DNA of 64,000 bases from Pseudarthrobacter sp. W1I19. Its GTDB lineage: Bacteria; Actinomycetota; Actinomycetes; Actinomycetales; Micrococcaceae. The stretch spans positions 930,001 through 994,000 of the forward strand of contig NZ_JAUSZR010000001.1 of assembly GCF_030817835.1 (NCBI RefSeq), given 5' to 3'. A model generated the notes under the pieces. That model searched no databases, was not told the origin of the DNA, and saw only the letters and a program-made list of their open reading frames with translations. Made by a program: the position numbers and the translations under genes. This document shows positions 1 to 64,000 of this stretch, one piece after another. Every line of letters begins with the position of its first letter. The first letter of the stretch is position 1.

Positions 1-713
1 TCCACCGTGTAGCGGAAGAGCTCGGTGTACTGGGACGCTGAGGCATGTGGGGCTCCCCACCAGAACCAGGAACCGGCATTCTCGTGAAACGGTCGGAAGA
101 CGATCGGTATAGCGGCACCACGGTCGTCAACCGCAGCGTTGGCGACCCGGGCAACCCTGTCCAGGTAGTCTGTGAACGGCTGGTTCCGGTCGCCCCCGGG
201 CATGATGCTGGCAACCACCTCGCCGTCGGTGTCGTCGAATGGGCCACCGGTTACAAAGTTGTCCATGTGGGCGGAAAAGGTTTGAATGGCTCCGATCCGG
301 TCCGCCGCCTTCACAAGTTCAACCGTATGCTGGAAGTTTTCTTCGGGTGTTGGGTTGCCAGGGGCTAATCCGTACCCCTCGCGGCCAAAGTCCCAGCCGA
401 AAACGGCAGGGTGATCACCGACGCCTGCCTTGACGTCCGACCGGAATCCGTCGGTGTTCTCGGCGGCGAAAGTCACACCGACTTCTGTGTCCTGCTGGTG
501 GCCAAATAGAATCCCGCGGCCCTGCTGCGTCTGGAGAAAAGCATAGAGAGATGCTGTCCGGGGGGAAGCGTTTGAATCCACGAGCGACTGATTCAAAAGT
601 GGACCGGAAGGGCCGGAGTCCAAGAGAGGACCGGCCAACGCGAGTGATGTGAGAGATCCGATGATGACTGCCAGCGCGAGGGCAAGGCCACGAAGAGGAT
701 TTGAGACCTTCAA
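1..713 (-). CDS. GH26 family beta-mannanase, C-terminus cut by window edge
   Basis: The 237 visible residues are the N-terminal part of a secreted glycoside hydrolase family 26 enzyme, a family that cleaves beta-1,4-mannans outside the cell. Residues 8-28 form a hydrophobic signal peptide. The family hallmarks ILFGHQQDTEVG (68-79) and RPFHENAGSWFWWG (207-220) are present; the His-Glu at 210-211 supplies the general acid/base. The nucleophile Glu lies outside the window. The start is TTG at 711-713, chosen because AAGGAGA sits a normal distance upstream and no in-frame ATG precedes the signal peptide. A second GH26-type protein lies at 11.6-12.9 kb. Confidence 0.85.
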   Translation of the reverse strand, partial: MKVSNPLRGLALALAVIIGSLTSLALAGPLLDSGPSGPLLNQSLVDSNASPRTASLYAFLQTQQGRGILFGHQQDTEVGVTFAAENTDGFRSDVKAGVGDHPAVFGWDFGREGYGLAPGNPTPEENFQHTVELVKAADRIGAIQTFSAHMDNFVTGGPFDDTDGEVVASIMPGGDRNQPFTDYLDRVARVANAAVDDRGAAIPIVFRPFHENAGSWFWWGAPHASASQYTELFRYTV

Positions 714-772
714 ATGAACGTCTCCTTCCCGGCTGTGCGTTGGTGTCACCACCGTCACATAAGGTAGACCGT

Positions 773-787
773 CTATCTCTTAGATAG
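773..787. promoter_or_regulatory. Inverted repeat upstream of the GH26 gene
   Basis: CTATCT-CTT-AGATAG is a perfect 6-bp inverted repeat about 60 bp before the TTG start of the mannanase. Its placement fits an operator or promoter-proximal regulator site. No regulator gene is adjacent, so the partner is unknown. Confidence 0.4.
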
Positions 788-1043
788 GTTACATGCCCTC
801 AGGTCCGCGGGAGCGCTGCGTTTGCCAGCGCGTGCGGCCGAGGACTGGCCTCCCACAGTTGGATGCGTGTGTTGCAACCTCTTACGGAAAGCCTGATCTG
901 CTGGACATTCATAGAATCGGCCGTTGCCGCAAACGCCGGCCTCCTGGCGGGGCTTGGCGCCACGTGCAGGAACCTCACACCGGCAGGGCGATGAGCCTGG
1001 GCCGCGAGCCCTTTTGCCCCTGGAAAATTACTTAGCACAACCC
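788..1043. other. Intergenic stretch with no recognisable gene
   Basis: This is the left part of the 0.8-kb gap between the GH26 and GH16 genes. Short open frames exist on both strands but have no ribosome binding site and no recognisable domain. Nothing else convincing is seen before the small-RNA promoter at 1045. Confidence 0.4.
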
Positions 1044-1078
1044 CTTTACTCTCCCCGGACCCGTTATTAGAGTTCATA

Positions 1079-1192
1079 GTCCAGATGGACGCCGGGGGGC
1101 GTCTGGAGAGGGGGCAGTGAATCAAGGCTGATATAAACCAGAAGACACATGACCACTACGTGGAAAGCCCCTCCCAGGAGGGGCTTTCTCCT
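1079..1192 (+). ncRNA. Candidate small RNA, copy 1 of 2
   Basis: A promoter-like pair, TTTACT (1045-1050) and TTAGAG (1067-1072) with a 16-nt spacer, precedes a conserved block. The block ends in an intrinsic terminator at 1163-1188: an 11-bp stem, GAAAGCCCCTC pairing with GAGGGGCTTTC around a CCAG loop, followed by a T-rich run. A hairpin at 1081-1106 has the stems CCAG/CTGG and ACGCC/GGCGT separated by an ATGG bulge. The diverged copy at 4144-4265 keeps the same promoter spacing, bulge and terminator, and its lower stem reads CCGG/CCGG, a pairing-preserving change. Lack of synonymous-type substitution argues against a coding role. I do not recognise the family. Confidence 0.6.
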
Positions 1193-1298
1193 TTCCAGGC
1201 AAGGGCATGGGCCGTGTTTCGGCCCGGTGAAGCCCTGATGTCCGACCGAAAAAAGCGAGTAAACCGAGTAGTCGCTCTCAGGTAGCACGCGGAAAAAC

Positions 1299-1313
1299 GA
1301 GTACCCGGTACTC
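1299..1313. promoter_or_regulatory. GAGTA-N5-TACTC palindrome, site 1
   Basis: GAGTA-CCCGG-TACTC lies 220 bp upstream of the GH16 gene. The same CGAGTA-N4-GTACTC sequence occurs at 10700, 13729 and 14919 upstream of the ANTAR and Hpt-like genes, so it is probably the binding site of a shared regulator. Extra GAGTA half-sites occur at about 1256-1270. Confidence 0.55.
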
Positions 1314-1384
1314 ATGACCGGCTGTAGCACCCCTCCTAGGGTGGACCGAACAGGGGGATGCGGGCGCCGCACAACGGTTTCGCT

Positions 1385-1525
1385 CGAGGTTCCCTGCCGG
1401 ACCATGCATGGGAGGACCGCTATGCAAGCGGGGATCTACATCCAGGGAAGCCGCCCCAGCCGGATCAACAGCTGGGCCGTGTGGCGGACAGCCGCGGTGA
1501 ATTGCACCAACTCCTTTCGGAGGAA
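1385..1525 (+). promoter_or_regulatory. Structured 5' leader of the GH16 gene
   Basis: Several short stems can form ahead of the GH16 gene: CCGC/GCGG around 1418-1432, nested CCGCC/GGCGG with CCAGC/GCTGG around 1450-1488, and CTCC-TTTC-GGAG at 1511-1522. The last one places the GGAGG ribosome binding site inside a hairpin. I could not match it to a known riboswitch class, so its regulatory role is inferred from structure only. Confidence 0.3.
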
Positions 1526-1534
1526 GTGATAGCC

Positions 1535-2599
1535 GTGGATAAACGTCAGCGCCATGCGAGGACCCGGATCCTCGTCCTGCTAATAGCCATGTTCGCTCTT
1601 ACCTGCGGCACCATCGGCGTTGCTTCCTATTCAGCGCCCACCCCGGACGTGGAAACGAAAAGTCCAACGCCCAGCCAAAGTGCTGATACGGCAAGTGCAG
1701 CGCCCACCCCAAGTGAAAGTCCAACGCCCACGCAAAATGCTGAAACGGCGAGTCCGGTTCCCGCGGAGCCGGTTCCCAGTGTTGCGCAGCCAACCGTTGA
1801 AATCCCTGTTCCGGCTCCAGCACCGGAGCTTATTCCGGAATCCGCGCCTTCCCCTATCTCCAATGCCCTGCCAGTGGGTGACCTGCCCGGGTGGAGGCAG
1901 GTCTTCGCGGAGGACTTCAACGAGGGGGACGTGGGAATTGGCGGCTTTCCGGGCATCTACGGCGCACGGTGGAGCGCCAACTATTTTGACGGGACGCCGG
2001 ATACTGCTGCGCAGCTGCAGCCAAAGGGCGCCCGGACATCCGGGTACTTCCCGTCAAAAGTCTTGAGCGTCCATGACGGCGTCCTGGACATGTTCCTGCA
2101 CTCCGAAAATGGCGTGGCCATGGGCGCAGCACCGTCCCCGATAGTTGGGGGAGCCGTCCAACGGCCCTGGAACAGCCAGGTCTACGGGCGCTACTCCGTG
2201 CGCTTCAAAGCCGAGGTCCTGCCGGGATTCAAATTGGCATGGCTGCTGTGGCCCGATAGCAAGCAGTGGCCACGGGACGGGGAGATCGATTTCCCGGAGG
2301 GGGACCTGGGGAAGGTCATCTACGCCGCGGTCCATGGTGTCCAGAATGGCATTCATGAGGTCGAAGTCCGCCGTCCCAACGTTCCTTATGGGGACTGGCA
2401 CATAGCCACTACTGAGTGGGGCCCGGGCGGCATTGAGTTCTTCCTTGACGGGCGTTCCATCGGTGTTTCCTCGGCCTTCACCCCCAGCACGCCAATGCAC
2501 TACATCCTGCAGACCGAATCGTGCTCGCCCGACTGCCCGGCGCCCGAAACCAACGGCCATGTCTACGTGGACTGGGTAGCCATCTGGGAAATGGCCTAG
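1535..2599 (+). CDS. Secreted GH16 family glucanase-type hydrolase
   Basis: This 354-residue protein has a signal/anchor segment (residues 10-30), a Pro/Thr/Ser linker with PTPSxS-like repeats (35-112) and one GH16 catalytic domain (about 118-354). The GH16 signature E-I-D-F-P-E lies at 250-255, giving nucleophile Glu250, helper Asp252 and acid/base Glu255. The family hydrolyses beta-1,3/1,4-glucans or galactans; the substrate cannot be read here. I chose GTG 1535, 11 nt after GGAGG, because the signal peptide then begins normally; an ATG at 1358 would add about 59 residues with no signal character. It lies downstream of a structured leader and a GAGTA palindrome. Confidence 0.8.
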   Translation: MDKRQRHARTRILVLLIAMFALTCGTIGVASYSAPTPDVETKSPTPSQSADTASAAPTPSESPTPTQNAETASPVPAEPVPSVAQPTVEIPVPAPAPELIPESAPSPISNALPVGDLPGWRQVFAEDFNEGDVGIGGFPGIYGARWSANYFDGTPDTAAQLQPKGARTSGYFPSKVLSVHDGVLDMFLHSENGVAMGAAPSPIVGGAVQRPWNSQVYGRYSVRFKAEVLPGFKLAWLLWPDSKQWPRDGEIDFPEGDLGKVIYAAVHGVQNGIHEVEVRRPNVPYGDWHIATTEWGPGGIEFFLDGRSIGVSSAFTPSTPMHYILQTESCSPDCPAPETNGHVYVDWVAIWEMA

Positions 2600-2635
2600 A
2601 AACCGGACATAGACTCCCGCCTTGGAAAGGTGAAG

Positions 2636-2666
2636 GTACGACGGCGGCCGCGCGCCGCCGTCGTAC
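2636..2666. terminator. Strong hairpin after the GH16 gene
   Basis: A perfect 13-bp GC-rich stem begins with GTACGACGGCGGC and closes on a 5-nt loop 37 bp after the GH16 stop codon. No T-run follows, so it would be a U-less terminator or an RNA-stabilising hairpin. Confidence 0.6.
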
Positions 2667-2729
2667 GCCTCACTAAGGAGGTGGTCACCTGGGCAGCGGT
2701 ATCGGGTCTGGAGGGTTCCCGCCGGTAGT

Positions 2730-3596
2730 ATGTGCCGGGTGACAAGGAACGGCGGGCGCCCCGGAATCAGCAAACAGGAGTGGATCAAATACGCTGCGCT
2801 CTTTGTGCTGGCAGTGGCCGCCTTCGGGGTGGCGGCCATAGCCCTGATGGGTCCGTTCAACGTGGATGAAGCTCTCCCGCCGGCGCGAAGCCTGCCGACC
2901 GCCACGAGCAGCGTTACTCCGTTCCCCACGGCCACGGCCACGTCCTCTCTTACGGCTACCGCAACATCCACCGCTACCGCAACGTCCCAAGCGCTGGGAA
3001 TTGAGCTGCCCGCCGAGCCCGTGGTGCTGATTCTTGGTGATTCCTACACAGCCGGCGTTGGTGCGGGCCGGCCGGACCAGGGGTGGGCCTACCTTGTTGC
3101 CGGGCAGCTCGGATACCCCACCAACATTGACGGGGTGGGCGGGACAGGGTTCGCCTGGGGCGGTGGCGCCCGGGACGATCAGGGCGGTGAGTACGAAGTC
3201 CGGTTGCGGAACATCGCGGCGAACCCCGCTTTTGTTCCCAATGTCCTTATTCTCCAGGGCGGCCAGAACGACTCTCAGATCACCAATCCGGATGAAGTCA
3301 AAGCTGCCGCCACCCAGAGCATCGAAGCAGCGCGCAGGTTCTGGCCGGGCATCCAGGTGGTGGTGCTGGGACCGTCCGCACCGCAACCCCTCGCGGAAGA
3401 TCTGCGCACCGTGAACAGCGCCGTCCGGGACGGTGCCGCGGCGGCCAACGCTCCATTCGTTGACGCCTTCGAGGCCGGATGGTTCACCACCGCGAACAGC
3501 CCGAATTTTGATGCCGACGGCGCCCACCCCAACACGGCTGGGCACGCCTACCTTGCCGGGAAGTTCCTGGAAGCCTGGAACCGACTGACCCAGTAA
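2730..3596 (+). CDS. Membrane-anchored SGNH/GDSL hydrolase
   Basis: The 288-residue protein has an N-terminal transmembrane or signal segment (21-41), a Thr/Ala/Pro-rich low-complexity linker (52-88) and a single SGNH esterase domain. The nucleophile block ILGDSYTAG places Ser105, GGQND is the Asn block, and DGAHPN near residue 263 supplies the catalytic Asp and His. Such enzymes remove acyl groups from sugars or lipids outside the membrane. ATG 2730 has GGAGGG 14 nt upstream; GTG 2739 is an alternative. Together with the nearby glycan hydrolases and the acyltransferase at 8.4 kb it suggests surface polysaccharide turnover. Confidence 0.8.
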   Translation: MCRVTRNGGRPGISKQEWIKYAALFVLAVAAFGVAAIALMGPFNVDEALPPARSLPTATSSVTPFPTATATSSLTATATSTATATSQALGIELPAEPVVLILGDSYTAGVGAGRPDQGWAYLVAGQLGYPTNIDGVGGTGFAWGGGARDDQGGEYEVRLRNIAANPAFVPNVLILQGGQNDSQITNPDEVKAAATQSIEAARRFWPGIQVVVLGPSAPQPLAEDLRTVNSAVRDGAAAANAPFVDAFEAGWFTTANSPNFDADGAHPNTAGHAYLAGKFLEAWNRLTQ

Positions 3597-3718
3597 GCAG
3601 GACTCCGCATCCCCGCCACGTGGTTGTCAGGGAATGATCACCAAAATGACACCTTGGGGCCATCTTGGAGCGGAAAACTGGAGGTGGGGAGAACTCTCGG
3701 CAAGCGGAAAGGACAGTC

Positions 3719-4033
3719 ATGGCAAGCACCGGCCGTGTGGTTGTGGAATCAATCGATGAACTCGCGTCAGGCGATGGCATCGAAGCCTTCCACAAAGACA
3801 CCCTGGTCCATCGAGGCCCGGTCACGGACACGATGCCGGAGTGCGGGCTGTTCTGGATCCTGGACACCGTGACCGGAGGCCGGCGCCTCCTGGACATGTC
3901 CGACCTCGAGATCTTCCGACTGCCCTCGCCAACCGATGAGCCGTCTTTTCCGGGCTTCTTCCGTGGCAGCCACCGGCCCGAGGGTGCAACCGGGGCAACG
4001 TCCTACTGGCGCGACGCGTCTGCGCTGGACTAG
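3719..4033 (+). CDS. Hypothetical 104-residue protein
   Basis: I do not recognise this protein. It is acidic and soluble, with no signal peptide or membrane segment, and ends in a Gly/Arg/His-rich tail. The ATG at 3719 follows AAAGGAC at good spacing, and codon use matches neighbouring real genes. It lies just upstream of the second small-RNA copy and is transcribed in the same direction. Confidence 0.5.
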   Translation: MASTGRVVVESIDELASGDGIEAFHKDTLVHRGPVTDTMPECGLFWILDTVTGGRRLLDMSDLEIFRLPSPTDEPSFPGFFRGSHRPEGATGATSYWRDASALD

Positions 4034-4143
4034 CCGGCGCGCATTTGTCCACTGCCCCCGCCTCTGAGCAGGGCTGATAATTTCCATCAACTTTCCTTAG
4101 CTCTGGCCCTTTACTGGCCCCGGCCCCGTGATTAGAGTCAGTT

Positions 4144-4265
4144 CTTGTCATAGTCCGGATGGGCGCCGGGGGCGTCCGGGAAGGGGGAGTGCATCACCGC
4201 TGACCTACATCAGAAGACAATTGACCACTACGTTGAAAGCCCCTCTTAGGAGGGGCTTTCCCTTT
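4144..4265 (+). ncRNA. Candidate small RNA, copy 2 of 2
   Basis: It repeats the organisation of the element at 1079-1192: TTTACT (4110-4115), a 16-nt spacer and TTAGAG (4132-4137). A bulged hairpin at 4155-4179 follows (CCGG/CCGG and GCGCC/GGCGT stems with the same ATGG bulge). Conserved AGAAGACA and TGACCACTACGT blocks lead to a terminator at 4235-4260 (11-bp stem, TTAG loop, then CCCTTTT). A 6-nt insertion near the 5' end and many loop changes separate the two copies, while promoter and stems are kept. That pattern supports a functional RNA rather than a recent duplication. Confidence 0.6.
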
Positions 4266-4319
4266 TGCAAAAGACGCCCATCATCCGCGGATCGACAGGC
4301 GCGCGAACGGCAATCAGCT

Positions 4320-4718
4320 TTACAGGCCGCGGTCGGGGCCCGGTACGGGCGCCGGAAGAAGCCAGGACAGGGCTTCCTTGCGGGAGGTGAAAAACCGGGT
4401 GGGACACGGAAGGGTGCGCCGTGCCATGGCGAAGTTGGCAATGACACGGTTGACCGGGCTCGAGCCAAGCAGGGCAATTCGTGAAGCTGCACACTTGTGG
4501 CTGAAGACGGATTTGGCCTGACGGGTCACAGCTTGAGTGTTTGTTATATCGATCAACATTGGGTACTCGGCACCGTCGGCGAGTTCATTGACCTTTGCCA
4601 TCGCGGCATATACATCAGCGGGCACCAGTACGGTTCCCGGCTTCCACACAAGGTGGAAAACCCCGTCGTCACCGAGTTTTAACGTGCCCTTGCCGCCGTC
4701 AACAGTGATTGGCTTCAT
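4320..4718 (-). CDS. STAS/SpoIIAA-like small protein (DUF7793-type)
   Basis: The 132-residue protein has the alternating strand/helix pattern of STAS-like regulators: a beta-rich start, a central LIDITNTQAV strand followed by a helix, then RIALLGSSPVNRVIANF. Related single-domain proteins in Arthrobacter are annotated as STAS/SEC14-like and have no proven function; a role in anti-sigma or stress signalling is only an inference. ATG 4716-4718 follows GGGGGGAG at 7 nt. The phosphorylatable Ser of classic STAS antagonists is not obvious. A second STAS-like protein is at 42.5 kb. Confidence 0.6.
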   Translation of the reverse strand: MKPITVDGGKGTLKLGDDGVFHLVWKPGTVLVPADVYAAMAKVNELADGAEYPMLIDITNTQAVTRQAKSVFSHKCAASRIALLGSSPVNRVIANFAMARRTLPCPTRFFTSRKEALSWLLPAPVPGPDRGL

Positions 4719-4815
4719 CTTTTGCTCCCCCCAAGAGTCTGTGTAGCCAAGACTAACTGCCTGCTTCAACGTTCGCAGCGAAACGACACGTGGGCCGGTG
4801 GGGATAACGGTTTTC

Positions 4816-5025
4816 CTAGGAAGCCAAAGGGCGGTGTTTGGCGGCAAGTGCGGCCAGGTCGAGGATCAGCCGCCGCACCTCATGCTCCCGGTTCCTGATG
4901 GGCCGGGCTTGTTGCGCTGGGCGGGGCCTTACCAGGCGGGTCTTCGGTGGAGCGGGAACGGGAGGGGCCATTGGCGGCTCTGCGGACCGTGCTTCTTCTG
5001 CCGCGAGCGGGTTATCCGAGGCCAT
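4816..5025 (-). CDS. Hypothetical 69-residue protein
   Basis: This small protein begins at an ATG preceded by AAGGGGGAC and lies upstream of, and codirectional with, the STAS-like gene. The first half is Pro/Ala/Arg-rich and probably disordered; the C-terminal third (HEVRRLILDLAALAAKHRP) can form an amphipathic helix. No family is recognised. The good ribosome binding site is the main support. Confidence 0.45.
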   Translation of the reverse strand: MASDNPLAAEEARSAEPPMAPPVPAPPKTRLVRPRPAQQARPIRNREHEVRRLILDLAALAAKHRPLAS

Positions 5026-5177
5026 CCAGTCCCCCTTGACGTAGTAGTTTCTGCAGCGCTTTAGAGACACTCTAGGAACCACTGGGACTTGGTGGAAGCG
5101 CATATGTCCATCATCAGGATTTATTGTGTTGATCTTGACCTTCTTTCCGGCATGGCATCTGCGCGGTCGCGGGAACC

Positions 5178-5208
5178 TGCAGTTGTGCAAACTTTGCAGT
5201 CGTGCAAA
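5178..5208. promoter_or_regulatory. Tandem operator upstream of the TetR/MFS operon
   Basis: Two inverted repeats of one type lie side by side: TGCA-GTTG-TGCAAA (5178-5191) and the perfect TTTGCA-GTCG-TGCAAA (5193-5208). The second ends 9 bp before the TetR start codon, so bound repressor would cover the promoter. The likely ligand protein is the TetR product itself (autorepression). Confidence 0.65.
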
Positions 5209-5217
5209 AATAGACGC

Positions 5218-5844
5218 ATGCCCCCCACTTCTTCCCCCTCCCTTCGTGAGCGCAAAAAGGTCGAAACCTGGACTGCCATCCATGAAGCCGCAGCCTCGCT
5301 GGCACAGCAGCGCGGTCTGGAGCACGCCACTGTTGAGGCCATCGCGCAGAGCGCGGGGGTCTCGCCCCGGACATTCTTCAACTATTTCCCAGCGAAAGAG
5401 GACGCCGTGCTCGGCCTCCACGAGCCGGTCCTTGACGCGGCTGAGGCGGCGAAACTGGGCGGGGCACAAGACTTCCTGGAACAGGTCACCCTGCTGCTGG
5501 TCGCCGTCGCACGTTCCTCCATCCGGGACACGGACAACGCCCGGCGCCGGCTCATCCTGAAGCGGCACCCGCACCTGTTCGCGCGGCAGATGGAGTACAT
5601 GGCCAAGGCCGAAGCCCTGGTGTGCGAGGCCGTGGCGCGCCACTTCAGCCAGGACCCGGACTGGGCCTCTGGCGCTGAAGGCTTCAGCCCGGAGGAAACC
5701 GCGCGGATGACCGTGATGCTCGCAGCAGTACCCGCCAAGTTCCGGGCCAAATCCACCAATTTCGATCCCGCCACAGGGCTCACCCCCAAAGACCTCGCGC
5801 CCGCCGTGGCGCTCTTCCACCACTTGCAAAGGAAACTCTCATGA
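5218..5844 (+). CDS. TetR family transcriptional regulator
   Basis: The 208-residue protein has a standard TetR N-terminal DNA-binding domain: a TWTAIHEAAASLA helix, then the helix-turn-helix ending in GVSPRTFFNYFPAKEDAVLG (about 45-65). The rest is the variable ligand-binding helical domain. ATG 5218 has no Shine-Dalgarno sequence but lies close behind the operator, consistent with a leaderless transcript; an upstream in-frame ATG (5089) would place the operator inside the coding region. The stop overlaps the MFS start as ATGA, so the two are translationally coupled, typical of a drug-responsive repressor controlling its own efflux pump. Confidence 0.85.
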   Translation: MPPTSSPSLRERKKVETWTAIHEAAASLAQQRGLEHATVEAIAQSAGVSPRTFFNYFPAKEDAVLGLHEPVLDAAEAAKLGGAQDFLEQVTLLLVAVARSSIRDTDNARRRLILKRHPHLFARQMEYMAKAEALVCEAVARHFSQDPDWASGAEGFSPEETARMTVMLAAVPAKFRAKSTNFDPATGLTPKDLAPAVALFHHLQRKLS

Positions 5845-7445
5845 CCACGGCCCCTCCGCCGGACACAGCGCAGGCCCCGCAGAAGCAGCACATGGTGCTG
5901 CTCTTTGTGGGCCTGATGCTTTCGATGCTGCTCTCCGCCCTCAACCAGACCGTCCTCAGCACCGCGCTGCCCACCATCGTGGGCGAACTCCACGGCGTCA
6001 GCGACATGCTCTGGGTGATCACTGCGTTTATCCTCACCTCCACCATCAGCATGCCCATCTACGGCAAGCTTGGTGACCTGATGGGACGCAAGTCCCTCCT
6101 GATCGCGGCCATCCTGCTGTTTATGGCCGGCTCCGTGGTGGGCGCGCTGGCCAACGGCATGGGCGTGCTGATCACCGCCCGCGTCATCCAGGGCCTGGGC
6201 GGCGGCGGCCTGATGATCCTCTCGCAGGCAGTTATCGCCGACGTCGTTCCGGCCCGGGAACGCGGCAAATACATGGGCATGATGGGCGGCGTCTTCGCCA
6301 TCGCGTCCGTGGCAGGGCCGCTGCTGGGCGGCTGGTTCACCGAAGGTCCAGGCTGGCGCTGGGTCTTCTGGATCAACATCCCGCTGGGCCTGCTGGCCCT
6401 GGCCGGAGCCGCGTTCTTCCTCAAACTGCCCAAGCACTCCGGCAAGCCCAAGCTGGACCTTGGCGGCATGGTATTGATGGCCATCGCCACCACCTGCCTG
6501 GTGCTCTTCGCAACCTGGGGCGGCAGCAAGTACGAATGGTCCGATCCCATCATCGTCGGCCTGATCGCCGGCACCGTTCTAAGCGCCGTGGCGTTCGTCC
6601 TGGTGGAGCGGCGCACGGCTGAGCCCATCATCCCGCTGCACCTGTTCAAGGACCTGAACTTCAACCTCTCCACGTTCGCCGGCCTGCTGATCGGCGTGGC
6701 CATGTTCGGCGCCATCGGCTACCTGCCCACCTACCTGCAGATGGCCTTCAGCGTCAACGCCACCGAATCGGGCCTGCTGATGATTCCCATGATGGGCGCC
6801 CTGCTGGTGGCTTCCGTGGGGTCCGGCCAGCTGGTCAGCCGGACCGGGCGGTACAAGTGGATGCCCATCGCGGGTTCCCTGCTGGTGGCGGTGGCCCTGG
6901 TGCTGCTCTCCACCCTCAAGCCCGGCCAGCCGCTCTGGGAAATCTGCGCCTACCTGGCCGTGATGGGCCTGGGGTTGGGCCTCAGCATGCAGATCCTGGT
7001 GCTGGTGGTCCAGAATTCCTTCGCACTGCGCGAGGTGGGCACGGCGACGGCGTCCAACAACTTCTTCCGCCAGATCGGCGCCACCCTGGGCTCAGCAGTG
7101 GTGGGAAGCCTGTTCGCAAGCCGCCTCGCCGAGCTCCTCACCGAGCGCCTGCCCGCCTCCGCGTCCGGCGGCAACGCCCCCGGCGGTTCGAACTCGCTCA
7201 CCCCCGCGCTGGTCAACCAGCTGCCGGCGGAGATCAGGGAGCTGATCATCTCTTCCTACAACGACGCCCTGACCCCCATCTTCATCTGGATGGTGCCGCT
7301 GGCGCTGATTGCCGCCGTCGTGCTGCTCTTCGTCAAGGAGAAGCCACTGGCCACGGCCGTGGAACATGACGTCCTCTCCGAGTCCATCAGCGAGGGCAAC
7401 ATCCTCATAGCGGCCGACGACGAGTCCCCGGCTGTATCCCGCTAG
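5841..7445 (+). CDS. MFS drug efflux transporter, DHA2/EmrB type
   Basis: The 534-residue membrane protein has the 14-helix pattern of the DHA2 (EmrB/QacA) group. Motif A appears as GKLGDLMGRK near residue 75, and the helix-5 region carries GPLLGGWFTEGPGWRW, a motif C-like signature of antiporters. The first helix contains LNQTVLSTALPTI, the DHA2 signature. It would export hydrophobic drugs using the proton gradient. It overlaps the TetR gene by 4 bp, and its 3' end overlaps the convergent YcnI-like gene by about 40 bp. Confidence 0.9.
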   Translation: MTTAPPPDTAQAPQKQHMVLLFVGLMLSMLLSALNQTVLSTALPTIVGELHGVSDMLWVITAFILTSTISMPIYGKLGDLMGRKSLLIAAILLFMAGSVVGALANGMGVLITARVIQGLGGGGLMILSQAVIADVVPARERGKYMGMMGGVFAIASVAGPLLGGWFTEGPGWRWVFWINIPLGLLALAGAAFFLKLPKHSGKPKLDLGGMVLMAIATTCLVLFATWGGSKYEWSDPIIVGLIAGTVLSAVAFVLVERRTAEPIIPLHLFKDLNFNLSTFAGLLIGVAMFGAIGYLPTYLQMAFSVNATESGLLMIPMMGALLVASVGSGQLVSRTGRYKWMPIAGSLLVAVALVLLSTLKPGQPLWEICAYLAVMGLGLGLSMQILVLVVQNSFALREVGTATASNNFFRQIGATLGSAVVGSLFASRLAELLTERLPASASGGNAPGGSNSLTPALVNQLPAEIRELIISSYNDALTPIFIWMVPLALIAAVVLLFVKEKPLATAVEHDVLSESISEGNILIAADDESPAVSR

Positions 7446-7770
7446 ACTGCGGCTTCCGCGGCGCCCGTGTACGGACGAGCGCCGCGGTTCCCAGCGCCAG
7501 GCCCAGGACGCCGGCGCCCAGGCCGGCCGCACCAAGGGTGTTGTCCGCGGCGGGTGACACCTCCGTGGTTGCCGACAGCCCTGCCGGTTCGGCCGTGGCC
7601 GACTCGTTGGGAACCCGGAACGTCAGTTGCGAGTAGCCGCCGGCAGCAGGCGACGACGGGTCCACACTGCCGTGCGCGAAGGACGGGCCTGTGCCGGCCA
7701 GCAGGAGTCCGGCCGCCGCGCTGAGTGCGGCAGCTGCCCTCACGGCAGTGCGGTGGCCTGCAGTTGTCAT
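7405..7770 (-). CDS. Miniature YcnI/DUF1775-like protein with internal deletion
   Basis: Residues 1-31 form a signal peptide, followed by HGSVDPSSPAAGGYSQLTF and RVPNESATA, the start of a YcnI (DUF1775) domain, a family of extracellular copper-binding proteins whose ligand His is the first mature residue. In the family roughly 100 more domain residues follow. Here the sequence passes directly into the usual C-terminal linker and membrane anchor (NTLGAAGLGAGVLGLALG). The frame is intact, so an internal in-frame deletion of the domain core is likely. The start ATG overlaps the stop of the upstream Hpt-like gene (ATGA). Function is probably lost or reduced to an anchored peptide. Confidence 0.6.
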   Translation of the reverse strand: MTTAGHRTAVRAAAALSAAAGLLLAGTGPSFAHGSVDPSSPAAGGYSQLTFRVPNESATAEPAGLSATTEVSPAADNTLGAAGLGAGVLGLALGTAALVRTRAPRKPQSSGIQPGTRRRPL

Positions 7771-8186
7771 GGGGACGCGCCTTTCAGCGGTCCGCGCGCG
7801 TTTCCGACGACACGGTCACGGGTACCCTCACGCACCGCCAGTTCCAGATCCCGGGCGTGGGCCGCAAGGCGTTCGGCCCCTACCTGCAGGCTCGCGGTCT
7901 TGAGGCTGAGGACGGCATCGATGGCACCAGGAAGGTCTCCGGTGGTCAACGCCAGCCGCAACCTGTCGATCCGCAGGGGGAGGGCGGCGACGAAATTCCG
8001 GACGAACACCCGCCACACTTCCTCATAGTCGTCCAGGTCCGCGCGCAGCTTGTCCAGCACGGCATGGTCCAGGAGGGGGACGCTGTCCAGGTGGGGCCGG
8101 GTAGGTTCCTGGAAGCCCGCCAGCGGCGATGTCCCGCCGGTTTCGGCACCAACCAGGGTGTGCAGCGGGGCAGCGGTTGCTCTCAT
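7767..8186 (-). CDS. Hpt-like domain protein lacking the phospho-histidine
   Basis: The 139-residue protein has a four-helix Hpt-type domain after a variable 35-residue N-terminus. The signature region reads AVLSLKTASLQVGAERLA. Where Hpt domains have H-x-L-K-G, the His position is Leu93 and Gly is Thr, so it cannot accept phosphate in the usual way. It may act as a docking or competitor protein in a phosphorelay. Its paralog at 13.1-13.5 kb has the same change. The start is uncertain: ATG 8186 is used, GTG 8291 is possible, and neither has a clear ribosome binding site. It is coupled to the mini-YcnI gene. Confidence 0.65.
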   Translation of the reverse strand: MRATAAPLHTLVGAETGGTSPLAGFQEPTRPHLDSVPLLDHAVLDKLRADLDDYEEVWRVFVRNFVAALPLRIDRLRLALTTGDLPGAIDAVLSLKTASLQVGAERLAAHARDLELAVREGTRDRVVGNARGPLKGASP

Positions 8187-8355
8187 GCTGGAACGGTATT
8201 CGGCGGATGTTGGGGGAACCCTGCAGCCGCGGCCAAATGCGGTCCTAGTGTTTTCCAAGGTGTGCTTTCGGAGGTTCCACCCAGCCCGCACCCAGCGCAG
8301 TTATGGAAACGTTATATATGCTTGCTTAGTGGTTTTTAGGTCAAGCAGTGGAAAT

Positions 8356-9561
8356 GTGTCAGCTCCCGAACGTCCGGACGCGCCCCCGGGCGGGCTGATT
8401 TCCGGGCGCAAACACGGCCTGGACGGGCTCCGGACCATTGCCGTGGCGTTTGTGTTCCTCTTCCACGCCGCCACCGGTCTGGCCCCCGGAGGATCCATCG
8501 GAGTGGACGTCTTCTTCACCCTCAGCGGCTTTGTGATCACCCTCCTGATCATGAAGGAGTACCTGGCCACCGGCGGGCTGCGCCTGGGCATCTTCTACGC
8601 CAAGCGCCTGGCGCGCCTGTGGCCCGCGCTCCTGGCAGTGTGTTCAGTGGTTGTCACCGTAGGCCTGGTGTTTCCGGCGTCGAAGTGGGGCGGCCAGGAA
8701 GGCTTCGTCCTGCCCGCTGCGGGATACGTGATGAACCTGGCGCATTTTGGGACGTTCGGCGGCTCCATCACCGGTGAGACCCTCGGCCCCACCTGGACGC
8801 TCGCCGTGGAGGAGCAGTTCTACCTGGTGTGGCCGTTGCTCCTCCTGGTCCTGCTGCGGTACTGGAAGGTCCGGACGGTAGCCTGGATCACCGCCGGCCT
8901 GGCCGGGGCGTTCCTGCTGGAGCGGTTCTTTCTGGTCCTGGCCGGGGCGCCGCTGAACCGGCTCTACAACGGGCCGGATACCAGGGCCGATGAGCTGCTG
9001 ATCGGCTGCACCCTGGCGCTGGTCCTCACGGTTTTCCGGCAGGGCTCCCGGTCCCACGCGTCCCTGCTTGCCGCAGCGAGGTGGACCGGACCGCCGGCAG
9101 CCTTGATTCTGCTGGCCGCCGTCTTCCTGCTGAAGGAGCCGGATACGCCTGGCCTCTGGTTCAGCGTTTTTTGGACTGCGGGGCCCACGGCGCTGGCACT
9201 GCTGGCGGCACTGGCCATCGGGTGGCTGGTGCTGTCCCCGGCCGGCTTCACCGCGCGTATATTGAGCCATCCGTGGCTCGCGGGCCCTGGGCGGGACCTC
9301 TCCTACGCCCTGTACCTCTGGCACATGCCCGTCTACCTGCTGCTGATACCGCTGGTCCCGTCACTCTGGCTCCGCGTACCGCTCGCCGCAGCCCTGACGG
9401 TACTGCTCGCCTACGCATCCTTCCGCGTGGTGGAGACGCCCGTCCGCCGCTGGGCCAACAAAAGGCTCGACGCCGCCGTCGTCCGGTCCGCTCCTGCGCA
9501 AGCGCCGGAACGGAACGTGGAACGGGAACCGGAACTGGCGGCCGCGGCCGGACGGTCCTAG
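8356..9561 (+). CDS. Membrane O-acyltransferase, acyltransferase-3 family
   Basis: The 401-residue integral membrane protein is an OafA-like acyltransferase-3. It opens with HGLDGLRTIAVAFVFLFHA, the family start with the catalytic-type Arg and His, and continues through GVDVFFTLSGFVIT and RLARLWPALL to the WTLAVEEQFYLVWP motif, with about ten hydrophobic helices. These enzymes move acetyl or other acyl groups onto extracytoplasmic sugars or peptidoglycan. No C-terminal SGNH domain is fused, but a separate SGNH hydrolase lies at 2.7 kb. Start GTG 8356 is chosen at the beginning of the conserved domain with a weak GGAAA upstream; longer in-frame extensions look non-coding. Confidence 0.8.
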   Translation: MSAPERPDAPPGGLISGRKHGLDGLRTIAVAFVFLFHAATGLAPGGSIGVDVFFTLSGFVITLLIMKEYLATGGLRLGIFYAKRLARLWPALLAVCSVVVTVGLVFPASKWGGQEGFVLPAAGYVMNLAHFGTFGGSITGETLGPTWTLAVEEQFYLVWPLLLLVLLRYWKVRTVAWITAGLAGAFLLERFFLVLAGAPLNRLYNGPDTRADELLIGCTLALVLTVFRQGSRSHASLLAAARWTGPPAALILLAAVFLLKEPDTPGLWFSVFWTAGPTALALLAALAIGWLVLSPAGFTARILSHPWLAGPGRDLSYALYLWHMPVYLLLIPLVPSLWLRVPLAAALTVLLAYASFRVVETPVRRWANKRLDAAVVRSAPAQAPERNVEREPELAAAAGRS

Positions 9562-9704
9562 GCGGCCACCTCTGAAGATTCAGGGCATTCAGTGCACCGG
9601 GCGTCCGCGACCAGGGCGCCGGTGGCGTCCTTCTGGAAATGTGTGACGTGTTTGGTGCTTCTGCCGCAGGCATTGCAGAACGACTGATGCTGTTTAGTCC
9701 ACAT
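9558..9704 (-). CDS. Small zinc-ribbon protein, 48 residues
   Basis: The peptide has two CxxC knuckles, SFCNACGRSTKHV and ARCTECPE, spaced about 21 residues apart, the layout of a minimal zinc ribbon. Zinc-ribbon microproteins bind nucleic acid or other proteins, but the partner is unknown. TATTAT ends 6 nt before the ATG, so transcription would begin at the start codon (leaderless), which explains the missing Shine-Dalgarno. Its stop overlaps the convergent acyltransferase stop by a few bases. Confidence 0.6.
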   Translation of the reverse strand: MWTKQHQSFCNACGRSTKHVTHFQKDATGALVADARCTECPESSEVAA

Positions 9705-9807
9705 GGATGAATAATACGGTTGCTGGGCCAAAAGGGAACCTGGGAGGCGTAACTATGTGGATTCCCGCATATTCCGGGCCCGAAAAAACCCTCCGGTAAA
9801 CGTGGAC

Positions 9808-10614
9808 TCAGAATTCGAAGCGTGTCCCGGGGGCGCCGTTGGGGAGGTTCTTCAGGATTCCCTCGGCCACTTCGCGGACCTGCTTGTTCCGATGGCTGGA
9901 CGCACCCGCCAGCATGCCGAAGGCGTCAGAATAGGAGCAGCGGTTGCGGCCCATAATCACGCCGCAGGCCACATCGATGGACGTCCGGCTTTCCAGCAGC
10001 GACTTCAAATTATCCCCGGCCGAGCGGACGCTCCGGACCTCGAGCGCCAGTTTGAGGCTCTGCGACGCCACCCGGGCGAACCACCTTGCGTGGCTGACGG
10101 CGTCGGCATCGAATCGCACCTCCAGCGGAGTGAAGAAGGCCAGGGCGGCGGTAGTGCCGGGGTCAAGCCGCAATGGAACCGCAACCACCTCACCGTAGCC
10201 GGTATCAAGGAACCTGCGCTGGTAGGCCCGCCACCGCAGCGATGCTGCAGCACCCTCCACCACCACCGGACTGTCCGCCGCCGCGGCATGGGCCATGGGG
10301 CCGTCCCCAAGCTCCTGTTCAAGGTACCCCAGGCCCGCCGCCCGGCCGTTGTTGGCCGCGCGGATTGGAGCCCCGCGGCCCGCAGTTAGCATTGCGGTGC
10401 AGTCCACCTGGACGCCCATGGCCTGCGTGAGCGCCACGGAGGCTGCCACCGCCAGCCGCCGGAGTGACGCCGCCTCGGAGTCGGCATCCGTGACGAGGTC
10501 CAACAGGAAGCCGGACGGCTCAAAGGCAGGCCCGTCCGGGAAGCCGGCCGCCTCCGGGCTGCCATCGCCGGACTTGATCACTCTTCTGCTGGTGCCCTGC
10601 ACCGGTACTGTCAT
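9808..10614 (-). CDS. GAF-ANTAR RNA-binding antiterminator
   Basis: The 268-residue protein has a GAF-like sensor region (about 35-195) and a C-terminal ANTAR domain starting near residue 207: LESRTSIDVACGVIMG, then the RNRCSYSDAFGML helix. ANTAR domains bind paired RNA hairpins with hexaloops and prevent premature termination. No histidine kinase or receiver domain is fused, so the GAF domain probably senses a ligand. ATG follows AAGGGGGAA. A GAGTA palindrome lies 87 bp upstream. The paralog at 14.0-14.8 kb has the same length and a nearly identical ANTAR core. Confidence 0.85.
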   Translation of the reverse strand: MTVPVQGTSRRVIKSGDGSPEAAGFPDGPAFEPSGFLLDLVTDADSEAASLRRLAVAASVALTQAMGVQVDCTAMLTAGRGAPIRAANNGRAAGLGYLEQELGDGPMAHAAAADSPVVVEGAAASLRWRAYQRRFLDTGYGEVVAVPLRLDPGTTAALAFFTPLEVRFDADAVSHARWFARVASQSLKLALEVRSVRSAGDNLKSLLESRTSIDVACGVIMGRNRCSYSDAFGMLAGASSHRNKQVREVAEGILKNLPNGAPGTRFEF

Positions 10615-10700
10615 TGACGTTCCCCCTTATGAACGGCGCCCGCGCGGGTTCATCCGCGTGTTGCCCCTCGAACGTAACGGGCGAGCGCGGGCAGGGGCAC

Positions 10701-10715
10701 GAGTAGCGTGTACTC
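10701..10715. promoter_or_regulatory. GAGTA-N5-TACTC palindrome, site 2
   Basis: GAGTA-GCGTG-TACTC lies 87 bp upstream of the first GAF-ANTAR gene. On that gene's strand it continues TACTCGTGC and is followed about 20 nt later by CCCGTTACGT, resembling the CCCGTAACGT and CCCGTATGGT boxes at the same relative place in sites 3 and 4. This suggests one promoter class for these genes. Confidence 0.65.
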
Positions 10716-10811
10716 GAATTTGGGTGGGCGGGAAACCAAGTACTTGTGCCTTGGGAGGCTGGCGCGCGGTGCCCTGCCTTCTTTTGGCCGTGCCGGCCGG
10801 CGTTTCCGGGA

Positions 10812-11561
10812 CTACAGCCCTTCGCCGGCTTCCAGCCACTCCAGGAACGTCTGGCGTCCGACGGCGGCACCCGCCACCGGGATCAACGTACCCTTGCGCA
10901 TCGCTCTCCCCATGGTGCCGGGGACGCGCAGAGGGACGATCCGCTTCTTTTGCCTGGTTCTGGTGAGGTACGCCTCCACCATGGCTTTCAGCACTTCCGC
11001 CCGTGGCCCGCCCAGGTCCGGAAGGCGCCCCTTCGGCCCGGCTTCGGCCCCATCCACCAGGGCAACAGCTACCTCCCTGGCCGCCACCGGCTGGGTAAAC
11101 ATCCTGGGAACGAAAACCAGCGGGCCTGCAGAAGCGGCCTTGACGGTCATGGGCACAAACTCGTGGAACTGGGTGGACCGCAGGAGGGTCCAGGGAATGC
11201 CGCCGTGCCGGACTTCGTCTTCCTGGACCAGTTTTCCGGCATACAGGCCGGAATCGGCTTTGTCGATGCCTACGATGGACAGGGCAACATGGTGTTTGAC
11301 GCCCGCCAGCTTCTCCGCCGCCAGCAGGTTCTGGGTGGCGTTAGTGAAGAAATCGACGGCCTTTTTGGTGGAAATTGTCTGGAGGCCGGAAACGTCGATG
11401 ACCGTGTCCACACCCTGCAGTGCCTGGGTCAGGCCGCGGCCGTTGACCAGGTCCACGCCTTCTGAACGGCTGAGGCTGACCACGTCATGGCCGCGCTCCC
11501 TGGCAACGGCCACCACGTGGCGGCCTACTGTCCCTGTTCCCCCTGCAACGGCAATCCTCAT
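10812..11561 (-). CDS. NAD(P)-binding NmrA-like/atypical SDR protein
   Basis: The 249-residue protein begins with a Rossmann nucleotide-binding strand and glycine loop, MRIAVAGGTGTVGRHVV, followed by an acidic second strand region and the LSIVGIDKADSGLYAGKLVQE segment seen in NmrA-like and atypical SDR proteins. The Tyr-x-x-x-Lys pair is present as Y-AGK. The C-terminal half has the LPDLGGPRAEVL region that closes the substrate pocket. Substrate is unknown; relatives are annotated as NAD-dependent epimerases or quinone reductase-like. It stands alone between the GAF-ANTAR and GH26-like genes. Confidence 0.75.
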   Translation of the reverse strand: MRIAVAGGTGTVGRHVVAVARERGHDVVSLSRSEGVDLVNGRGLTQALQGVDTVIDVSGLQTISTKKAVDFFTNATQNLLAAEKLAGVKHHVALSIVGIDKADSGLYAGKLVQEDEVRHGGIPWTLLRSTQFHEFVPMTVKAASAGPLVFVPRMFTQPVAAREVAVALVDGAEAGPKGRLPDLGGPRAEVLKAMVEAYLTRTRQKKRIVPLRVPGTMGRAMRKGTLIPVAGAAVGRQTFLEWLEAGEGL

Positions 11562-11648
11562 GGAGAAATCCTAAGCCTGCCGGGAACCAGGATGGGATAA
11601 GACTGCAGGTCATTGGGGTAAGCCACACCGGTCCTGACCGGGCAAGCC

Positions 11649-12872
11649 CTACGAGGCCCGGCGGGCCGCCAACGCTGACTTAATGGCGGCCGCTGAGGCG
11701 TCGCTGCTGTTAATGCGCCAATCAGCTTCCTTTTGCATATGGAACCAGACGAAACCCATGACGTCCGGCTGGGCCGCGAGGTAGGACACCAGGTCCGTGT
11801 TCCACGTGGCCTTGGATCCTCCGGCCTCGCTGGAGGCCGTCTCAGCGATCAGGATCGGCAGGCCCGGTGCCAGCGCCCTCAGTTCGGCAATACCAGGAGC
11901 AAAAAGATCCTGCGGTGAGATCCAGCCGCTCCATGACGCTGATGTGCCCCAGTTGTATCCGTCCAAGGCCACGAAGTCCACATATCCCGCGCCCGGGAAC
12001 AAGCCGGCCAAGTCAGTGGAACCCCAATAGGGGACGTTCGGGCTCCATACCCACGAGACATTGGAGGCGCCCGTGGCAGCAATAAGATCATGCACGTGCC
12101 GCCATGCCTGGACGTAGTCCCCGGCGCCATTGCCGTTAACGCCCTCTGCCCAGGGATACCAGTTGCCGTTCATCTCATGGCCAAACCTCAGCTGCACTGG
12201 GTAACCCCATGCAGCCAGTGCCTGCCCCCACTCAACGATCCGGGCATCAAAATCGCCCGCAGTGATCCTGTCCAGAGCGTACGCGGGCTGCTCCAGTCCG
12301 CCTCCCCAGGCCCACGGCTCCCACGTCACCAACGGCACTGCGCCCCGCGCCCGCGCAGCGTTCATTTCGTTGATCGGCGGTGCCTGCAGGAAGTCCTTGT
12401 AAAAGAGGACGCTGGACGGGCTTTCCCCTGCCAGCCGGGCCACCTCATCCAGCTCAACGCTGGCCAGGGGTCCATTGGCGGTTGCTGCTCCAAAACGCAG
12501 GCGGGCAGTGCTGACCGGCGGGAGCTCCTGGGCCGGGGGAGCCACGGTGAATACCGAGGACGCCTGGATGGATGAGGTCTTGGCGGTGATGGTCAGTTTT
12601 CCCGTGGCGGCCGCCGGTATGGTGATCGCCGTGCTGAACGCCCCGTTGGAGGCCGTCCGGAAAGGAAATGTTGCCGAGCCCACTATGACCGTTCCAGAGG
12701 TGGAAACCTTGAATCCTGTTCCGCTGACCGTCACGGCAGATCCTGCAGGCCCGCTGGCCGGGCTGAGCGTAACCTGGGCCGCCGGGGCTGCCTGGGCGGG
12801 CTGAACCCCTGCCAAGGCCAGGCCGGCGCTGACGGCAAGGGCAGCGGCAAATACTTTCACAAACTTGAACAC
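11649..12872 (-). CDS. Secreted IPT/TIG plus GH26-type glycoside hydrolase
   Basis: A signal peptide (about 1-28, ending PAQAA) is followed by an IPT/TIG Ig-like domain with LSPASGPAGSAVTVSGTGF and then a TIM-barrel resembling GH26. LRFGHEMNGNWYPW carries the candidate acid/base Glu and ILIAETASSE the candidate nucleophile Glu. The family acts on beta-mannans or mixed-linkage glucans outside the cell. GTG 12872 is preferred because it gives a normal signal peptide; GTG/ATG-type extension to 12917 adds 15 residues. It differs from the left-edge GH26 protein in domain layout. Confidence 0.75.
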   Translation of the reverse strand: MFKFVKVFAAALAVSAGLALAGVQPAQAAPAAQVTLSPASGPAGSAVTVSGTGFKVSTSGTVIVGSATFPFRTASNGAFSTAITIPAAATGKLTITAKTSSIQASSVFTVAPPAQELPPVSTARLRFGAATANGPLASVELDEVARLAGESPSSVLFYKDFLQAPPINEMNAARARGAVPLVTWEPWAWGGGLEQPAYALDRITAGDFDARIVEWGQALAAWGYPVQLRFGHEMNGNWYPWAEGVNGNGAGDYVQAWRHVHDLIAATGASNVSWVWSPNVPYWGSTDLAGLFPGAGYVDFVALDGYNWGTSASWSGWISPQDLFAPGIAELRALAPGLPILIAETASSEAGGSKATWNTDLVSYLAAQPDVMGFVWFHMQKEADWRINSSDASAAAIKSALAARRAS

Positions 12873-13063
12873 AACGATCGGTCCCGCAATCGTCGGGGCT
12901 GCAAGTCCGGCAGCCATCAGTCCGGTGCCGGCGGCACTGCCCCGATCCTAAGGTCCGACTGGAGCAAAACTCTCAAGATCCGCTCAAGTTTCTTGATGTC
13001 ATTTTTGTTCTGGCATCTAATGAGCGGCCTCCGATGGACTCCCTCCGGGAATTGGCCCGCCGG

Positions 13064-13462
13064 TCAGAGGTGCCTCTGCAGGAAATACCTGGTCTGCTGC
13101 GCGCACTCCTTGATCTGCACCAGGCGCCCAGCCGCGAGCCGGGGAAGGACAACGGCAGGGTCGCGGCCGGAACATTCGACGCGGAGAAGGTTCTCCAGTT
13201 CAAGCACAAGGTCCGCGAGCCGTTCGGCACCCACCATCTGGCTCGACGTCTTCAGGCTCAGCACTGCCACCATGGCACCAACGCTGTCTCCCGTAGTCAG
13301 CGCCAGGCGCAGCTTCTCGGTCCTGGACGGCAGCTGGGCGACGAAGTCCTGGATAAATACCTTCCACACACCTTCGTCGTCATCCAGCTCCTCGCGCAGC
13401 CTGTCCAGTACTGAGCTGTCCAGCAGCGGTGCGCTGCCGTCGTCGTACTCCGCGATGGTCAT
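13064..13462 (-). CDS. Hpt-like domain protein lacking the phospho-histidine, paralog 2
   Basis: The 132-residue protein is a single four-helix Hpt-type domain: SVLDRLREELDDDEGVWKVF, then LRLALTTGD, then VLSLKTSSQMVGAERLA. The phosphoacceptor position is Leu68, as in the paralog ending at 8186. A conserved LALTTGD and lost His in both copies argue for retained function other than phosphotransfer. ATG 13462 has a GGGA element at 7 nt. It has a long leader (about 240 nt) holding a very strong composite hairpin and lies behind GAGTA site 3. Confidence 0.65.
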   Translation of the reverse strand: MTIAEYDDGSAPLLDSSVLDRLREELDDDEGVWKVFIQDFVAQLPSRTEKLRLALTTGDSVGAMVAVLSLKTSSQMVGAERLADLVLELENLLRVECSGRDPAVVLPRLAAGRLVQIKECAQQTRYFLQRHL

Positions 13463-13533
13463 TGCAGGTCCCACAAGGCGCCGCTAACGGCGCGGTCAGC
13501 GGTGGAAGCCCGAAGGCCCGGAAACGGGCCGGT

Positions 13534-13613
13534 CAGTGCAGGGGCCGATGACTTTTTGCGGAACCACACTGTTCCGCCGCCTCCGCCATCGGCCCCGGTC
13601 CTGGGATGCACTG
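13534..13613 (-). ncRNA. Composite RNA hairpin in the Hpt-like leader, ANTAR-like hexaloop
   Basis: Three nested perfect stems are visible: CAGTGCA/TGCACTG (13534-13540 with 13607-13613), GGGGCCGATG/CATCGGCCCC (13541-13550 with 13587-13596) and GCGGAAC/GTTCCGC (13558-13564 with 13571-13577). Read on the strand of the downstream gene the terminal loop is AGUGUG, six nucleotides with A at position 1 and G at 4, as in hairpins bound by ANTAR proteins. A second canonical hexaloop is not clear, so binding by the neighbouring ANTAR proteins is inference. Confidence 0.6.
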
Positions 13614-13729
13614 TCCGAACCCGGAAATTTGTCCGCATAACCTGCCCGCCTGACAGTTTCGAAACCTGAGCGAGTGACCACCGCGGCACTCTGTGCTGCA
13701 CGTTACGGGGCGGGATATTTGGAGCGCAC

Positions 13730-13744
13730 GAGTAATCAGTACTC
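13730..13744. promoter_or_regulatory. GAGTA-N5-TACTC palindrome, site 3
   Basis: GAGTA-ATCAG-TACTC lies 268 bp upstream of the second Hpt-like gene. On that strand it is followed by CGTGCGCTCC and, about 20 nt further, CCCCGTAACGTGCAGCA. Site 4 has the near-identical series TACTCGGGCGTTCC and CCCCGTATGGTGCAGCA. The shared blocks probably mark promoter elements. Confidence 0.65.
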
Positions 13745-14037
13745 AACTATTCAACAGCCACCTACTGCGCTCGCTGGGACTACTGTGCACGTCCTTAATC
13801 AAGGACCGGTGAGCAGATGGTCAAGGACGGCGCAGGACTTGCCCAAGTTTTTTCACTTGCTGGGGGTGGAAGGTGCTTTTCCGGCTCCTAGGGATTCCAC
13901 AGGAGCCGTGTGGAAGCCTCAAGTCCTGAAGCGTGGGGCAAAGCCGCCTCGACAAGGTGGAGCTGACCACCAGAGGCGTGTGCCGCCGTCGTAATATGCA
14001 CGTCAAAGCCACCGGCCGTCCTCAAAACGGCCAAACC
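13745..14037. other. Intergenic stretch with no recognisable gene
   Basis: Between GAGTA site 3 and the second ANTAR gene I see only short frames without ribosome binding sites or recognisable domains. Nothing in it is supported as a feature. Confidence 0.4.
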
Positions 14038-14844
14038 TCATTCTTTGAAGTGGGTGGTAGGCAGGCCGCCCGGCAGTTCCCGCAGCATGGTTTCCGCTAT
14101 GACGCGGGCTTTGACGTTCCGGTGGCTTGAGGCTTGGGCAAGGATGTGGAAAGCGTCGTCGTAGGAGCACCGGTTTTGTCCCATGATTACTCCGCAGGCA
14201 ACGTCGATGGAGGTACGGCCCTGCAGGGCCGCCTCGAGTTGTTCGGCCCTCGCCTGTGCTGCCCGCAACTCTGCTGCCGACAGGTAGCTGCCAGCTGCCA
14301 GTTTGCTGAAGGCGCCGGCCGCAACAATAACACCGGGAACGAAGGCGTTGTCCTGCTGGGCCAGCAGCGTCAGGGTTGCCGGGCTGTCCGCGTGAAGCTG
14401 CAGCGGCACGGACAAGAGCGACCTGTAGCCGGCCTCGCCCAGAGGGCGCCAGTACGAAGGCCACCGCGGATCAGCCGAGTAGCTGTTGGCCATGAGCGCG
14501 AGATGCCCGGCGAGGGCGTGGGACACGGGTCCGTCCCCTCGGCTTTGATCGGATTGTGCGAGGAAGGTGGCGCCGCTGGTGGTGCCGGCCGTCAAGGCCG
14601 CGTGGCGTGGGCGCACCAGGGTCACGGCACAGTCCAAGGTGCATCCGGCCAGCTCGGACAGGGCTGATGTTGCGGCCAGGGCGAGGAGTTGAAGGGAGGC
14701 CTCGTCACTGTGGGCACGCAGGTCCAAAAGAACGCCGAACGTGGGCGGGACCGCTGACCCGCTGTGGAACCGCGACGATCCGCTGCTCCCGTCACCGGCC
14801 CCAACTTGATGGTGCGCCCGCTTCAGGCGCAGCTCAATTCCCAC
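14038..14844 (-). CDS. GAF-ANTAR RNA-binding antiterminator, paralog 2
   Basis: The 268-residue protein has a GAF-like region (about 35-200) and a C-terminal ANTAR domain: LEAALQGRTSIDVACGVIMG followed by QNRCSYDDAFHILAQASSHRN. The linker before the ANTAR domain is a likely coiled coil (AAELRAAQARAEQLEAAL). It should bind hexaloop RNA hairpins to relieve termination. GTG 14844 follows GGGAG at 6 nt. It shares the SHRN block and exact length with the protein at 9.8-10.6 kb, so they are paralogs, and both have a GAGTA palindrome 75-90 bp upstream. Confidence 0.85.
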   Translation of the reverse strand: MGIELRLKRAHHQVGAGDGSSGSSRFHSGSAVPPTFGVLLDLRAHSDEASLQLLALAATSALSELAGCTLDCAVTLVRPRHAALTAGTTSGATFLAQSDQSRGDGPVSHALAGHLALMANSYSADPRWPSYWRPLGEAGYRSLLSVPLQLHADSPATLTLLAQQDNAFVPGVIVAAGAFSKLAAGSYLSAAELRAAQARAEQLEAALQGRTSIDVACGVIMGQNRCSYDDAFHILAQASSHRNVKARVIAETMLRELPGGLPTTHFKE

Positions 14845-14919
14845 AATCTGCTCCCGTCACCAGCGCTCCCCGAGGATATCTCTTGCTGCACCATACGGGG
14901 TGGGGGAGAGGGAACGCCC

Positions 14920-14934
14920 GAGTAACTGGTACTC
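14920..14934. promoter_or_regulatory. GAGTA-N5-TACTC palindrome, site 4
   Basis: GAGTA-ACTGG-TACTC lies 76 bp upstream of the second GAF-ANTAR gene. It has the flanking blocks shared with site 3: a C-rich tract and CCCCGTATGGTGCAGCA just before the presumed transcript start. Confidence 0.65.
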
Positions 14935-15021
14935 GACTTTTCAGCAGGGTATTACTGCGGTGACCTCATAAGACCGAATACAGAATTGCGTGAATACATC
15001 CAACCTTGTACTTTTGGCGGC

Positions 15022-15348
15022 ATGGAAACGCTCACGCAGGCGCCCGTGTTGGCCCGCTTCGGGTATGCGGTTTCGGACCCTACCCGCGCGCAGATTCTTT
15101 TGGCGCTCTCCGGCGCTCCGGCCTACCCTTCAGATCTGGCCGATTCCCTCGGCGTCTCCCGGCAGAGTATGTCCAATCACCTGACCTGCCTGCGCGGCTG
15201 CGGCCTGGTGGTGGCCGTTCCTGACGGGCGGCGGACCCGGTATGAGCTTGCCGACGCGCGGTTGGGCCACGCGATCAGCGACCTTATCGGGGTTGTCCTG
15301 GCCGTGGATCCGGCCTGCTGCGCCCCGGATGGGAAGTGCCCTGCATGA
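15022..15348 (+). CDS. ArsR/SmtB-family metal-sensing repressor, CmtR-like
   Basis: This 108-residue winged-helix protein has LARFGYAVSDPTRAQILLAL, then the recognition helix LGVSRQSMSNHLTCLRGCGL and a wing (VPDGRRTRYELA). The helix Cys pair and the tail DPACCAPDGKC resemble the CmtR group, where helix-4 and C-terminal cysteines bind cadmium or lead. Start ATG 15022 lies just behind repeated GAATACA elements and lacks a Shine-Dalgarno, so it may be leaderless. Its stop overlaps the CDF transporter start (ATGA), implying it represses that transporter until metal binds. Confidence 0.85.
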   Translation: METLTQAPVLARFGYAVSDPTRAQILLALSGAPAYPSDLADSLGVSRQSMSNHLTCLRGCGLVVAVPDGRRTRYELADARLGHAISDLIGVVLAVDPACCAPDGKCPA

Positions 15349-16151
15349 CCGCGCTGCTGGGAGCCCCCACCGTGGAACGCCGTACCGTCCTGAACCGCCG
15401 GATCCGCCTGTTCGCCGCCGCAACCATAACGTACAACGTCATTGAAGCGGTGGTGGCGCTCTGGGCCGGCAACGTGGCTGATTCTTCCGCGTTGATCGGT
15501 TTCGGGCTGGACTCGGTCATTGAGGTGAGTTCCGCACTGGCTCTGTCGTGGCAGTTCTCGTCCAAGGATCCGGAACGCCGTGAGCACCTGACGCTGCGCA
15601 TCATCGCCATCTCGTTCTTCGCCCTCGCCGCGTTCGTGGCCACGGACGCCGTGCGCGCCCTGACGGGCGGGGAAGAGGCCCGGCACTCCACGCCGGGCAT
15701 TGTCATCGCTGCGCTGAGCCTGGCGATCATGCCGGTGCTGTCCTGGGCGCAGCGCCGCGCGGGCCGTGAACTGGGCTCGAGGACAGCCGTGGCCGATTCC
15801 AAACAGACCCTGTTGTGCACCTATCTTTCTGCCGTCCTGCTGATCGGCCTGGTCCTGAACGGCACCCTGGGGTGGTGGTGGGCCGATGCCGGCGCCGCCC
15901 TGGTTATTGCCGGGATCGCGGTCCGTGAAGGCATCAACGCGTGGCGGGGTGAGGCCTGCTGTGCAGTTCCCCACGCCAGCGACGCCCAGGGCCACAGCGG
16001 AGACGGCGGTGACTGCTGTGCACTGGCAGCCTCACAGACTCCCTCTGCGGCGGAAGCTCCAGTTGTTGGGGGACAGGAAGATGCCTGCTGCCCGGGATGC
16101 CAGGCCACTGACGCACCCGCACCGGTAACCCTGAGCCGTAGCTCACGCTGA
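15345..16151 (+). CDS. CDF-type cation efflux transporter with Cys-rich tail
   Basis: The 268-residue protein is a short cation diffusion facilitator with about six helices. Helix 2 carries ADSSALIGFGLDS and helix 5 SRTAVADSKQTLL, the Asp-containing metal sites. After the last helix comes a tail of roughly 60 residues rich in Cys pairs (EACCAVPH, GDCCALAA, DACCPGC), a likely cytoplasmic metal-capture segment instead of the usual ferredoxin-like domain. It would export divalent metal. It is coupled to the upstream CmtR-like repressor by an ATGA overlap. Confidence 0.85.
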   Translation: MTALLGAPTVERRTVLNRRIRLFAAATITYNVIEAVVALWAGNVADSSALIGFGLDSVIEVSSALALSWQFSSKDPERREHLTLRIIAISFFALAAFVATDAVRALTGGEEARHSTPGIVIAALSLAIMPVLSWAQRRAGRELGSRTAVADSKQTLLCTYLSAVLLIGLVLNGTLGWWWADAGAALVIAGIAVREGINAWRGEACCAVPHASDAQGHSGDGGDCCALAASQTPSAAEAPVVGGQEDACCPGCQATDAPAPVTLSRSSR

Positions 16152-16231
16152 ACAGCGAGGCCCAGTTCCGCCAACTGCTCGACGACGCAGCACGCTAGTC
16201 CTGCCCGGGCGCAAGGGGAGGCAGGACCTTC

Positions 16232-16591
16232 ATGCCCTGCCAAGATTGGTCAGTGAGTATTTCAAAAAGCGTCCTCTTGTTCATCCTGGCTGCGGCGGCC
16301 GAAATAGGCGGCGCGTGGCTCGTGTGGCAGTCCGTCCGCGAGGGCAAGGAATGGTGGTGGGCGGGCCTTGGCGTGGTGGCCCTGGGCATCTACGGCTTCG
16401 TCGCCACGCTGCAACCGGACGCGCACTTCGGCCGGATCCTGGCAGCCTACGGAGGCGTGTTCGTCGCGGGATCCCTGGCATGGGGCATGATCTTCGACGG
16501 CTTCCGCCCGGACCGCTGGGATATCACGGGGTCAGTGATCTGCCTGCTCGGAGTAGCGGTCATCATGTTCGCGCCCCGCAGCGCAGGCTGA
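16232..16591 (+). CDS. ynfA: YnfA/UPF0060 family membrane protein
   Basis: The 119-residue protein has four hydrophobic helices with the family signature [17 protein letters not shown], then [32 protein letters not shown] and [15 protein letters not shown]. YnfA proteins belong to the small multidrug-resistance superfamily; some export biocides, but many roles are unproven. ATG 16232 follows AGGA; GTG 16253 would give the typical 112 residues. It sits just downstream of the metal transporter and is convergent with the arsenic genes. Confidence 0.85.
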
Positions 16592-16626
16592 GCTGTAACG
16601 CGGGCCCTCAGCCCGCCCGCAAGATT

Positions 16627-17151
16627 TCAGGCTGTGGGGGAGCGGCGTTCAATCAGGATGGTGTCCCGCCATTGCCCCCTAAGGGGCCCGTATCCCATGT
16701 GCGCAATGCGTTGGCGGCGTCCCACAATGACGTAGCCGTTGGCGAGATGGAGTTTGAGGCTTGCTTCATTCTCGGGGAAAACGCTGGCCTGGATGGTCCA
16801 AATACCGTCGCCTTCGGTTGATGCGGAGAGAGCCCGCAGCAGGGCTGTGCCAACGCCGAGTCCGCGTGCTTCTCCTGCAACGTACACGGAGTGTTCGACG
16901 ACTCCGGAGTAGACGGGACGTGCCGACACGGGGGCGACGGCAGTCCAGCCAAGGATCCGGCCAGCAGCAGTTTCCGCAACGAGCCGGTGGCCGGGGAGCC
17001 GGGAAGCGTTGAACCTGTTCCAGTCCGGCGCCTCGGATTCGAACGTGGCGTGGCCAGTGTCGATCCCCTCCTGGTAAATATTTCGGACCGCCGGCCAATC
17101 CTCCGGGCGCATGGAACGGATCGTTGTTGTTGCCGGCTCCGCTGGTATCAC
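16627..17151 (-). CDS. GNAT N-acetyltransferase, ArsN/phosphinothricin type
   Basis: The 174-residue GNAT protein opens with TIRSMRPEDWPAVRNIYQEGI and has the acetyl-CoA loop EARGLGVGTALLRAL. TGHATFESEAPDW is typical of the phosphinothricin/ArsN acetyltransferase group. ArsN proteins acetylate arsinothricin-type compounds, and the position in an ars cluster supports that role. The GTG start overlaps the stop of the upstream ArsR gene (GTGA), so both come from one transcript. Substrate specificity cannot be read from sequence. Confidence 0.8.
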   Translation of the reverse strand: MIPAEPATTTIRSMRPEDWPAVRNIYQEGIDTGHATFESEAPDWNRFNASRLPGHRLVAETAAGRILGWTAVAPVSARPVYSGVVEHSVYVAGEARGLGVGTALLRALSASTEGDGIWTIQASVFPENEASLKLHLANGYVIVGRRQRIAHMGYGPLRGQWRDTILIERRSPTA

Positions 17152-17495
17152 AGGCTCTCCAGCAGTTCCCCGATGCGCCCAAGGGCGCCCGGGACGAGGG
17201 AGTAGTAGGCCCAGGTGCCACGTTTTTCGCGGTGCAGCAGCCCGGCGTCGACCAGGATTTTGAGGTGGTGGGAGACGGTGGGCTGGCCAAGATCCAGCGG
17301 TTCGGTGAGATCGCAGACGCAGGACTCACCGCTCTCCGCCGCCTTGACGATGGAGAGGAGCCGCAGCCGGTTGGGGTCGGCCAGGGCCTTGAAGATGGCC
17401 GCGGTGCTTAGTGCTTCGGCAGCTCCCAGCGGGGGCGCTGCCGGCGGGCAGCAGGCGGTGTCGGCGGCCGGTTCAAGCACGGGCAGTGAGGTCAT
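17148..17495 (-). CDS. arsR: ArsR family arsenite-responsive repressor
   Basis: The 115-residue winged-helix protein carries the arsenite-binding type motif SCVCDLTEPL in the first recognition-domain helix and the DNA-reading helix GQPTVSHHLKILVDAGLL. An N-terminal Cys pair (TACCPP) is a further possible ligand. It represses the ars genes until arsenite or antimonite binds. The start ATG at 17493-17495 lies next to an imperfect ATTGATGAT-type operator. It is the first gene of a two-gene unit with the GNAT acetyltransferase and is codirectional with the aquaglyceroporin upstream. Confidence 0.9.
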   Translation of the reverse strand: MTSLPVLEPAADTACCPPAAPPLGAAEALSTAAIFKALADPNRLRLLSIVKAAESGESCVCDLTEPLDLGQPTVSHHLKILVDAGLLHREKRGTWAYYSLVPGALGRIGELLESL

Positions 17496-17511
17496 TCACC
17501 CATTATGCCGC

Positions 17512-17534
17512 AGTATCGACAATCATCAATATAC
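17512..17534. promoter_or_regulatory. Probable ArsR operator before arsR
   Basis: On the arsR strand the sequence GTATATTGATGATTGTCGAT is an imperfect repeat of ATTGAT/ATCGA-like elements just upstream of the start codon. It resembles the stronger boxes at 18334 and 19042. Confidence 0.45.
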
Positions 17535-17550
17535 GGGACCCGGCCTGCGC

Positions 17551-18312
17551 CTATAGCTTGCTGGCCCGGCTGCCGTGTGGAATGACGACGTCGTCAGCTG
17601 CGCGGGCGGCGGCCGGGAACAGCAGGAGCAGCAGGCCCAGGCCAAGGGCGGCGCCCACCACCTGGGCGATCACGAACGGGGGTGCGGAGCCTGGGGAAAT
17701 GCCGGCGAAGGTATCGCTGAAGATACGGCCGGCAGTAACCGCGGGGTTGGCGAACGAGGTTGACGAGGTGAACCAGTACGCGGCTCCGATGTAGGCCCCG
17801 ACTGCGGGGGCGGCGAGGGCGCCGCGGTTGGTGGCCGCGAGGGCAAAGATCAGCAGGATGAGCCCCGCGGTGGCAACAACCTCACCCAACAGGTGCCCTC
17901 CAGTTGCCCGGTCCTTAACCGAGATGGAGGTCCCGACGTCGAACATTGCGTTGGCGAGCACGCTGCCGCCGATGGCCCCGGCAGCCTGGGCCGCTACGTA
18001 GGCGCCAACGTCCGGCAGGGCCAGGCCCGAGCGCGTGCGCCGGCCAAGGAACCAGTCGGCCAAGGACACCAAGGGGTTGAAATGTGCGCCGCTGACCGGG
18101 CCGAAGACCAGGATCAGCACCGTCAGGCCAAGAACCGTGGCGGTGCTGTTCTGGAGCAACTGCAGGCCGACATCGTGGGGCGAGAGCTGCTGGGCGGCGA
18201 TCCCGGAGCCGACGACGATGGCAACGAGCAAGGCGGTGCCAAGCAGCTCTGAGACGGCGCGGCGCCACAGGGCCGGCTGGTGTGAAGTCATGCCACAAGC
18301 TTGACGCACCAT
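17551..18312 (-). CDS. MIP-family aquaglyceroporin of the arsenic cluster
   Basis: The 253-residue channel has six helices and both pore half-helices: SGAHFNPLVSL, an altered NPA box with Leu, and SFANPAVTAGR. A relaxed first NPA box and a small residue in the selectivity region fit channels that pass neutral As(OH)3. Next to arsC-type genes with no ArsB or Acr3 pump, it is likely an AqpS-like exit path for arsenite formed by arsenate reduction, as known in Sinorhizobium. ATG 18312 follows GAGGTA. It is divergent from the ArsR-ArsC fusion with only 24 bp between the start codons. Confidence 0.85.
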   Translation of the reverse strand: MVRQACGMTSHQPALWRRAVSELLGTALLVAIVVGSGIAAQQLSPHDVGLQLLQNSTATVLGLTVLILVFGPVSGAHFNPLVSLADWFLGRRTRSGLALPDVGAYVAAQAAGAIGGSVLANAMFDVGTSISVKDRATGGHLLGEVVATAGLILLIFALAATNRGALAAPAVGAYIGAAYWFTSSTSFANPAVTAGRIFSDTFAGISPGSAPPFVIAQVVGAALGLGLLLLLFPAAARAADDVVIPHGSRASKL

Positions 18313-18333
18313 ATTACCTCAGTCAAAATTGAA

Positions 18334-18347
18334 TCAATGATCATTGA
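18334..18347. promoter_or_regulatory. ArsR box overlapping the start codon of the fusion gene
   Basis: TCAATGATCATTGA is a perfect 14-bp palindrome whose fourth to sixth bases are the ATG of the ArsR-ArsC fusion. A repressor here would block both this gene and the divergent aquaglyceroporin promoter. Confidence 0.65.
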
Positions 18348-19011
18348 GCCAGCTTCCAGCTTTGAAGTCCGCGTCGCGAGGCATGCGGCCCTCGCCGATC
18401 CGGCGCGCCTGCGCATCGTGGATCTGCTAACCCTGGGCGACTTTTCCCCCACAGAGCTGCAGGCGGAGCTGGGCATGTCCTCCAATCTGCTCGCGCATCA
18501 CCTGCGGACACTTGAGGATGCCGGACTGGCCACCAGGCACCGCTCCGAGGCGGATAAGCGCCGCAGCTACCTCCGGCTGGCTGCCGGCGCCCTGGATGGA
18601 CTGGTACCGGGTGTGGTGCAGGGCGCCGAGCGTGTCCTGTTCGTCTGCACCCGCAACAGTGCCCGGTCCCAACTGGCTGCGGCACTGTGGCGCCAGGCCA
18701 GCACTATCCCGTCCGTCTCTGCCGGGACGCACCCGGCCGACCACATCGCTCCCGGGGCTTTCGAGGCTGCGCGCCGTCATGGGCTCGACCTCCCCCGCCA
18801 GGCCCCGCGCTCCCTCGATCAGGTCGCGGGAGAGGCGGACTTTGTGGTGACCGTGTGCGACAACGCTCATGAGGAGCTGGCTGGGCTGAGCGGGATCCAC
18901 TGGTCCATTCCCGACCCCCTGCGCCTGGGCACCAAGGAAGCCTTCGATATGGCTTTCGAGGACATCGCCCGTCGCGTCACCGACCTTGCTTCCCGCGTCA
19001 CCGCCGCCTGA
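18337..19011 (+). CDS. ArsR-ArsC fusion: HTH repressor plus arsenate reductase
   Basis: The 224-residue protein joins an ArsR winged helix (about 1-95, LADPARLRIVDLLTLGDFSP and MSSNLLAHHLRTLEDAGLA) to a low-molecular-weight phosphatase-type arsenate reductase (about 100-224). The P-loop VLFVCTRNSARSQLA gives the catalytic Cys and Arg, and VCDNAHEE a second Cys. The classical CVCDL arsenite site is absent from the HTH part, so sensing may depend on other residues. Fusion would tie regulation to enzyme state. ATG 18337 lies inside an operator palindrome with no Shine-Dalgarno, consistent with a leaderless transcript. Confidence 0.85.
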   Translation: MIIEPASSFEVRVARHAALADPARLRIVDLLTLGDFSPTELQAELGMSSNLLAHHLRTLEDAGLATRHRSEADKRRSYLRLAAGALDGLVPGVVQGAERVLFVCTRNSARSQLAAALWRQASTIPSVSAGTHPADHIAPGAFEAARRHGLDLPRQAPRSLDQVAGEADFVVTVCDNAHEELAGLSGIHWSIPDPLRLGTKEAFDMAFEDIARRVTDLASRVTAA

Positions 19012-19041
19012 GTCCTTCAGTCAGCCTTTAAAAAAACGCAT

Positions 19042-19057
19042 ATTGACATTCGTCAAT
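19042..19057. promoter_or_regulatory. ArsR box before arsC
   Basis: ATTGAC-ATTC-GTCAAT is a perfect inverted repeat about 100 bp upstream of arsC, and a second ATTGATGAT-type element follows at about 19081-19094 on the other strand. Both resemble the boxes near 17520 and 18340. Confidence 0.65.
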
Positions 19058-19155
19058 GTATGGCCAGATACTCTTATATCGATCATCATCAATGTTCGGT
19101 TGGAGAACTGTCTGGCTGACCAGAACCATCCGCCAACCGCACCAGGAGACAACCC

Positions 19156-19578
19156 GTGAGCACCGAAACCGCCAAGAAGCCGTCCGTCCTGTTCGTCTGC
19201 GTCCACAACGCAGGCCGTTCCCAGATGGCCGCCGCGTTCCTGACCACGCTTGGCAAGGGACAGATCGAGGTCCGTTCCGCCGGGTCCCAGCCTGCTGGCA
19301 AGATCAACCCGGCCGCCGTTGAGGCCATGGCAGAGCTCGGCATCGACATGTCCGCAGAGGTGCCCAAGGTCCTCACCACGGAGGCTGTCAAAGAGTCAGA
19401 CGTGGTCATCACTATGGGCTGCGGCGATGAGTGCCCCTATTTCCCCGGCAAGCGCTACGAGGACTGGGTCCTGGAGGACCCGGCAGGGAAGGGCGTGGAA
19501 TCCGTCCGCCCCATCCGGGATGAGATCAAGACCCGCATCGAGGGCCTGATCGACTCCCTGACCGCGGCCGCCAAGTAG
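19156..19578 (+). CDS. arsC: Arsenate reductase, low-molecular-weight phosphatase type
   Basis: The 140-residue enzyme has the P-loop VLFVCVHNAGRSQMA (about residues 10-24) with catalytic Cys and Arg, plus MGCGDECPYFPGKRYEDW, the Cys-containing segment and general-acid Asp loop of LMW-PTP-type ArsC. It reduces arsenate to arsenite using a thiol partner, in actinobacteria usually mycothiol/mycoredoxin or thioredoxin. GTG 19156 follows AGGAGA. It is followed within 60 bp by the Cys-rich microprotein and then by the flavoprotein gene, on the same strand. Confidence 0.9.
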   Translation: MSTETAKKPSVLFVCVHNAGRSQMAAAFLTTLGKGQIEVRSAGSQPAGKINPAAVEAMAELGIDMSAEVPKVLTTEAVKESDVVITMGCGDECPYFPGKRYEDWVLEDPAGKGVESVRPIRDEIKTRIEGLIDSLTAAAK

Positions 19579-19637
19579 CCGTGCCGTTGACGAGAGCGAC
19601 CCGCACCTAAACCGAAACAGGGGAGGGGGTGAACCTC

Positions 19638-19694
19638 ATGGCCAACGGATGCTGCGGCGACTCAGGTTGCTGCGACGACGAGGACTGCTGCTAA
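19638..19694 (+). CDS. Cys-rich acidic microprotein, 18 residues
   Basis: The complete peptide reads MANGCCGDSGCCDDEDCC: three Cys pairs and five acidic residues. The ATG follows GGGGAGGGGGT at 8 nt, a strong ribosome binding site. It lies 59 bp after arsC and 129 bp before the ArsO-like gene, on the same strand. Six thiols in 18 residues would suit soft-metal binding, so it may be a metallothionein-like arsenite or cadmium buffer or a thiol donor. It is too short for ordinary gene calling, and I know no named family. Confidence 0.6.
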   Translation: MANGCCGDSGCCDDEDCC

Positions 19695-19704
19695 CCCCTC
19701 CCAG

Positions 19705-19768
19705 CCAACTAGGTAGCAGTAACTGTCGTGTTGGGGCCTCAATACGACACGTACTGCTATCTAGTTGG
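19705..19768. repeat. Palindromic repeat family 1, copy A
   Basis: A 64-bp imperfect palindrome runs from CCAACTAGGTAGCAGTAAC to TACTGCTATCTAGTTGG with a GGGGCCTC centre. It matches the element at 59303-59368 in both arms and is intergenic, the properties of a REP-like or MITE-like dispersed repeat. Here it separates the microprotein from the ArsO-like gene. Confidence 0.75.
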
Positions 19769-19823
19769 GCAGCCCCGCCGCTAACCGCAGCGCACCGCAC
19801 CACTACGGATGAAAGAGGACACC

Positions 19824-21215
19824 ATGGAGTCAGCGAAGAGTCTCCCGGTCGCCGTGATCGGCGCCGGCCCTGTGGGCCTGGCCGCCGCAGCCCACGTGCT
19901 TGAACGGGGCCTGGAACCGCTGATCTTTGAAGCCGGCACGACGCCGGGCGCAGCCATCGAACAGTGGCGGCACATTCGTCTTTTTTCACCGTGGCGGTTC
20001 AACACGGACGCCGCTGCCGTCCGCCTCCTCGAAGCCTCCGGTTGGGAAGCACCCCGGCCCACGGCCCTGCCCTACGGCGGGGAGCTGATCGACAACTACC
20101 TGGCACCCCTGGCGGCGCTTCCCCGGATCGCGTCACGCCTGCAGACAGGCGCCCGCGTCACGGCCGTCACCCGGCAGGGCCTGGACAAGACCCACATCAA
20201 GGGCCGCGACACCACGCCTTTCGTGGTGCGGGTCGAACACAGTGACGGCGAAACCCTGGACCACACCGTGGCAGCAGTCATCGACGCCTCCGGCACCTGG
20301 TCCACCCGCAACCCGCTGGGCACCTCGGGCCTTCCCGCCATCGGCGAAGAGACAGCAGGCGAACGAATCTCCGCGCCGCTGCCCGACGTCACCGGCCGCG
20401 ACCGTGCGTTCTTCGCCGGCCGCCGGGTCCTGGTGGTCGGTGGCGGGCACTCCGCCGCCAACACCCTGATCAACCTCTCTGACCTCGCGAAGGAAGAGCC
20501 GGACACCCGTATCCTTTGGGCGGTCCGGGGCGACTCTGCCGCGAAAGTCTACGGCGGCCGCGACCTCGACGGCCTTCCTGCCCGTGGCCAGCTTGGCGGC
20601 CGGGTCCGCCGGCTGGTCGAGGCCGGAAAAATCGAACTGCACACCGGTTTCGGAATCAGCTCCATCAAATCGCTGGACTCATCCGTCACCGTTGGTGCGG
20701 TTGACGGCCGCACCATCGAGGCCGACGTCGTTGTCCCTTGCACGGGCTTCCGGCCCGACCTGGACATGCTGCGCGAGCTCCGCCTGTACCTGGACCCCGC
20801 CGTCGAAGCACCGATGGAACTGGGGCCCCTGATCGACCCGGAATTCCACTCCTGCGGCACCGTCCCGCCGCACGGCGCCAAACTCCTTGCCCACCCGGAC
20901 AAGGACTTCTACATCGTCGGGATGAAGTCCTACGGCCGGGCCCCGACCTTCCTGCTGGCCACCGGCTACGAACAGGTCCGCTCCGTCGCCGCCGTCCTCG
21001 CCGGCGACCAGGAATCAGCCGACACCGTCCACCTCGAACTTCCCGAAACAGGCGTCTGCTCTACAGACGCCGGCACCAGCTGCGACGTCCCGGGAACCAC
21101 CCTGGCAGCCGGGGCCTCCGCGGATGCACAGGCCGCTTGCTGCGCAGCACCAGAACCGGTGCTGGTCGGCTTCCCTACAGGCTTGGCCCACGGCCGCTCC
21201 GGCGCCAACAACTAA
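19824..21215 (+). CDS. ArsO-like FAD/NAD(P)-dependent oxidoreductase
   Basis: The 463-residue flavoprotein has an N-terminal FAD-binding motif (VAVIGAGPVGLAAAAHVLE), a second dinucleotide motif (RVLVVGGGHSAANTLINL) and a C-terminal LLATGYEQVRSV motif, as in class-B-type flavin monooxygenases. Proteins of this type in ars clusters are called ArsO and are thought to oxidise or process arsenicals; the reaction is not settled. The last 60 residues carry extra cysteines (GVCSTDAGTSC, AACCAAPE), perhaps a metal-binding tail. ATG 19824 follows AGAGGAC; ATG 19809 is an alternative. Confidence 0.8.
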   Translation: MESAKSLPVAVIGAGPVGLAAAAHVLERGLEPLIFEAGTTPGAAIEQWRHIRLFSPWRFNTDAAAVRLLEASGWEAPRPTALPYGGELIDNYLAPLAALPRIASRLQTGARVTAVTRQGLDKTHIKGRDTTPFVVRVEHSDGETLDHTVAAVIDASGTWSTRNPLGTSGLPAIGEETAGERISAPLPDVTGRDRAFFAGRRVLVVGGGHSAANTLINLSDLAKEEPDTRILWAVRGDSAAKVYGGRDLDGLPARGQLGGRVRRLVEAGKIELHTGFGISSIKSLDSSVTVGAVDGRTIEADVVVPCTGFRPDLDMLRELRLYLDPAVEAPMELGPLIDPEFHSCGTVPPHGAKLLAHPDKDFYIVGMKSYGRAPTFLLATGYEQVRSVAAVLAGDQESADTVHLELPETGVCSTDAGTSCDVPGTTLAAGASADAQAACCAAPEPVLVGFPTGLAHGRSGANN

Positions 21216-21255
21216 CCCGCCGTCTCACCCAAAAAGAAAACAAGCCACCCATGAA

Positions 21256-21438
21256 TCCCAGCTCGCGGCCGGCCTCATGCCAGATCTCGCCGGAGACGCC
21301 ATAGCTGTCTATTCCGCCGGTACCAAGCCGGCCAAGGACCTGAACCCGCAGGCGGTGAAGTCCCTGACCGAACTGGGCATCGACGTCACCGGCGAATACC
21401 CCAAGCCGGTCACCGACGAAGTCCTGGACACCGTGGAC
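21256..21438 (+). pseudogene. arsC remnant lacking P-loop and C-terminus
   Basis: The readable frame SQLAAGLMPDLAGDAIAVYS followed by AGTKPAKDLNPQAVKSLTEL matches the middle of LMW-type arsenate reductases. The N-terminal FVC-x-N-x-GRS catalytic loop and the C-terminal third are missing. Upstream sequence is intergenic; downstream the frame runs into the inverted repeat at 21454. The fragment directly follows the ArsO-like gene, so a second arsC was probably lost by deletion. Confidence 0.7.
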
Positions 21439-21453
21439 GCTGGGTGGAAGATC

Positions 21454-21489
21454 CGCTTGGCGGTGCCAGCTTCTAGACACCGCCAAGCG
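21454..21489. terminator. Perfect 12-bp inverted repeat at the end of the ars cluster
   Basis: CGCTTGGCGGTG and CACCGCCAAGCG pair perfectly around a 12-nt loop. It could be the transcription terminator of the ars operon or a scar of the event that truncated arsC. No T-run follows. Confidence 0.55.
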
Positions 21490-21661
21490 CTAAGACCTTC
21501 GGTTGTTCCCGAATCAAGGCCCTGGCGCTACCGGGCCCAGATCCCAGTTGCAGTTGCGCCGCGCTTCAGGCCTTACACCGAATACTGTGCACTGCATTCC
21601 TCAAGGGCCAGCGCGCTTACGATCAAGGCTTGCTCAAGAATGGCTCAAACCTGCTCCGGGT

Positions 21662-23320
21662 TTAGGCGGAAACCAGGGGCCGGGCCACCGCATCCGCATC
21701 CGGGAGGGTAATCGTTGCAGTGGTTCCTTTTCCGTGGGTGCTGCTGAGGGTGATGCTTCCCCGGTGGTTTTCAATGATGGCCCGGGTGATCGCGAGTCCC
21801 AGGCCGGCACCGGGAATGGCGGAAGAGTGGGCTTTGGCCGTACGGAAGAAGCGGGTGAAGGCCTGGGCGAGGTCTTCTTCTGTCATCCCGACTCCAGTAT
21901 CGGCAACCTCGCACGTGAGGTTCTCTCCGCTGGTGCTGACACGGACTGTGACGGTACCGCCGGCCGGCGTGTACTTGATGGCATTGGACATCAGGTTGTC
22001 GATGGCCTGCCCCATCCGGTCGGGATCGAAGCGCCCCGTGGCCGGACCCTCCGTCTGCAGATTCAACGTGACGCCGGCGGACTTGGCCCGCGACTGGGCG
22101 GCTTCAACCCTCTGGGCGGCAACCCGGGCCAGGTCTGCAGGGCGGGGAGTGACGGTCACGGTGCCGGAGGCGGTGGTGAGCAGGTCGCCCACCAGGGTCA
22201 GCAGGCGTTCGGCGTTGCGTTTGGCAACTTGCAGGGAATGTTCGACGTCGGGATCGAGGCCTTCATCCAACGCCAGTGCCAGGTAGCCCAGGATCGACGT
22301 CAGCGGCGTTCGAAGTTCATGGGAAACATTTGCGACGAACTGGTCCTTGGCGGAGAGGGCCTCCACCAGTGCAGTGACGTCGGTTAAGGCCATGACAGCA
22401 CCGGAATGCCGGCCCTCCACCGTGGTGATCAGCCTGCAGGTGGCCGAGTACGCACGCTGGCCGGTCCCACTGCCGATCCATACCAGTTCATCGGTGAAGG
22501 GCTCACCTCGGGCTGCGCGCAGGCGTGGGTGCCGCTCCGGGGGAAGGGGCTGCTTCCGGTCCATGCCATAGACCGGAAGGCCCGCGCCCCCGTCTGCAGG
22601 CGTATCCACGCAGATCGTGCCGGCGGGGCCGCTTCCCGGATGCTGGTTGGTGAGGATGGTCCTGCCTCTGTGGTCGAGGGCACAGACTGCCACGCTGACC
22701 GTATCCATAACGGTGCCCAGGAGCTGCTCGCGGTCCTCGCTCGCCGCCAGCAGCCGCCGGACCTCCGCTTCCTGATTCTCAAGCCGGAGCCGCTGCTGGC
22801 GGAGGGCGTTGGCCACTCCGTAGGTGGTGAGCGCCATTGCTCCAAGGATGACCGAAAGGAGCGCAATTCGGATGAAGGAGGCGCTCGTGTAGCCGGTATC
22901 CAGGACCGCCGGCGGCAGCGCGACGCTAACAAAGGCAGCCAGTACGGCGAGGATCACCCCGCTCCGCTGCGGCCCGTAGGACAGCCAGACCACCGGGAAA
23001 ACCAGGAGGAAACTCAGCGCGGACAAGTATTGGTCGCCGGCTTCGCGGGACAGGCCAATGGCGAGGCAGTCAAGGACCGGGATGATGAGGATTGACCGCT
23101 CCGGAAGCCGCTCCCACGGCACCAGCGCGCCGGCAGCGAGCAGGAGGAGATGGCCCAGCAAGGTGTACGCAAAGGGGCCAGTCCACTCGAAAGCAGAATG
23201 CAGAATCCTGGCCAGGACCACTACCAGCAGCATGGTGATGGACAGCGGAAGCTGGAACATCACCGTTCGGCCCCTGGGCCCCAGGGTCCGAAAATAGCGC
23301 GCTATCCACTCAAACAACAT
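21662..23320 (-). CDS. Membrane sensor histidine kinase with PAS-like domain
   Basis: The 552-residue kinase has about six N-terminal membrane helices (residues 20-190), a short coiled coil, a PAS-like region, then HisKA with the phospho-acceptor NVSHELRTPLTSILGYL (His334). The ATPase follows: N box DNLMSNAIKYTP, G1 ADTGVGM and G2 PGAGLGL. It would autophosphorylate in response to a membrane or cytosolic signal. No response regulator is adjacent, so it is an orphan. ATG 23320 follows GGGAAA. It is divergent from the molybdoenzyme operon, which makes that operon a possible target. Confidence 0.85.
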   Translation of the reverse strand: MLFEWIARYFRTLGPRGRTVMFQLPLSITMLLVVVLARILHSAFEWTGPFAYTLLGHLLLLAAGALVPWERLPERSILIIPVLDCLAIGLSREAGDQYLSALSFLLVFPVVWLSYGPQRSGVILAVLAAFVSVALPPAVLDTGYTSASFIRIALLSVILGAMALTTYGVANALRQQRLRLENQEAEVRRLLAASEDREQLLGTVMDTVSVAVCALDHRGRTILTNQHPGSGPAGTICVDTPADGGAGLPVYGMDRKQPLPPERHPRLRAARGEPFTDELVWIGSGTGQRAYSATCRLITTVEGRHSGAVMALTDVTALVEALSAKDQFVANVSHELRTPLTSILGYLALALDEGLDPDVEHSLQVAKRNAERLLTLVGDLLTTASGTVTVTPRPADLARVAAQRVEAAQSRAKSAGVTLNLQTEGPATGRFDPDRMGQAIDNLMSNAIKYTPAGGTVTVRVSTSGENLTCEVADTGVGMTEEDLAQAFTRFFRTAKAHSSAIPGAGLGLAITRAIIENHRGSITLSSTHGKGTTATITLPDADAVARPLVSA

Positions 23321-23580
23321 CGTCTTTCCCCAGCCCCGCCCCAACAGGTCAGTATTCGTGAAGCCTACTGCGTGCCCTGCGCCCATGAACAGAATGCCGG
23401 CGTAACCTTCCCCCACCGCCAGTCATGGGGACATGGCGGCGCTTTACTCGCCCTGATAGCAAGGCTACTGTCGATCTAAGGATGACCTCCGGCTGACCTG
23501 CGTAAACAGTACTTTCGACCAGTCATCCAGCAGTGCGGCGGAACTCGGACAAGGCTGTCCCGGACGAAAGGAAAAGGGCC

Positions 23581-26070
23581 ATGGTGGACCGGATTGCTGA
23601 CATCTGGGGAACCCGTACGCCATTCGCCCAGGGGGAGCGGTGGCCGGTCCGGGTGGACCAGGTCCTTGCGAAGGGGCTCAGCGACCAGGACGTGGACCGG
23701 TGGGTGCAGTCGGCCTGCGTGCTGTGCAGCAACGGCTGCGGCATCGACATTGCCGTCAAGAACGGAGCGATGGTGGGCGTCCGGGGCCGGGCGATGGACA
23801 TCGTCAATCACGGCCGGCTGGGCCCCAAGGGGCTTTTCGCCTCCTGGCAGGGTGTAAGCAACAAGGACCGGCTGACCCAGCCGCTGATCCGCGAAAACGG
23901 CGAACTGGTGGAGACTGACTGGGCCACCGCCATGGACCGGATCGTCTCGCGGAGCAAGGCCCTCCTGGAGGAGAAGGGGCCGCTGAGCCACGGCTTCTAC
24001 ACCTCCGGCCAGCTGTTCCTGGAGGAGTACTACGCCCTGGGCATCATCGGCAAGGCCGGGCTCGGCACCCCGCACATGGACGGCAACACCAGGCTGTGCA
24101 CGGCCACCGCAGCGGCGGCGATGAAGGAGTCCTTCGGCTCGGACGGTCAGCCCGGCAGCTACACGGACATCGATGAATGCGATGCGATCTTCCTCTACGG
24201 CCACAACATGGCCGAGACCCAGACCGTGCTGTGGGCCCGGGTCCTGGACCGGATTGCCGGGCCCAACAAGCCCTTGGTGGTGTGTGTGGACCCACGCTCC
24301 ACGGAAGTGGCCCGGCATGCAGACGTTCACCTGCCCGTGCGGCCGGGCACCAACCTGGCGTTGATGCACGGCCTGGTCCGCGAGGTGATCCGGAACGGGT
24401 GGATGGATGAGGAGTACATCGCCGCCCACACCCTCCGCTTCGAGGATCTGGCGGACAAGATTGAGCCGTGGACGCCGGAGGCTGTGGCCGTCGAGTGCGG
24501 GGTGGACGCAGCCGCGGTGGTGGAGGCGGCCCGGATTTTCGGGACCTCGCAGCGGGTGCTGTCCACGGTGCTGCAGGGCTTCTACCAGTCCGCGCAGGCC
24601 ACCGCCTCGTCCTGCCAGGTCAACAACCTGCACCTGCTGCGCGGCATGATCGGCAAGCCGGGCTGCGGGATCCTGCAGATGAACGGCCAGCCCACCGCGC
24701 AGAACACCCGCGAGGCAGGGGCCGACGGCGATCTGCCGGGTTTCCGTAATTGGGAAAACCCCCAGCACATCAAGCAGCTGGCCGAACTGTGGGACGTGGA
24801 CGAGCTCGTCATCCCGCACTGGGCCCCGCCCACCCACGCGGCGCAGATCTTCCGTTATGCCGAACAGGGTTCCATCAAGTTCCTCTGGATCTCGGCCACC
24901 AACCCTGCGGTGTCCATGCCCCAGCTGCCCCGCATCCGCGAGATTTTGGCCAAGCCCGAGCTGTTCCTGGTGGTCCAGGACCTCTACATGACCGAGAGTA
25001 CCCAGTATGCCGACGTCGTCCTGCCGGCCGCCGCCTGGGGTGAAAAGACCGGGACGTTCACCAACGTCAACCGGACGGTCCACCTGTCCGAGCAGGCAGT
25101 GGAACCGCCCGGCCAGGCCCGGAGCGACCTCCAGATCTTCCTGGACTACTCGCGCCGGATGGACTTCCGCACCAACTCGGGCCGTCCCCTGCTGGACTGG
25201 GATGGCCCGGAGGACGGCTTCAACGCCTGGCGGGAATGCAGCAAAGGCCGCCTGTGCGACTACACAGGCCTCAGCTACGAGCGGCTGCGCGGCGGAAGCG
25301 GCATCCCCTGGCCGGTCAACGAGGAACACCCCAACGGGACGGACCGGTTATACGGTGATGGGGTCTTTCCCACCCATGCTGATGCCGCCGAAGATTACGG
25401 GCACGACCTGTCCACCGGAGCCACCGTGGGGGAGCAGGCCTATAAGGCGATGGCGCCGAGCGGGCGTGCCATCTTCAAAACGGCGCCCTACCAGGGGGCG
25501 CACGAAACCCCGGACAGCGAATACCCCTTCCGCTACACCACGGGCAGGACGGCCTACCACTTCCACACCCGCACTAAGACCGGCCGGTCCCCCCAGCTGA
25601 ACGACGCCGCACCGGCCATGTGGGTGGAGATGGCGGAGAGCGACGCCGAAGCACTCGGCCTGGGCGAGGGGGACGTGGTCCGCGTCGAGTCCCGCCGCGG
25701 GCACCTCTTCGCCCCCGTGCGGATAGCCAACATCCGTACCGGAACTGTCTTTGCTCCCTTCCATTACGGGTACTGGGATGCTGCGGATCCGGCCGAGGCT
25801 GATCCGCAGCAGCGGCCAACGGCGGCAAACGAGCTGACCCTGACGGAATGGGACCCGGTATCCAAGCAGCCCGTCTATAAGACCGCCGCTGTGCGGGTGA
25901 CCAAAGTCGCCAACGCCTCCGGCCCGGCACCCGCTCCCACCACCACTGCGTCCCGTCCCGCCCGTGCCGGCCGCGTCCTGGCGACGGTGGGCGGTGCAGC
26001 CGGTGAGGTGAGCGAGATCCTCGCCCCCACGGAACCGCCGGCGGCGCCCCGGGACGAGGTGGGGTCATGA
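23581..26070 (+). CDS. Molybdopterin oxidoreductase, NarB/FdhF-like
   Basis: The 829-residue enzyme has the N-terminal iron-sulfur motif C46-x2-C49-x3-C53, but the expected fourth Cys is Gly81 (NHGRLGPKG), so the cluster may be altered. GNTRLCTATA gives Cys173 as probable molybdenum ligand, and YGHNMAETQTVLW is the usual cofactor loop. A C-terminal molybdopterin-binding domain ends near residue 785, followed by a disordered Pro/Ala tail. It resembles bacterial nitrate reductase or formate dehydrogenase catalytic subunits; substrate is unknown. ATG 23581 follows AAGGAAAAGG. It heads a five-gene operon. Confidence 0.85.
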   Translation: MVDRIADIWGTRTPFAQGERWPVRVDQVLAKGLSDQDVDRWVQSACVLCSNGCGIDIAVKNGAMVGVRGRAMDIVNHGRLGPKGLFASWQGVSNKDRLTQPLIRENGELVETDWATAMDRIVSRSKALLEEKGPLSHGFYTSGQLFLEEYYALGIIGKAGLGTPHMDGNTRLCTATAAAAMKESFGSDGQPGSYTDIDECDAIFLYGHNMAETQTVLWARVLDRIAGPNKPLVVCVDPRSTEVARHADVHLPVRPGTNLALMHGLVREVIRNGWMDEEYIAAHTLRFEDLADKIEPWTPEAVAVECGVDAAAVVEAARIFGTSQRVLSTVLQGFYQSAQATASSCQVNNLHLLRGMIGKPGCGILQMNGQPTAQNTREAGADGDLPGFRNWENPQHIKQLAELWDVDELVIPHWAPPTHAAQIFRYAEQGSIKFLWISATNPAVSMPQLPRIREILAKPELFLVVQDLYMTESTQYADVVLPAAAWGEKTGTFTNVNRTVHLSEQAVEPPGQARSDLQIFLDYSRRMDFRTNSGRPLLDWDGPEDGFNAWRECSKGRLCDYTGLSYERLRGGSGIPWPVNEEHPNGTDRLYGDGVFPTHADAAEDYGHDLSTGATVGEQAYKAMAPSGRAIFKTAPYQGAHETPDSEYPFRYTTGRTAYHFHTRTKTGRSPQLNDAAPAMWVEMAESDAEALGLGEGDVVRVESRRGHLFAPVRIANIRTGTVFAPFHYGYWDAADPAEADPQQRPTAANELTLTEWDPVSKQPVYKTAAVRVTKVANASGPAPAPTTTASRPARAGRVLATVGGAAGEVSEILAPTEPPAAPRDEVGS

Positions 26071-26528
26071 AGCTGCCCATCTACCTCGGCCTGCTGCACC
26101 GCTCCGAACACACCCTGGCGGAGTCCTTCCGGCAGGTGGCCGAAGGCCACGGCGATGAGCCGGACGTGTACTTCCTCTGCCGCTCGCTGGCCGATCAGTG
26201 CGAAAAACACGAGCAGGCCCTGAAGCCCATCGTGGAACGCTACGGCGAGGTGGTGAAGGACGACGAGCCGGAGCGGCTGCATGCCGATGGGCTTTCCAGC
26301 ACGCGTTCCGGCCCAGTGGGACTGCTGCGCGACCTGCAGGATCTTTACCTTTTGGGGTCCCTCGTGGATATCACGTGGACAGCGGTCAAACAGGCCGCCC
26401 AAGGCTTACGTGATGCGGAGCTGCTCGACGTGGTCACCCACTGTGAGGGCGAGACCAAAACGCAGCTGGAGTGGCTGTCCACCCGGATGAAACAAGCCGC
26501 GCCGCAGGCCCTGATCGTAGCCGAGTGA
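26067..26528 (+). CDS. Ferritin-like four-helix protein, operon partner of the molybdoenzyme
   Basis: The 153-residue protein is almost entirely helical. HRSEHTLAESFRQVAEGHGD, CEKHEQALKPIVERYGE and CEGETKTQLEWLSTRMKQ place Glu and His residues as in ferritin-like or hemerythrin-like bundles, but a full metal site is not certain. The ATG overlaps the oxidoreductase stop (ATGA), so the two are made together. A role in electron transfer or in protecting the molybdoenzyme is inference. Confidence 0.65.
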   Translation: MKLPIYLGLLHRSEHTLAESFRQVAEGHGDEPDVYFLCRSLADQCEKHEQALKPIVERYGEVVKDDEPERLHADGLSSTRSGPVGLLRDLQDLYLLGSLVDITWTAVKQAAQGLRDAELLDVVTHCEGETKTQLEWLSTRMKQAAPQALIVAE

Positions 26529-26540
26529 GGGAGGAGAGGC

Positions 26541-26984
26541 ATGCACAGTACAACCTCAACCAGAGCCGACGCCGCGAAGGCTGGCAGACCAGGCAGGTAT
26601 GTGGTGGCCGCTGCGGGCATGGCGGCGCTGCTGGGCTTGTCCGGGTGCGCCCCCGACGGGACCGGAGCTGCGGATGCGGCGCAGGAGTTCCACCAGGCCC
26701 TGGGCTCGTCGGACTGGTCCTCTGCCTGCGCGATGCTGCAGTCCGATACACGCGAGAAGGCGGCCCGGGAGCAGGAGAGCAGCTGTGAGGACCACCTGCG
26801 GAACCTGCAGATCCAGGAACCCGGAACAGTGACGCGCACCGAAATATACGGCCGCGGCGCCTTCGTGGAATTCGAGAACGACGCCGTCTTCCTGGCTGCC
26901 GCCGACGGCGGCTGGAAGATCACGGCAGCCGGGTGCACGCCGAACGGTGATGCGCCCTACACCTGCGAAGTGGGAGGCAACTAG
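26541..26984 (+). CDS. Lipoprotein of unknown function in the molybdoenzyme operon
   Basis: A signal peptide ends in the lipobox ALLGLSGC (about residues 30-37), so the mature protein is anchored outside the membrane. The roughly 110-residue mature part has one helical start (AAQEFHQALGSSDWSSACAML) and a beta-rich second half (AFVEFENDAVFLAAADGGWK), a layout like NTF2/DUF4878-type lipoproteins. Four further cysteines could form disulfides. GGAGAGG precedes the ATG. Function is unknown. Confidence 0.7.
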   Translation: MHSTTSTRADAAKAGRPGRYVVAAAGMAALLGLSGCAPDGTGAADAAQEFHQALGSSDWSSACAMLQSDTREKAAREQESSCEDHLRNLQIQEPGTVTRTEIYGRGAFVEFENDAVFLAAADGGWKITAAGCTPNGDAPYTCEVGGN

Positions 26985-26986
26985 TC

Positions 26987-27070
26987 ATGCGGTGGAGCTT
27001 TGCCCTGTACCTGATCCTGATTTTCGGCGGACTGGCCTACATGGCTGTCGTCGGACTCGTCCACGGATAG
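26987..27070 (+). CDS. Single-helix membrane microprotein, 27 residues
   Basis: The frame begins MRWSFALYLILIFGGLAYM and ends with VVGLVHG: one transmembrane helix with a positively charged start, predicted N-in. GGGAGG precedes the ATG by 9 nt. It fits between the lipoprotein (2 bp after its stop) and the DUF6766 gene (9 bp before its start), so all share a transcript. Small single-pass proteins often stabilise membrane complexes; here the DUF6766 protein is the obvious partner. Confidence 0.65.
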   Translation: MRWSFALYLILIFGGLAYMAVVGLVHG

Positions 27071-27079
27071 GAGGAAGCC

Positions 27080-27754
27080 GTGAAAAAAGCACTTCGGAAC
27101 AACGGACTGAGCCTCTTCTTCGGGCTGATCTTCCTCCTGGCCCTGCTGGGGCAGGGGCTGACCGGCCATGCCCTGTTCAACGAGGAACAGCTCGCCAACG
27201 GGCTTGAGGAAATCAGCCTGGGCCAGTACCTCACCTCCTCCCACTTCGCGGTGGACGTCTCCGAAAACTGGCAGTCCGAATACTTGCAGTTCCTGCTCTA
27301 CATCATGGCCACCATCTGGCTGGTCCAGAAAGGATCACCCGAATCAAAGGAACTGGACCAGCCTGGGATCGAATCCGACAAAGACCAGCTGGTGGGCGAG
27401 TACAGCAACCCGAAATCGCCGGCCTGGGCCAGGGCCGCCGGCTGGCGCCGCACCGTCTTTTCAAATTCGCTCGGGATGACGATGGGACTGATCTTCGTCC
27501 TGTGCTGGCTGGTGCAGTCCTTCGCCGGAAACAGTGCCTACAACGAAGAGCAGATCAGCAACTTCCAGCAGCCTGTGACCTGGATCGAGTACGTGACGTC
27601 TGCAGAGTTTTGGAACCGTACGCTGCAGAACTGGCAGTCGGAATTCCTCGCCGTCGGCTCCATGGTGGTCCTGTCCATCTACCTCCGCCAGCGCGGCTCA
27701 CCCGAATCCAAGCCAGTCGGCGCCGCCCACGACGATACTGCCTCGACGGGCTAG
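27080..27754 (+). CDS. DUF6766-type membrane protein with internal duplication
   Basis: The 224-residue protein consists of two similar halves. Each has a helix (GLIFLLALLGQGLTGHALFN and GLIFVLCWLVQSFAGNSAYN), an NEEQ motif, a YxTSxxF motif, an ENWQSEY/QNWQSEF motif, a second helix and a KGSPESK/RGSPESK tail, so it arose by internal duplication. Four helices in total are predicted. The function of the family is unknown. GTG 27080 follows AGGAGGA. It ends the molybdoenzyme operon, and a hairpin terminator follows directly. Confidence 0.75.
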   Translation: MKKALRNNGLSLFFGLIFLLALLGQGLTGHALFNEEQLANGLEEISLGQYLTSSHFAVDVSENWQSEYLQFLLYIMATIWLVQKGSPESKELDQPGIESDKDQLVGEYSNPKSPAWARAAGWRRTVFSNSLGMTMGLIFVLCWLVQSFAGNSAYNEEQISNFQQPVTWIEYVTSAEFWNRTLQNWQSEFLAVGSMVVLSIYLRQRGSPESKPVGAAHDDTASTG

Positions 27755-27755
27755 G

Positions 27756-27776
27756 CCGGGCAATGCCCTTGCCCGG
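27756..27776. terminator. Terminator between the molybdoenzyme operon and the SDR gene
   Basis: CCGGGCAA-TGCCC-TTGCCCGG is a perfect 8-bp stem starting two bases after the DUF6766 stop and lying between convergent genes. It could serve both directions. Confidence 0.65.
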
Positions 27777-27811
27777 ACCGCGGCACCCAATCCCTCGTCG
27801 GTTCCTGGTTC

Positions 27812-28642
27812 TCAGTGGTCCAGGCCTGTGCTGAGGCTGAGGTCCCGCCACTGCTCCAGTTCCGCGCGCTGAGCATCGGCCACTGCGGCAAAGGCGCCGA
27901 AAGCGTCCTCACCCAGCACAGCGAGCGACGGCGGGTTGGGGCTCTGAACGATGGCCAGGATTGCTTCGGCGGCCTTGGCCGGATCGCCCGGCTGGTTGCC
28001 GTCCATGGTGTCGTTCTCCTTGCGCCGCTTCCCGGCCGTCTCCGCATAGTCACCGATGGGCGAGGCGGACTGGGTCAGTGAACGGCCGGCGAAGTCGGTG
28101 CGGAAGGCACCGGGTTCAATGACGGTCACGTTGATGCCCAGCGGTTCAACCTCCCTGCGGAGCGAGCCGGAAATGCCCTCCAGTGCAGCTTTCGTTGCAG
28201 AGTAGTAGCCGGACCCGGCTGGGGTGATGCGGGCGCCGATCGAGGAGATGTTCACAATGGACCCGGACCTGCGCTCGCGCATGTCCGGGAGGACCGCCTT
28301 GATCATGTCAACAGCGCCGAAAACGTTCGTGTCGAACAATTGCCGCACATCGGCGTCGTCCGCTTCTTCCACGGCGGCGCGGTACCCGTAGCCGGCGTTG
28401 TTGACCAGGACGTCCACACCGCCGAAGCGCTGCTTCGCCTGTTCCATCACCGAGCTGATCCCGGGGCGGTCCGTGACATCGAGGGGCAGGGCAAGTGCCG
28501 TGTCCGGGAAGGCGTCGGCCAGGTCCTGCACGGTGGCGGGGTTCCGCGCTGTGACGACGGCGTTGTGCCCGTGGGTGAGCACCGCTTGGGCCAGCGCCCG
28601 GCCGAGTCCTGTGGAGCAGCCGGTAATGAGCCAGGTAGCCAT
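27812..28642 (-). CDS. Short-chain dehydrogenase/reductase
   Basis: The 276-residue classical SDR has the cofactor motif TGCSTGLGRALA, the NNAGYG structural motif, catalytic Ser in VNISSIGA and the YSATK Tyr-Lys pair. The Asn of the tetrad lies in DTNVFGAVD. PGAFRTDF is the usual post-catalytic loop. It uses NAD(P)H to oxidise or reduce an alcohol or carbonyl; the substrate is not readable. ATG 28642 follows GAGGA. It is a single gene, convergent with the molybdoenzyme operon. Confidence 0.85.
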   Translation of the reverse strand: MATWLITGCSTGLGRALAQAVLTHGHNAVVTARNPATVQDLADAFPDTALALPLDVTDRPGISSVMEQAKQRFGGVDVLVNNAGYGYRAAVEEADDADVRQLFDTNVFGAVDMIKAVLPDMRERRSGSIVNISSIGARITPAGSGYYSATKAALEGISGSLRREVEPLGINVTVIEPGAFRTDFAGRSLTQSASPIGDYAETAGKRRKENDTMDGNQPGDPAKAAEAILAIVQSPNPPSLAVLGEDAFGAFAAVADAQRAELEQWRDLSLSTGLDH

Positions 28643-28761
28643 CGGTGGTTCCTCTTCGTCGTGTGGATGGGACTTCGGGCCTGCATTCAGGCCCAAGCAC
28701 TAGGTAACCCCAATTTGCTCGCCGTGGACAGGTACTGTCAGTACACCCTTCACACCACATG

Positions 28762-28820
28762 TTGACCCATCAGTTTTGGTTCCCAAGCGGGTGGTTTGGG
28801 AACCAAAACTGATAGGTCAA
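28762..28820. repeat. Palindromic repeat family 2, copy A
   Basis: The element runs TTGACCCATCAGTTTTGGTT ... AACCAAAACTGATAGGTCAA with arms pairing around a GCGGGTGG centre. A diverged copy lies at 46404-46462. Both are intergenic, and each is followed by CGG/CGGGG. This copy ends six bases before the fructokinase stop codon and may also act as its terminator. Confidence 0.75.
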
Positions 28821-28825
28821 CGGAG

Positions 28826-29770
28826 TTATGGGACGGGCTGGTGCTCGGGAAGCTCCCCCTGCAGTTCTGCCAGCGTGGGCGGATTGGCACCCGGGCGGCG
28901 GACAGTGATGGCCGCGGCCTTTGAGGCGAGGCGGCCCAGCCACTCCAGTACTGCCGGGGTGAGCCCGTCGGTCCCGCGCATCAGGAGGCCGTAGATCAGG
29001 GCCGCCATATAGGAATCGCCGGCGCCGATGGTGTCGGCTACGGCCGACCTGACCGGGGGAATGTCCAGCCGCGTTCCTGACGCCGCCAACAGGGATCCAT
29101 CCGATCCCAGCGTGACGGCCACCAGCCCGGTGCCCAGTCCAAGGATGCGCTGGGCGGCGTCTTCCACCGGCTGCCCGGGGTAGAGCCACCGCGCGTCCTC
29201 GTCGCTGAGTTTGACCACGTCAGTGAGGGGGACCAGGTCCTCGAAAATGCGCTGTGCCTCCGCCTGGCTGCCGAGCAAGGCGGGGCGAATGTTCGGATCG
29301 TACGTCACCAAGCATCGCTCATGCGCTTGTTCCAGGAGGTCCCGTACCGCAGCCGCACCCGGTGCCAGGAAAGTGGCGATCGAACCGGTGTGCAGGACTT
29401 TGGGCAGCACTGCGGGCACGGTGCGCGGCAGCTCCCAGCGGACGTCGAAGTCATAGCTGGCTGAGCCATCGGAGGCGAGCACGGCCGTTGCCGTCGCCGT
29501 CCGGCCGCCGCGCCGGGACCCGGGCAAAAGGTGGACACCGGCCCTTGAGAGGTGCTGCTCGATCGCCTGGCCATGGGGGTCGTGGCCGAGGGAAGTCAGC
29601 AATGCGGTGCCTACGCCCAGCCGTCCCAATCCGTAGGCCACGTTCGCGGGTGATCCGCCCGGGTGCTCCACGGTGCCGGAGGGGGAGACGACGATGTCCA
29701 CCAAGGCTTCGCCGACCACCACCACATCTATGGATTTGGGCCGGTCCCCGGGCTGCTGGGTTGTGGGCAT
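28826..29770 (-). CDS. PfkB family sugar kinase, probable fructokinase
   Basis: The 314-residue kinase has the PfkB N-terminal GEALVDIVVSP and GGSPANVAYGLGRLG motif and the C-terminal DTIGAGDSYMAAL motif with the catalytic Asp and anion hole. GGSPANVA is typical of fructokinases. In this operon it would phosphorylate fructose released by the GH32 enzyme, giving fructose-6-phosphate for glycolysis. The start follows AAAGG and lies 20 bp after the DFA-hydrolase stop. It is the last gene of the operon. Confidence 0.85.
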   Translation of the reverse strand: MPTTQQPGDRPKSIDVVVVGEALVDIVVSPSGTVEHPGGSPANVAYGLGRLGVGTALLTSLGHDPHGQAIEQHLSRAGVHLLPGSRRGGRTATATAVLASDGSASYDFDVRWELPRTVPAVLPKVLHTGSIATFLAPGAAAVRDLLEQAHERCLVTYDPNIRPALLGSQAEAQRIFEDLVPLTDVVKLSDEDARWLYPGQPVEDAAQRILGLGTGLVAVTLGSDGSLLAASGTRLDIPPVRSAVADTIGAGDSYMAALIYGLLMRGTDGLTPAVLEWLGRLASKAAAITVRRPGANPPTLAELQGELPEHQPVP

Positions 29771-29790
29771 GATGTACCTTTCGTTGTGGG

Positions 29791-31131
29791 TCAGGAGCCG
29801 ATGGCGGGTGTGGCCCTGATGGCGTTCACGGCCCTGTCCGCGACGATCTGGGCCTCACTTCCGGAATCCAGGACGGTATTCCGGGCGGATGCGGGATCCA
29901 CCGAGACGGCCGTAACGGCGAGGACTTTCGAAGCCTCGGTGGTCAGCAGGGCGTCCACCTGGGCGGAGAAGCAGGAGTCGCTTGATGTGGCGTGAACGTC
30001 CATCGCCACCGCATGGTTGTTGGAGACGAAGTTTCCGCCCCCCGCCACCAGCCGGATGATTACAGGCGCAGCACCGGCCGGTTGGATGCTCTCTGCATCG
30101 ATGATGTAGGAGAAGTGGTTGCCGATCACTGAGTTGTTGCTGCCGTTGACGCTGAGAAGTCCGGTGAGGTCATCCAGTCCGTTGCCTACTCCCACGAAGG
30201 GCGTCCAGGGTTCATGGTCACGCAGGAAGTGGTTGGTGGCCACGAGGTTTTCCGAACTGTCCGCTGCGAGAATCAGCATCCCGGGGTAGAACGAGTGCAG
30301 GCGGTTGTTGGTGATGCTTGAACGCGTGACTCCGGCCAGGTGGACGCTGCTCGCCCCACGGGGGAAGACATTGTTCGCGGTGATCAGGAGCCCGCCATGG
30401 TTCTCGGCGTAGATCGAATGGCCCTTGAAGCCCGCTCCCACCAGGTTGTCGGTGACCTTCGATGCCTGCCCCCACCCGCGCAGCTCTATGCAGCTTCCGC
30501 ATTCAGCGATGAAGTTGTCGTGCACCGAAAGCGCGTCCGCGTTGTAGATGGTGAGGGCGTTCTCCAAGTAGACGAAGCCCATGCCGGTGACGCGGAATGA
30601 GTCATTTTCGTTGGCGACAAAGATGCCGGTCTTGCCGTTGACGTAGGTGTTCTCCGGATGCATCCCAGAGCCATCCGCCTCGAAGTGCAGCCCGTCGATG
30701 CAGAAGTTGGAGAACTCCACCGAGCTGATCCGTGGGCTCCCGGTCCGCTCAACGTAGAAGGCGGCTCCAGCGGATTCCTCGGTTTCTGCGCCTTGGGGAA
30801 GGTCGACGATAACGCGGCTCCCGCCCGGCCACAGCTCATGAAGGCCGGGCCATTCATCCTCGGGAACGTTGAACCGGATGCTTGAGGACGTAAAGCCATG
30901 CCCCGAGCCCTGGATGCGAAGGAAGCTGATGTCGATCACCACCTGCGTCCGGAGATGGTAATCGCCGGGCGGAAGGTAGATCACGGCGCCCGGCTTTCCC
31001 CCGCTGTTCTCGTCGGTGGCGGACTGCCGGTCCTTGACGTCCGCGATGATGCTGTTGATGACTTCACCGACGTCTTTGGCTGCATTGCCGACCGGCCACG
31101 TGGTCACGTCGTAGTAGTTGTTGCTTGACAT
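29791..31131 (-). CDS. Inulin fructotransferase-family protein, likely intracellular difructose-anhydride hydrolase
   Basis: The 446-residue right-handed beta-helix protein matches the inulin fructotransferase/DFA-hydrolase family: PGAVIYLPPGDYHLRTQVVI, GSGHGFTSSSIRF, then ADALSVHDNFIAECGSCIEL. Asp199 and Glu210 hold the 11-residue spacing of the known catalytic pair. Fructotransferases are secreted and make DFA I or III; this one begins MSSNNYYDV with no signal peptide and sits with a sugar importer, GH32 and fructokinase genes. The related cytosolic DFA hydrolases, which reopen the anhydride to inulobiose, therefore fit better. The choice is inference from location. Confidence 0.75.
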   Translation of the reverse strand: MSSNNYYDVTTWPVGNAAKDVGEVINSIIADVKDRQSATDENSGGKPGAVIYLPPGDYHLRTQVVIDISFLRIQGSGHGFTSSSIRFNVPEDEWPGLHELWPGGSRVIVDLPQGAETEESAGAAFYVERTGSPRISSVEFSNFCIDGLHFEADGSGMHPENTYVNGKTGIFVANENDSFRVTGMGFVYLENALTIYNADALSVHDNFIAECGSCIELRGWGQASKVTDNLVGAGFKGHSIYAENHGGLLITANNVFPRGASSVHLAGVTRSSITNNRLHSFYPGMLILAADSSENLVATNHFLRDHEPWTPFVGVGNGLDDLTGLLSVNGSNNSVIGNHFSYIIDAESIQPAGAAPVIIRLVAGGGNFVSNNHAVAMDVHATSSDSCFSAQVDALLTTEASKVLAVTAVSVDPASARNTVLDSGSEAQIVADRAVNAIRATPAIGS

Positions 31132-31153
31132 GGTTTTTCCCCTTGGGTTGCGG

Positions 31154-32737
31154 TTAGGCGAGCGTTGAGACCGTGAGCTTCAGTATTGCCGCTGCGCCTC
31201 CCTCAGCCGATAGCCAGTTTTCCTGGCTGTCGGCTGCGGGGAAGACGAGGTCAGTCAGGACCACCTTGCCGCCTTGGGCAAAGACCTCCACCGAGCAATG
31301 GTCGACGACGATCTGCACCTTGAGCACCCCGTCCTCAAGGACCAGCGGGGCTGACTCCACGGAAGAAAATTTCTCGTGGAAGCCCGTGTTGCCGGACTGC
31401 CTGCGATCCAGGACGAGTTGGCCGCTGGCGGCGTTGTAACCCAGCACGGTCCCCGTGCTTCCTTCACCATTTGCGAAGAGATGGAAGGCCACCTGTCCGG
31501 TGCTTCCCGGCAGGATATCCGCCTCGATGATCTGGGCGCTGCCCGGTACCGCATCCGGCAACCGGAGGATCGAATCCCGCAGCTCAAAGGGATCCGCGGT
31601 CAGTTGGGCCCTGGCAGCAGGAACCTCGGTGCTGGTGCCGTGGCCGGCCAGCAACGGTTGCTGGACCAGGCGCGCTGCACCGTTGACTGTTGAGAGGCGC
31701 AGTTCCCGGGCGAGGGTCATTGAGGAACGCCAGGGGGCGGTGGGCAACTGGTTGGCGTAGTCCCAGTTGTTCATCCAGCCAATGATGATGCGCCGGTCGT
31801 CAGGGGCGTTGCTGAAAGAAACTGAGGCGTAGCAGTCGCGTCCCCAGTCCAGCCACAGGCATTGCTGCAAGGCTGCAGCTGCCGCCGTGGGGTCGCTGAT
31901 GGCTGCCACTCCTGCCGGCGCCACCACGGAACCGGAATCAGGGATGAAGCGGACGCCGTCGAAATCCCCCACGAAGTACTGGCCACCGGACCCGCCCGCC
32001 ACGGCCCCGGGGTTGACGTTCACGATGAGCACCCACTTGACGTTGTCCGAATCCCCGTCCACCGCCAGGGGAAAGAGATCCGGGCATTCCCATTCGCCTT
32101 GGTCCGCGTTGGCCGGGCCGAAGTCGCTGAGGAACTCCCAGGACTTGAGGTCCTCCGACCGGTAGAAGACCACCGTCTGGTGCTGCGCTTCGACGGCGAC
32201 CATGACCCAGAACTCGCCATCGCGCCCTTGATAGCGGAACACTTTGGGATCGCGGAAATGCGCTGAATTGCGGGTGAGGACAGGGTTGGCGTCGTACTTC
32301 TGCCACGTCATTCCCGCGTCTGTGCTGTAGGCCAGGGACTGGGCCTGGGTGCCACTGTGTCCCGACGCGGCTTTGAAGGCACTGGTGTAGATGGCTACGA
32401 GGGCAGGAGCGTCCGCCGTGCCGAAACCGGAGGTGTTGCCGTGGTCCACCACCACGCTGCCGGAAAAGATGTCCTCCTTTTCGTCGCAGGCAATGGCCAC
32501 AGCGTGCTCGGTCCAGTGCAGCAAATCATGGGAAGTGGCGTGGCCCCAGGACATATTGCCCCAGACGCTGCCGAACGGGTTGTTCTGGAAGAAGAGGTGG
32601 TACAGGCCGTCGTGGAAAACCAGGCCGTTGGGATCGTTCAGCCAGGTGTCCCTTGCCGTGAAGTGGATGGCAGGCCGGAAGCCGGATGTTTCCGCCGGGG
32701 CTGTTTCCAGGCGTGCGGCATCAAGGTAACTGGACAT
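31154..32737 (-). CDS. GH32 beta-fructofuranosidase, cytosolic
   Basis: The 527-residue enzyme has the three GH32 signatures: WLNDPNG with nucleophile Asp35, FRDPKVF with Asp163, and ECPDLF with acid/base Glu217. A five-bladed propeller is followed by the C-terminal beta-sandwich (CSVEVFAQGGKVVLTDLVF). No signal peptide is present, so it works on imported sugars and would release fructose from inulobiose, sucrose or short fructans. AAGAGGAA precedes the ATG. It lies between the LacI regulator and the DFA-hydrolase gene. Confidence 0.9.
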   Translation of the reverse strand: MSSYLDAARLETAPAETSGFRPAIHFTARDTWLNDPNGLVFHDGLYHLFFQNNPFGSVWGNMSWGHATSHDLLHWTEHAVAIACDEKEDIFSGSVVVDHGNTSGFGTADAPALVAIYTSAFKAASGHSGTQAQSLAYSTDAGMTWQKYDANPVLTRNSAHFRDPKVFRYQGRDGEFWVMVAVEAQHQTVVFYRSEDLKSWEFLSDFGPANADQGEWECPDLFPLAVDGDSDNVKWVLIVNVNPGAVAGGSGGQYFVGDFDGVRFIPDSGSVVAPAGVAAISDPTAAAAALQQCLWLDWGRDCYASVSFSNAPDDRRIIIGWMNNWDYANQLPTAPWRSSMTLARELRLSTVNGAARLVQQPLLAGHGTSTEVPAARAQLTADPFELRDSILRLPDAVPGSAQIIEADILPGSTGQVAFHLFANGEGSTGTVLGYNAASGQLVLDRRQSGNTGFHEKFSSVESAPLVLEDGVLKVQIVVDHCSVEVFAQGGKVVLTDLVFPAADSQENWLSAEGGAAAILKLTVSTLA

Positions 32738-32790
32738 GTGGTGCGTTCCTCTTGGGACGTTGGAAGTGGTAAGCGGAAGGGGCTGGCTGC

Positions 32791-33843
32791 CTATTGCGGC
32801 GGAGCCGTGATGGAATCGCGGCGCACCAGGGGGCAGCTGAGAATGGTTGGGTGAAGCGCCATCAGGGAAAGGTCTGTCTTGCCCTCGACGGCGTCAATCA
32901 GGTGCTCGGTGGCCCAGGCACCCATCTCGTAGTGCGGCAGGGCCACGGTGGTGAGGCCCGGGTGGAGGTTGGCGGCGATCAGCTCCTGGTCATCAAAGCC
33001 CACCACTGAAAGGTCGCCGGGGATGGTAAGTCCCAACTCGGCAGCGGCGCGGTAGGCGCCCATCGCCATGCGGTCGTTGTAGCAGAACAAGGCCGTAGGC
33101 ATATCGCCTCGGTCCTTGCGTGACAGCATCCGGCGGGCAGCCGCATAGCCGCCGTGCACCTCGGACACCTCGGACTCCACAGGCGCCGCACCGCCGTCGA
33201 GCCCTGCTTCCTTCAGCGTGGCCCGGAAGGCATGGAGCCGCTGGCGGGTGGCGGGGACATCGTCGGTGTTATTAAGGAAGCCGATCCGCCGGTGCCCGGC
33301 CGCGAGCAAGGCTTCCACCGCGGTGCGGGCACCGCCTTCCTCATCCGGGATGACGGCGGTGATGTTTCCGGCGGCGGCCACCGAGTCCACCAGGACGGAG
33401 GGAACGCTGCCGAGATTGGCCGGCAGCTCCACGATGCGGTGGTACATGGTGGCGTACAGGATGCCGTCAACCCGGCGTTCCAGGAGGGCTTCCACGTCGT
33501 CCCGCCGGGATTCGAGGCTGGCTGAGCCGGAGGTGTTGATGATCATGAGGTTGTACCCGCGCGCTTTGGCAGCCTCCTCGGCGCCCAGGATGATCCGGCC
33601 GGCGTGGGGCGTGGTGGCAATATCTTCGCTCACCAGGCCCAGCATGCCGGTCCTCTGGGTGCGAAGAGCCTGGGCCAGGCGGTTTGGACCGTACCCCAGT
33701 TGTTCCGCAGCGGACCGGACCTTGTCCCGGGTTTCGGGGCTGATCCGGGCATAGGCCACTTCATTGAGGACGTGGGAGACAGTTGTCACGGACACGCCGG
33801 CGGCAGTGGCCACGTCCTTGATCCCGATGTTCTTGTTGCTCAT
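32791..33843 (-). CDS. LacI family transcriptional regulator of the fructan operon
   Basis: The 350-residue protein has the LacI helix-turn-helix and hinge (GIKDVATAAGVSVTTVSHVL, then YGPNRLAQALRTQRTGMLG) and a periplasmic-binding-like sensor domain with DLSVVGFDDQELIA. It likely represses the operon and is released by a sugar such as a difructose anhydride or fructose. The matching operator is probably TCGTTTT-GCT-AAAACGA at 37158, 60 bp before the solute-binding protein. The gene sits in the middle of the operon it probably controls. Confidence 0.9.
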   Translation of the reverse strand: MSNKNIGIKDVATAAGVSVTTVSHVLNEVAYARISPETRDKVRSAAEQLGYGPNRLAQALRTQRTGMLGLVSEDIATTPHAGRIILGAEEAAKARGYNLMIINTSGSASLESRRDDVEALLERRVDGILYATMYHRIVELPANLGSVPSVLVDSVAAAGNITAVIPDEEGGARTAVEALLAAGHRRIGFLNNTDDVPATRQRLHAFRATLKEAGLDGGAAPVESEVSEVHGGYAAARRMLSRKDRGDMPTALFCYNDRMAMGAYRAAAELGLTIPGDLSVVGFDDQELIAANLHPGLTTVALPHYEMGAWATEHLIDAVEGKTDLSLMALHPTILSCPLVRRDSITAPPQ

Positions 33844-33912
33844 CTGTCTCCCACGTCCTTATGGTCGGTGATGCCCCTGGGCGTCATCAGTAGGCTACTG
33901 GTTATTGGTGGT

Positions 33913-34866
33913 CTAGCCCTTGACCGCGCCGAGCGTCATGCCTGCGACGATCTTGCGCTGCAAAAGCAGGGTCAGCAGGATGACCGGGATGGAGTACACG
34001 GCGGCCAGCGCCGTCATGGACCCCCAGTCCAGGCCGAACTGGGTCTGGAAGTTTGCAATCACCACCGGCGTTGTCTGGGAACGGATCGCCGTCATCAGGA
34101 GTGCGAACAGGAACTCGTTCCAGGAGGCCAGGAAGGCGAAGATCGCGGTGACAGCGATGCCGCCGGACACCACCGGGATCACCACCCGCCACAGGGCTCC
34201 AAGCCTGCTGCAACCGTCCACGGTGGCCGCTTCCTCCAGGTCCCTGGGCACCGCTTCGAAGAAGCTGGACATCAGCCAGATCGAGAGCGGCAGCGAGATG
34301 GTGGTGTGGGCGATTGACAACGCGATGGGTGTATCGGCCAGGCCCATGGACGCCATCATCGAGGCAAGCGGTATGCCGATGGCCACCGGCGGCACCATGC
34401 GGGTAACCAGGGCGGCCATGATGAAGATCCGGCCGCTGAGGGTCTGGTACCTGGTGATGCCGTAGGCCGCGGGTACCGCCAGCACCAGTGACAGCAGGGT
34501 GCTGATGATGGCCGTCTGGATGCTGTTGATGAAGGAGGCCACCACACCGCTGCGGCCCAAGGCGTTGGCGTAGTTCTCCAGCGTCCATTCCTTCGGCAGG
34601 ATGGTGGGCGGCACCGCGATGGTGTCGATGGGGGTCTTGAAGGATGTGAAGAGAAGGTACAGGAACGGGAATCCGTAGAGCACCATTGCTGCCGCCAGGA
34701 GGATCCACAGGAGGGTCCTGGTGCTGCGCCGGCCTGCTTCCAGGCCTTCACGGTTGACACCCCGGCGCTTGCGGACGCTGCCGCTTCCGGTGGTTGGCAC
34801 AGAAGGTCCCGCAACTGCTGCAGGTGACTTCCCGGCGTCGTTCTTAATTCGCTCGGCGACGCGCAT
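33913..34866 (-). CDS. Sugar ABC transporter permease, MalG type
   Basis: The 317-residue inner-membrane protein has six helices and the permease EAA loop EAATVDGCSRLGALWRVVIP near residue 220, which contacts the ATPase. A charged 45-residue N-terminal extension precedes helix 1. Its start overlaps the stop of the upstream permease (TGATG). No ATPase gene is present in the operon, so it probably uses a shared MsiK/MalK-type ATPase, as is usual in actinobacteria. Confidence 0.9.
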   Translation of the reverse strand: MRVAERIKNDAGKSPAAVAGPSVPTTGSGSVRKRRGVNREGLEAGRRSTRTLLWILLAAAMVLYGFPFLYLLFTSFKTPIDTIAVPPTILPKEWTLENYANALGRSGVVASFINSIQTAIISTLLSLVLAVPAAYGITRYQTLSGRIFIMAALVTRMVPPVAIGIPLASMMASMGLADTPIALSIAHTTISLPLSIWLMSSFFEAVPRDLEEAATVDGCSRLGALWRVVIPVVSGGIAVTAIFAFLASWNEFLFALLMTAIRSQTTPVVIANFQTQFGLDWGSMTALAAVYSIPVILLTLLLQRKIVAGMTLGAVKG

Positions 34867-35753
34867 CAGCTGTCCTTTCCTGGCCGCCAGATGGTGGACA
34901 CCGCAACAAACGCGACGGCGAGCATGGCCAGCAGGTAGAGGGTGCCCATGGCACTGGCCAGTCCGGGATCGCCGAAGCGGATCATGGTCCGGTAGATGAG
35001 CAGGCTCATGGTTTCGGAGGCGGACTGCGGGCCGCCGTTGGTCTGGATGAGGATGGTGTCGAATGCCCGGGCCGCATCAATGCCGCGGACCACCAGGGCG
35101 ACGGCGATGACCGGGCGCAGGAGGGGCAGGATGATGCGGAACAGCAGGGCCGGTGCGCGTGCACCGTCGAGGCGGGCGGCTTCGATGAGATCCCCTGGGA
35201 TGTTCTGCAGGCCGGCGAAGAGCACCAGGCACATAAACGACGTAGTCAGCCAGATGTCCGGAATGGCCACGGAGTAGAGCACGATGTTCGGGTCTGAGAG
35301 CCAGCCGATCTGGTTGGGGTTGGACAGGATGCCGGCCTGGTGCAGGAGGGTTCCGATGAGGCCGAAGTTGTCGATCATGAGGAACTTCCAGAGGAGGCCT
35401 GCCACAATCGGGGCGATCATCAGCGGGTACATAAACACGGTCCGCCAGATTTGGGAGCTGCGCCCAAGGGTGGTGAACAGCAGGGCCATGCCCAGGCCGA
35501 GGGCGAATTCGAGGGTGACCACGATGAGGGTGTAGCCCAGGGTCCGCCAGCCGGCGCCGGTGAAGGCTTCGGAGGCGAAGGCCCGGAAGTAGTTGTCCAG
35601 GCCCACAAAGTCGCGGGGACCGCCGGCAATCGGTGAGATCTTGAAGAAGCTGTCCGCAACGAGGCGGAACAACGGGAACGCGACAAACACTGCCAGGAAC
35701 AGCGCCGCTGGTGTCATCAGGAACAATGCGAAGCGGCGATCGGAGATACGCAC
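34866..35753 (-). CDS. Sugar ABC transporter permease, MalF type
   Basis: The 295-residue membrane protein has six helices and the EAA loop EAARLDGARAPALLFRIILP. It pairs with the MalG-type permease whose start overlaps its stop. GTG 35753 is chosen because it follows GGAAGAG and begins the natural N-terminus RISDRRFALFLMTPAALF; a longer upstream frame extends antisense into the binding-protein gene and is not coding. Confidence 0.9.
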   Translation of the reverse strand: MRISDRRFALFLMTPAALFLAVFVAFPLFRLVADSFFKISPIAGGPRDFVGLDNYFRAFASEAFTGAGWRTLGYTLIVVTLEFALGLGMALLFTTLGRSSQIWRTVFMYPLMIAPIVAGLLWKFLMIDNFGLIGTLLHQAGILSNPNQIGWLSDPNIVLYSVAIPDIWLTTSFMCLVLFAGLQNIPGDLIEAARLDGARAPALLFRIILPLLRPVIAVALVVRGIDAARAFDTILIQTNGGPQSASETMSLLIYRTMIRFGDPGLASAMGTLYLLAMLAVAFVAVSTIWRPGKDS

Positions 35754-35820
35754 GGTTTTCTCTTCCGCTGGTTGGGGGCCGCGGCCGGCACCGGCTACCC
35801 AGGTGCCGGCCGCGGGGATC

Positions 35821-37098
35821 TTACTTGAGGAGGTCCTCGATCTGCTTCTTGGCATCTGCGAGGAGGGTGGCGGAGTCACCGCCGGCCACGGCTTTCTGCA
35901 GCATGGGTACCAGGACGGTGTCCACGATCTGCTGCCACTTTTCGGTGGCCGGGCGGGTGGCCGTGGCTTTGCCATTGAGGGTTTCAATCAGCGGACCAAA
36001 GCTTTCGTAGCCTGCCTTGTCCTGGTACTTCTCAAAGGCCGAGATGCGGGACGCCAGGCCGAGGCTTGATTCGATGCCCATGCTGTTGTTGTCATAGGCG
36101 CACTTGATGAACTTCTTGGCCGCGTCCGTGTTCTTGGTGGCCTTGGGGACGGTGAGGTACCAGGGCCCCGGGACTCCGCCAATGCCGGCAGACCCGGCGA
36201 TCATGGGAGCGGTGCCCACCTTGCCGGCCACCGGTGAATCCTTGGGGATCTGCCGGTAGGCATGGGCCCAGAAGCGTGTCATGGCCGTCTTGCCCTGGTT
36301 GAACAGGTTCTGCGCGGCAGCCCAGTCCACCTGGGCGGCGCCTGACGGAGCGGACTTGGCCAGGCTGACGTAGAAGTCCAGGGCTTCCTTGTGCGCCGCG
36401 TTGTCAATGACCACCTTGTCCCCGTCCAGGACCATGGGCGAGCCGGCCTGCAGGACATGGGCGAGCCATTCGGTCTCGACGCCGCCCTTGACGTCGGTGC
36501 CGTACATGCCGTCCTTGGTGAAGAACTCGGCGATGTCCTGGTACTGCTTCCAGGTGGTGGGGGCGGCGAGCTCATAGCCGTACTTGGCCTGGAAGTCGGC
36601 CTTGTTCTTGGCGTCCTCGAAGAGGTCCTTGCGGTAAAGGATGATTTCCGCGTTGGTCCAGGCAGGCAGGCCGATAAAGTGCCCGTCCACATTCGCTTCC
36701 TTGACCAGGGCCGGGAAGATGTCCTTCTTGGCTTCATCGGTGAAGATCTCGTCGATGGGCTGGACGGCATCCTTGAAGCTGGGCAGCCAGACCGAGTCCA
36801 GGGCTGCGACGTCGAAGGAAACGTTGCCGGAGGAGAACTCGCTGGAGAGGCGGTTGAACATGCCGTCATAGGGCAGTTCTACGAAGTTGACGTTTACTCC
36901 GGCGTCCTTTTTGCACTGTTCGGCGACGCCGGTCAGCTCGGCGTGGCCGCCTGCTTCCACCAGGACGTTGACGGTGCTGGTGCCGGCGCTACCCGTGGTG
37001 GACGGGCCCCCCGCGCCGCACCCGGTGGCTGCCAATGCCACGGCGGTGCAGACGCCGCCGATGGTGACGAACCTGTTGATGGTCTTTCGAGTGGACAT
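35821..37098 (-). CDS. Sugar ABC transporter solute-binding lipoprotein
   Basis: The 425-residue protein starts with a lipoprotein signal whose lipobox ALAATGC ends at Cys27, then a Thr/Ser-rich spacer and a type-1 (MalE-like) binding fold with TVNVLVEAGGHAEL and FEDAKNKADFQAKYGYELAA. It captures an oligosaccharide outside the membrane and delivers it to the two permeases. As first gene of the fructan operon, its ligand is probably a difructose anhydride or short fructan. A LacI-type operator lies 60 bp upstream. Confidence 0.9.
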   Translation of the reverse strand: MSTRKTINRFVTIGGVCTAVALAATGCGAGGPSTTGSAGTSTVNVLVEAGGHAELTGVAEQCKKDAGVNVNFVELPYDGMFNRLSSEFSSGNVSFDVAALDSVWLPSFKDAVQPIDEIFTDEAKKDIFPALVKEANVDGHFIGLPAWTNAEIILYRKDLFEDAKNKADFQAKYGYELAAPTTWKQYQDIAEFFTKDGMYGTDVKGGVETEWLAHVLQAGSPMVLDGDKVVIDNAAHKEALDFYVSLAKSAPSGAAQVDWAAAQNLFNQGKTAMTRFWAHAYRQIPKDSPVAGKVGTAPMIAGSAGIGGVPGPWYLTVPKATKNTDAAKKFIKCAYDNNSMGIESSLGLASRISAFEKYQDKAGYESFGPLIETLNGKATATRPATEKWQQIVDTVLVPMLQKAVAGGDSATLLADAKKQIEDLLK

Positions 37099-37157
37099 CG
37101 CTGTCGACTCACTTTCTCTCGAACGGAAATGGCGAGACGTGGATCTGGGGTGAAAAA

Positions 37158-37174
37158 TCGTTTTGCTAAAACGA
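37158..37174. promoter_or_regulatory. LacI-type operator of the fructan operon
   Basis: TCGTTTT-GCT-AAAACGA is a perfect 7-bp inverted repeat about 60 bp upstream of the solute-binding protein start. AACCGTTTTTTCAC at about 37226 may be a second degenerate half-site. Its form fits a LacI-family operator and the lacI-type gene is in the same operon. Confidence 0.65.
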
Positions 37175-37342
37175 CTTGGCAACACCATAAGATGCGCTCT
37201 GGGTGCGTGTCAAGCGTCACATCCGTCCGCGACAAACCGTTTTTTCACTGCAGCGGGCCGAGTGGCGCAGAAACCGTCCCATCCAGAAGGGGCAGGTGGG
37301 AGTTCGATTGACTTTCGATAGGTAATAGCTGAAACTCGATGC

Positions 37343-37822
37343 ATGAAGATCAATCACCTGGCAGTCATTGCCCTCCGGATCGTGCTCGTTGGGGCTTTCC
37401 TCCTCCTGGTCCTGTTCCAAGTGATGTCCCTGCCGGGGCAGTTCGCCCACATGGCAGCGGAAAACCCGGAGCGGGCCTACCTGCAGTGGCCGCTCACCAT
37501 CTTCGCCATCCTTGAGGTGGCCTGCGTCCAGGTGGTGATCGTCAGCACGTGGAAGCTGCTCACCATGGTCAAGCGCGACCAGATCTTCAGCCGGCGGGCT
37601 TTTGTGTGGGTGGACGCGATCATGTGGGCCATCGCGGCGGGCTGGACCATGCTGGCGGTGTTCTCCGCCATTGTGATCCTCAATGCCGATGACCCGGGCG
37701 TGCCGCTCCTGCTGATCCTGATGCTTGCGGCCGGGGCCGCCGTCGGGCTGGTGGTGGTGGTGCTCCGCGCCCTGCTCCGGCAGGCCGCGGACCTGCGCTT
37801 GGATATGGAAGCGGTAATCTGA
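37343..37822 (+). CDS. DUF2975 membrane protein
   Basis: The 159-residue protein has four transmembrane helices (about 7-28, 48-70, 88-112, 118-142), with the conserved KRDQIFSRRAFVWVD loop in the middle. DUF2975 genes are commonly paired with a small XRE regulator, as here: the next ATG overlaps this stop (TGATG). The function of the family is unknown; regulation of membrane stress or cell envelope state has been suggested for such pairs but cannot be seen from sequence. Confidence 0.85.
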   Translation: MKINHLAVIALRIVLVGAFLLLVLFQVMSLPGQFAHMAAENPERAYLQWPLTIFAILEVACVQVVIVSTWKLLTMVKRDQIFSRRAFVWVDAIMWAIAAGWTMLAVFSAIVILNADDPGVPLLLILMLAAGAAVGLVVVVLRALLRQAADLRLDMEAVI

Positions 37823-38028
37823 TGCCCATTGTGGTGCGCATCGACGTCGAACTGGCCAGGCAGAAGATGAGCGTGGGGGAGTTCGCCGACCGCGTGGGTC
37901 TCACGCCCGCCAACGTGGCGGTGCTCAAAAACGGACGCGCGAAGGCCGTCCGCTTCAGCACCTTGGAGGCCATGTGCCGCGTCCTGAACTGCCAGCCGGG
38001 CGACCTGCTGGAGTTTGTGGAGGACTGA
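37822..38028 (+). CDS. Small XRE/Cro-type HTH regulator, YozG-like
   Basis: The 68-residue protein is almost only a helix-turn-helix: MSVGEFADRVGLTPANVAVL, then KNGRAKAVRFSTLEAMCRVL and CQPGDLLEFV. This is the YozG-type minimal repressor that accompanies DUF2975 membrane proteins. It overlaps the DUF2975 stop by one base and likely controls the pair. Confidence 0.85.
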   Translation: MPIVVRIDVELARQKMSVGEFADRVGLTPANVAVLKNGRAKAVRFSTLEAMCRVLNCQPGDLLEFVED

Positions 38029-38048
38029 AGGATGTCCGGCAGTGACAG

Positions 38049-38084
38049 GCGTTAAGAAAGCGTTAAGATCCCCGGAATTCCGGG
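38049..38084. promoter_or_regulatory. Direct repeats and palindrome before the transporter operon
   Basis: GCGTTAAGA occurs at 38049-38057 and 38060-38068, an 11-bp spacing typical of OmpR-family response-regulator sites. The perfect palindrome CCCGGAATTCCGGG follows at 38071-38084. A promoter-like TAGGCT lies at 38107. Together they suggest two-component control of the potassium transporter operon. Confidence 0.45.
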
Positions 38085-38190
38085 CGGGAGGCGCGAGGCC
38101 CGGTGCTAGGCTCCGTTAGTTATCAGCACAGCGTCGCGCCTGGAACCGGGGAACTTGCGCCCGTAACGGGCACCAAAGAAAGACACGTCC

Positions 38191-40173
38191 TTGACGGCTT
38201 CCGCCCGGTCTTCCCTTCCCGCCATCGTTCCCAACCCGGAGCTTGAAACCGAACCGCGGAGCGCATTAGCCAAGTGGCTGCTGGAACACCGGGTCAGCCA
38301 GCCCGTCGGCCCCGAGGCCGACGAGGCCCACGCCGCGCAGCAGAGCTGGTGGAAGGTCATGTGCCTCACGGGCGTGGACTATTTCTCCACCCTCTCCTAC
38401 CTCCCGGGCATCGCGGCGCTCGCCGCCGGCGCCCTGTCACCACTGGCCACCATGCTCATCGTCGCCCTGACGCTCCTGGGGATGCTGCCCATGTACCGGC
38501 GGGTGGCCAAGGAAAGCCCGCACGGGCAGGGATCGGTGGCCATGCTCGAACGGCTCCTGCCCTTCTGGCGGGGCAAGGTTTTTGTGCTGGTCCTGCTTGG
38601 CTTCGTGGCCACCTCTTGGATCATCACCATCACCCTCTCGGCGGCCGACGCCACCGTGCACCTGCTCGAGAACCCGTACCTGCCGCCTTTCCTGGAAGGC
38701 CAGGCAGTGGGCATTACCGTCTTTTTCCTCCTGGTGCTCGGCGCCGTTTTCCTGATGGGCTTTTCCGAAGCCGTCGCCGTCGCAATTCCATTGGTGGCCG
38801 TGTTCCTGGTGATGAACGCGATCATCATCGGGGCCGGCATCGCCGAGGTCCTCGCAACTCCAGGGGCGCTCGGAACGTGGACCGACGCCCTGGCCTCCTC
38901 CGGCGGCGGACCGGGCGGAATCGTGGGTCCCGCCCTGATGGCCTTCCCGCTGCTGGTCCTGGGACTCTCCGGCTTCGAGACCGGCGTCAGCATGATGCCC
39001 CTTGTTGCCTCTAAAGGCGCCACCCCTGAGGAAAAGCTGGCCGGCCGGGTGGGCAATACGCGCAGGCTGCTGACGACGGCGGCACTCATCATGAGCGTCT
39101 ACCTGCTGGGCAGCAGCTTCGTCACCACCGTCCTGATCCCGGCCGAGGAGTTCCAGGCCGGGGGAGAGGCCAACGGCCGCGCCCTGGCATACCTGGCCCA
39201 CGAGCATCTCGGCAACGGGTTCGGGTCCGTCTATGACGTGAGCAGCATCCTCATCCTGTGGTTCGCCGGCGCCTCCGCCATGGCCGGCCTGATCAACATC
39301 GTCCCGCGGTACCTGCCCTCCTACGGCATGGCCCCGGACTGGTCCCGCGCCGTCCGTCCCGTGGTGCTCGTCTACACCGCCATCAGCATCCTGATCACCA
39401 TCGGTTTCAACGCCGACGTAAACGCCCAGGCCGGCGCCTACGCCACCGGCATCCTGGCCATGATGGTTTCCGGCGCCATCGCCGTCACCATCTCCGCCCT
39501 CCGCCGCAAACAGCGGGCCGCCGCCGTGGGCTTCACCGTGCTCACCCTGGTGATGCTCTACGCCCTGGCGGCCAACGTCATCGAAAAACCGGACGGCCTG
39601 GCCATCTCCGGGTTCTTCATCCTGGGCATCGTGGCAGTCTCGCTCGTCTCCCGCATCAGCCGCACCACCGAGCTGCGGGTGGACAGGATCGAGTTCGACG
39701 ACGGCGCGCGCCGCTTCATCAGCGACACCCTGGACTACGACGGCCGGATCAACCTCATCGCCAACCGGCCGCAGGCGTGCAACGCCGCCGAGTACGCGGA
39801 CAAGGAAGCAGTACAGCGGGAGAACAACCCCGTGCCCGGAACGGCTGATGTCATTTTCCTGGAAATCGAGATCACGGACCCGTCAGAGTTCAGCGACACG
39901 TTGCAGGTCCGCGGGGTTGAAGTGGCAGGCCACCGGGTCCTGCGCGCGCAGAGCCCTGCTGCACCCAATGCCATCGCCGCCATTCTCCTGGCCCTGCGCG
40001 ACGGCACGGGCGTCAAGCCGCATGCCTACTTTGAATGGTCCGAAGGGAACCCCCTGGCCCACCTCATGCGCTACCTGCTTCTGGGGCGCGGTGACACCGC
40101 CCCGGTGGTCCGGGAAATCATCCGCGAGAACGAACCGGACCCGGCCGTGCGGCCGGGCATCCACGTGGGATGA
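38191..40173 (+). CDS. APC-superfamily permease of the potassium operon
   Basis: The 660-residue protein has about twelve membrane helices, starting with [20 protein letters not shown] and [22 protein letters not shown], and a soluble C-terminal region of roughly 170 residues ([15 protein letters not shown] onward). The layout resembles KimA/KUP-like APC potassium or amino-acid transporters. The operon with a TrkH-type potassium protein supports a role in K+ uptake; substrate is otherwise unproven. The TTG start has only a weak AAAGAAAG upstream. It overlaps the next gene by ATGA. Confidence 0.75.
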
Positions 40174-41630
40174 GCCTCAGGAGGAGCGTGTCGCCGTCGG
40201 GACCTGCAACGACAGGGCCGGATGCCGCCAGCGTGGCCGCCGTCCAGAAGATGCTGCGGGACGCCAGGAACGAAAAGGATGGCGGGAAGGCACACTTCGT
40301 CCGCAGGATCCTGACCCACCCGGTCAGGGCCGTTCCGTTCGCCTTCCTGATAGTCATCATCATCGGGGCGGCAGTGCTGATGCTTCCCGTCTCACGCACC
40401 GACCCGGACACGGGTGCTTTTATGGACGCCTTGTTCACCTCGGTCTCGGCGGTCTGCGTCACGGGCCTGGTCACCGTGGACACGGCAACATTCTGGACCC
40501 CGTTCGGGCATGTGGTCATCCTGGCTCTCATCCAGGTGGGCGGTTTCGGCATCATGACGCTGGCCACCCTCCTGGCGTTGCTGGTCCGCAAGAGCATCGG
40601 CCTGCGCGGCCAGCTCGTGGCCCAGACGGAAACCCACACCCTGAACCTTGGCGACGTCCGGGCAGTGCTGCTCCGGGTAGCGAAAATCATGCTGACGTTC
40701 GAGGCCGCAACGGCCGCGGTCCTCACACTGCGGTTCTGGATCGCGTATGACCAAAACCCCGGCACCGCCCTCTGGCACGGGACCTTCCACGCCATCTCCG
40801 CCTTTAACAACGCCGGCTTCTCGGTCTACAGCAACAACCTCATCGGCTTCGCCGAAGACCCCTGGATCATCACCCCCATTTGCCTGGCCATCATCGCCGG
40901 CGGGCTCGGCTTCCCGGTGATCATCCAGCTCAGCCGCGGCGAGACCAAACCCCGGAACTGGACGGTACACCTGCGCCTGACCATCTACGGCACGCTGTTC
41001 CTCCTGATCGCCGGGATGGCGCTGTTCGCGGCGTTTGAGTGGAACCGGAACGAAACCCTCGGCCCGCTCTCCTTCACCGGCAAGATCCTGGGCTCCTTCG
41101 CCGGCAGCGTTTTCCCCCGCACCGCCGGGTTCAACAGCATCGATTACGGCCTCGCAGCCCCGGAAACGCTCATGGTCACCAACATCCTGATGTTCATCGG
41201 GGGCGGCAGTGCCGGAACCGCCGGCGGCATCAAGATCACCACTTTCCTGGTGCTGGGCTTCGCCATCTGGAACGAGGTCCGGGGCCGCGACCAGGTGACC
41301 ATCGCCCACCGCTCCGTCAGCTCCTCCTCCCAGCGCCAGGCTTTGTCTGTGGCGCTGCTGGGGGTTGCCGCCGTGGTCATCGGAACCATGCTGCTGCTCA
41401 TCTTCACCGATTACAGCCTGGAGAAGGTCCTGTTCGAGTCCATTTCCGCGTTCGGCACCGTGGGTATGAGCACCGGCATCACCTACAACCTGCCCCCGTC
41501 CGCGGAGTGGGTGCTGATGGCGCTCATGTTCACTGGAAGGATCGGCACTGTGACCGTGGCGTCCGCCCTGGCCCTTTCGGCACGCCCGCGCCTGTACCGC
41601 CTCCCGGAGGAACGCCCCATCATCGGGTAG
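40170..41630 (+). CDS. TrkH/KtrB-type potassium transporter
   Basis: The 486-residue protein has four MPM units with selectivity-filter loops [28 protein letters not shown] and SAFGTVGMS, each carrying the conserved Gly. It forms the K+ path and usually needs a TrkA/KtrA RCK subunit, which is not found nearby. A Gly/Ala-rich cytoplasmic N-terminus of about 45 residues precedes the first helix. Its ATG overlaps the APC-permease stop, so two different K+ uptake systems are made from one message. Confidence 0.85.
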
Positions 41631-41703
41631 GGGCAAGCGGTGGCCGGTCCCAGGATTCCCCGGCCTGCCGCGGCTAATATCTGAGGCAACACAAAGCAAC
41701 CTC

Positions 41704-42309
41704 CACCACTTCAAGGCCGTTAATGACAGCCTTGGCCATTCGGTGGGGGATGAGCCACTGCCCTCGCGGCAAAACTGCTGGAGATCCTCAAGACGCCGAT
41801 CCGGATCGAGGACCTGGAAATAGTTACCTCCGGAGCTGGTGACGATGGTGGAAGGCGCACTGCAGCTGCGGGACATTGATCCCTCACACTTGCTGCTGGA
41901 AATCACCGAAACGGCCCTGATGGCGGACCCCGACGCTGCACTTGAGTCGCTGACGGCCCTCAGGAACCTCGGTGTCAACCTCGCCGTGGACGATTTTGGG
42001 ACGGGCTACTCAAGCCTGACGTACCTGAAGAAGTTCCCCATCGACGAACTGAAGATCGACAGGCCCTTTATCAACGGGCTTGGATCGGACTCCGGAGATT
42101 CGGCGATCGTGGGCAGCTGCATTGACCTGGCCCATGCGGTGGGTATCCGGGCGGTTGCCGAAGGCGTGGAGACGTCAGGGCAGGTGCAGACGCTCAGAGC
42201 GATGGGCTGCGACCTTGCGCAGGGCTGCCATTTTGCCCGCCCGCTGCCTCCCCCAGCCCTGAAGGAGTGGCTGGACGCCCACGGTGACGGCGAACCCGCC
42301 ATCGCATAA
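41704..42309 (+). pseudogene. Degraded GGDEF-EAL cyclic-di-GMP protein
   Basis: Fragments of one gene appear in order with pieces missing. First comes HHFKAVNDSLGHSVGDE (41704-41754), the start of a GGDEF domain. In another frame AKLLEILKTPIRIEDLEIV (about 41770-41828) is the GGDEF end. Then, from 41839, the C-terminal half of an EAL domain follows with LEITETALM, VDDFGTGYSSL and KIDRPFI. The GGDEF catalytic motif and the N-terminal EAL residues are gone, and a stop separates the pieces, so at least two deletions have occurred. The EAL remnant could still be translated from 41839 but lacks catalytic residues. Confidence 0.75.
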
Positions 42310-42313
42310 AAGG

Positions 42314-42380
42314 TTTCCACCGGACTGGGAGTGCGGCTACCCGTCTATTCGGATACGGCTGCACTTCCAGTCGGTGGAAA
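42314..42380. terminator. Long imperfect hairpin between convergent genes
   Basis: TTTCCACCG-G-ACTGGGAGTGC pairs with GCACTTCCAGTCGGTGGAAA with one bulge and one mismatch, around a 26-nt loop that has its own CCGT/ACGG stem. Lying between the EAL remnant and the convergent STAS-like gene, it is probably a bidirectional terminator. Confidence 0.55.
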
Positions 42381-42459
42381 GTCTAAAAGAGAGAAGAAAG
42401 TGTGCGGCCGGCACCACTGGCCCGATCAGGGGGCGCTGCGGGTGCCTTGGCCATAAGGC

Positions 42460-42786
42460 TTATGCGGCGAGCAGTTCCGGCCGCGAGGTGGTATCTCGCC
42501 GTCGCGGTGCCAGGACACTGATATCGCACGGCTTCTGGTACGGATCGATAAGTGCCGGCAGATGATGGGTCTGGGAGCACGCCTGCAGCTGCTCCAATGC
42601 CTCGTCATCCACCACAGCATGGGAGACATCCAACTCCAGGTACAAGCCCTGTCTGATGGAATTGGCGCGCTTGGCCACAACATAAAGCGCATTCACGCTG
42701 TGCACGGTGATGTGCCCCTTTGCAATCACCAGTGCTTTCGCGTGGTCGAGATCTACACGGACAACGATGTTGAGCTTGGAGTTCAA
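42460..42786 (-). CDS. STAS-like small protein
   Basis: The 108-residue protein shows the STAS-type order: a beta start (LNIVVRVDLDHAKALVIAKG), the N-terminal helix, LYLELDVSHAVVDDEALEQL as central strand and helix, then a last strand. No membrane part is present. It may act in anti-sigma or stress signalling like other small STAS proteins, but no partner is adjacent. TTG 42786 follows AAGG; no ATG fits the fold start. Its C-terminal 15 residues are basic and probably disordered. Confidence 0.5.
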   Translation of the reverse strand: MNSKLNIVVRVDLDHAKALVIAKGHITVHSVNALYVVAKRANSIRQGLYLELDVSHAVVDDEALEQLQACSQTHHLPALIDPYQKPCDISVLAPRRRDTTSRPELLAA

Positions 42787-43041
42787 AATGTAAAGCCTTC
42801 CCCGGCATTGGCTGCGACGCTGCAGCTTCTTGCATTGGCCTGTTTCTTAAGCCTCAATCAGAGTAGGGGGTGAATGTGATCCACGCAACAGTTACCGATT
42901 TATTACACCGAATGTAGATGCTGATGTTGTGACGCCGAAGGGCCGGACCGGAACGATCCTCACCTCCTCGCGCCGCAACCGGCGGCACCCGTGCCGCCGG
43001 CCGCCGTCGTACTTTTCCGCCCAATGCTTCCAGGCCCGGGC

Positions 43042-43383
43042 TCACACCGACTCGGGAAGCCTTCCTGTTAATACAGAGACCGGGGCTGCAGACCAGCGCT
43101 CGCGCTCTGGCTCGTAGGAGATCACCACGGCGGCGTCGATTTCACGCGCTTCGTCCATGGCCAGCAGCAGGGCGTCTTCAACGTGCCGGGCGTATTCGAG
43201 CCGATCGGCCAGCGAGCCCTGCAGGTCGCTGTCATCAATCAGGACATGGCCCTTGCCGTCCACGATAACCTTCAGCGAATACCCCTGGTCCTCATGGAGG
43301 GACCCCCGGGTGGACGAAATTTCGGTGACATAGTCTGCCCGGACCAACCCGTTGCCGAGCGTACGGATCCACACTTCACCCAT
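43042..43383 (-). CDS. Hypothetical 113-residue protein
   Basis: I do not recognise a family. The N-terminal half (MGEVWIRTLGNGLVRADYVT, GYSLKVIVDGKGHVLI) looks like a compact beta domain; the second half has a helix (LADRLEYARHVEDALLLAMDE). It is acidic and cytosolic. AAGGGGAGG precedes the ATG, and TTGCAA/TTATGG about 17 nt apart upstream could be its promoter. It stands alone. Confidence 0.6.
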   Translation of the reverse strand: MGEVWIRTLGNGLVRADYVTEISSTRGSLHEDQGYSLKVIVDGKGHVLIDDSDLQGSLADRLEYARHVEDALLLAMDEAREIDAAVVISYEPERERWSAAPVSVLTGRLPESV

Positions 43384-43518
43384 GAAATGAACCTCCCCTT
43401 TGGTTGTGGGCGCGCATCAGCACCCATAAGGCAAACGCTAGTCCTTTGCAAGGGTTTTGTGACCCCCAAACCGGCTCCTTTCTGCCCTTGCTGCCGAATC
43501 GAATTACTGGCCGCACTG

Positions 43519-44310
43519 TCAGGGTCTAGCGTGCAGTGGTAGGGCCCCGGTGCCGAGATTCCGGAGGGACCCGCTCAGCTCGTTACTTCCGCGGGCTTGC
43601 ACTAGACAACTGACAGAGCTGCCGGAAGTTAGCACTAATGCTTCAAGCTGCCCCTGGTTTCGGGTGTATGCGCCGTTTGTATACGAATCGGCGTGTAGGA
43701 CACATGAGGTTGGCGCCGCACCCGGATCCGAGTCAAAATAGACGGCTTCGGCTGTGTGTGCCTGGTCGCAGCTGACGTTCCTCTCCGAGAAACGGTCCCA
43801 GCACTGCCGGAGAGCCGCGTGGTCGCTTCTTAACAAGCCGTTTTGGATCTTGCTGGACAACCCGGCAGGCAGGACGACGGTACAGCCGTTCGATGTTTCC
43901 GAGGGGATTAGGTCGCCGCGAAGGACGTCCCGGGTTAGGACTCCGCCCGCATAGGTCACCAGAGCGGGAAGGTCGCACGGTCCGGAGGCTGCGATAAGTT
44001 CAGAAAAGTGAGGACGATCGCAGGACATTTCTGTTCCTGCCTCGTCTAGGCACGCGCCGGCTTTTGTCCCCTCAACCTCTGGCGGTGATACTCCCAGGCC
44101 ATTCGGCGCTCTAGTATCATTGACGCTCGGCGCGAGCGTTGAGTTTGTGGGAGAAGGTTCGAGCCAGGGTCTAAACCCCAAGTCTGTGACGATGAAGCTG
44201 GCTATCGCTGCCACCGCGGCCAGGAACAACACGCCGCTCGCAATTATGCCCCAGTAGTGTCGCCACCAACGTGATCTGGGAGGCCTCGCGGGAGGTGCCG
44301 GAATGGTCAC
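43519..44310 (-). CDS. Membrane-anchored septum-formation-like protein
   Basis: The 263-residue protein has a Pro/Arg-rich cytoplasmic start, one transmembrane helix (about 21-45), a Ser/Pro linker and an extracellular part with two related units. CLDEAGTEMSCDRPHFSELI and CWDRFSERNVSCDQAHTAEA have the C-x(n)-C-D-x-x-H-x-x-E pattern of the actinobacterial septum-formation domain. Paired cysteines suggest disulfides. Role is unknown. The GTG start lies 21 bp after the upstream lipoprotein gene, so they likely form one transcript. Confidence 0.6.
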   Translation of the reverse strand: MTIPAPPARPPRSRWWRHYWGIIASGVLFLAAVAAIASFIVTDLGFRPWLEPSPTNSTLAPSVNDTRAPNGLGVSPPEVEGTKAGACLDEAGTEMSCDRPHFSELIAASGPCDLPALVTYAGGVLTRDVLRGDLIPSETSNGCTVVLPAGLSSKIQNGLLRSDHAALRQCWDRFSERNVSCDQAHTAEAVYFDSDPGAAPTSCVLHADSYTNGAYTRNQGQLEALVLTSGSSVSCLVQARGSNELSGSLRNLGTGALPLHARP

Positions 44311-44331
44311 TTCAGCAGTAGTTCCGTTCAG

Positions 44332-45018
44332 CTACTTCACTTTGATATCGGAAAGTACGGCCAACACTGACTTGGCATCGGAGCTGTCACTTTGCTCAAT
44401 CTCAAGCTCGATTTGCAGGGCGTTGATTCCGTCCACGGGAACCGAGATGGTCTGTATGGTGTTGAAGGGCACTTTCTGCACCTCAAGTTGCTTGTCGTTT
44501 CCGACGACCTTTACGAGCAGTTTCTTGCCCGAGGACTCAGAATCGTTGGCCTGACCGACATTGAATGTCAAGGTGTCCCTGAACCTGTTAGCCAAGCGCA
44601 GTTCAAGCACTCGCCTACTAGTAGACCCGTAGTGGTTCGTTTCAGTAGCTATCCCACTTATATTCGCTTTGTCAGCAACATCAAAGCGCTTTTCCATCCA
44701 ATAACTCTCCGGTTTGAAAAAGTCCGCGAGTGAAAGAGGGGTATCGGCCTTTTCGGTGTTCAGGGTTGAAGATGACGGGGGAACCGAAGTTGCATCAGCG
44801 GTTGGGCTAGCGGCTCCTGTTCCCGTTGGCGTCGGACTTGCGCTTACCGACTGAGTGGCTGTTGGCGAAGCTGACACAACTGCTGGCGAAGCCGATGTGC
44901 CTTCTTGCGCACTCGGAGCAGAGCATGATGTAAGCGCAAACGCTGCTGTTGCGGCTGTGGCTCCGGCAAAAAACCTTCTTACGTTCACGATCCCACCGGT
45001 TCTTTCTCTTTTCGGCAT
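44332..45018 (-). CDS. Lipoprotein with possible NPCBM-like C-terminal domain
   Basis: The 228-residue protein has a lipobox (FALTSC, Cys near 32), a long Ser/Thr/Pro-rich spacer (35-90) and a C-terminal beta domain of about 130 residues. RRVLELRLANRFRDTLTFNV and QTISVPVDGINALQIELEIE resemble NPCBM-type carbohydrate-binding modules of glycosidases. ATG 45018 follows AGGACAGC; GTG 44988 is an alternative. It precedes the septum-formation-like gene on the same strand. Lower GC and weaker codon bias than its neighbours hint at transfer. Confidence 0.6.
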   Translation of the reverse strand: MPKRERTGGIVNVRRFFAGATAATAAFALTSCSAPSAQEGTSASPAVVSASPTATQSVSASPTPTGTGAASPTADATSVPPSSSTLNTEKADTPLSLADFFKPESYWMEKRFDVADKANISGIATETNHYGSTSRRVLELRLANRFRDTLTFNVGQANDSESSGKKLLVKVVGNDKQLEVQKVPFNTIQTISVPVDGINALQIELEIEQSDSSDAKSVLAVLSDIKVK

Positions 45019-45177
45019 TCTGCTGTCCTGCTAAAGGGCTTGAAGCGAGACGGCCACCTGTTTTGGGAATCCTAACCCAATCTCCTCGCAATTCTTCGAT
45101 GTGTCGCGAAGGCCGTGAGAGATGTGATTCCGCCATCGAAAAATCTTCTTGCTGCCGGCCGCCCTAGGATAAATCTG

Positions 45178-46395
45178 ATGACTTCCCCGGATGACTCCCA
45201 GCCCTTCAGCCTGCGCAGCATCGCCGTGGCCGCTTTCGGCCCCACGTTGCTGTTCGGAATCGGGCAGGGCGCCATCCTTCCGGTGGTGGCACTGACTGCG
45301 CGCGGGCTTGGCGCTTCGGTGGCCCTCGCGGCGCTGATCGTCACGCTGATCGGACTGGGCTCGTGGTTCTTCAACCTGCCCGCCTCCCTGGTGACGCTGA
45401 AGTTCGGCGAACGCTGGGCCATTGTGGGCGCCGCAGTGGCTGCCGGCCTGGCCCTGGCCGCTGCCGGGCTGTCCTCGCTTATCCCCAATGGACTGTGGCT
45501 GCTGGCGGTGGCGATGGCCGTCGTCGGAATGTCCGGCGCAGTGTTCGGGTTGGCCCGGCAGAAGTACCTCACCGAGGCCGTGCCCGTGGAGTTCCGGGCG
45601 CGGGCGTTGTCCACACTGGGCGGAGTGAACCGGATCGGTGTGTTCATCGGGCCGTTCCTGGGCGCCGGGGTGATGCAGTTCTGGGGCATCGGCGGTGCGT
45701 ACTGGATAGGGGTGGTGGCCATGGCTGCGGCTGCCTTGCTGTCCCTCACCATCCCCGACCTGGAGCTGGCTGGAACGTCCGACGGCGGGCACAAGGGTCC
45801 GGAGCCCACCCTCCGTAACGTCGCTGTGTCCCACGCGAAGGTGTTCCTAAGCGTGGGCGCGGGCATCCTGCTGCTGAGCGCGCTGCGCTCCTCACGCCAG
45901 GTGGTGATCCCGCTGTGGGCGGACAACCTGGGCATGGATGCCAGTTCCGCTTCGTTGATCTACGGTCTGTCCGGGGCCATCGACATGCTGGTGTTTTATC
46001 CGGCCGGGAAGCTGATGGACCGGAAGGGCCGGCAGTTTGTGGCAGTTCCGTCCACGCTGCTGATGGGGCTGGCCCTGCTGCTGATTCCGCTGACCGGGTC
46101 CTTTACCGGGCTGTTGCTCGCGGCGCTCCTGATCGGGTTCGGGAACGGGATCAGTTCCGGGCTGGTGATGACGTTGGGTGCTGATTTCTCTCCGGACCGC
46201 GGGCGCGGGCAGTTCCTGGGGCTGTGGCGGTTCATGGCGGATGCCGGGTCCACGGGCGGCCCGGTGCTCCTCTCCGCGGTGACGGCCCTGGCCTCCCTGG
46301 GCGCGGGGATCTCAGCCACCGGCATCCTGGGGTTTGCGGCGGCGGCCGTGTTCGCCGTCGTGATTCCCCGCCTGAAGCACCGCCGGAACTACTAA
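45178..46395 (+). CDS. MFS transporter
   Basis: The 405-residue protein has twelve predicted helices; the loop between helices 2 and 3 (NLPASLVTLKFGERWAIVGA) is a weak motif A and DRKGRQFVA is the second-half equivalent. It resembles drug or metabolite exporters of the MFS_1 group; the substrate is unknown. TAGGAT at 45165-45170 ends 7 nt before the ATG, so the message is probably leaderless. It is divergent from the lipoprotein gene and followed by palindromic repeat 2B. Confidence 0.8.
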   Translation: MTSPDDSQPFSLRSIAVAAFGPTLLFGIGQGAILPVVALTARGLGASVALAALIVTLIGLGSWFFNLPASLVTLKFGERWAIVGAAVAAGLALAAAGLSSLIPNGLWLLAVAMAVVGMSGAVFGLARQKYLTEAVPVEFRARALSTLGGVNRIGVFIGPFLGAGVMQFWGIGGAYWIGVVAMAAAALLSLTIPDLELAGTSDGGHKGPEPTLRNVAVSHAKVFLSVGAGILLLSALRSSRQVVIPLWADNLGMDASSASLIYGLSGAIDMLVFYPAGKLMDRKGRQFVAVPSTLLMGLALLLIPLTGSFTGLLLAALLIGFGNGISSGLVMTLGADFSPDRGRGQFLGLWRFMADAGSTGGPVLLSAVTALASLGAGISATGILGFAAAAVFAVVIPRLKHRRNY

Positions 46396-46403
46396 ACCTC
46401 CAC

Positions 46404-46462
46404 TTGAGCCATCAGCTTTGGTCCCCAAACCGCCCGGTTGGGGACCAAAAGTGATAGGGCAA
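46404..46462. repeat. Palindromic repeat family 2, copy B
   Basis: TTGAGCCATCAGCTTTGGTC ... GACCAAAAGTGATAGGGCAA is a diverged copy of the element at 28762-28820, with matching arms and a GCCCGG centre. It follows the MFS gene stop by 8 bp and may double as a terminator. Confidence 0.75.
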
Positions 46463-46488
46463 CGGGGTGCGGGCGCTATCCTCAACAG

Positions 46489-47190
46489 ATGAGTGAAACG
46501 GGGATGCCCGCTCGGATCAGCCCCCTGCAGAAGGGCATGTGGTGGCTGCAGGACTACGTCTATGCCGCCATCTGCCAGGCCCAGGGCACGGTGTCCCGGG
46601 TGCAGCCGGGTTCCTTCCACAAAGGCCACCTCAACCCCGTGCTGATTATTCCGGGTGTCTACGAAAACTGGCAGTTCATGATGCCGCTCATCCGGTCCAT
46701 CCATGATGCCGGCCACCCCGTCCACGTGGTCACGGTGCTGCAGCGGAACAAACTGGACGTTCCCGCAGCCGCACGGATGGTGGCGCAGCACCTGGAGGAA
46801 GCGGGCCTGCGTGATGCTGCCATCGTGGCGCACAGCAAGGGCGGCCTGATCGGTAAATACGCCATGCTGAACCTGGACCCCGAGCATCGGATCGAGCGGA
46901 TGATCGCTGTGTGCACACCGTTTTCCGGCTCCCGTTATGCCCGCTACATGCTGCTGCCCAGCCTGCGGATCTTCTCCCCGCGCAACGCCCTGACGCTGCA
47001 GCTGGCGCGGGAGGAGACCATCAACAGCCGGATCACATCCATCTACGGCCCGTTCGATCCGCACATCCCCGAGGGGAGCATCCTGCCAGGTGCCACCAAC
47101 ATCGAGTTGCCCGCCGCAGGGCACTTCCGGATCCTGGGTGAGCCGGAAACGGCCCGGATCATCGTGGAGCAGCTGAGCCTTCCGGCCTAG
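46489..47190 (+). CDS. Alpha/beta hydrolase, lipase-like
   Basis: The 233-residue protein has PVLIIPGVYENWQFM as oxyanion strand, then nucleophile elbow AHSKGG (Ser near 120) and AGHF with the catalytic His near the C-terminus. No signal peptide is obvious. Such enzymes hydrolyse esters or lipids; the substrate is unknown. TATCCT 6 nt before the ATG with no Shine-Dalgarno suggests a leaderless message. Confidence 0.8.
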   Translation: MSETGMPARISPLQKGMWWLQDYVYAAICQAQGTVSRVQPGSFHKGHLNPVLIIPGVYENWQFMMPLIRSIHDAGHPVHVVTVLQRNKLDVPAAARMVAQHLEEAGLRDAAIVAHSKGGLIGKYAMLNLDPEHRIERMIAVCTPFSGSRYARYMLLPSLRIFSPRNALTLQLAREETINSRITSIYGPFDPHIPEGSILPGATNIELPAAGHFRILGEPETARIIVEQLSLPA

Positions 47191-47199
47191 GCTGCGGAC

Positions 47200-47215
47200 G
47201 CCGGGCTTTCCCGGC
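47200..47215 (+). terminator. Terminator after the alpha/beta hydrolase
   Basis: GCCGGG-CTTT-CCCGGC forms a 6-bp stem 10 bp after the stop codon, followed by TGACCTTTT. Confidence 0.5.
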
Positions 47216-47258
47216 TGACCTTTTAGGCTGTTGGTGAGCAACCGAAAGGAGAAGCGCG

Positions 47259-48155
47259 GTGACGTCCCCTGGCTCACATCGGGCTGTTCCGGAAGAGCCG
47301 GACCACTCACGTTCCAGCAGCCCCGTGGTCCGCCGGCAAAGCAGATGGGCCACCGTCCTGGCGGTCCTGCAGCGGCTGCTGTACCTGGTGGTGACCATCG
47401 CCGTGGGCTGGGCGGTCTACTATTTCTTGCTCGCCCGCCTGTCACGCGGCCCGGAGCAGGCGTGGGTTTTCCTGCCGGTCTGGCTGATCCTGGCCTACGC
47501 GCTGCTGCCGCGCGTCCACAAGATCCTCAGCAGCCTGTACATTCCGGACTACTTCATCGGGCGGACAAGGACGGGCGACGGCGTCCTGGGCGACCCCGTT
47601 AACCTCGCCGTGGTGGGTCCCAGGGAGGAGTTGCGCCAGGCCATGATGACGGCGGGCTGGGTGGAGGCTGATCCAATCACGCCCGGCACCGCCTGGCGTA
47701 CACTGACGTCGACCGTGCTGGGGCGCAGCTATCCGGCCGCTCCGGTAAGTTCGCTCTACGTATTCGGCAACAAGCAGGACCTCGCCTTCCAGCGCGAAAT
47801 CGAGGGAAATCCGCGGAAGCGGCACCACGTGCGGTTCTGGAAATGCCCGCCGGGGTGGCGGCTCCCGGGCGGCCTCGCCGTGGACTGGGTGGGCGCCGGA
47901 ACCTACGACCGGAGCGTGGGGCTGTCACTGTTCACCTTCCAGATCACCCATAAGATCGCCGACCGCACGGATGAGGAACGGGACTTCATCATCGAAACGC
48001 TCCGCACCGCCAACGCCGTGGAATCCATCCACATCATCCTCAACTACTCCAGCGGTTACCACCACCGCAACGGGGGCGGTGACGCCATCCGCACCGACGG
48101 GCACCTGCCGATCATCGACCTGCACCCGCCGGAGCGGTTGCGCAAATCCTCATAG
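47259..48155 (+). CDS. LssY C-terminal domain membrane protein
   Basis: The 298-residue protein has two membrane helices (about 33-57 and 67-85) and a C-terminal LssY-C-type domain: DPVNLAVVGPREELRQAMMTAGWVE, QDLAFQREIEGNPRKRHHVR and DWVGAGTYDRSVGLS are the family blocks. LssY-C domains are often fused to PAP2 phosphatases or DedA proteins and are linked with membrane lipids; here it is alone. GTG 47259 follows AAAGGAGA. Confidence 0.75.
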   Translation: MTSPGSHRAVPEEPDHSRSSSPVVRRQSRWATVLAVLQRLLYLVVTIAVGWAVYYFLLARLSRGPEQAWVFLPVWLILAYALLPRVHKILSSLYIPDYFIGRTRTGDGVLGDPVNLAVVGPREELRQAMMTAGWVEADPITPGTAWRTLTSTVLGRSYPAAPVSSLYVFGNKQDLAFQREIEGNPRKRHHVRFWKCPPGWRLPGGLAVDWVGAGTYDRSVGLSLFTFQITHKIADRTDEERDFIIETLRTANAVESIHIILNYSSGYHHRNGGGDAIRTDGHLPIIDLHPPERLRKSS

Positions 48156-48180
48156 CCAGGCAAACGCCACCGGGGGCTGC

Positions 48181-49524
48181 TTACTCAGCGTTGAACGAGT
48201 TGCTGGTATCCCCGGCCAAGGTGCCGCTGCTTGCGCTCAGCGTGCAGCCGGCTGCCTTTCCGGCAATCTGCAGGTCCGGGAAGACCGCCACTCCCGCAGA
48301 AGCGGATACGGTGAGCGTGCCCTTGATGGTGCAGGTGGACGTGAGCGTGACCTGGGCCGAACCGTCAGCCGGATTGCCAAAGGCATCGAGGAACCGGACC
48401 GTTACGGTGGGTGTTATCAGTGCATTTTTCAGGACCACCGCAGGAACGGCATCAAACTTCAGTTTGCCGGCCGGGGCTGCTGTGATGGTTGCGCTGACCG
48501 CAGCCGGAGCGGTCAGGCCCGGCGCCGTGGCCGTGACTGTTGCCGCGCCAACTTTGGTATCGCCGTAGAAGAACGACGCCTCCGAAGACCCCGCCGGGAT
48601 GGTCACTGTAGTGACCTTTGCCCCGTTGGCCGTTGCGGCGAAGAATCCTGTCGCTGCGGAGGTGGTCATGGAGACTGTGGCGGTTCCCGCCGTCACCCCG
48701 TTTCCGTAGGCGTCCTGGCGCTGCAGGGTGACCGGGCCGATCAGGGCGGCGCTCGATGCAGGTCCAGTAACGGTGTTTCCGGAGGTGAGGACGAGCTTGT
48801 TCGCGGCCGCTGGGGTGACCTCGAAACTGCTGCTGACGGCTCCGGAATATCCGGTGCTGGAAGCAGCCAGGGAATAGCCGCTTCCCGATTTGTTAATGGA
48901 CATGCCGGTGAAGGTGGCGATGCCGGACAAGCTGGTGGTGGTTGTCACCGTGCCGGACAGCGTTCCGCCGCCGGCGTTGCTGGCGAAACCGATTGTCACC
49001 GGCACACCTGCCACCGGCAGGCCCAGCAGGGTCTTGGCCTGCACGCTGACAGAGATGGTGGCCGTGCCGGCTGTGATGCTCGCAGCCGGCTGCGACGTGA
49101 ACGCCAGGACGCTCACGCTGCTGACTGTTACATTTCCGCTCGCGGTGCTGGCGGCAGTCCAAGAGCGGTAAACCGCCGTGATCATGTATCGGTGTGTCCC
49201 CTCCGGTACAGAAGTGTCCGTGCAGGAGGTGGAGGCGATAGGTGCCGAAGGACTCGAACCGCAAGCAGCAATGGCTGTGGTGCCGGTAAGCCGCGTGACA
49301 TAGTAGCCCGTGGGAACGATCGCACCGGTGGAAGCAGTCCAGCTGACGGCAACGCTGGAATTGCTGGCGGCCGGCACCGACACATTGGTGGGCGGAAGCA
49401 GCGTGGCGACTGCCGCCGTCGTACTTCCTGTTCCGCTGGCGCGCCAGTAGGCGGACGCCGGAACGGCGCCCACAAGGGTGGCAACGATGAGGACGACAAC
49501 GGCCAAGGCCAGTGGACGAACCAT
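48181..49524 (-). CDS. Secreted Ig-like repeat protein with SipW-type signal
   Basis: The 447-residue protein has a signal region ending GAVPASAYWRASGTGSTT; the AYWxAxGTG block after the hydrophobic core is the SipW-dependent type also seen at 49.7-50.2 kb. A fibronectin-III-like domain follows (LPPTNVSVPAASNSSVAVSW), then three bacterial Ig-like/invasin-type units (each with an Asp-Ala-x-Gly-Asn or similar turn). Such proteins form surface fibres or adhesins. ATG 49524 comes straight after a terminator U-tract with no ribosome binding site; a GTG/ATG start further up would put the hairpin inside the gene. Confidence 0.65.
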   Translation of the reverse strand: MVRPLALAVVVLIVATLVGAVPASAYWRASGTGSTTAAVATLLPPTNVSVPAASNSSVAVSWTASTGAIVPTGYYVTRLTGTTAIAACGSSPSAPIASTSCTDTSVPEGTHRYMITAVYRSWTAASTASGNVTVSSVSVLAFTSQPAASITAGTATISVSVQAKTLLGLPVAGVPVTIGFASNAGGGTLSGTVTTTTSLSGIATFTGMSINKSGSGYSLAASSTGYSGAVSSSFEVTPAAANKLVLTSGNTVTGPASSAALIGPVTLQRQDAYGNGVTAGTATVSMTTSAATGFFAATANGAKVTTVTIPAGSSEASFFYGDTKVGAATVTATAPGLTAPAAVSATITAAPAGKLKFDAVPAVVLKNALITPTVTVRFLDAFGNPADGSAQVTLTSTCTIKGTLTVSASAGVAVFPDLQIAGKAAGCTLSASSGTLAGDTSNSFNAE

Positions 49525-49526
49525 CG

Positions 49527-49580
49527 GAAAAAACAAAACCAGCTCCCGCCGAAGCCGGGGGGTGGCTTCGGGGGAGCTGG
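49527..49580 (-). terminator. Strong terminator between the two SipW-type genes
   Basis: Two perfect stems, CCAGCTCCC/GGGAGCTGG and CGAAGCC/GGCTTCG, stack into one hairpin (49539-49580). On the minus strand it is followed by TTTTGTTTTTT. This is a classic intrinsic terminator ending 3 nt before the downstream start codon. It would stop most transcripts from the upstream gene. Confidence 0.85.
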
Positions 49581-49696
49581 CGACTGTGGGCACGGGAACC
49601 TTCCAAAAAGTCGAGCTTGCAGCAGTTAGGCGGACTTCATCACCATCGGGCTATGAAGCTGACGTACTGTTCCAGGAAGGGGAATCCCTGCCCTCT

Positions 49697-50170
49697 TCAG
49701 CTGGCCGAGAAGTGCAGGGGCACCGCAGCGCCCTTGCAGCCGTCCTGGTTGACGCCGGGGCGGTCGATCATCTGAAGGGTTACGGTGCCGGTCACGGCGG
49801 CGTTGGCCGCGATCTCGGTGGGCGTGAAGGCCGGCGTGCCGACTACGAAGTCCGCTGCGGAGCATCCGGGGACGGCGGTCCAGGCCGCACCGTCCGTGCC
49901 GGCGACCGTCACAACAACGTTGCTGAGTTTCTGGACGCCGGTGCCGGGGTTGGTCACCGTGAAGGTGGCCGTCTTAGTGGGACCGTTGGGGGAGAGTGGG
50001 TTCCCCGTAATCGTGCTGGTAATGGTGAAGTTGGTGGCGGTGCCGGCGGCGGTGGAGGTGTCGTGCGTGCCGGTAGCGCTCCAGTAGGCAAAGGCGGCTC
50101 CGCCGCCGATGGCTACCAGTGCAACTGTGGTGCCGATGATGCGCTTTCTACGTCCTGCAACCTTGCCCAT
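49697..50170 (-). CDS. TasA/camelysin-like secreted protein with SipW-type signal
   Basis: The 157-residue protein has a basic start (GKVAGRRKR), a hydrophobic helix and the block GGGAAFAYWSATGTHDTST, the SipW-dependent signal. The mature part is beta-rich and Thr-heavy (TKTATFTVTNPGTGVQKLSN), as in small camelysin-like or TasA-like proteins. They may polymerise into surface fibres. The SipW peptidase is not in this window. AGGGGCA precedes the ATG. It lies upstream of the larger Ig-like gene on the same strand, separated by the terminator. Confidence 0.7.
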   Translation of the reverse strand: MGKVAGRRKRIIGTTVALVAIGGGAAFAYWSATGTHDTSTAAGTATNFTITSTITGNPLSPNGPTKTATFTVTNPGTGVQKLSNVVVTVAGTDGAAWTAVPGCSAADFVVGTPAFTPTEIAANAAVTGTVTLQMIDRPGVNQDGCKGAAVPLHFSAS

Positions 50171-50422
50171 GATGTGCCCCTAATAAGTGTGTGCGGTGTT
50201 CCGCTGAGACCCTGTGAGCCTTAGCGGCTCCGATAGGAACAGCTTGGTGGAGCAGCCTCAAATTACACACGGGTAATCACTCAAGGTTCTGTCAATAGTT
50301 CATCGTCGTTTCCGCAGGTCAATCTCATCCTTCCCGGGGGAAGCTGGAAGGGACTGTTCCCGCAGACCCACGTGTGCCAGTCTGTGTTGAGGGGGCCCTT
50401 TACCGGTGGCAGGAGGACGGAA

Positions 50423-51223
50423 ATGAGGATCGCCTCAGGCCAGTTCAGTGCCGGCAAGGTACCCCGGAACAACCTCCAGCAGATCGCCCGGTTGATGGAA
50501 GCTGCCGCCCTTGGCAACGCGGACCTGCTGGTTCTTCCGGAGTCCAGCCTCTACGCCAGCGCCGAACCAGCCACCGTCCTGGCCGTTGTGGCGGAGCCCC
50601 TGGACGGCCCATTTATCAGCGGTATCGCAACGCTCGCCAAGAACCTCAGGCTGCCCGTCGTCGTGGGCACCACCGAGGCCAATCCCGGCGGCCTGCCCTT
50701 CAACACCCTGGTGGCACTCGACGCCGCCGGCGCCATCCAGGGCACGTACCGCAAAGTCCACCTCTACGACGCCTTCGGCTACCGCGAAAGTGACGGCACC
50801 AGCCAGGGCTCCATTGAGGTGCCTTCCCTGCTCTCCTACGGCCAGCTGCGCCTGGGCATGCTCACCTGCTACGACCTGAGGTTTCCGGAAAGCGCCCGCT
50901 ACCTGGTGGACGCCGGAGCCAACGTCCTGCTGTTGCCCGCCATGTGGATCGCCGGGCCGGGCAAAGAAGACCACTTTTACACCCTCCTGCGTGCCCGGGC
51001 CATCGAGAACACCTCGTATGTGGTGGCGGCAAACCAGTGCGGACCGCTGGCCACCGCCTACTCCCTGGTGGTGGATCCTTTCGGGGTGGTGATCGCCAAC
51101 GCCGGTGAGGCGCCAGGCCTGATTTTTGCGGAGCTTGAACCCGAACGGATCGCGGCGGTCCGTACCCGCGTTCCCTCCCTGCGGAACCGCCGTTTCCGGG
51201 TGGTCCCTGCTGAAGAGGAGTGA
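50423..51223 (+). CDS. Carbon-nitrogen hydrolase (nitrilase superfamily)
   Basis: The 266-residue enzyme has the Glu-Lys-Cys triad: LLVLPESSLY (Glu40), GTYRKVHLYDAFG (Lys111) and GMLTCYDLRFPE (Cys149). The KVHLYD and CYDLRFPE blocks place it with omega-amidase/deaminated-glutathione amidase-type amidohydrolases rather than true nitrilases. It cleaves an amide to acid and ammonia in the cytosol. ATG 50423 follows GGAGGACGG. The next gene on the same strand is a gamma-glutamyl hydrolase-type amidotransferase, which suggests linked amide metabolism. Confidence 0.85.
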   Translation: MRIASGQFSAGKVPRNNLQQIARLMEAAALGNADLLVLPESSLYASAEPATVLAVVAEPLDGPFISGIATLAKNLRLPVVVGTTEANPGGLPFNTLVALDAAGAIQGTYRKVHLYDAFGYRESDGTSQGSIEVPSLLSYGQLRLGMLTCYDLRFPESARYLVDAGANVLLLPAMWIAGPGKEDHFYTLLRARAIENTSYVVAANQCGPLATAYSLVVDPFGVVIANAGEAPGLIFAELEPERIAAVRTRVPSLRNRRFRVVPAEEE

Positions 51224-51330
51224 GCCGGAAAGTGTGATCGTCTTGACACTTGGAATTGACACTGGCGAAACATTCCGGGCCTGCATGGGCCATAAAATTG
51301 GAGTCAGTAATTCTTCCTGGAGGGACCTCA

Positions 51331-52152
51331 GTGCACACCACCGACGCCGCGATGAAACCTGTCATCGGACTCACCACCTACCTTGAGCAGGCAGGCACTG
51401 ATGGTTGCGGCACGGTCAGGGCAGCTTTCCTTCCCGAGACGTACCTGAAACCGATCATCGCCGCAGGCGGCATGCCCATCCTTCTGCCGCCGCAGCCTGT
51501 GATGGCAGGCATGGTTGAACTGCTGGTCAGCAGGCTCGACGGCCTGGTGGTACCCGGTGGCTGGGACGTCAACCCGGCCCTCTACGGCCAGGAAGCACAC
51601 CCCGCAACCGATGCGCCCCACCCCGGGCGGGACGCCTGGGAGCAGGCACTCATCCAGGAAGCCATCCGGCAGGACGTTCCGCTGCTGTGCATCTGCCGTG
51701 GTGAGCAGCTGCTGAACGTGACGCTCGGCGGCAGCCTCCACCAGCACCTGCCCGATGTCATCGGCAGCGGCCACTACCAGCCGGGCGGCTATACCTTCAA
51801 CCGCATCCCGGTGGAGATCAAGGCCGGTTCCCGCCTGGAACAGCTGATCGGATCCAACCCCGGGCCTGTGCCGGTCTCGCACCACCAGGCGGTGGACAAA
51901 CTGGGCGAGGGCCTCACCGCCGCCGCCTGGAGCGAGGACCAGGTGGTGGAGGCCATCGAACGCCCTGCGAGCACCTTCGCCATGGGCATCCAGTGGCACC
52001 CGGAGGAGTTGCCGGAGGACTTCGGACTGTTTCGCGGTTTTATCGAAGCAGCCCGCGGGAAGTTCCTGTCCCGGCTGGTCCCGGCCACGCCGCCGCCGTC
52101 GTCCGTCTCCGCCGGGATCAATGCCAGCATGGCCGGGCCCACGCTCGGCTGA
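51331..52152 (+). CDS. Class I glutamine amidotransferase, gamma-glutamyl-GABA hydrolase (PuuD) type
   Basis: The 273-residue single-domain amidotransferase has the nucleophile elbow LLCICRGEQLLNV (Cys122) and GIQWHPEEL supplying the His-Glu pair. PGGWDVNPALYG and VSHHQAVDKLG are typical of PuuD-like hydrolases that cleave gamma-glutamyl amides. It probably hydrolyses a gamma-glutamyl intermediate to glutamate plus amine or acid. GTG 51331 follows GGAGGGA. A strong terminator follows, separating it from the GCS2 ligase operon. Confidence 0.85.
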   Translation: MHTTDAAMKPVIGLTTYLEQAGTDGCGTVRAAFLPETYLKPIIAAGGMPILLPPQPVMAGMVELLVSRLDGLVVPGGWDVNPALYGQEAHPATDAPHPGRDAWEQALIQEAIRQDVPLLCICRGEQLLNVTLGGSLHQHLPDVIGSGHYQPGGYTFNRIPVEIKAGSRLEQLIGSNPGPVPVSHHQAVDKLGEGLTAAAWSEDQVVEAIERPASTFAMGIQWHPEELPEDFGLFRGFIEAARGKFLSRLVPATPPPSSVSAGINASMAGPTLG

Positions 52153-52174
52153 CCCGCAAGCTAACCCTCTAAAA

Positions 52175-52231
52175 GCAAGAAACCGCCCCAAAGCAGCACG
52201 TCAAAGTGCGCCTTTCGGGGCGGTTTCTTGC
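52175..52231. terminator. Strong terminator after the amidotransferase
   Basis: GCAAGAAACCGCCCC and GGGGCGGTTTCTTGC form a perfect 15-bp stem with a partly structured 27-nt loop, ending in TTTCTTGC. It lies 22 bp after the stop codon. Confidence 0.85.
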
Positions 52232-52253
52232 GTTGCAGCTTGCCCGGGATAAA

Positions 52254-52265
52254 TAAGCATGCTTA
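52254..52265. promoter_or_regulatory. TAAGCATGCTTA palindrome in the promoter of the ligase operon
   Basis: The perfect 12-bp palindrome lies 141 bp upstream of the GCS2 gene and is followed by GTATGTTTTAG. A related ATGCTTGCTTAGTGGTTTTTAG occurs around 8319-8340 before the acyltransferase. It may be a common promoter or regulator site; the regulator is unknown. Confidence 0.4.
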
Positions 52266-52405
52266 GTATGTTTTAGACACTGAAGTTAAGCCAAAGCTTC
52301 ATGGGTTTTGATCCAGGAGCGAATGATGGCTGATTTCCTTATCGTTTTTCCTCCTGCCCCCCGACCAGCCCCGCGCAGGGGAGCTGACGGTCCTAAGGGG
52401 CAGCT

Positions 52406-53542
52406 GTGATGCGCCGGGTAGGTGTCGAGGAAGAGTTCCTCATTGTGGACAACGCGGACGGGCATGCTGTGCCCCTCGGCGAACTGCTGGAACGCCTGAG
52501 CGATGACGACGGGCTGAGCAGGGAGATGAAGCAGGAACAGATCGAGACCTGCACGCTGCCGAGGATCAGTCTGGATGAACTGGCCCAGGACATCACGGTG
52601 CGCCGGGTGAGCGCCGATGCGACGGCCCGTGCAATAGGGGCCAGGTCCGTGGCCCTTACCACCTCGCCTCTTCCCGTGCAGTCGACCACCAGCCCCGGCC
52701 TGCGGTACGAGCGGATGATCGAGCGGTTCGGCCTGACGGCGGTGGAGCAGCTGACCTGCGGCTGCCACGTGCATGTGGAGGTTGAGTCGGACGAGGAAGG
52801 CGTGGCCGTCCTGGACCGGATCCGGATCTGGCTGCCGGTGCTGATGGCCATCACCGTGAATTCGCCTTTCTGGAACGGCACGGACTCCGGGTACGCAAGC
52901 TACCGCTCCCAGGCGTGGAACCGGTGGCCCACCGCGGGGCCCTGCGAGATTTTCGGATCAGCCGGGGCCTACCACCGCCAAGTCAACGAGATCCTGGGTT
53001 CCGGGGTCCTGCTGGACAGGGGGCAAATCTACTTTGATGCCCGGCTCAGCCACCGGCATCCCACCGTCGAAGTACGGGTGGGGGATGTGTGCCTTTTTGC
53101 CGACGACGCCGTCCTCCTGGCCGGGCTGGTCCGGGGCCTGGTGGAAACGGCGGCAAAGCAATGGCGCAACGGCGTGCCTCCCGCCCCTGTCTCTGCCACG
53201 CAATTGCGGCTTGCCTCCTGGCAGGCGGGCCGCTTCGGGCTCGACGGCGACTTGCTGGACCCTCTGACCGGCCGGCCCCGGCCGGCCTTCGAGGTGGCCA
53301 TGGCGCTGCTTGACCACGTCCAGGCCGCGCTGAAGAGCCAGGGTGAATTCGACGTTGTGGAGTCCCTGCTGTTCCAGGTGTTGACCAGGGGCACCGGCGC
53401 CGCCCGCCAGCGTGCCGCCTTCGCGGAGGCGGGCAGCCTGTGCGATGTCATCGCCGACGCCGTCCACATCAGCAGCCTGCCGGCCACACCGCTCCAGACA
53501 CTGAGGGGTTTGCCGCTGCTGGCCACCGACCAGAGTTCCTAG
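52406..53542 (+). CDS. GCS2/YbdK-type glutamate-cysteine ligase-like carboxylate-amine ligase
   Basis: The 378-residue protein begins RRVGVEEEFLIVD, the GCS2 family start with metal-binding Glu residues, and continues with EQIETCTLP, GCHVHVEV and ARLSHRHPTVEVRVGDVC. Family members form gamma-glutamyl amide bonds (glutathione step 1 in some bacteria) or other carboxylate-amine bonds; YbdK has weak GCS activity. Actinobacteria lack glutathione but some use other gamma-glutamyl compounds, so the true substrate is open. It is the first gene of a tight four-gene operon with 20-35 bp gaps. Confidence 0.85.
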   Translation: MMRRVGVEEEFLIVDNADGHAVPLGELLERLSDDDGLSREMKQEQIETCTLPRISLDELAQDITVRRVSADATARAIGARSVALTTSPLPVQSTTSPGLRYERMIERFGLTAVEQLTCGCHVHVEVESDEEGVAVLDRIRIWLPVLMAITVNSPFWNGTDSGYASYRSQAWNRWPTAGPCEIFGSAGAYHRQVNEILGSGVLLDRGQIYFDARLSHRHPTVEVRVGDVCLFADDAVLLAGLVRGLVETAAKQWRNGVPPAPVSATQLRLASWQAGRFGLDGDLLDPLTGRPRPAFEVAMALLDHVQAALKSQGEFDVVESLLFQVLTRGTGAARQRAAFAEAGSLCDVIADAVHISSLPATPLQTLRGLPLLATDQSS

Positions 53543-53562
53543 ACAACCATCCGGGAGGACAC

Positions 53563-55041
53563 ATGGACCAGAACGAAACGCCGGTGCTTGACGCACTGGC
53601 CGAACACCAGAAACTGGACAGGTACGGCTTCACACCCCCGGCCCACCGCCAGGGCCGCGGCGTCGATCCCCGCGTGCTGGAGGTGCTGGGCGAACAAAGC
53701 TTCAAGTCCGACGTCGTTGCCTCCTCAGGCCTGGACGACCGGCAGTCCTCCAACGGCTACCTGTCCAAAGCCGAGCAGCTCTTGGCCGAAGCCGTGGGAG
53801 CGGACAAAGCCTTCTTCACCACCTGCGGCAGCTCCCTGTCCATCAAGGCCGCAATCCTGGCGGTCACCCGCGGCGAGGGGGAGCTCCTCATCGGCCGGGA
53901 CGCCCACAAGTCAGTTGTGTCCGGCCTGGTGCTTTCCGGGCTGCAGCCGCGCTGGATCAAGCCGCGGTGGGACAACGAGCTGAAGCTGTCCCATCCGCCG
54001 TCACCCGAGGCTGTGGAGGAGATGTGGCAACGGTACCCGGACGCTTCCGCCGCGCTGATCGTCAGCCCAACACCCTACGGCACGTGCGCGGACCTTGAGG
54101 CAATCGCAGAGATCTGCCACAAGCGGGGCAAGCCGCTGATCGTTGACGAGGCTTGGGGCGCCCAGTTGCCCTTCCACCCGGACACGCCTACCTGGGCCAT
54201 GTCCGCCGGCGCAGATATTTGCGTGGTCAGCGTGCACAAGATGGGACTCGGGTTCGAGCAAGGGTCCATTTTCCACCTGCAGGGCAACCTCGTGGACCCG
54301 GTCCGACTGAACCAGTGCGCCGACGTCCTCTCCACCACCAGCGCCAATACCCTGCTGTACGCAGCAATGGACGGCTGGCGCCGGCAGATGGTGCAGGAGG
54401 GCAAAGCCATGATTGACCAGGCCCTGGAGCTCACCAGGGGACTCCGCCGGGACATTGAGGCGATCCCCGGGCTGCACGTCCTTGAAGAAGAACTCGTCCA
54501 CGCCGAGGCCTCCCACGACCTGGACATCCAGCACATCATGATCGACGTCTCGAACCTTGGCATCAGCGGGTTCCAGGCCACGGACTGGCTGCGAGAGAAC
54601 CGCCGCATTGACATGGGCACAACAGACCACCGCCGGACGGAAGCGGTCATCTCAGTTTCAGATGACCAGGAAACTGCGGACCGGCTTCTGGGCGGGCTCC
54701 GCGCACTCGCTGAAGCGGCCCCGGACCTGCCCCGGCCGCCCGCCGTCGTGATTCCTGACGAGGAGGACCTCTACCTGGAGACGGCGATGCTGCCCCGCGA
54801 CGCGTTCTTCGGGCCGGTGGAAGTCATCCCGTGCGAGGAAGCACCCGGCCGCATCGCCGCCGAAATGGCCACGCCGTACCCGCCTGGCATCCCGCTCCTG
54901 CTGCCCGGCGAGCGGATCAACCAAGCCGCCATCGACTATCTCAGGAGCGGGGTGGAGGCAGGGATGGTCCTCCCTGATCCCGCCGATCCAACGCTCAAGA
55001 CCATCAGGGTGGTCCGCGAGGAACCACACCGATCGCAGTAA
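53563..55041 (+). CDS. PLP enzyme of the Orn/Lys/Arg decarboxylase family
   Basis: The 492-residue fold-type-I enzyme has the PLP lysine in VSVHKMGLGFEQGS (Lys226), Asp195 in LIVDEAWGA and His115 in GRDAHKSVVSG. The opening YGFTPPAHRQGRGVDPRV is the family N-terminal motif. Members decarboxylate ornithine, lysine or arginine, but in biosynthetic operons they can act on other amino acids. The C-terminal part (PGIPLLLPGERI) is also conserved. ATG 53563 follows GGGAGGAC, 20 bp after the GCS2 stop. The product could be an amine that the ligase joins to glutamate. Confidence 0.85.
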   Translation: MDQNETPVLDALAEHQKLDRYGFTPPAHRQGRGVDPRVLEVLGEQSFKSDVVASSGLDDRQSSNGYLSKAEQLLAEAVGADKAFFTTCGSSLSIKAAILAVTRGEGELLIGRDAHKSVVSGLVLSGLQPRWIKPRWDNELKLSHPPSPEAVEEMWQRYPDASAALIVSPTPYGTCADLEAIAEICHKRGKPLIVDEAWGAQLPFHPDTPTWAMSAGADICVVSVHKMGLGFEQGSIFHLQGNLVDPVRLNQCADVLSTTSANTLLYAAMDGWRRQMVQEGKAMIDQALELTRGLRRDIEAIPGLHVLEEELVHAEASHDLDIQHIMIDVSNLGISGFQATDWLRENRRIDMGTTDHRRTEAVISVSDDQETADRLLGGLRALAEAAPDLPRPPAVVIPDEEDLYLETAMLPRDAFFGPVEVIPCEEAPGRIAAEMATPYPPGIPLLLPGERINQAAIDYLRSGVEAGMVLPDPADPTLKTIRVVREEPHRSQ

Positions 55042-55076
55042 ATCGCAAGGAAATCGCAAGGAACGAGGACAGCAGC

Positions 55077-56855
55077 ATGTGCGGTATAGCCGGCGAAATC
55101 GCCTTCAACGGAAGACAGGCCTCCACGGAGGCCGTCCTGGACATCATGGGGGCAATGACGTCGAGGGGACCGGACGGACGGGGAACATGGGAGGCGGGCT
55201 GGGTTGCACTGGGGCATCAGCGGCTCAGCATCATCGACCTCTCCGAGGCAGGTGCCCAGCCAATGGTGGACGACGGCGGCCTGGCCATCACCTTCAACGG
55301 CTGCATCTACAACTACAAGGAGCTGCGCCGCGAACTCGAACCCGAGTTCACCTTCCGGTCCACCAGCGACACCGAGGTGATCCTGAAGGCCTACCGGAAG
55401 TGGGGCGATGACTTTGTCCACCACCTGGTGGGGATGTTCGCAATTGCGCTCTACGACCCGCGGCGGCAGGAAGTCCTGCTGGTCCGGGACCGGCTGGGCA
55501 TCAAGCCGGTGTACGTGTCCCACCTGCACGGCCGGCTGCGCTTCGCGTCCAGCCTGCCTGCGCTGGTGGCCTCCGGCGGGATCGACACCTCCATCGACGA
55601 GGTGGCACTGCACCACTACCTGAGCTGGCACTCGATTGTTCCCGCCCCGCGGACCATCCTTCGGGGCGTGCAGAAACTGCCAGCCGCCACTATCCGGACG
55701 GTCCGCCCGGACGGGACCTGGCGCGACCGCGAGTACTGGAAACCTTCCTACACGCGGAAGGCGGAGCACTCCGGCTGGTCCACCGCGGACTGGCAGGACG
55801 CGGTCCGCGAGTCCCTCAAAACAGCAGTACGACGGCGGATGGTGGCCGACGTGCCGGTGGGCGTCCTGCTCTCCGGGGGACTGGATTCGAGCCTCCTGGT
55901 TGCGCTGCTGGCGGAGGAGGGCCAGCACGGCCTCTCGACGTTCAGCATCGGGTTCGACGGCGCGGGCGGCGATTCCGGGAATGAGTTCGCCTACTCGGAC
56001 CTGGTGGCCCAGGAGTTCGGCACGCGGCATGAGCAACTGCACGTCAGCACCTCCGAGTTCGCGCCCTCCATTGTCGGGGCAGTGGGGGCGATGTCCGAGC
56101 CGATGGCCAGCCACGACGTGACGGCCTTCCACCTGCTGTGCCGGACGGTGACGGAGCACCTGAAGGTGGTGCAGTGCGGCCAGGGCGCCGACGAGGTGTT
56201 CGGCGGGTACGCGTACCACCAGCCCCTCGCTTCCGTGGGCCGTGCCGGGGCTTTATCGGCTTTTTCAGCGAGCTTTGTGGACCACAGCCATGAGGAGCTC
56301 CTGAGCATGGTGGAGCCCGAGTGGTACTGCGGTTCGGATGTAAGCCGCCAGGTACTGGCTGCCAACCTGGCAGCACCCGGAGCGGAGACGGCCCTGGACG
56401 CGGTGCTGCGGCTGGACACCCACCTGCTGATGGTGGACGACCCGGTTAAGCGGCTGGACAACATGAGCATGGCCTGGGGCATCGAAGCCCGGGTCCCGTT
56501 CCTGGACCATGAGCTGGTGGAACTCGCCGCCGCCTGCCCGCCGGAGCTAAAGGCTTCGCAGGGCGGGAAAGGAATCCTGAAGGACCTGGGCCGGCAGCTG
56601 CTCCCGGCGGCGGTGGTGGACCGCCCCAAGGGATACTTCCCCGTTCCCGCCCTCCGGCACCTGGAAGAACCTTTCATCACCCTGGTGCGCGAAGCACTCC
56701 ATGCGCCGGAAGCCAAGCAGCGCGGGCTTTTCCAGCCTGCGTACATCGACGGCCTCCTGGCCAACCCCAACATGCAGCGGACCCCGGTGAACAGCAACGT
56801 GCTCTGGCAGCTGGCGCTGCTGGAAATGTGGCTCCAGCACCACGGGGTGGGCTAA
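55077..56855 (+). CDS. Asparagine-synthase-like glutamine amidotransferase
   Basis: The 592-residue protein has an N-terminal class II amidotransferase domain with Cys2 as nucleophile (MCGIAGEI) and SRGPDGRGTW, then an AMP-forming synthetase domain with the pyrophosphate loop GVLLSGGLDSSLL. Its length and DEVFGGYAY and HHGVG ending resemble AsnB and the amidotransferase of N-acetylglutaminylglutamine-amide synthesis. It would turn a carboxylate into an amide with ammonia from glutamine. No ngg-type partner is nearby; instead it is flanked by a GCS2 ligase, a PLP decarboxylase and an M20 peptidase. Confidence 0.85.
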   Translation: MCGIAGEIAFNGRQASTEAVLDIMGAMTSRGPDGRGTWEAGWVALGHQRLSIIDLSEAGAQPMVDDGGLAITFNGCIYNYKELRRELEPEFTFRSTSDTEVILKAYRKWGDDFVHHLVGMFAIALYDPRRQEVLLVRDRLGIKPVYVSHLHGRLRFASSLPALVASGGIDTSIDEVALHHYLSWHSIVPAPRTILRGVQKLPAATIRTVRPDGTWRDREYWKPSYTRKAEHSGWSTADWQDAVRESLKTAVRRRMVADVPVGVLLSGGLDSSLLVALLAEEGQHGLSTFSIGFDGAGGDSGNEFAYSDLVAQEFGTRHEQLHVSTSEFAPSIVGAVGAMSEPMASHDVTAFHLLCRTVTEHLKVVQCGQGADEVFGGYAYHQPLASVGRAGALSAFSASFVDHSHEELLSMVEPEWYCGSDVSRQVLAANLAAPGAETALDAVLRLDTHLLMVDDPVKRLDNMSMAWGIEARVPFLDHELVELAAACPPELKASQGGKGILKDLGRQLLPAAVVDRPKGYFPVPALRHLEEPFITLVREALHAPEAKQRGLFQPAYIDGLLANPNMQRTPVNSNVLWQLALLEMWLQHHGVG

Positions 56856-56858
56856 GCC

Positions 56859-58253
56859 TTGGCCCGGCATCCTGCCTCCACCTCGCTTTTATCCCCGCTC
56901 CGGAAAGCGGTGCGCGCGGACTTTCCTGCCGCCGTCGGCCACTTGTCTGAGCTGGTGCGGATTCCCGCGATGGCCTGGGACTCCTTCGATCCTGCTGAGC
57001 TGGACAGGGCGGCCCGGCACGTGGCGGGGCTGATGCTCCAAGCCGGGATTGCCGACGTCGACATCCTGCAGGCTCCCCGCCCGGACGGTGCGCGGGGGGC
57101 GCCCGCGGTGGTGGGACGCAGGCCCGCCCGCAACGGCAAGCCGACGCTGCTGCTGTACGCGCACTACGACGTCCAGCCGGCCGGTGACATCTCGCTGTGG
57201 GAGAGCCCGCCGTTTGAGGCCGTGGAGCGGGACGGCCGGCTCTGGGGCAGGGGAGTGGCGGACAACAAGGCGGGCGTGATGCTGCACCTGGCCGCGTTTC
57301 GGAATGCGCTGCAGGTCCTCGGGGAGGACCTTGAGCTCGGCGTGACGGTGTTCATTGACGGCGAGGAGGAAGCCGGTTCGCCGTCGCTTCCCCTGCTGCT
57401 TCAGCAGCACGGCGACCTGCTCCACGCCGACGTGCTGGTGGTGGCCGACTCCGGAAACTGGAAGGTGGGGGTCCCGGCGCTGACCACCAGCCTCCGCGGC
57501 TTGGTCCTGGGCACCATCGAGGTCCGGGTGCTGGACCATGCGCTGCACTCGGGGACGTACGGCGGGCCGCTGCTGGATGCTGTCACCGTGCTGTCCCGGC
57601 TGATTGCCACGCTGCATCACGACGACGGGAGCGTCGCCGTGGAGGGGCTGCTTTCCTCTGACACGCCGGGGCCTTTGCTGTCCGAGGAGGAGTTCCGGGC
57701 GGATTCCGGCGTGCGTCCCGGGGTTCCGCTGGCTGGCTCGGGATCCTTGACGTCGCGGCTGTGGACCAAGCCGGCGCTGGCGGTTATCGGGATGGACGTT
57801 CCTTCCGTGGCCCTGTCCTCGGACACGCTGCAGCCGGTGGCGCGGGCCAAGTTCAGCCTCAGCCTGGCGCCGGAGACTGATACGGCTGCCGCGATGGAGG
57901 CAGTCCGCCGGCATGTGGAGAAGCACACACCGTTTGGTGCGGACGTAACCTTTACGCCCGCCGGCCGGACCGAGGGGTTCGCAGGCGACGCGTCCTCGCC
58001 TGCTGCGACGACCATGCTCGCGGCGATGGAGGAGACCTGGGGAGCGCGCGCGGTCTGCATGGGGGTGGGCGGTTCCATTCCCGCGGTCAACATCCTGACC
58101 AAGCTGTACCCGCGGGCGGAGGTCCTCATCACCGGCGCGGAGGACCCCGATTCCCGGGCGCACGGGGCCAACGAATCGATCCACCTGAGCGATTTCGAAA
58201 ACGCCATCGTCGCCGAGGCCCTGTTGATTGCCCGCCTAAATTCCGCGGACTAA
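56859..58253 (+). CDS. M20 family dipeptidase
   Basis: The 464-residue zinc peptidase has YAHYDVQPAGD with the first metal His and Asp, RGVADNKAGVML, the catalytic DGEEEAGSP and GGSIPAVNIL, with SIHLSDFEN near the end. The lid/dimerisation domain is inserted in the middle. It would cleave dipeptides or gamma-linked conjugates. TTG 56859 starts 3 bp after the amidotransferase stop and has GGGGTGGG upstream, so it belongs to the same transcript. It may recycle or mature the product of the preceding three enzymes. Confidence 0.85.
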   Translation: MARHPASTSLLSPLRKAVRADFPAAVGHLSELVRIPAMAWDSFDPAELDRAARHVAGLMLQAGIADVDILQAPRPDGARGAPAVVGRRPARNGKPTLLLYAHYDVQPAGDISLWESPPFEAVERDGRLWGRGVADNKAGVMLHLAAFRNALQVLGEDLELGVTVFIDGEEEAGSPSLPLLLQQHGDLLHADVLVVADSGNWKVGVPALTTSLRGLVLGTIEVRVLDHALHSGTYGGPLLDAVTVLSRLIATLHHDDGSVAVEGLLSSDTPGPLLSEEEFRADSGVRPGVPLAGSGSLTSRLWTKPALAVIGMDVPSVALSSDTLQPVARAKFSLSLAPETDTAAAMEAVRRHVEKHTPFGADVTFTPAGRTEGFAGDASSPAATTMLAAMEETWGARAVCMGVGGSIPAVNILTKLYPRAEVLITGAEDPDSRAHGANESIHLSDFENAIVAEALLIARLNSAD

Positions 58254-58269
58254 CCCTGCGCGTTCCCCA

Positions 58270-58284
58270 CCCAACTAGGTCGCC
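58270..58284. repeat. Half-element of palindromic repeat family 1
   Basis: CCCAACTAGGTCGCC matches the left arm of the repeats at 19705 and 59303, but no second arm follows. It is probably a decayed copy. Confidence 0.4.
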
Positions 58285-58357
58285 TTTAAGGTCGCCATTC
58301 CGCCGTTTTCCCGACGTCAAATGCGAGTTACTTGTGGCGGAGGGCTCGAGGCCACCG

Positions 58358-59263
58358 TCAGCGCTTTGGTGAGTCCGGCCGTCGTGCGGAGAAGGCGAAC
58401 AGGGCAGTGGTGGCGACGGTGGCCAGGTACCCGGCGATGACGATCAGGGAGATCCCGGCCCAGAAATAGTTGGTGGTGCTGGTCTCCTGCCAGGGACTCG
58501 GCGCGATCCGGACCAGCGAATACATGGCCACGGCCGCCGACGCCAGCCCGATCACCACCGGCAGCGACAGCCAGATCCTGGCCGAGCCCACATGCGCGCC
58601 GAAACCGTCCCAGGCGTTCCACATTCCCCGCCGGATGATCAGCCAGCCCGCGGGAATCATAAACGCGCCCACCAACAGGAATGCGGCCACCACGTCGGCC
58701 GGCCGGTGCCACTGGTTGATCAGCGTGGACACCCCGGAGGCGATCGCGAATGTTCCACCCACGAAGCCGGCCATCGGCCGCCACCGCGGCGACGCCATCA
58801 GGAAGACCGCGGCTGCCGCCGATGCCGCGAGCGTGGTATGTCCGGACGGCAGCGAGTTCAGTTCCAGCGTCAGCACTCCCTTGTCCGGCCGCGCCGGCAG
58901 CAGATCCTTGAGCACCTGCGTGGCGATATTGGCGCCGATGCAGGCAGCCACCGCGATGCCGGCCTCGGTCCAGTGCTTGCGGATCACCGTGACAAACAGG
59001 ACCACGACGGCGGCCATCACCAGTGAAATGGTGGGCAGCAGGTCCAGGAACTTAGTGCTCGCCTTCCCGGCGGGCCCGTGGATCTGAACAGCCTCCACCA
59101 GAGCGGACTCGTCAATGAACTGGCCCGTGGTGGTCTGGACGAAGTAGTGGTACGTGGCGATCAAACCGGCAATGCACGCCAGCGTGGCAAGCACGAACAG
59201 AAAACCCGAACCCGGAGCGGGCCGGCTGGGTGTCCTGGTGGAGGTCTGCCGCGAGATTGTCAC
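58358..59263 (-). CDS. PAP2 family membrane phosphatase
   Basis: The 301-residue protein has seven or eight helices and the three PAP2 motifs: KDLLPARPDKG, SLPSGHTTLAAS and the INQWHRPADVVA segment with the catalytic His. PAP2 enzymes remove phosphate from lipids such as phosphatidate or undecaprenyl pyrophosphate, facing outside. The long C-terminal extension adds two or more helices. The GTG start has no obvious Shine-Dalgarno. It stands alone, convergent with the M20 gene. Confidence 0.85.
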   Translation of the reverse strand: MTISRQTSTRTPSRPAPGSGFLFVLATLACIAGLIATYHYFVQTTTGQFIDESALVEAVQIHGPAGKASTKFLDLLPTISLVMAAVVVLFVTVIRKHWTEAGIAVAACIGANIATQVLKDLLPARPDKGVLTLELNSLPSGHTTLAASAAAAVFLMASPRWRPMAGFVGGTFAIASGVSTLINQWHRPADVVAAFLLVGAFMIPAGWLIIRRGMWNAWDGFGAHVGSARIWLSLPVVIGLASAAVAMYSLVRIAPSPWQETSTTNYFWAGISLIVIAGYLATVATTALFAFSARRPDSPKR

Positions 59264-59302
59264 CGGTTAAGGGTGTCACAGAAAGCTGGGAGCTGGCCGC
59301 AC

Positions 59303-59368
59303 CCCAACTGGGTAGCCCTAACTGCCGTTTTGGAGCTCCAAAACGGCACTTGGTGCTACCTAGTTGGG
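59303..59368. repeat. Palindromic repeat family 1, copy B
   Basis: A 66-bp palindrome runs CCCAACTGGGTAGCCCTAAC ... GGTGCTACCTAGTTGGG with the centre TTTTGGAGCTCCAAAA. It matches copy A at 19705. The stop codon of the MFS gene on the minus strand (TAG at 59360-59362) lies within this element. Confidence 0.8.
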
Positions 59369-60535
59369 CAGGCGGGGCGGGACAGGGGCCAGGCGCGGGA
59401 TGCTGGCCGCCGCAACGAGGACCGCCAGGGCGCCCAGGCCGACCGGCAGGGCAATGAGGGTAGCGATACCGCCCACCAGCAGCGGCCCGCCGGCGTCGCC
59501 CAGTTCGCGCCCGAGTTCGGCGGACCCCATGGTCCGTCCCATCCGCTCCGGCGGTGTGGTGTCGGCCAGGTGGGCGAACCCGAGCGGGGTAACAGCACCG
59601 ATGCCCGCACCGATTACTGCCGCGGCGAGGAAAATGGTGACCACGCCCGGGGCAAGCGCCACCAGGCCGACACCCGCAGCGATCAGCAGCAGGCCCGCCG
59701 TCGTGCCCCGATTGTCCGTGATGCGGTGGCTGTCCCGCATCCGGCCCATCCACGGCTGGACCAGTACCGAGCCGGCGGCGAGGACGCTGACGGCTGCGGT
59801 GCCGGCCAGGGCGCCAAGCCCGTGCCGGGTGGCCAGCGCGGGAAGGAAGCCGACGGCTGCGCCAAGTGCAGCAGTGGACGCGGCCAGCACCAGTGTGGGC
59901 ACCAGGAAGCGGCGTTCGCCAACCTGCCGGGCCAGGTCCATTACCGTGTACCGCTGGCGGGGGAGCGGCTCAAGGTGGGGCACTGCAGCGAGGACCCAGA
60001 CCGCGGTCGCCACAGCCAGCGCGGAAAGTACCCCGAACAGCAGGGGGAAGCCGCCGGCGAAGATGAGGCCGGCGCCGAGCAGTGGGCCGATGATGTAGCC
60101 AAGGCTCTTCCAGGACCCGTACCTGCCGAAGTACGTGCCGGCTTTTCCGCCGCGTGCCAGCCTGGCCACCATGGAGGACGACGCCGGGGAAAACGCCGAC
60201 GCGGCCGCGCCCTGGCCCAGCCGGGCCAGCGCCAGCATGAGCGGATCCGCCGCCCACAGGCCGATCAGGGACAGCGCAGCAAAGGCAAAGAGCCCCCCGA
60301 CAATCACCGGTTTGGGGCCAACCCGGTCACTGAGTGCGCCGAAAACGGGTTTGAGGAACACCTCCGAGATGTCGTACAGCGCCAGGAGGATGCCCAGGTT
60401 AAGCAGCGTCAGGCCAATGTTGTCACTCTGCGCGCCCAGGCCCGCCGCGATGCTGTGGGCGCCGAACGCCGTGACGAACCCGGCGGCGTACAGCGGCGCG
60501 GAGGAAGAACGGGTGGCAAGGCCGGAAGCGGTCAC
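59360..60535 (-). CDS. MFS transporter
   Basis: The 391-residue protein has twelve helices with GALSDRVGPKPVI as motif A-like loop and LARLGQGAAASAFSP after it. The PERMGRTMGSAEL loop is typical of MFS_1 exporters. Substrate is unknown. Its last codons and TAG stop come from the palindromic repeat (PPRLPN then stop), so insertion of the repeat may have reset the C-terminus. The upstream neighbour on the same strand is the SRPBCC/ArsR pair, 26 bp away. Confidence 0.85.
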   Translation of the reverse strand: MTASGLATRSSSAPLYAAGFVTAFGAHSIAAGLGAQSDNIGLTLLNLGILLALYDISEVFLKPVFGALSDRVGPKPVIVGGLFAFAALSLIGLWAADPLMLALARLGQGAAASAFSPASSSMVARLARGGKAGTYFGRYGSWKSLGYIIGPLLGAGLIFAGGFPLLFGVLSALAVATAVWVLAAVPHLEPLPRQRYTVMDLARQVGERRFLVPTLVLAASTAALGAAVGFLPALATRHGLGALAGTAAVSVLAAGSVLVQPWMGRMRDSHRITDNRGTTAGLLLIAAGVGLVALAPGVVTIFLAAAVIGAGIGAVTPLGFAHLADTTPPERMGRTMGSAELGRELGDAGGPLLVGGIATLIALPVGLGALAVLVAAASIPRLAPVPPRLPN

Positions 60536-60561
60536 ACCCGCGAGTTTATCGGCTGCAAGGG

Positions 60562-61062
60562 TCAGGAGAGCGCGGCCGCCAGCTCTTCAATGATCTCGAA
60601 CTGCTCGCGGACGCCGTCCTCCATGCCGGACTGGGCAATCATGTCGCGTACTTCCTTGCTGCCCGCATCGGTGCGGATGCTGACCAGGGTGGCGCCGCCG
60701 TCGGCCTCTTCAAAGGTGACAGTGTTCAGCACGGCGCCCTCCTCGCTGTCCGGAGCGGTGCCTGGCGTCTCCATGATTTCGGTGTGCACGATCCGCTCGT
60801 TGGGCACGATCTCCCGGTACGTCCCGTGGAAAGCCACCTCGAATTCACCGCGCGCCACCATCACGTACCGCCAGGCACCTCCCACCCGGAAGTCCATCTC
60901 TGCCACAGTCATTTCGCCGCGCCTGCCGGGCCACCATCTCCTCACGAGGTCCGGCGTGGTCCAGGCTTTGTAGACAAGGTGCCGGGGTGCGTTGACGGTG
61001 CGGGTGATCAGGATTTCCTCATCGCTGGGGAAGCTGACGTCCAGGATTCCGGTGTGTGACAT
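60562..61062 (-). CDS. SRPBCC/AHSA1 domain protein
   Basis: The 166-residue protein has the AHSA1-type signature ITRTVNAPRHLVYKAWTTPD, followed by VRRWWPGR and FRVGGAWRYVM, and a long C-terminal helix (SGMEDGVREQFEIIEELAAAL). It folds into a ligand-holding cup; in pairs with a small ArsR regulator the ligand is usually unknown. ATG 61062 follows GTAGGAG; an upstream in-frame extension overlaps the ArsR gene. It is the second gene of a two-gene unit. Confidence 0.85.
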   Translation of the reverse strand: MSHTGILDVSFPSDEEILITRTVNAPRHLVYKAWTTPDLVRRWWPGRRGEMTVAEMDFRVGGAWRYVMVARGEFEVAFHGTYREIVPNERIVHTEIMETPGTAPDSEEGAVLNTVTFEEADGGATLVSIRTDAGSKEVRDMIAQSGMEDGVREQFEIIEELAAALS

Positions 61063-61072
61063 TGCCTTGCTC

Positions 61073-61414
61073 CTACTCTTGCGTGCCTGACTCTTTGAGG
61101 TCCTCCAGCACATCCTCCAGGAGCTCGAAGCGCTCCTCCCAGAGATGCCGGTAGCCGGCCACCCAGTCGTGGATGGGCTTGAGGGCCTGCGGGTTCAACC
61201 GGTAAACGCGCTCCCGGCCTTCATCACGGACGACGACGGCCCCCACCTCGCGCAGGACCCGCAAGTGGCGTGACACGTGCGGCTGGGCCAGGCCGAGCAG
61301 GTCCACCAGCTCATGGACCGGCCGCTCGCCTTCACTGAGGGCGTCCAGGATCTCCCGGCGGCGGGGCTCGGCCACCGCGTTGAATGCATCTGCCGTGGTT
61401 GCCGCCCGTGCCAT
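61073..61414 (-). CDS. ArsR family HTH regulator paired with SRPBCC protein
   Basis: The 113-residue winged-helix protein has NAVAEPRRREILDAL and the recognition helix GLAQPHVSRHLRVLREVGAV, then a wing ending RVYRLNPQAL and a C-terminal helix. No Cys metal site is present, so it is not a metal sensor. ATG 61414 lies behind the palindrome ATATCGATAT (61426-61435) and TATAGA, consistent with a near-leaderless, autoregulated promoter. Confidence 0.85.
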   Translation of the reverse strand: MARAATTADAFNAVAEPRRREILDALSEGERPVHELVDLLGLAQPHVSRHLRVLREVGAVVVRDEGRERVYRLNPQALKPIHDWVAGYRHLWEERFELLEDVLEDLKESGTQE

Positions 61415-61551
61415 GCAGACATTCTATATCGATATGGGTATGGGTGGGAAGATCTGTTGGATTGCGAAGTTTCAGCGCTGGAGACGTTTTCAGATGGCCC
61501 ACCAGTCTTCCCAAAACCCTGAAGCTGAGTAGTGTGCGGATCAAGGGAACC

Positions 61552-61632
61552 ATGGGGTCACGCAGGCTTCGAGGGGCACCGCTTCCTCCCACCGAAGGAG
61601 ACGCCGTGTTTAACAAAGGAGGACCGCCGTGA
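61552..61632 (+). CDS. Proline-containing leader peptide overlapping corA start
   Basis: A 26-residue frame begins at an ATG with AAGGGAA 2-8 nt upstream and contains GAPLPPTEGDA, ending KGGPP. A second internal start, GTG 61606 behind GAAGGAG, would give an 8-residue version ending GGPP. Its TGA stop overlaps the corA GTG (GTGA), and its GGAGG codons are the corA ribosome binding site. Proline-rich leader peptides control Mg2+ transporter genes in enterics (mgtL, corL); a similar role here is inferred from position and Pro content. Confidence 0.55.
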   Translation: MGSRRLRGAPLPPTEGDAVFNKGGPP

Positions 61633-62645
61633 CCATCATCGACAACGCTGTGTATGTCGACGGGCTGCGCACACAGGATCCTGGGAGCCTGGACGAAACC
61701 TACTTTGTGCTCCGGCAGCGGGAGGGGATGGCCTGGATCGGGCTGTACCGCCCGGACGCCGTGGAACTCCAGTCCGTGGCAGAGGAATTCGACCTCAACC
61801 CCCTGGCCGTGGAGGACGCCCTCGCCGGGCACCAGCGCGCCAAGCTGGAGCACTACGGCGAATGCGTGTTCCTGGTCCTGCGGCCCGCCCGCTACCTGGA
61901 CGACGTCGAAAAGGTGGACTTCGGCGAGATCCACGTTTTTGTGGGCCAGGACTACGTGGTGACCGTCCGGCACGCCGAATCCCCGGACCTCGCCAAGGTC
62001 CGCCGGCGGATGGAATCCATGCCGGAGTTCCTCGCGCTGGGCCCAAACGCTGTCCTCTACGGCATCCTGGACCAGGTGGTGGACGAGTACGAGCCGGTGG
62101 CGGCGGGACTCGAGAACGACATCGACGAGATCGAGGACGACCTCTTCGGCGCCGACCCCGACGTTTCCCGCCGGATCTACGAACTGTCCCGCCAGGTGAT
62201 CACCTTCCAGCGCGCCACCAGCCCCCTGGCGGGCATCCTGCAGGCCCTGACCGCCGGTACTCCGGAGCGGGTGCCCCACCCCGAACTCCAGGACCATTTC
62301 CGTGATGTGCTGGACCACGTGCTCCGGCTCAACGAACGCGTTGCCTCCTTCCGGGCGCTGCTGCAGAACGCGCTCGCCGTGAACGCTTCCCTCGTGGCCC
62401 AGCGGCAGAACGACGAGATGCGCCGGCTCACGGAATCCAGCTTTGCGCAGAGCGAGCAGGTCAAACGGATCTCGTCCTGGGCGGCCATCCTGTTCGCCCC
62501 GACGCTCGTGGGAACCATCTACGGCATGAACTTCCGCTCGATGCCGGAGCTTGACTGGGTGTTCGGCTACCCCTTCGCGCTGGGCCTGATGGTGGCCATG
62601 GGGCTGGTGCTCTATTGGACGTTCCGGCACAACAAGTGGATTTAG
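61629..62645 (+). CDS. corA: CorA family magnesium/cobalt transporter
   Basis: The 338-residue protein has the cytosolic funnel domain, a long stalk helix and two C-terminal membrane helices with the YGMNF signature loop between them (about residue 300). The following loop RSMPELDWVFGY is the external gate. It imports Mg2+ as a pentamer. GTG 61629 follows AAAGGAGG, and its first base pair overlaps the leader-peptide stop. A 200-nt upstream region separates it from the divergent ArsR gene. Confidence 0.9.
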   Translation: MTIIDNAVYVDGLRTQDPGSLDETYFVLRQREGMAWIGLYRPDAVELQSVAEEFDLNPLAVEDALAGHQRAKLEHYGECVFLVLRPARYLDDVEKVDFGEIHVFVGQDYVVTVRHAESPDLAKVRRRMESMPEFLALGPNAVLYGILDQVVDEYEPVAAGLENDIDEIEDDLFGADPDVSRRIYELSRQVITFQRATSPLAGILQALTAGTPERVPHPELQDHFRDVLDHVLRLNERVASFRALLQNALAVNASLVAQRQNDEMRRLTESSFAQSEQVKRISSWAAILFAPTLVGTIYGMNFRSMPELDWVFGYPFALGLMVAMGLVLYWTFRHNKWI

Positions 62646-62674
62646 CGGCAAAGGCCCGCTTGTACAGTGGGTCC

Positions 62675-63670
62675 ATGCCTACGCCTGCCGTGCCCGACTT
62701 TGAAGAGCTCCTGGCCGGTGCACGCGTAGTGAGCCTGCCGATGCGTGTGAAGTTCCGCGGCATCATGGAGCGCGAGTCGCTGCTGCTGCGCGGCCCGGCC
62801 GGCTGGGGCGAGTTCTGCCCCTTTCCCGAGTATGGCGACGCCGAGGCATCCAATTGGCTGGCCGCCGCCATCGAAGCCGGCTGGCAGGGGTTTCCGGCTC
62901 CGCTGCGGCCGGTGATACCCGTCAATGCCACCGTCCCCGCTGTTGCAGCGGAACGTGTGCCTGAGGTACTTGCGCGCTTTGGCCGGGTGGACGCGGTCAA
63001 GGTCAAGGTGGCCGAGCAGGGCCAGACGCTCGACGACGACGCCGCCCGCCTCGACGCCGTCCGCTCTGCCCTGCCGGACGCCGCGATCCGTGTGGATGCG
63101 AACGGCGGCTGGGACGTCCCCACTGCCATCAAGGCACTTACCCGGCTGGCCGTCGTCGGGCTCGAATACGCTGAGCAGCCCGTCCCAACCATCGACGGCC
63201 TCGCCGAGGTGCGGCGCGCTGTGCAGTCCGCGGGTACTCCGGTGCTGATCGCGGCGGATGAAAGCGTCCGCAAGGAGTCCGATCCCCTGAAGGTGGCGCG
63301 GGCCGGGGCGGCGGACCTGGTAGTGGTCAAGGTGGCGCCGCTTGGGGGAGTGCGGCGCGCCCTGGACATCGTGGCGCAGGCGGGGCTGCCCGCGGTGGTC
63401 AGTTCGGCGCTGGACACGTCGGTGGGGATCCGGGCGGGCCTAGCGCTCGCGGCGGCGCTGCCCGAACTGCCCTACGCGTGCGGGTTGGGCACGGTGTCCC
63501 TGTTCGAATCGGACGTCATAACGGATCCGTTGGTGGCCGACGACGGCGCCATCCGCCTCCGCGAAGTGGCTGCCGACGCGGGGCTGCTTGAGCAGTATGC
63601 GGCTTCCGCGGAACGTCGCGACTGGTGGCTGGCCCGGCTCCGCCGCGTCCACGCCCTCCTCACGCCGTAG
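62675..63670 (+). CDS. menC: o-Succinylbenzoate synthase
   Basis: The 331-residue enolase-superfamily enzyme has VDAVKVKVAE with the catalytic Lys, IRVDANGGWD (first metal Asp), LEYAEQPVPT (Glu) and LIAADESVRKESD (Asp), then VVVKVAPLGGV with the second Lys. It dehydrates SHCHC to o-succinylbenzoate in menaquinone synthesis. It is about the usual length. TACAGT lies 7 nt before the ATG with no Shine-Dalgarno, so the message is probably leaderless. Other men genes are not in the window. Confidence 0.9.
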   Translation: MPTPAVPDFEELLAGARVVSLPMRVKFRGIMERESLLLRGPAGWGEFCPFPEYGDAEASNWLAAAIEAGWQGFPAPLRPVIPVNATVPAVAAERVPEVLARFGRVDAVKVKVAEQGQTLDDDAARLDAVRSALPDAAIRVDANGGWDVPTAIKALTRLAVVGLEYAEQPVPTIDGLAEVRRAVQSAGTPVLIAADESVRKESDPLKVARAGAADLVVVKVAPLGGVRRALDIVAQAGLPAVVSSALDTSVGIRAGLALAAALPELPYACGLGTVSLFESDVITDPLVADDGAIRLREVAADAGLLEQYAASAERRDWWLARLRRVHALLTP

Positions 63671-63671
63671 C

Positions 63672-63750
63672 GACGCGCGCTCACTTATGGCCGTTTCCCC
63701 TGGACGCGCCATCACTTAACGCCCCTTTGCTGCGGACGCGCCATCACTTT
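63672..63750. repeat. Tandem ~32-bp repeats upstream of phoX
   Basis: GACGCGC occurs at 63672, 63703 and 63735, each followed by a (C/G)(A/C)TCACTT-type block and, for the first two, GCC(G/C)(C/T)TTT. The unit is about 31-32 bp, and the last is truncated. It lies between menC and the PHO box. Confidence 0.6.
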
Positions 63751-63756
63751 CCTCCA

Positions 63757-63785
63757 GGTCACCGGCGGTTCACCGGAACTTCACC
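63757..63785. promoter_or_regulatory. Triple PHO-box (PhoP site)
   Basis: Three direct repeats, GGTCACC (63757), GTTCACC (63768) and CTTCACC (63779), are spaced exactly 11 bp apart. This matches the actinobacterial PhoP box (GTTCACC units). It lies about 75 bp upstream of the PhoX-family gene and indicates control by phosphate limitation. Confidence 0.75.
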
Positions 63786-63855
63786 TCACTGACTACTGAG
63801 CGTAGGAACCGGCTGGCAGGGTGGGCGGACCGCATCGATTTTTTGGAAGGCACCC

Positions 63856-64000
63856 ATGTCTGAAACGACTGCCCGCAAGTTCAACCTGCTGCCGATGCTC
63901 GGCCACACCAAGGGCAAGCGCAGCCCCGTTACCTGCGCACTGAAGTGCGACAATGCCTGCGCCGGCGACGTTTGCAACACCACCTCCAACAGCTACTTCC
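63856..64000 (+). CDS. PhoX family phosphatase, N-terminus only
   Basis: The 48 visible residues, with LLPMLGHTKGKRSPVTCALK and KCDNACAGDVCNTTSNSYF, match the conserved N-terminus of actinobacterial PhoX/DUF839 phosphatases, which are calcium-dependent, Tat-exported alkaline phosphatases. The twin-arginine segment normally comes a little later and is beyond the window. ATG 63856 follows GGAAGG. A triple PHO-box upstream fits phosphate-starvation control. Confidence 0.8.
   Translation, partial: MSETTARKFNLLPMLGHTKGKRSPVTCALKCDNACAGDVCNTTSNSYF

What the first reader, a model, noticed from the sequence alone, without database searches (positions are those of the whole stretch)
50423..58253. Candidate undescribed gamma-glutamyl/amide pathway: six consecutive enzymes
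Nitrilase-family amidase, PuuD-like gamma-glutamyl hydrolase, GCS2 ligase, Orn/Lys/Arg-decarboxylase-type PLP enzyme, AsnB-like amidotransferase and M20 peptidase follow each other on one strand; the last four have 3-35 bp gaps. Each step acts on amide or peptide bonds: decarboxylation could make an amine, the ligase could join it to glutamate, AsnB could amidate, and the hydrolases could recycle. No known pathway (glutathione, NAGGN, polyamine, ergothioneine) uses exactly this set.
Basis: partly seen in the sequence, partly recalled or inferred. Interest (0 to 1): 0.78.

Follow-up and report, generated by a model that had tools for sequence, protein, structure and literature searches.

The report
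NAGGN-like amide operon, different ligase
A soil bacterium carries the amide-forming enzyme of a known bacterial salt-protectant pathway, but beside it sits a different peptide-joining enzyme than the usual one, an arrangement found in many actinobacteria that probably makes a related small peptide amide not yet identified.

Summary
The six genes are real. The 'AsnB-like' enzyme is AsnO, the amidotransferase of the osmoprotectant NAGGN (TIGR03104, 869 bits, cut-off 570). Its usual partner, the ligase Ngg, is missing from this genome (best 29.8 bits, cut-off 569) and over cut-off in 0 of 295 family genomes. A GCS2-type carboxylate-amine ligase sits there instead. This recurs in the class: of 81 AsnO places in 80 sampled genomes, 42 adjoin Ngg, 31 adjoin GCS2, none was seen with both, 1 has neither, 7 are undetermined. 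Ngg-linked AsnOs form one side of a tree branch (99/96). Best reading: GCS2 makes a (probably gamma-glutamyl) peptide that AsnO amidates, a NAGGN-like branch with unknown product. PuuD is co-inherited in the genus (3 of 3 genomes with AsnO, 0 of 10 without). Decarboxylase and M20 peptidase are accessory and often broken or missing; the nitrilase's membership is doubtful. Six targeted full-text searches listed no paper on GCS2-AsnO; two key papers were not held. Product and role are inference.

The parts
50423..51223 (+). Nitrilase-superfamily amidase; membership doubtful
   Evidence: PF00795 143 bits; nearest NCBIfam de_GSH_amidase 261 bits, under its cut-off 355. For membership: beside asnO also in P. 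siccitolerans L079 and, with puuD and in opposite orientation, in A. rhizosphaerae L080. Against: not found beside asnO in L028, L029, L058, L060, L159, L160; 64% relative about 197 kb from asnO in G006 and 61% relative in G007, which has no AsnO.
51331..52152 (+). PuuD-like class I glutamine amidotransferase (Peptidase C26), predicted gamma-glutamyl amide hydrolase
   Evidence: PF07722 213 bits; PDB kin include PuuD 6vtv, E 1e-25. Of 13 same-genus genomes in the relatives draw, present (E<=1e-60) in the 3 with AsnO and not in the 10 without.
52176..52230 (.). Terminator-like hairpin between puuD and gcs2
   Evidence: -36.8 kcal/mol, z -7.2, 0 of 200 shuffles as low. The pattern scan also marks it on both strands, but its total of 7 sites is not clearly above shuffles (mean 4.6, sd 2.1).
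52409..53542 (+). GCS2 (YbdK-type) carboxylate-amine ligase, predicted to make the peptide substrate in place of Ngg
   Evidence: PF04107 187 bits; TIGR02050 280.7 bits, cut-off 176.4; not EgtA (31.4 bits, cut-off 370.8).
53563..55041 (+). Short Orn/Lys/Arg-decarboxylase-type PLP enzyme, accessory
   Evidence: PF01276 168.5 bits, PF03711 52.6 bits; SVHKM aligned to arginine decarboxylase 6q6i. Found in 6 of 8 family genomes with this AsnO type versus 14 of 287 others, one of the 6 (G280) in two frame pieces; deleted internally in G009, a remnant beside asnO in G287, not found in G284.
55077..56855 (+). AsnO: N-acetylglutaminylglutamine-amidotransferase family (trio_amidotrans), GCS2-linked type
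   Evidence: TIGR03104 869 bits, cut-off 570.1; on the other side of the branch from Ngg-linked AsnOs.
56859..58253 (+). M20 dipeptidase-like metallopeptidase, accessory, where other AsnO loci have M42 or S9 peptidases
   Evidence: NF005914 533.9 bits, cut-off 300; PF01546. In several frame pieces in G287, two in G133, not found in the G284 stretch.

Best explanation
The locus is an AsnO system in which a GCS2-type carboxylate-amine ligase takes the place of Ngg. GCS2 uses ATP to join (by family chemistry) the gamma-carboxylate of glutamate to the amino group of a second molecule, most simply glutamine. AsnO then transfers ammonia from glutamine onto the free C-terminal carboxylate, giving a charge-balanced peptide amide such as gamma-glutamyl-glutaminamide, probably a compatible solute like NAGGN. 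PuuD, and M20 where intact, break it down again; the decarboxylase is an optional side step. Shown: AsnO identity, absence of a recognisable Ngg, GCS2 linkage, no case seen with both ligases beside AsnO, separate placing of AsnO on the tree. Inferred: that GCS2 feeds AsnO, the gamma-glutamyl bond, the product, and the osmotic role.
For: AsnO over cut-off; no Ngg over cut-off in the genome or in any of 295 family genomes, of which 18 have AsnO. Named loci: of 80, 39 have GCS2 within 6 kb of asnO, 30 have Ngg, 0 both, 11 neither. Class sample of 81 places: 42 Ngg, 31 GCS2, 0 seen with both, 1 neither, 7 undetermined. Orientation of the pair varies: upstream fused to a CP-ATP-grasp, upstream alone, convergent, divergent, downstream. 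Ngg-linked AsnOs, with S. meliloti and Azospirillum, are one side of a branch (SH-aLRT 94; 99/96). Column 568 is L/I in 34 of 34 Ngg-linked AsnOs and 0 of 75 others; column 573 is Gly in 34 of 34 and 6 of 75. The commonest residue is the same in both types at all 32 active-site-region columns checked. Annotated example: Streptomyces fungicidicus glutamate--cysteine ligase / AsnO / alpha-beta hydrolase against S. meliloti AsnO / Ngg.
Against: No biochemistry. AsnO-linked GCS2s are not one clade apart from unlinked ones. G009 keeps AsnO but has no GCS2 beside it; family AsnOs L161-L164, L166, L167, L171 and L174-L177 have no ligase hit in the fetched stretch; 11 of 80 named loci have neither ligase; Streptomyces sp. 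NBC_01276 has AsnO plus S9 peptidase without GCS2 in the stretch shown. GCS2 is common (1-5 copies per genome). The named set is the 80 best matches to the query, many from a few genera, not a random draw. The GCS2 list was complete for only 29 of the 42 Ngg places. The root of the AsnO tree is unresolved, so 'one side of a branch' is not shown to be a clade.
Confidence: 0.55

Rival explanations
1. One reading: the decarboxylase makes an amine (e.g. cadaverine, agmatine), GCS2 joins it to the gamma-carboxylate of glutamate, AsnO amidates the remaining alpha-carboxylate, and PuuD and M20 recycle it.
For: okrdc co-occurs with this AsnO type in the family (6 of 8 versus 14 of 287, Fisher p 1e-6); okrdc and gcs2 lie in one stretch without asnO in G048 and G295; PuuD, of a gamma-glutamyl-amine hydrolase type, is co-inherited.
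Against: okrdc internally deleted in G009, a remnant beside asnO in G287 (full-length copy elsewhere), not found in G284, all with AsnO in one open frame; only 2 of 80 named AsnO loci carry it; Fisher counts ignore shared ancestry.
Confidence: 0.2
2. The cluster takes part in making ordinary NAGGN: AsnO amidates N-acetyl-Gln-Gln supplied by an unrecognised ligase elsewhere.
For: Active-site-region columns, Gln369 among them, are the same as in Ngg-linked enzymes; the public annotation calls such proteins N-acetylglutaminylglutamine amidotransferase.
Against: No Ngg over cut-off; AsnO on the other side of the branch from Ngg-linked ones; different residues at 568 and 573.
Confidence: 0.12
3. 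No pathway: unrelated nitrogen-metabolism genes that happen to lie together.
For: okrdc, gcs2 or m20 missing or broken in relatives; nitrilase only loosely linked.
Against: GCS2 next to AsnO recurs in many actinobacterial families in changing orientation.
Confidence: 0.07

Closest known systems
NAGGN pathway (asnO-ngg-M42; Sinorhizobium meliloti, Pseudomonas aeruginosa PA3459-PA3461)
   Same: Same amidotransferase family (TIGR03104) with the same residues in the active-site region; a peptidase in the operon.
   Different: No Ngg (acetyltransferase plus ATP-grasp); a GCS2 ligase in its place; M20 instead of M42; AsnO on the other side of the tree branch and different at columns 568 and 573.
Actinobacterial GCS2-(CP-ATP-grasp)-AsnO-S9 loci (Streptomyces, Frankia, Actinoplanes, Pseudonocardia, Micromonospora), described from loci fetched here
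   Same: AsnO beside a GCS2 ligase and, often, a peptidase; no Ngg beside it.
   Different: The window locus has a stand-alone GCS2, a decarboxylase, M20 instead of S9, and PuuD nearby.
YbdK/EgtA/GshA gamma-glutamyl ligases (GCS2)
   Same: Family; ATP-dependent gamma-glutamyl amide formation expected.
   Different: Far below the EgtA and cyanobacterial GshA cut-offs; real substrate unknown.
Puu gamma-glutamyl-putrescine pathway
   Same: PuuD-like hydrolase in the neighbourhood.
   Different: PuuD equivalog cut-off not reached (103.6 versus 266 bits); the ligase beside it is GCS2-type, whereas PuuA is glutamine-synthetase-like (recalled). A PuuA gene was not searched for.

Membership tests
NAGGN biosynthesis system | AsnO amidotransferase (TIGR03104) | tested here: met
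   869 bits, cut-off 570.1
NAGGN biosynthesis system | Ngg acetyltransferase/ATP-grasp ligase (TIGR03103) | tested here: not met
   Best own-genome match 29.8 bits, cut-off 569; 0 of 295 family genomes over cut-off
NAGGN biosynthesis system | M42-family peptidase in the operon | tested here: not met
   The peptidase gene is M20 (PF01546). Weak criterion: my M42 probe found none in 19 of 30 Ngg loci either
NAGGN biosynthesis system | AsnO groups with Ngg-linked AsnOs and has L/I568 and G573 | tested here: not met
   window has R568 and S573
NAGGN biosynthesis system | Makes NAGGN, induced by salt | not testable with these tools
   Needs metabolite analysis
GCS2 / YbdK carboxylate-amine ligase | GCS2 domain over curated cut-off | tested here: met
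   PF04107 187 bits (cut-off 21); TIGR02050 280.7 (cut-off 176.4)
Ergothioneine ligase EgtA | TIGR03444 over cut-off | tested here: not met
   31.4 bits, cut-off 370.8
Puu pathway PuuD | NF008471 equivalog cut-off | tested here: not met
   103.6 bits, cut-off 266; the Peptidase_C26 domain itself is met
Orn/Lys/Arg decarboxylase | OKR_DC_1 domain and PLP lysine | tested here: met
   PF01276 168.5 bits; HKM motif aligned to arginine decarboxylase 6q6i
Orn/Lys/Arg decarboxylase | A defined substrate (lysine, arginine or ornithine) | tested here: inconclusive
   Every NCBIfam model it hit is far under its cut-off

The most novel reading that the evidence does not exclude
Actinomycetota hold a second, widespread class of AsnO-made peptide-amide osmolytes built on a gamma-glutamyl bond (for example gamma-glutamyl-glutaminamide), in which GCS2, alone or fused to a circularly permuted ATP-grasp, replaces Ngg, so that many AsnO genes now named as NAGGN enzymes in these organisms make a different, undescribed family of solutes.
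Probability: 0.33. Interest if true: 0.75.

Novelty: new variant of a known kind. Interest (0 to 1): 0.55.

Why it matters
If right, a common annotation (N-acetylglutaminylglutamine amidotransferase) names the wrong product in a large share of actinobacteria, and an unknown compatible solute or peptide amide is waiting in easily grown soil strains. The apparent swap of Ngg for GCS2 and the AsnO marker columns make this directly testable with one knockout and one mass spectrum. It also gives GCS2/YbdK ligases, whose natural role is mostly unknown (recalled), a concrete partner.

Tried and rejected
Six-gene single operon: unlikely; hairpin between puuD and gcs2, nitrilase only loosely linked. 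The nitrilase is not ruled out: it stands with puuD beside asnO in A. rhizosphaerae. Generic asparagine synthetase: rejected by TIGR03104 (869 bits, against 420.7 for asn_synth_AEB). EgtA/ergothioneine: rejected. Glutathione: not pursued beyond the model scores. A search for AsnO residues that separate the two types at strict frequency thresholds gave none; columns 568 and 573 separate them when residue classes are allowed. The GCS2 tree gives no single AsnO-linked GCS2 clade. Decarboxylase as pathway core: judged unlikely, since it is broken or missing beside asnO in G009, G284 and G287 and has no other cluster gene nearby in most of the loci of the 20 of 295 family genomes that have it. Structure prediction was not run: by its description the tool returns no coordinates, so it could not place columns 568/573. 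Literature: ten searches; the six aimed at a GCS2-AsnO pairing listed no paper. Papers in the other listings were not read except PMC8070244, PMC5563000, PMC8146288, PMC4064022 and PMC3836493, seen as passages only. Two papers recalled as most relevant, Sagot et al. 2010 (PNAS) and Iyer et al. 2009 (amidoligases, Mol Biosyst), are not held and may already mention part of this.
Full report
OBSERVATION. The last four are spaced by 20, 35 and 3 bp. A strong hairpin at 52176-52230 separates puuD from gcs2, so the core transcription unit is probably gcs2-okrdc-asnO-m20, with puuD just upstream. Transcription itself was not tested.

WHAT THE AsnB-LIKE GENE IS. It scores 869 bits against TIGR03104, the N-acetylglutaminylglutamine amidotransferase AsnO (cut-off 570). 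In NAGGN synthesis Ngg acetylates glutamine and joins it to a second glutamine, and AsnO then amidates the product (passages of PMC8070244, and PMC5563000). The window genome is held as one contig of 4.81 Mb, rated 100% complete; its best match to Ngg (TIGR03103) is 29.8 bits against a cut-off of 569. In the family, 18 of 295 drawn genomes have AsnO at E<=1e-150 and 0 of 295 have Ngg over cut-off; the 22 genomes with weaker hits match mainly the second half of the model.

WHO REPLACES NGG. I fetched the 80 best AsnO loci from named genomes (ranked by likeness to the query, so not random) and mapped neighbours within 6 kb with single-sequence probes. 30 have Ngg, 39 have GCS2, 0 have both, 11 have neither (Fisher p 4e-13, ignoring ancestry). 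In 19 of the 39 GCS2 loci a circularly permuted ATP-grasp accompanies GCS2, in one ORF with it in the three examples scanned. Peptidase hits follow the split: 11 of 30 Ngg loci have M42 and none S9; 24 of 39 GCS2 loci have S9, and one (P. siccitolerans) M20. For a less biased sample I took AsnO genomes found in an even draw of the class (106 of 394) and searched 80 of the 104 outside the window's family for Ngg and GCS2 (output list cut). Of 81 AsnO places, 42 adjoin Ngg, 31 adjoin GCS2, 0 were seen with both, 1 has neither, 7 are undetermined; for 29 of the 42 Ngg places the GCS2 list was complete. Orientation of the pair varies (fused upstream, alone upstream, convergent, divergent, downstream), which speaks against mere inherited synteny.

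AsnO ITSELF. Trees of 87 AsnOs plus 2 outgroup rows, of 109 rows, 108 different, and a thinned bootstrap tree of 46 put Ngg-linked AsnOs on one side of one branch (SH-aLRT 93; 94; bootstrap/SH-aLRT 99/96). The root is not resolved. The Ngg side holds Sinorhizobium meliloti and Azospirillum. Micromonospora has both Ngg-linked and GCS2-linked AsnOs, in different parts of the tree, so the partner follows AsnO type rather than genus. At all 32 active-site-region columns checked, among them Gln369, the commonest residue is the same in both types. Column 568 is Leu/Ile in 34 of 34 Ngg-linked and 0 of 75 other AsnOs; column 573 is Gly in 34 of 34 and 6 of 75. The chemistry looks unchanged while part of the acceptor may differ; whether 568/573 touch the acceptor was not shown.

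THE WINDOW'S VERSION. gcs2-okrdc-asnO-m20 is also present in P. siccitolerans (L079), G006 (L028), G298 (L058) and, with m20 in two frame pieces, G133 of another genus (L060). Others have less: G009 has no gcs2 beside asnO and an okrdc lacking the stretch with the PLP lysine; G287 has an okrdc remnant and m20 in several pieces there, with a full-length okrdc on another contig; G284 has puuD-gcs2-asnO only. AsnO is in one open frame in each of these. G280 (GCS2 identical to that of Arthrobacter cheniae L151) has gcs2-asnO alone. Genus g27 has asnO-gcs2 pairs (4 loci); the 8 AsnO loci of genus g12 examined have no adjacent ligase hit. In the family draw AsnO of at least 65% identity co-occurs with GCS2 (7 of 8 versus 6 of 287) and okrdc (6 of 8 versus 14 of 287, one of the 6 in two frame pieces) (ancestry not corrected). 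Among 13 same-genus genomes PuuD occurs in the 3 with AsnO and in none of the 10 without. The nitrilase has a 64% relative in G006, about 197 kb from asnO, and a 61% relative in G007, which has no AsnO; on the other side, it stands beside asnO with puuD in A. rhizosphaerae.

MECHANISM. GCS2 ligases act on the gamma-carboxylate of glutamate (family knowledge, recalled). With glutamine as acceptor the product would be gamma-Glu-Gln, net charge -1; amidation by AsnO would make it net zero, as acetylation plus amidation does for NAGGN. PuuD-type hydrolases cut gamma-glutamyl amides (recalled), matching a gamma-glutamyl bond. M42, S9 and M20 peptidases may fill one recycling role. All of this paragraph is inference.

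LITERATURE. A Frankia study reports an asnO-ngg cluster whose putative Ngg has under 15% identity to known Ngg and is separated from asnO by a dipeptidase gene (passage, PMC5563000); the 3 Frankia and 1 Pseudofrankia loci fetched here carry GCS2 with a CP-ATP-grasp upstream of asnO and no Ngg hit, so that assignment deserves a second look (I did not examine their strains). Micromonospora provocatoris makes NAGGN and has genes called asnO and ngg (passages, PMC8146288). P. siccitolerans is desiccation-tolerant; its reported xeroprotectant mix is trehalose, glucose and glutamine (passages), which neither supports nor excludes an amide.

VERDICT. A real, patchily inherited variant of the NAGGN type of pathway with GCS2 in place of Ngg; product unknown. 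New variant of a known kind.

Noticed in passing
L161 9435-10244 (-), L163 9594-10340 (-), L165 10665-11405 (+), L062 10272-11012 (+) and 14853-15623 (+): GAF-ANTAR (RNA antiterminator type) genes stand near asnO, okrdc or gcs2 in genus g37; domains confirmed for L163, L165 and the two L062 genes, L161 by resemblance only. They may regulate the scattered version of the system.
   Followed up: partly
L032 5705-8453 (window genome C1 about 787,700-790,450): A second GCS2 (54% to the window's) directly follows a distant M20-like gene (28%) in the same genome, with no AsnO in the fetched stretch.
   Followed up: no
L064 6002-10251: G295 has m20, gcs2 (opposite strand) and okrdc together but no asnO in the stretch, suggesting these three can work without AsnO.
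   Followed up: no
L029 7216-12669: Reduced copy in G009: no gcs2, and an okrdc with an in-gene deletion that takes the PLP-lysine stretch, while puuD, asnO and m20 are kept.
   Followed up: partly
L137 11857-13260, L140 11804-13204, L144 11857-13254: Modestobacter and Klenkia AsnO loci have S9 plus a CP-ATP-grasp-type hit downstream but no GCS2 hit: a possible third ligase arrangement.
   Followed up: no
L118 13118-14578: Streptomyces roseus has an okrdc homologue (57%) 3.3 kb downstream of asnO, the only one among the 80 named loci outside Micrococcaceae.
   Followed up: no
L058/L059 (G298), L060/L061 (G133), L065/L076 (G202): Three family genomes carry two copies of the short OKR-type decarboxylase; most copies in the family have no other cluster gene nearby.
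   Followed up: no
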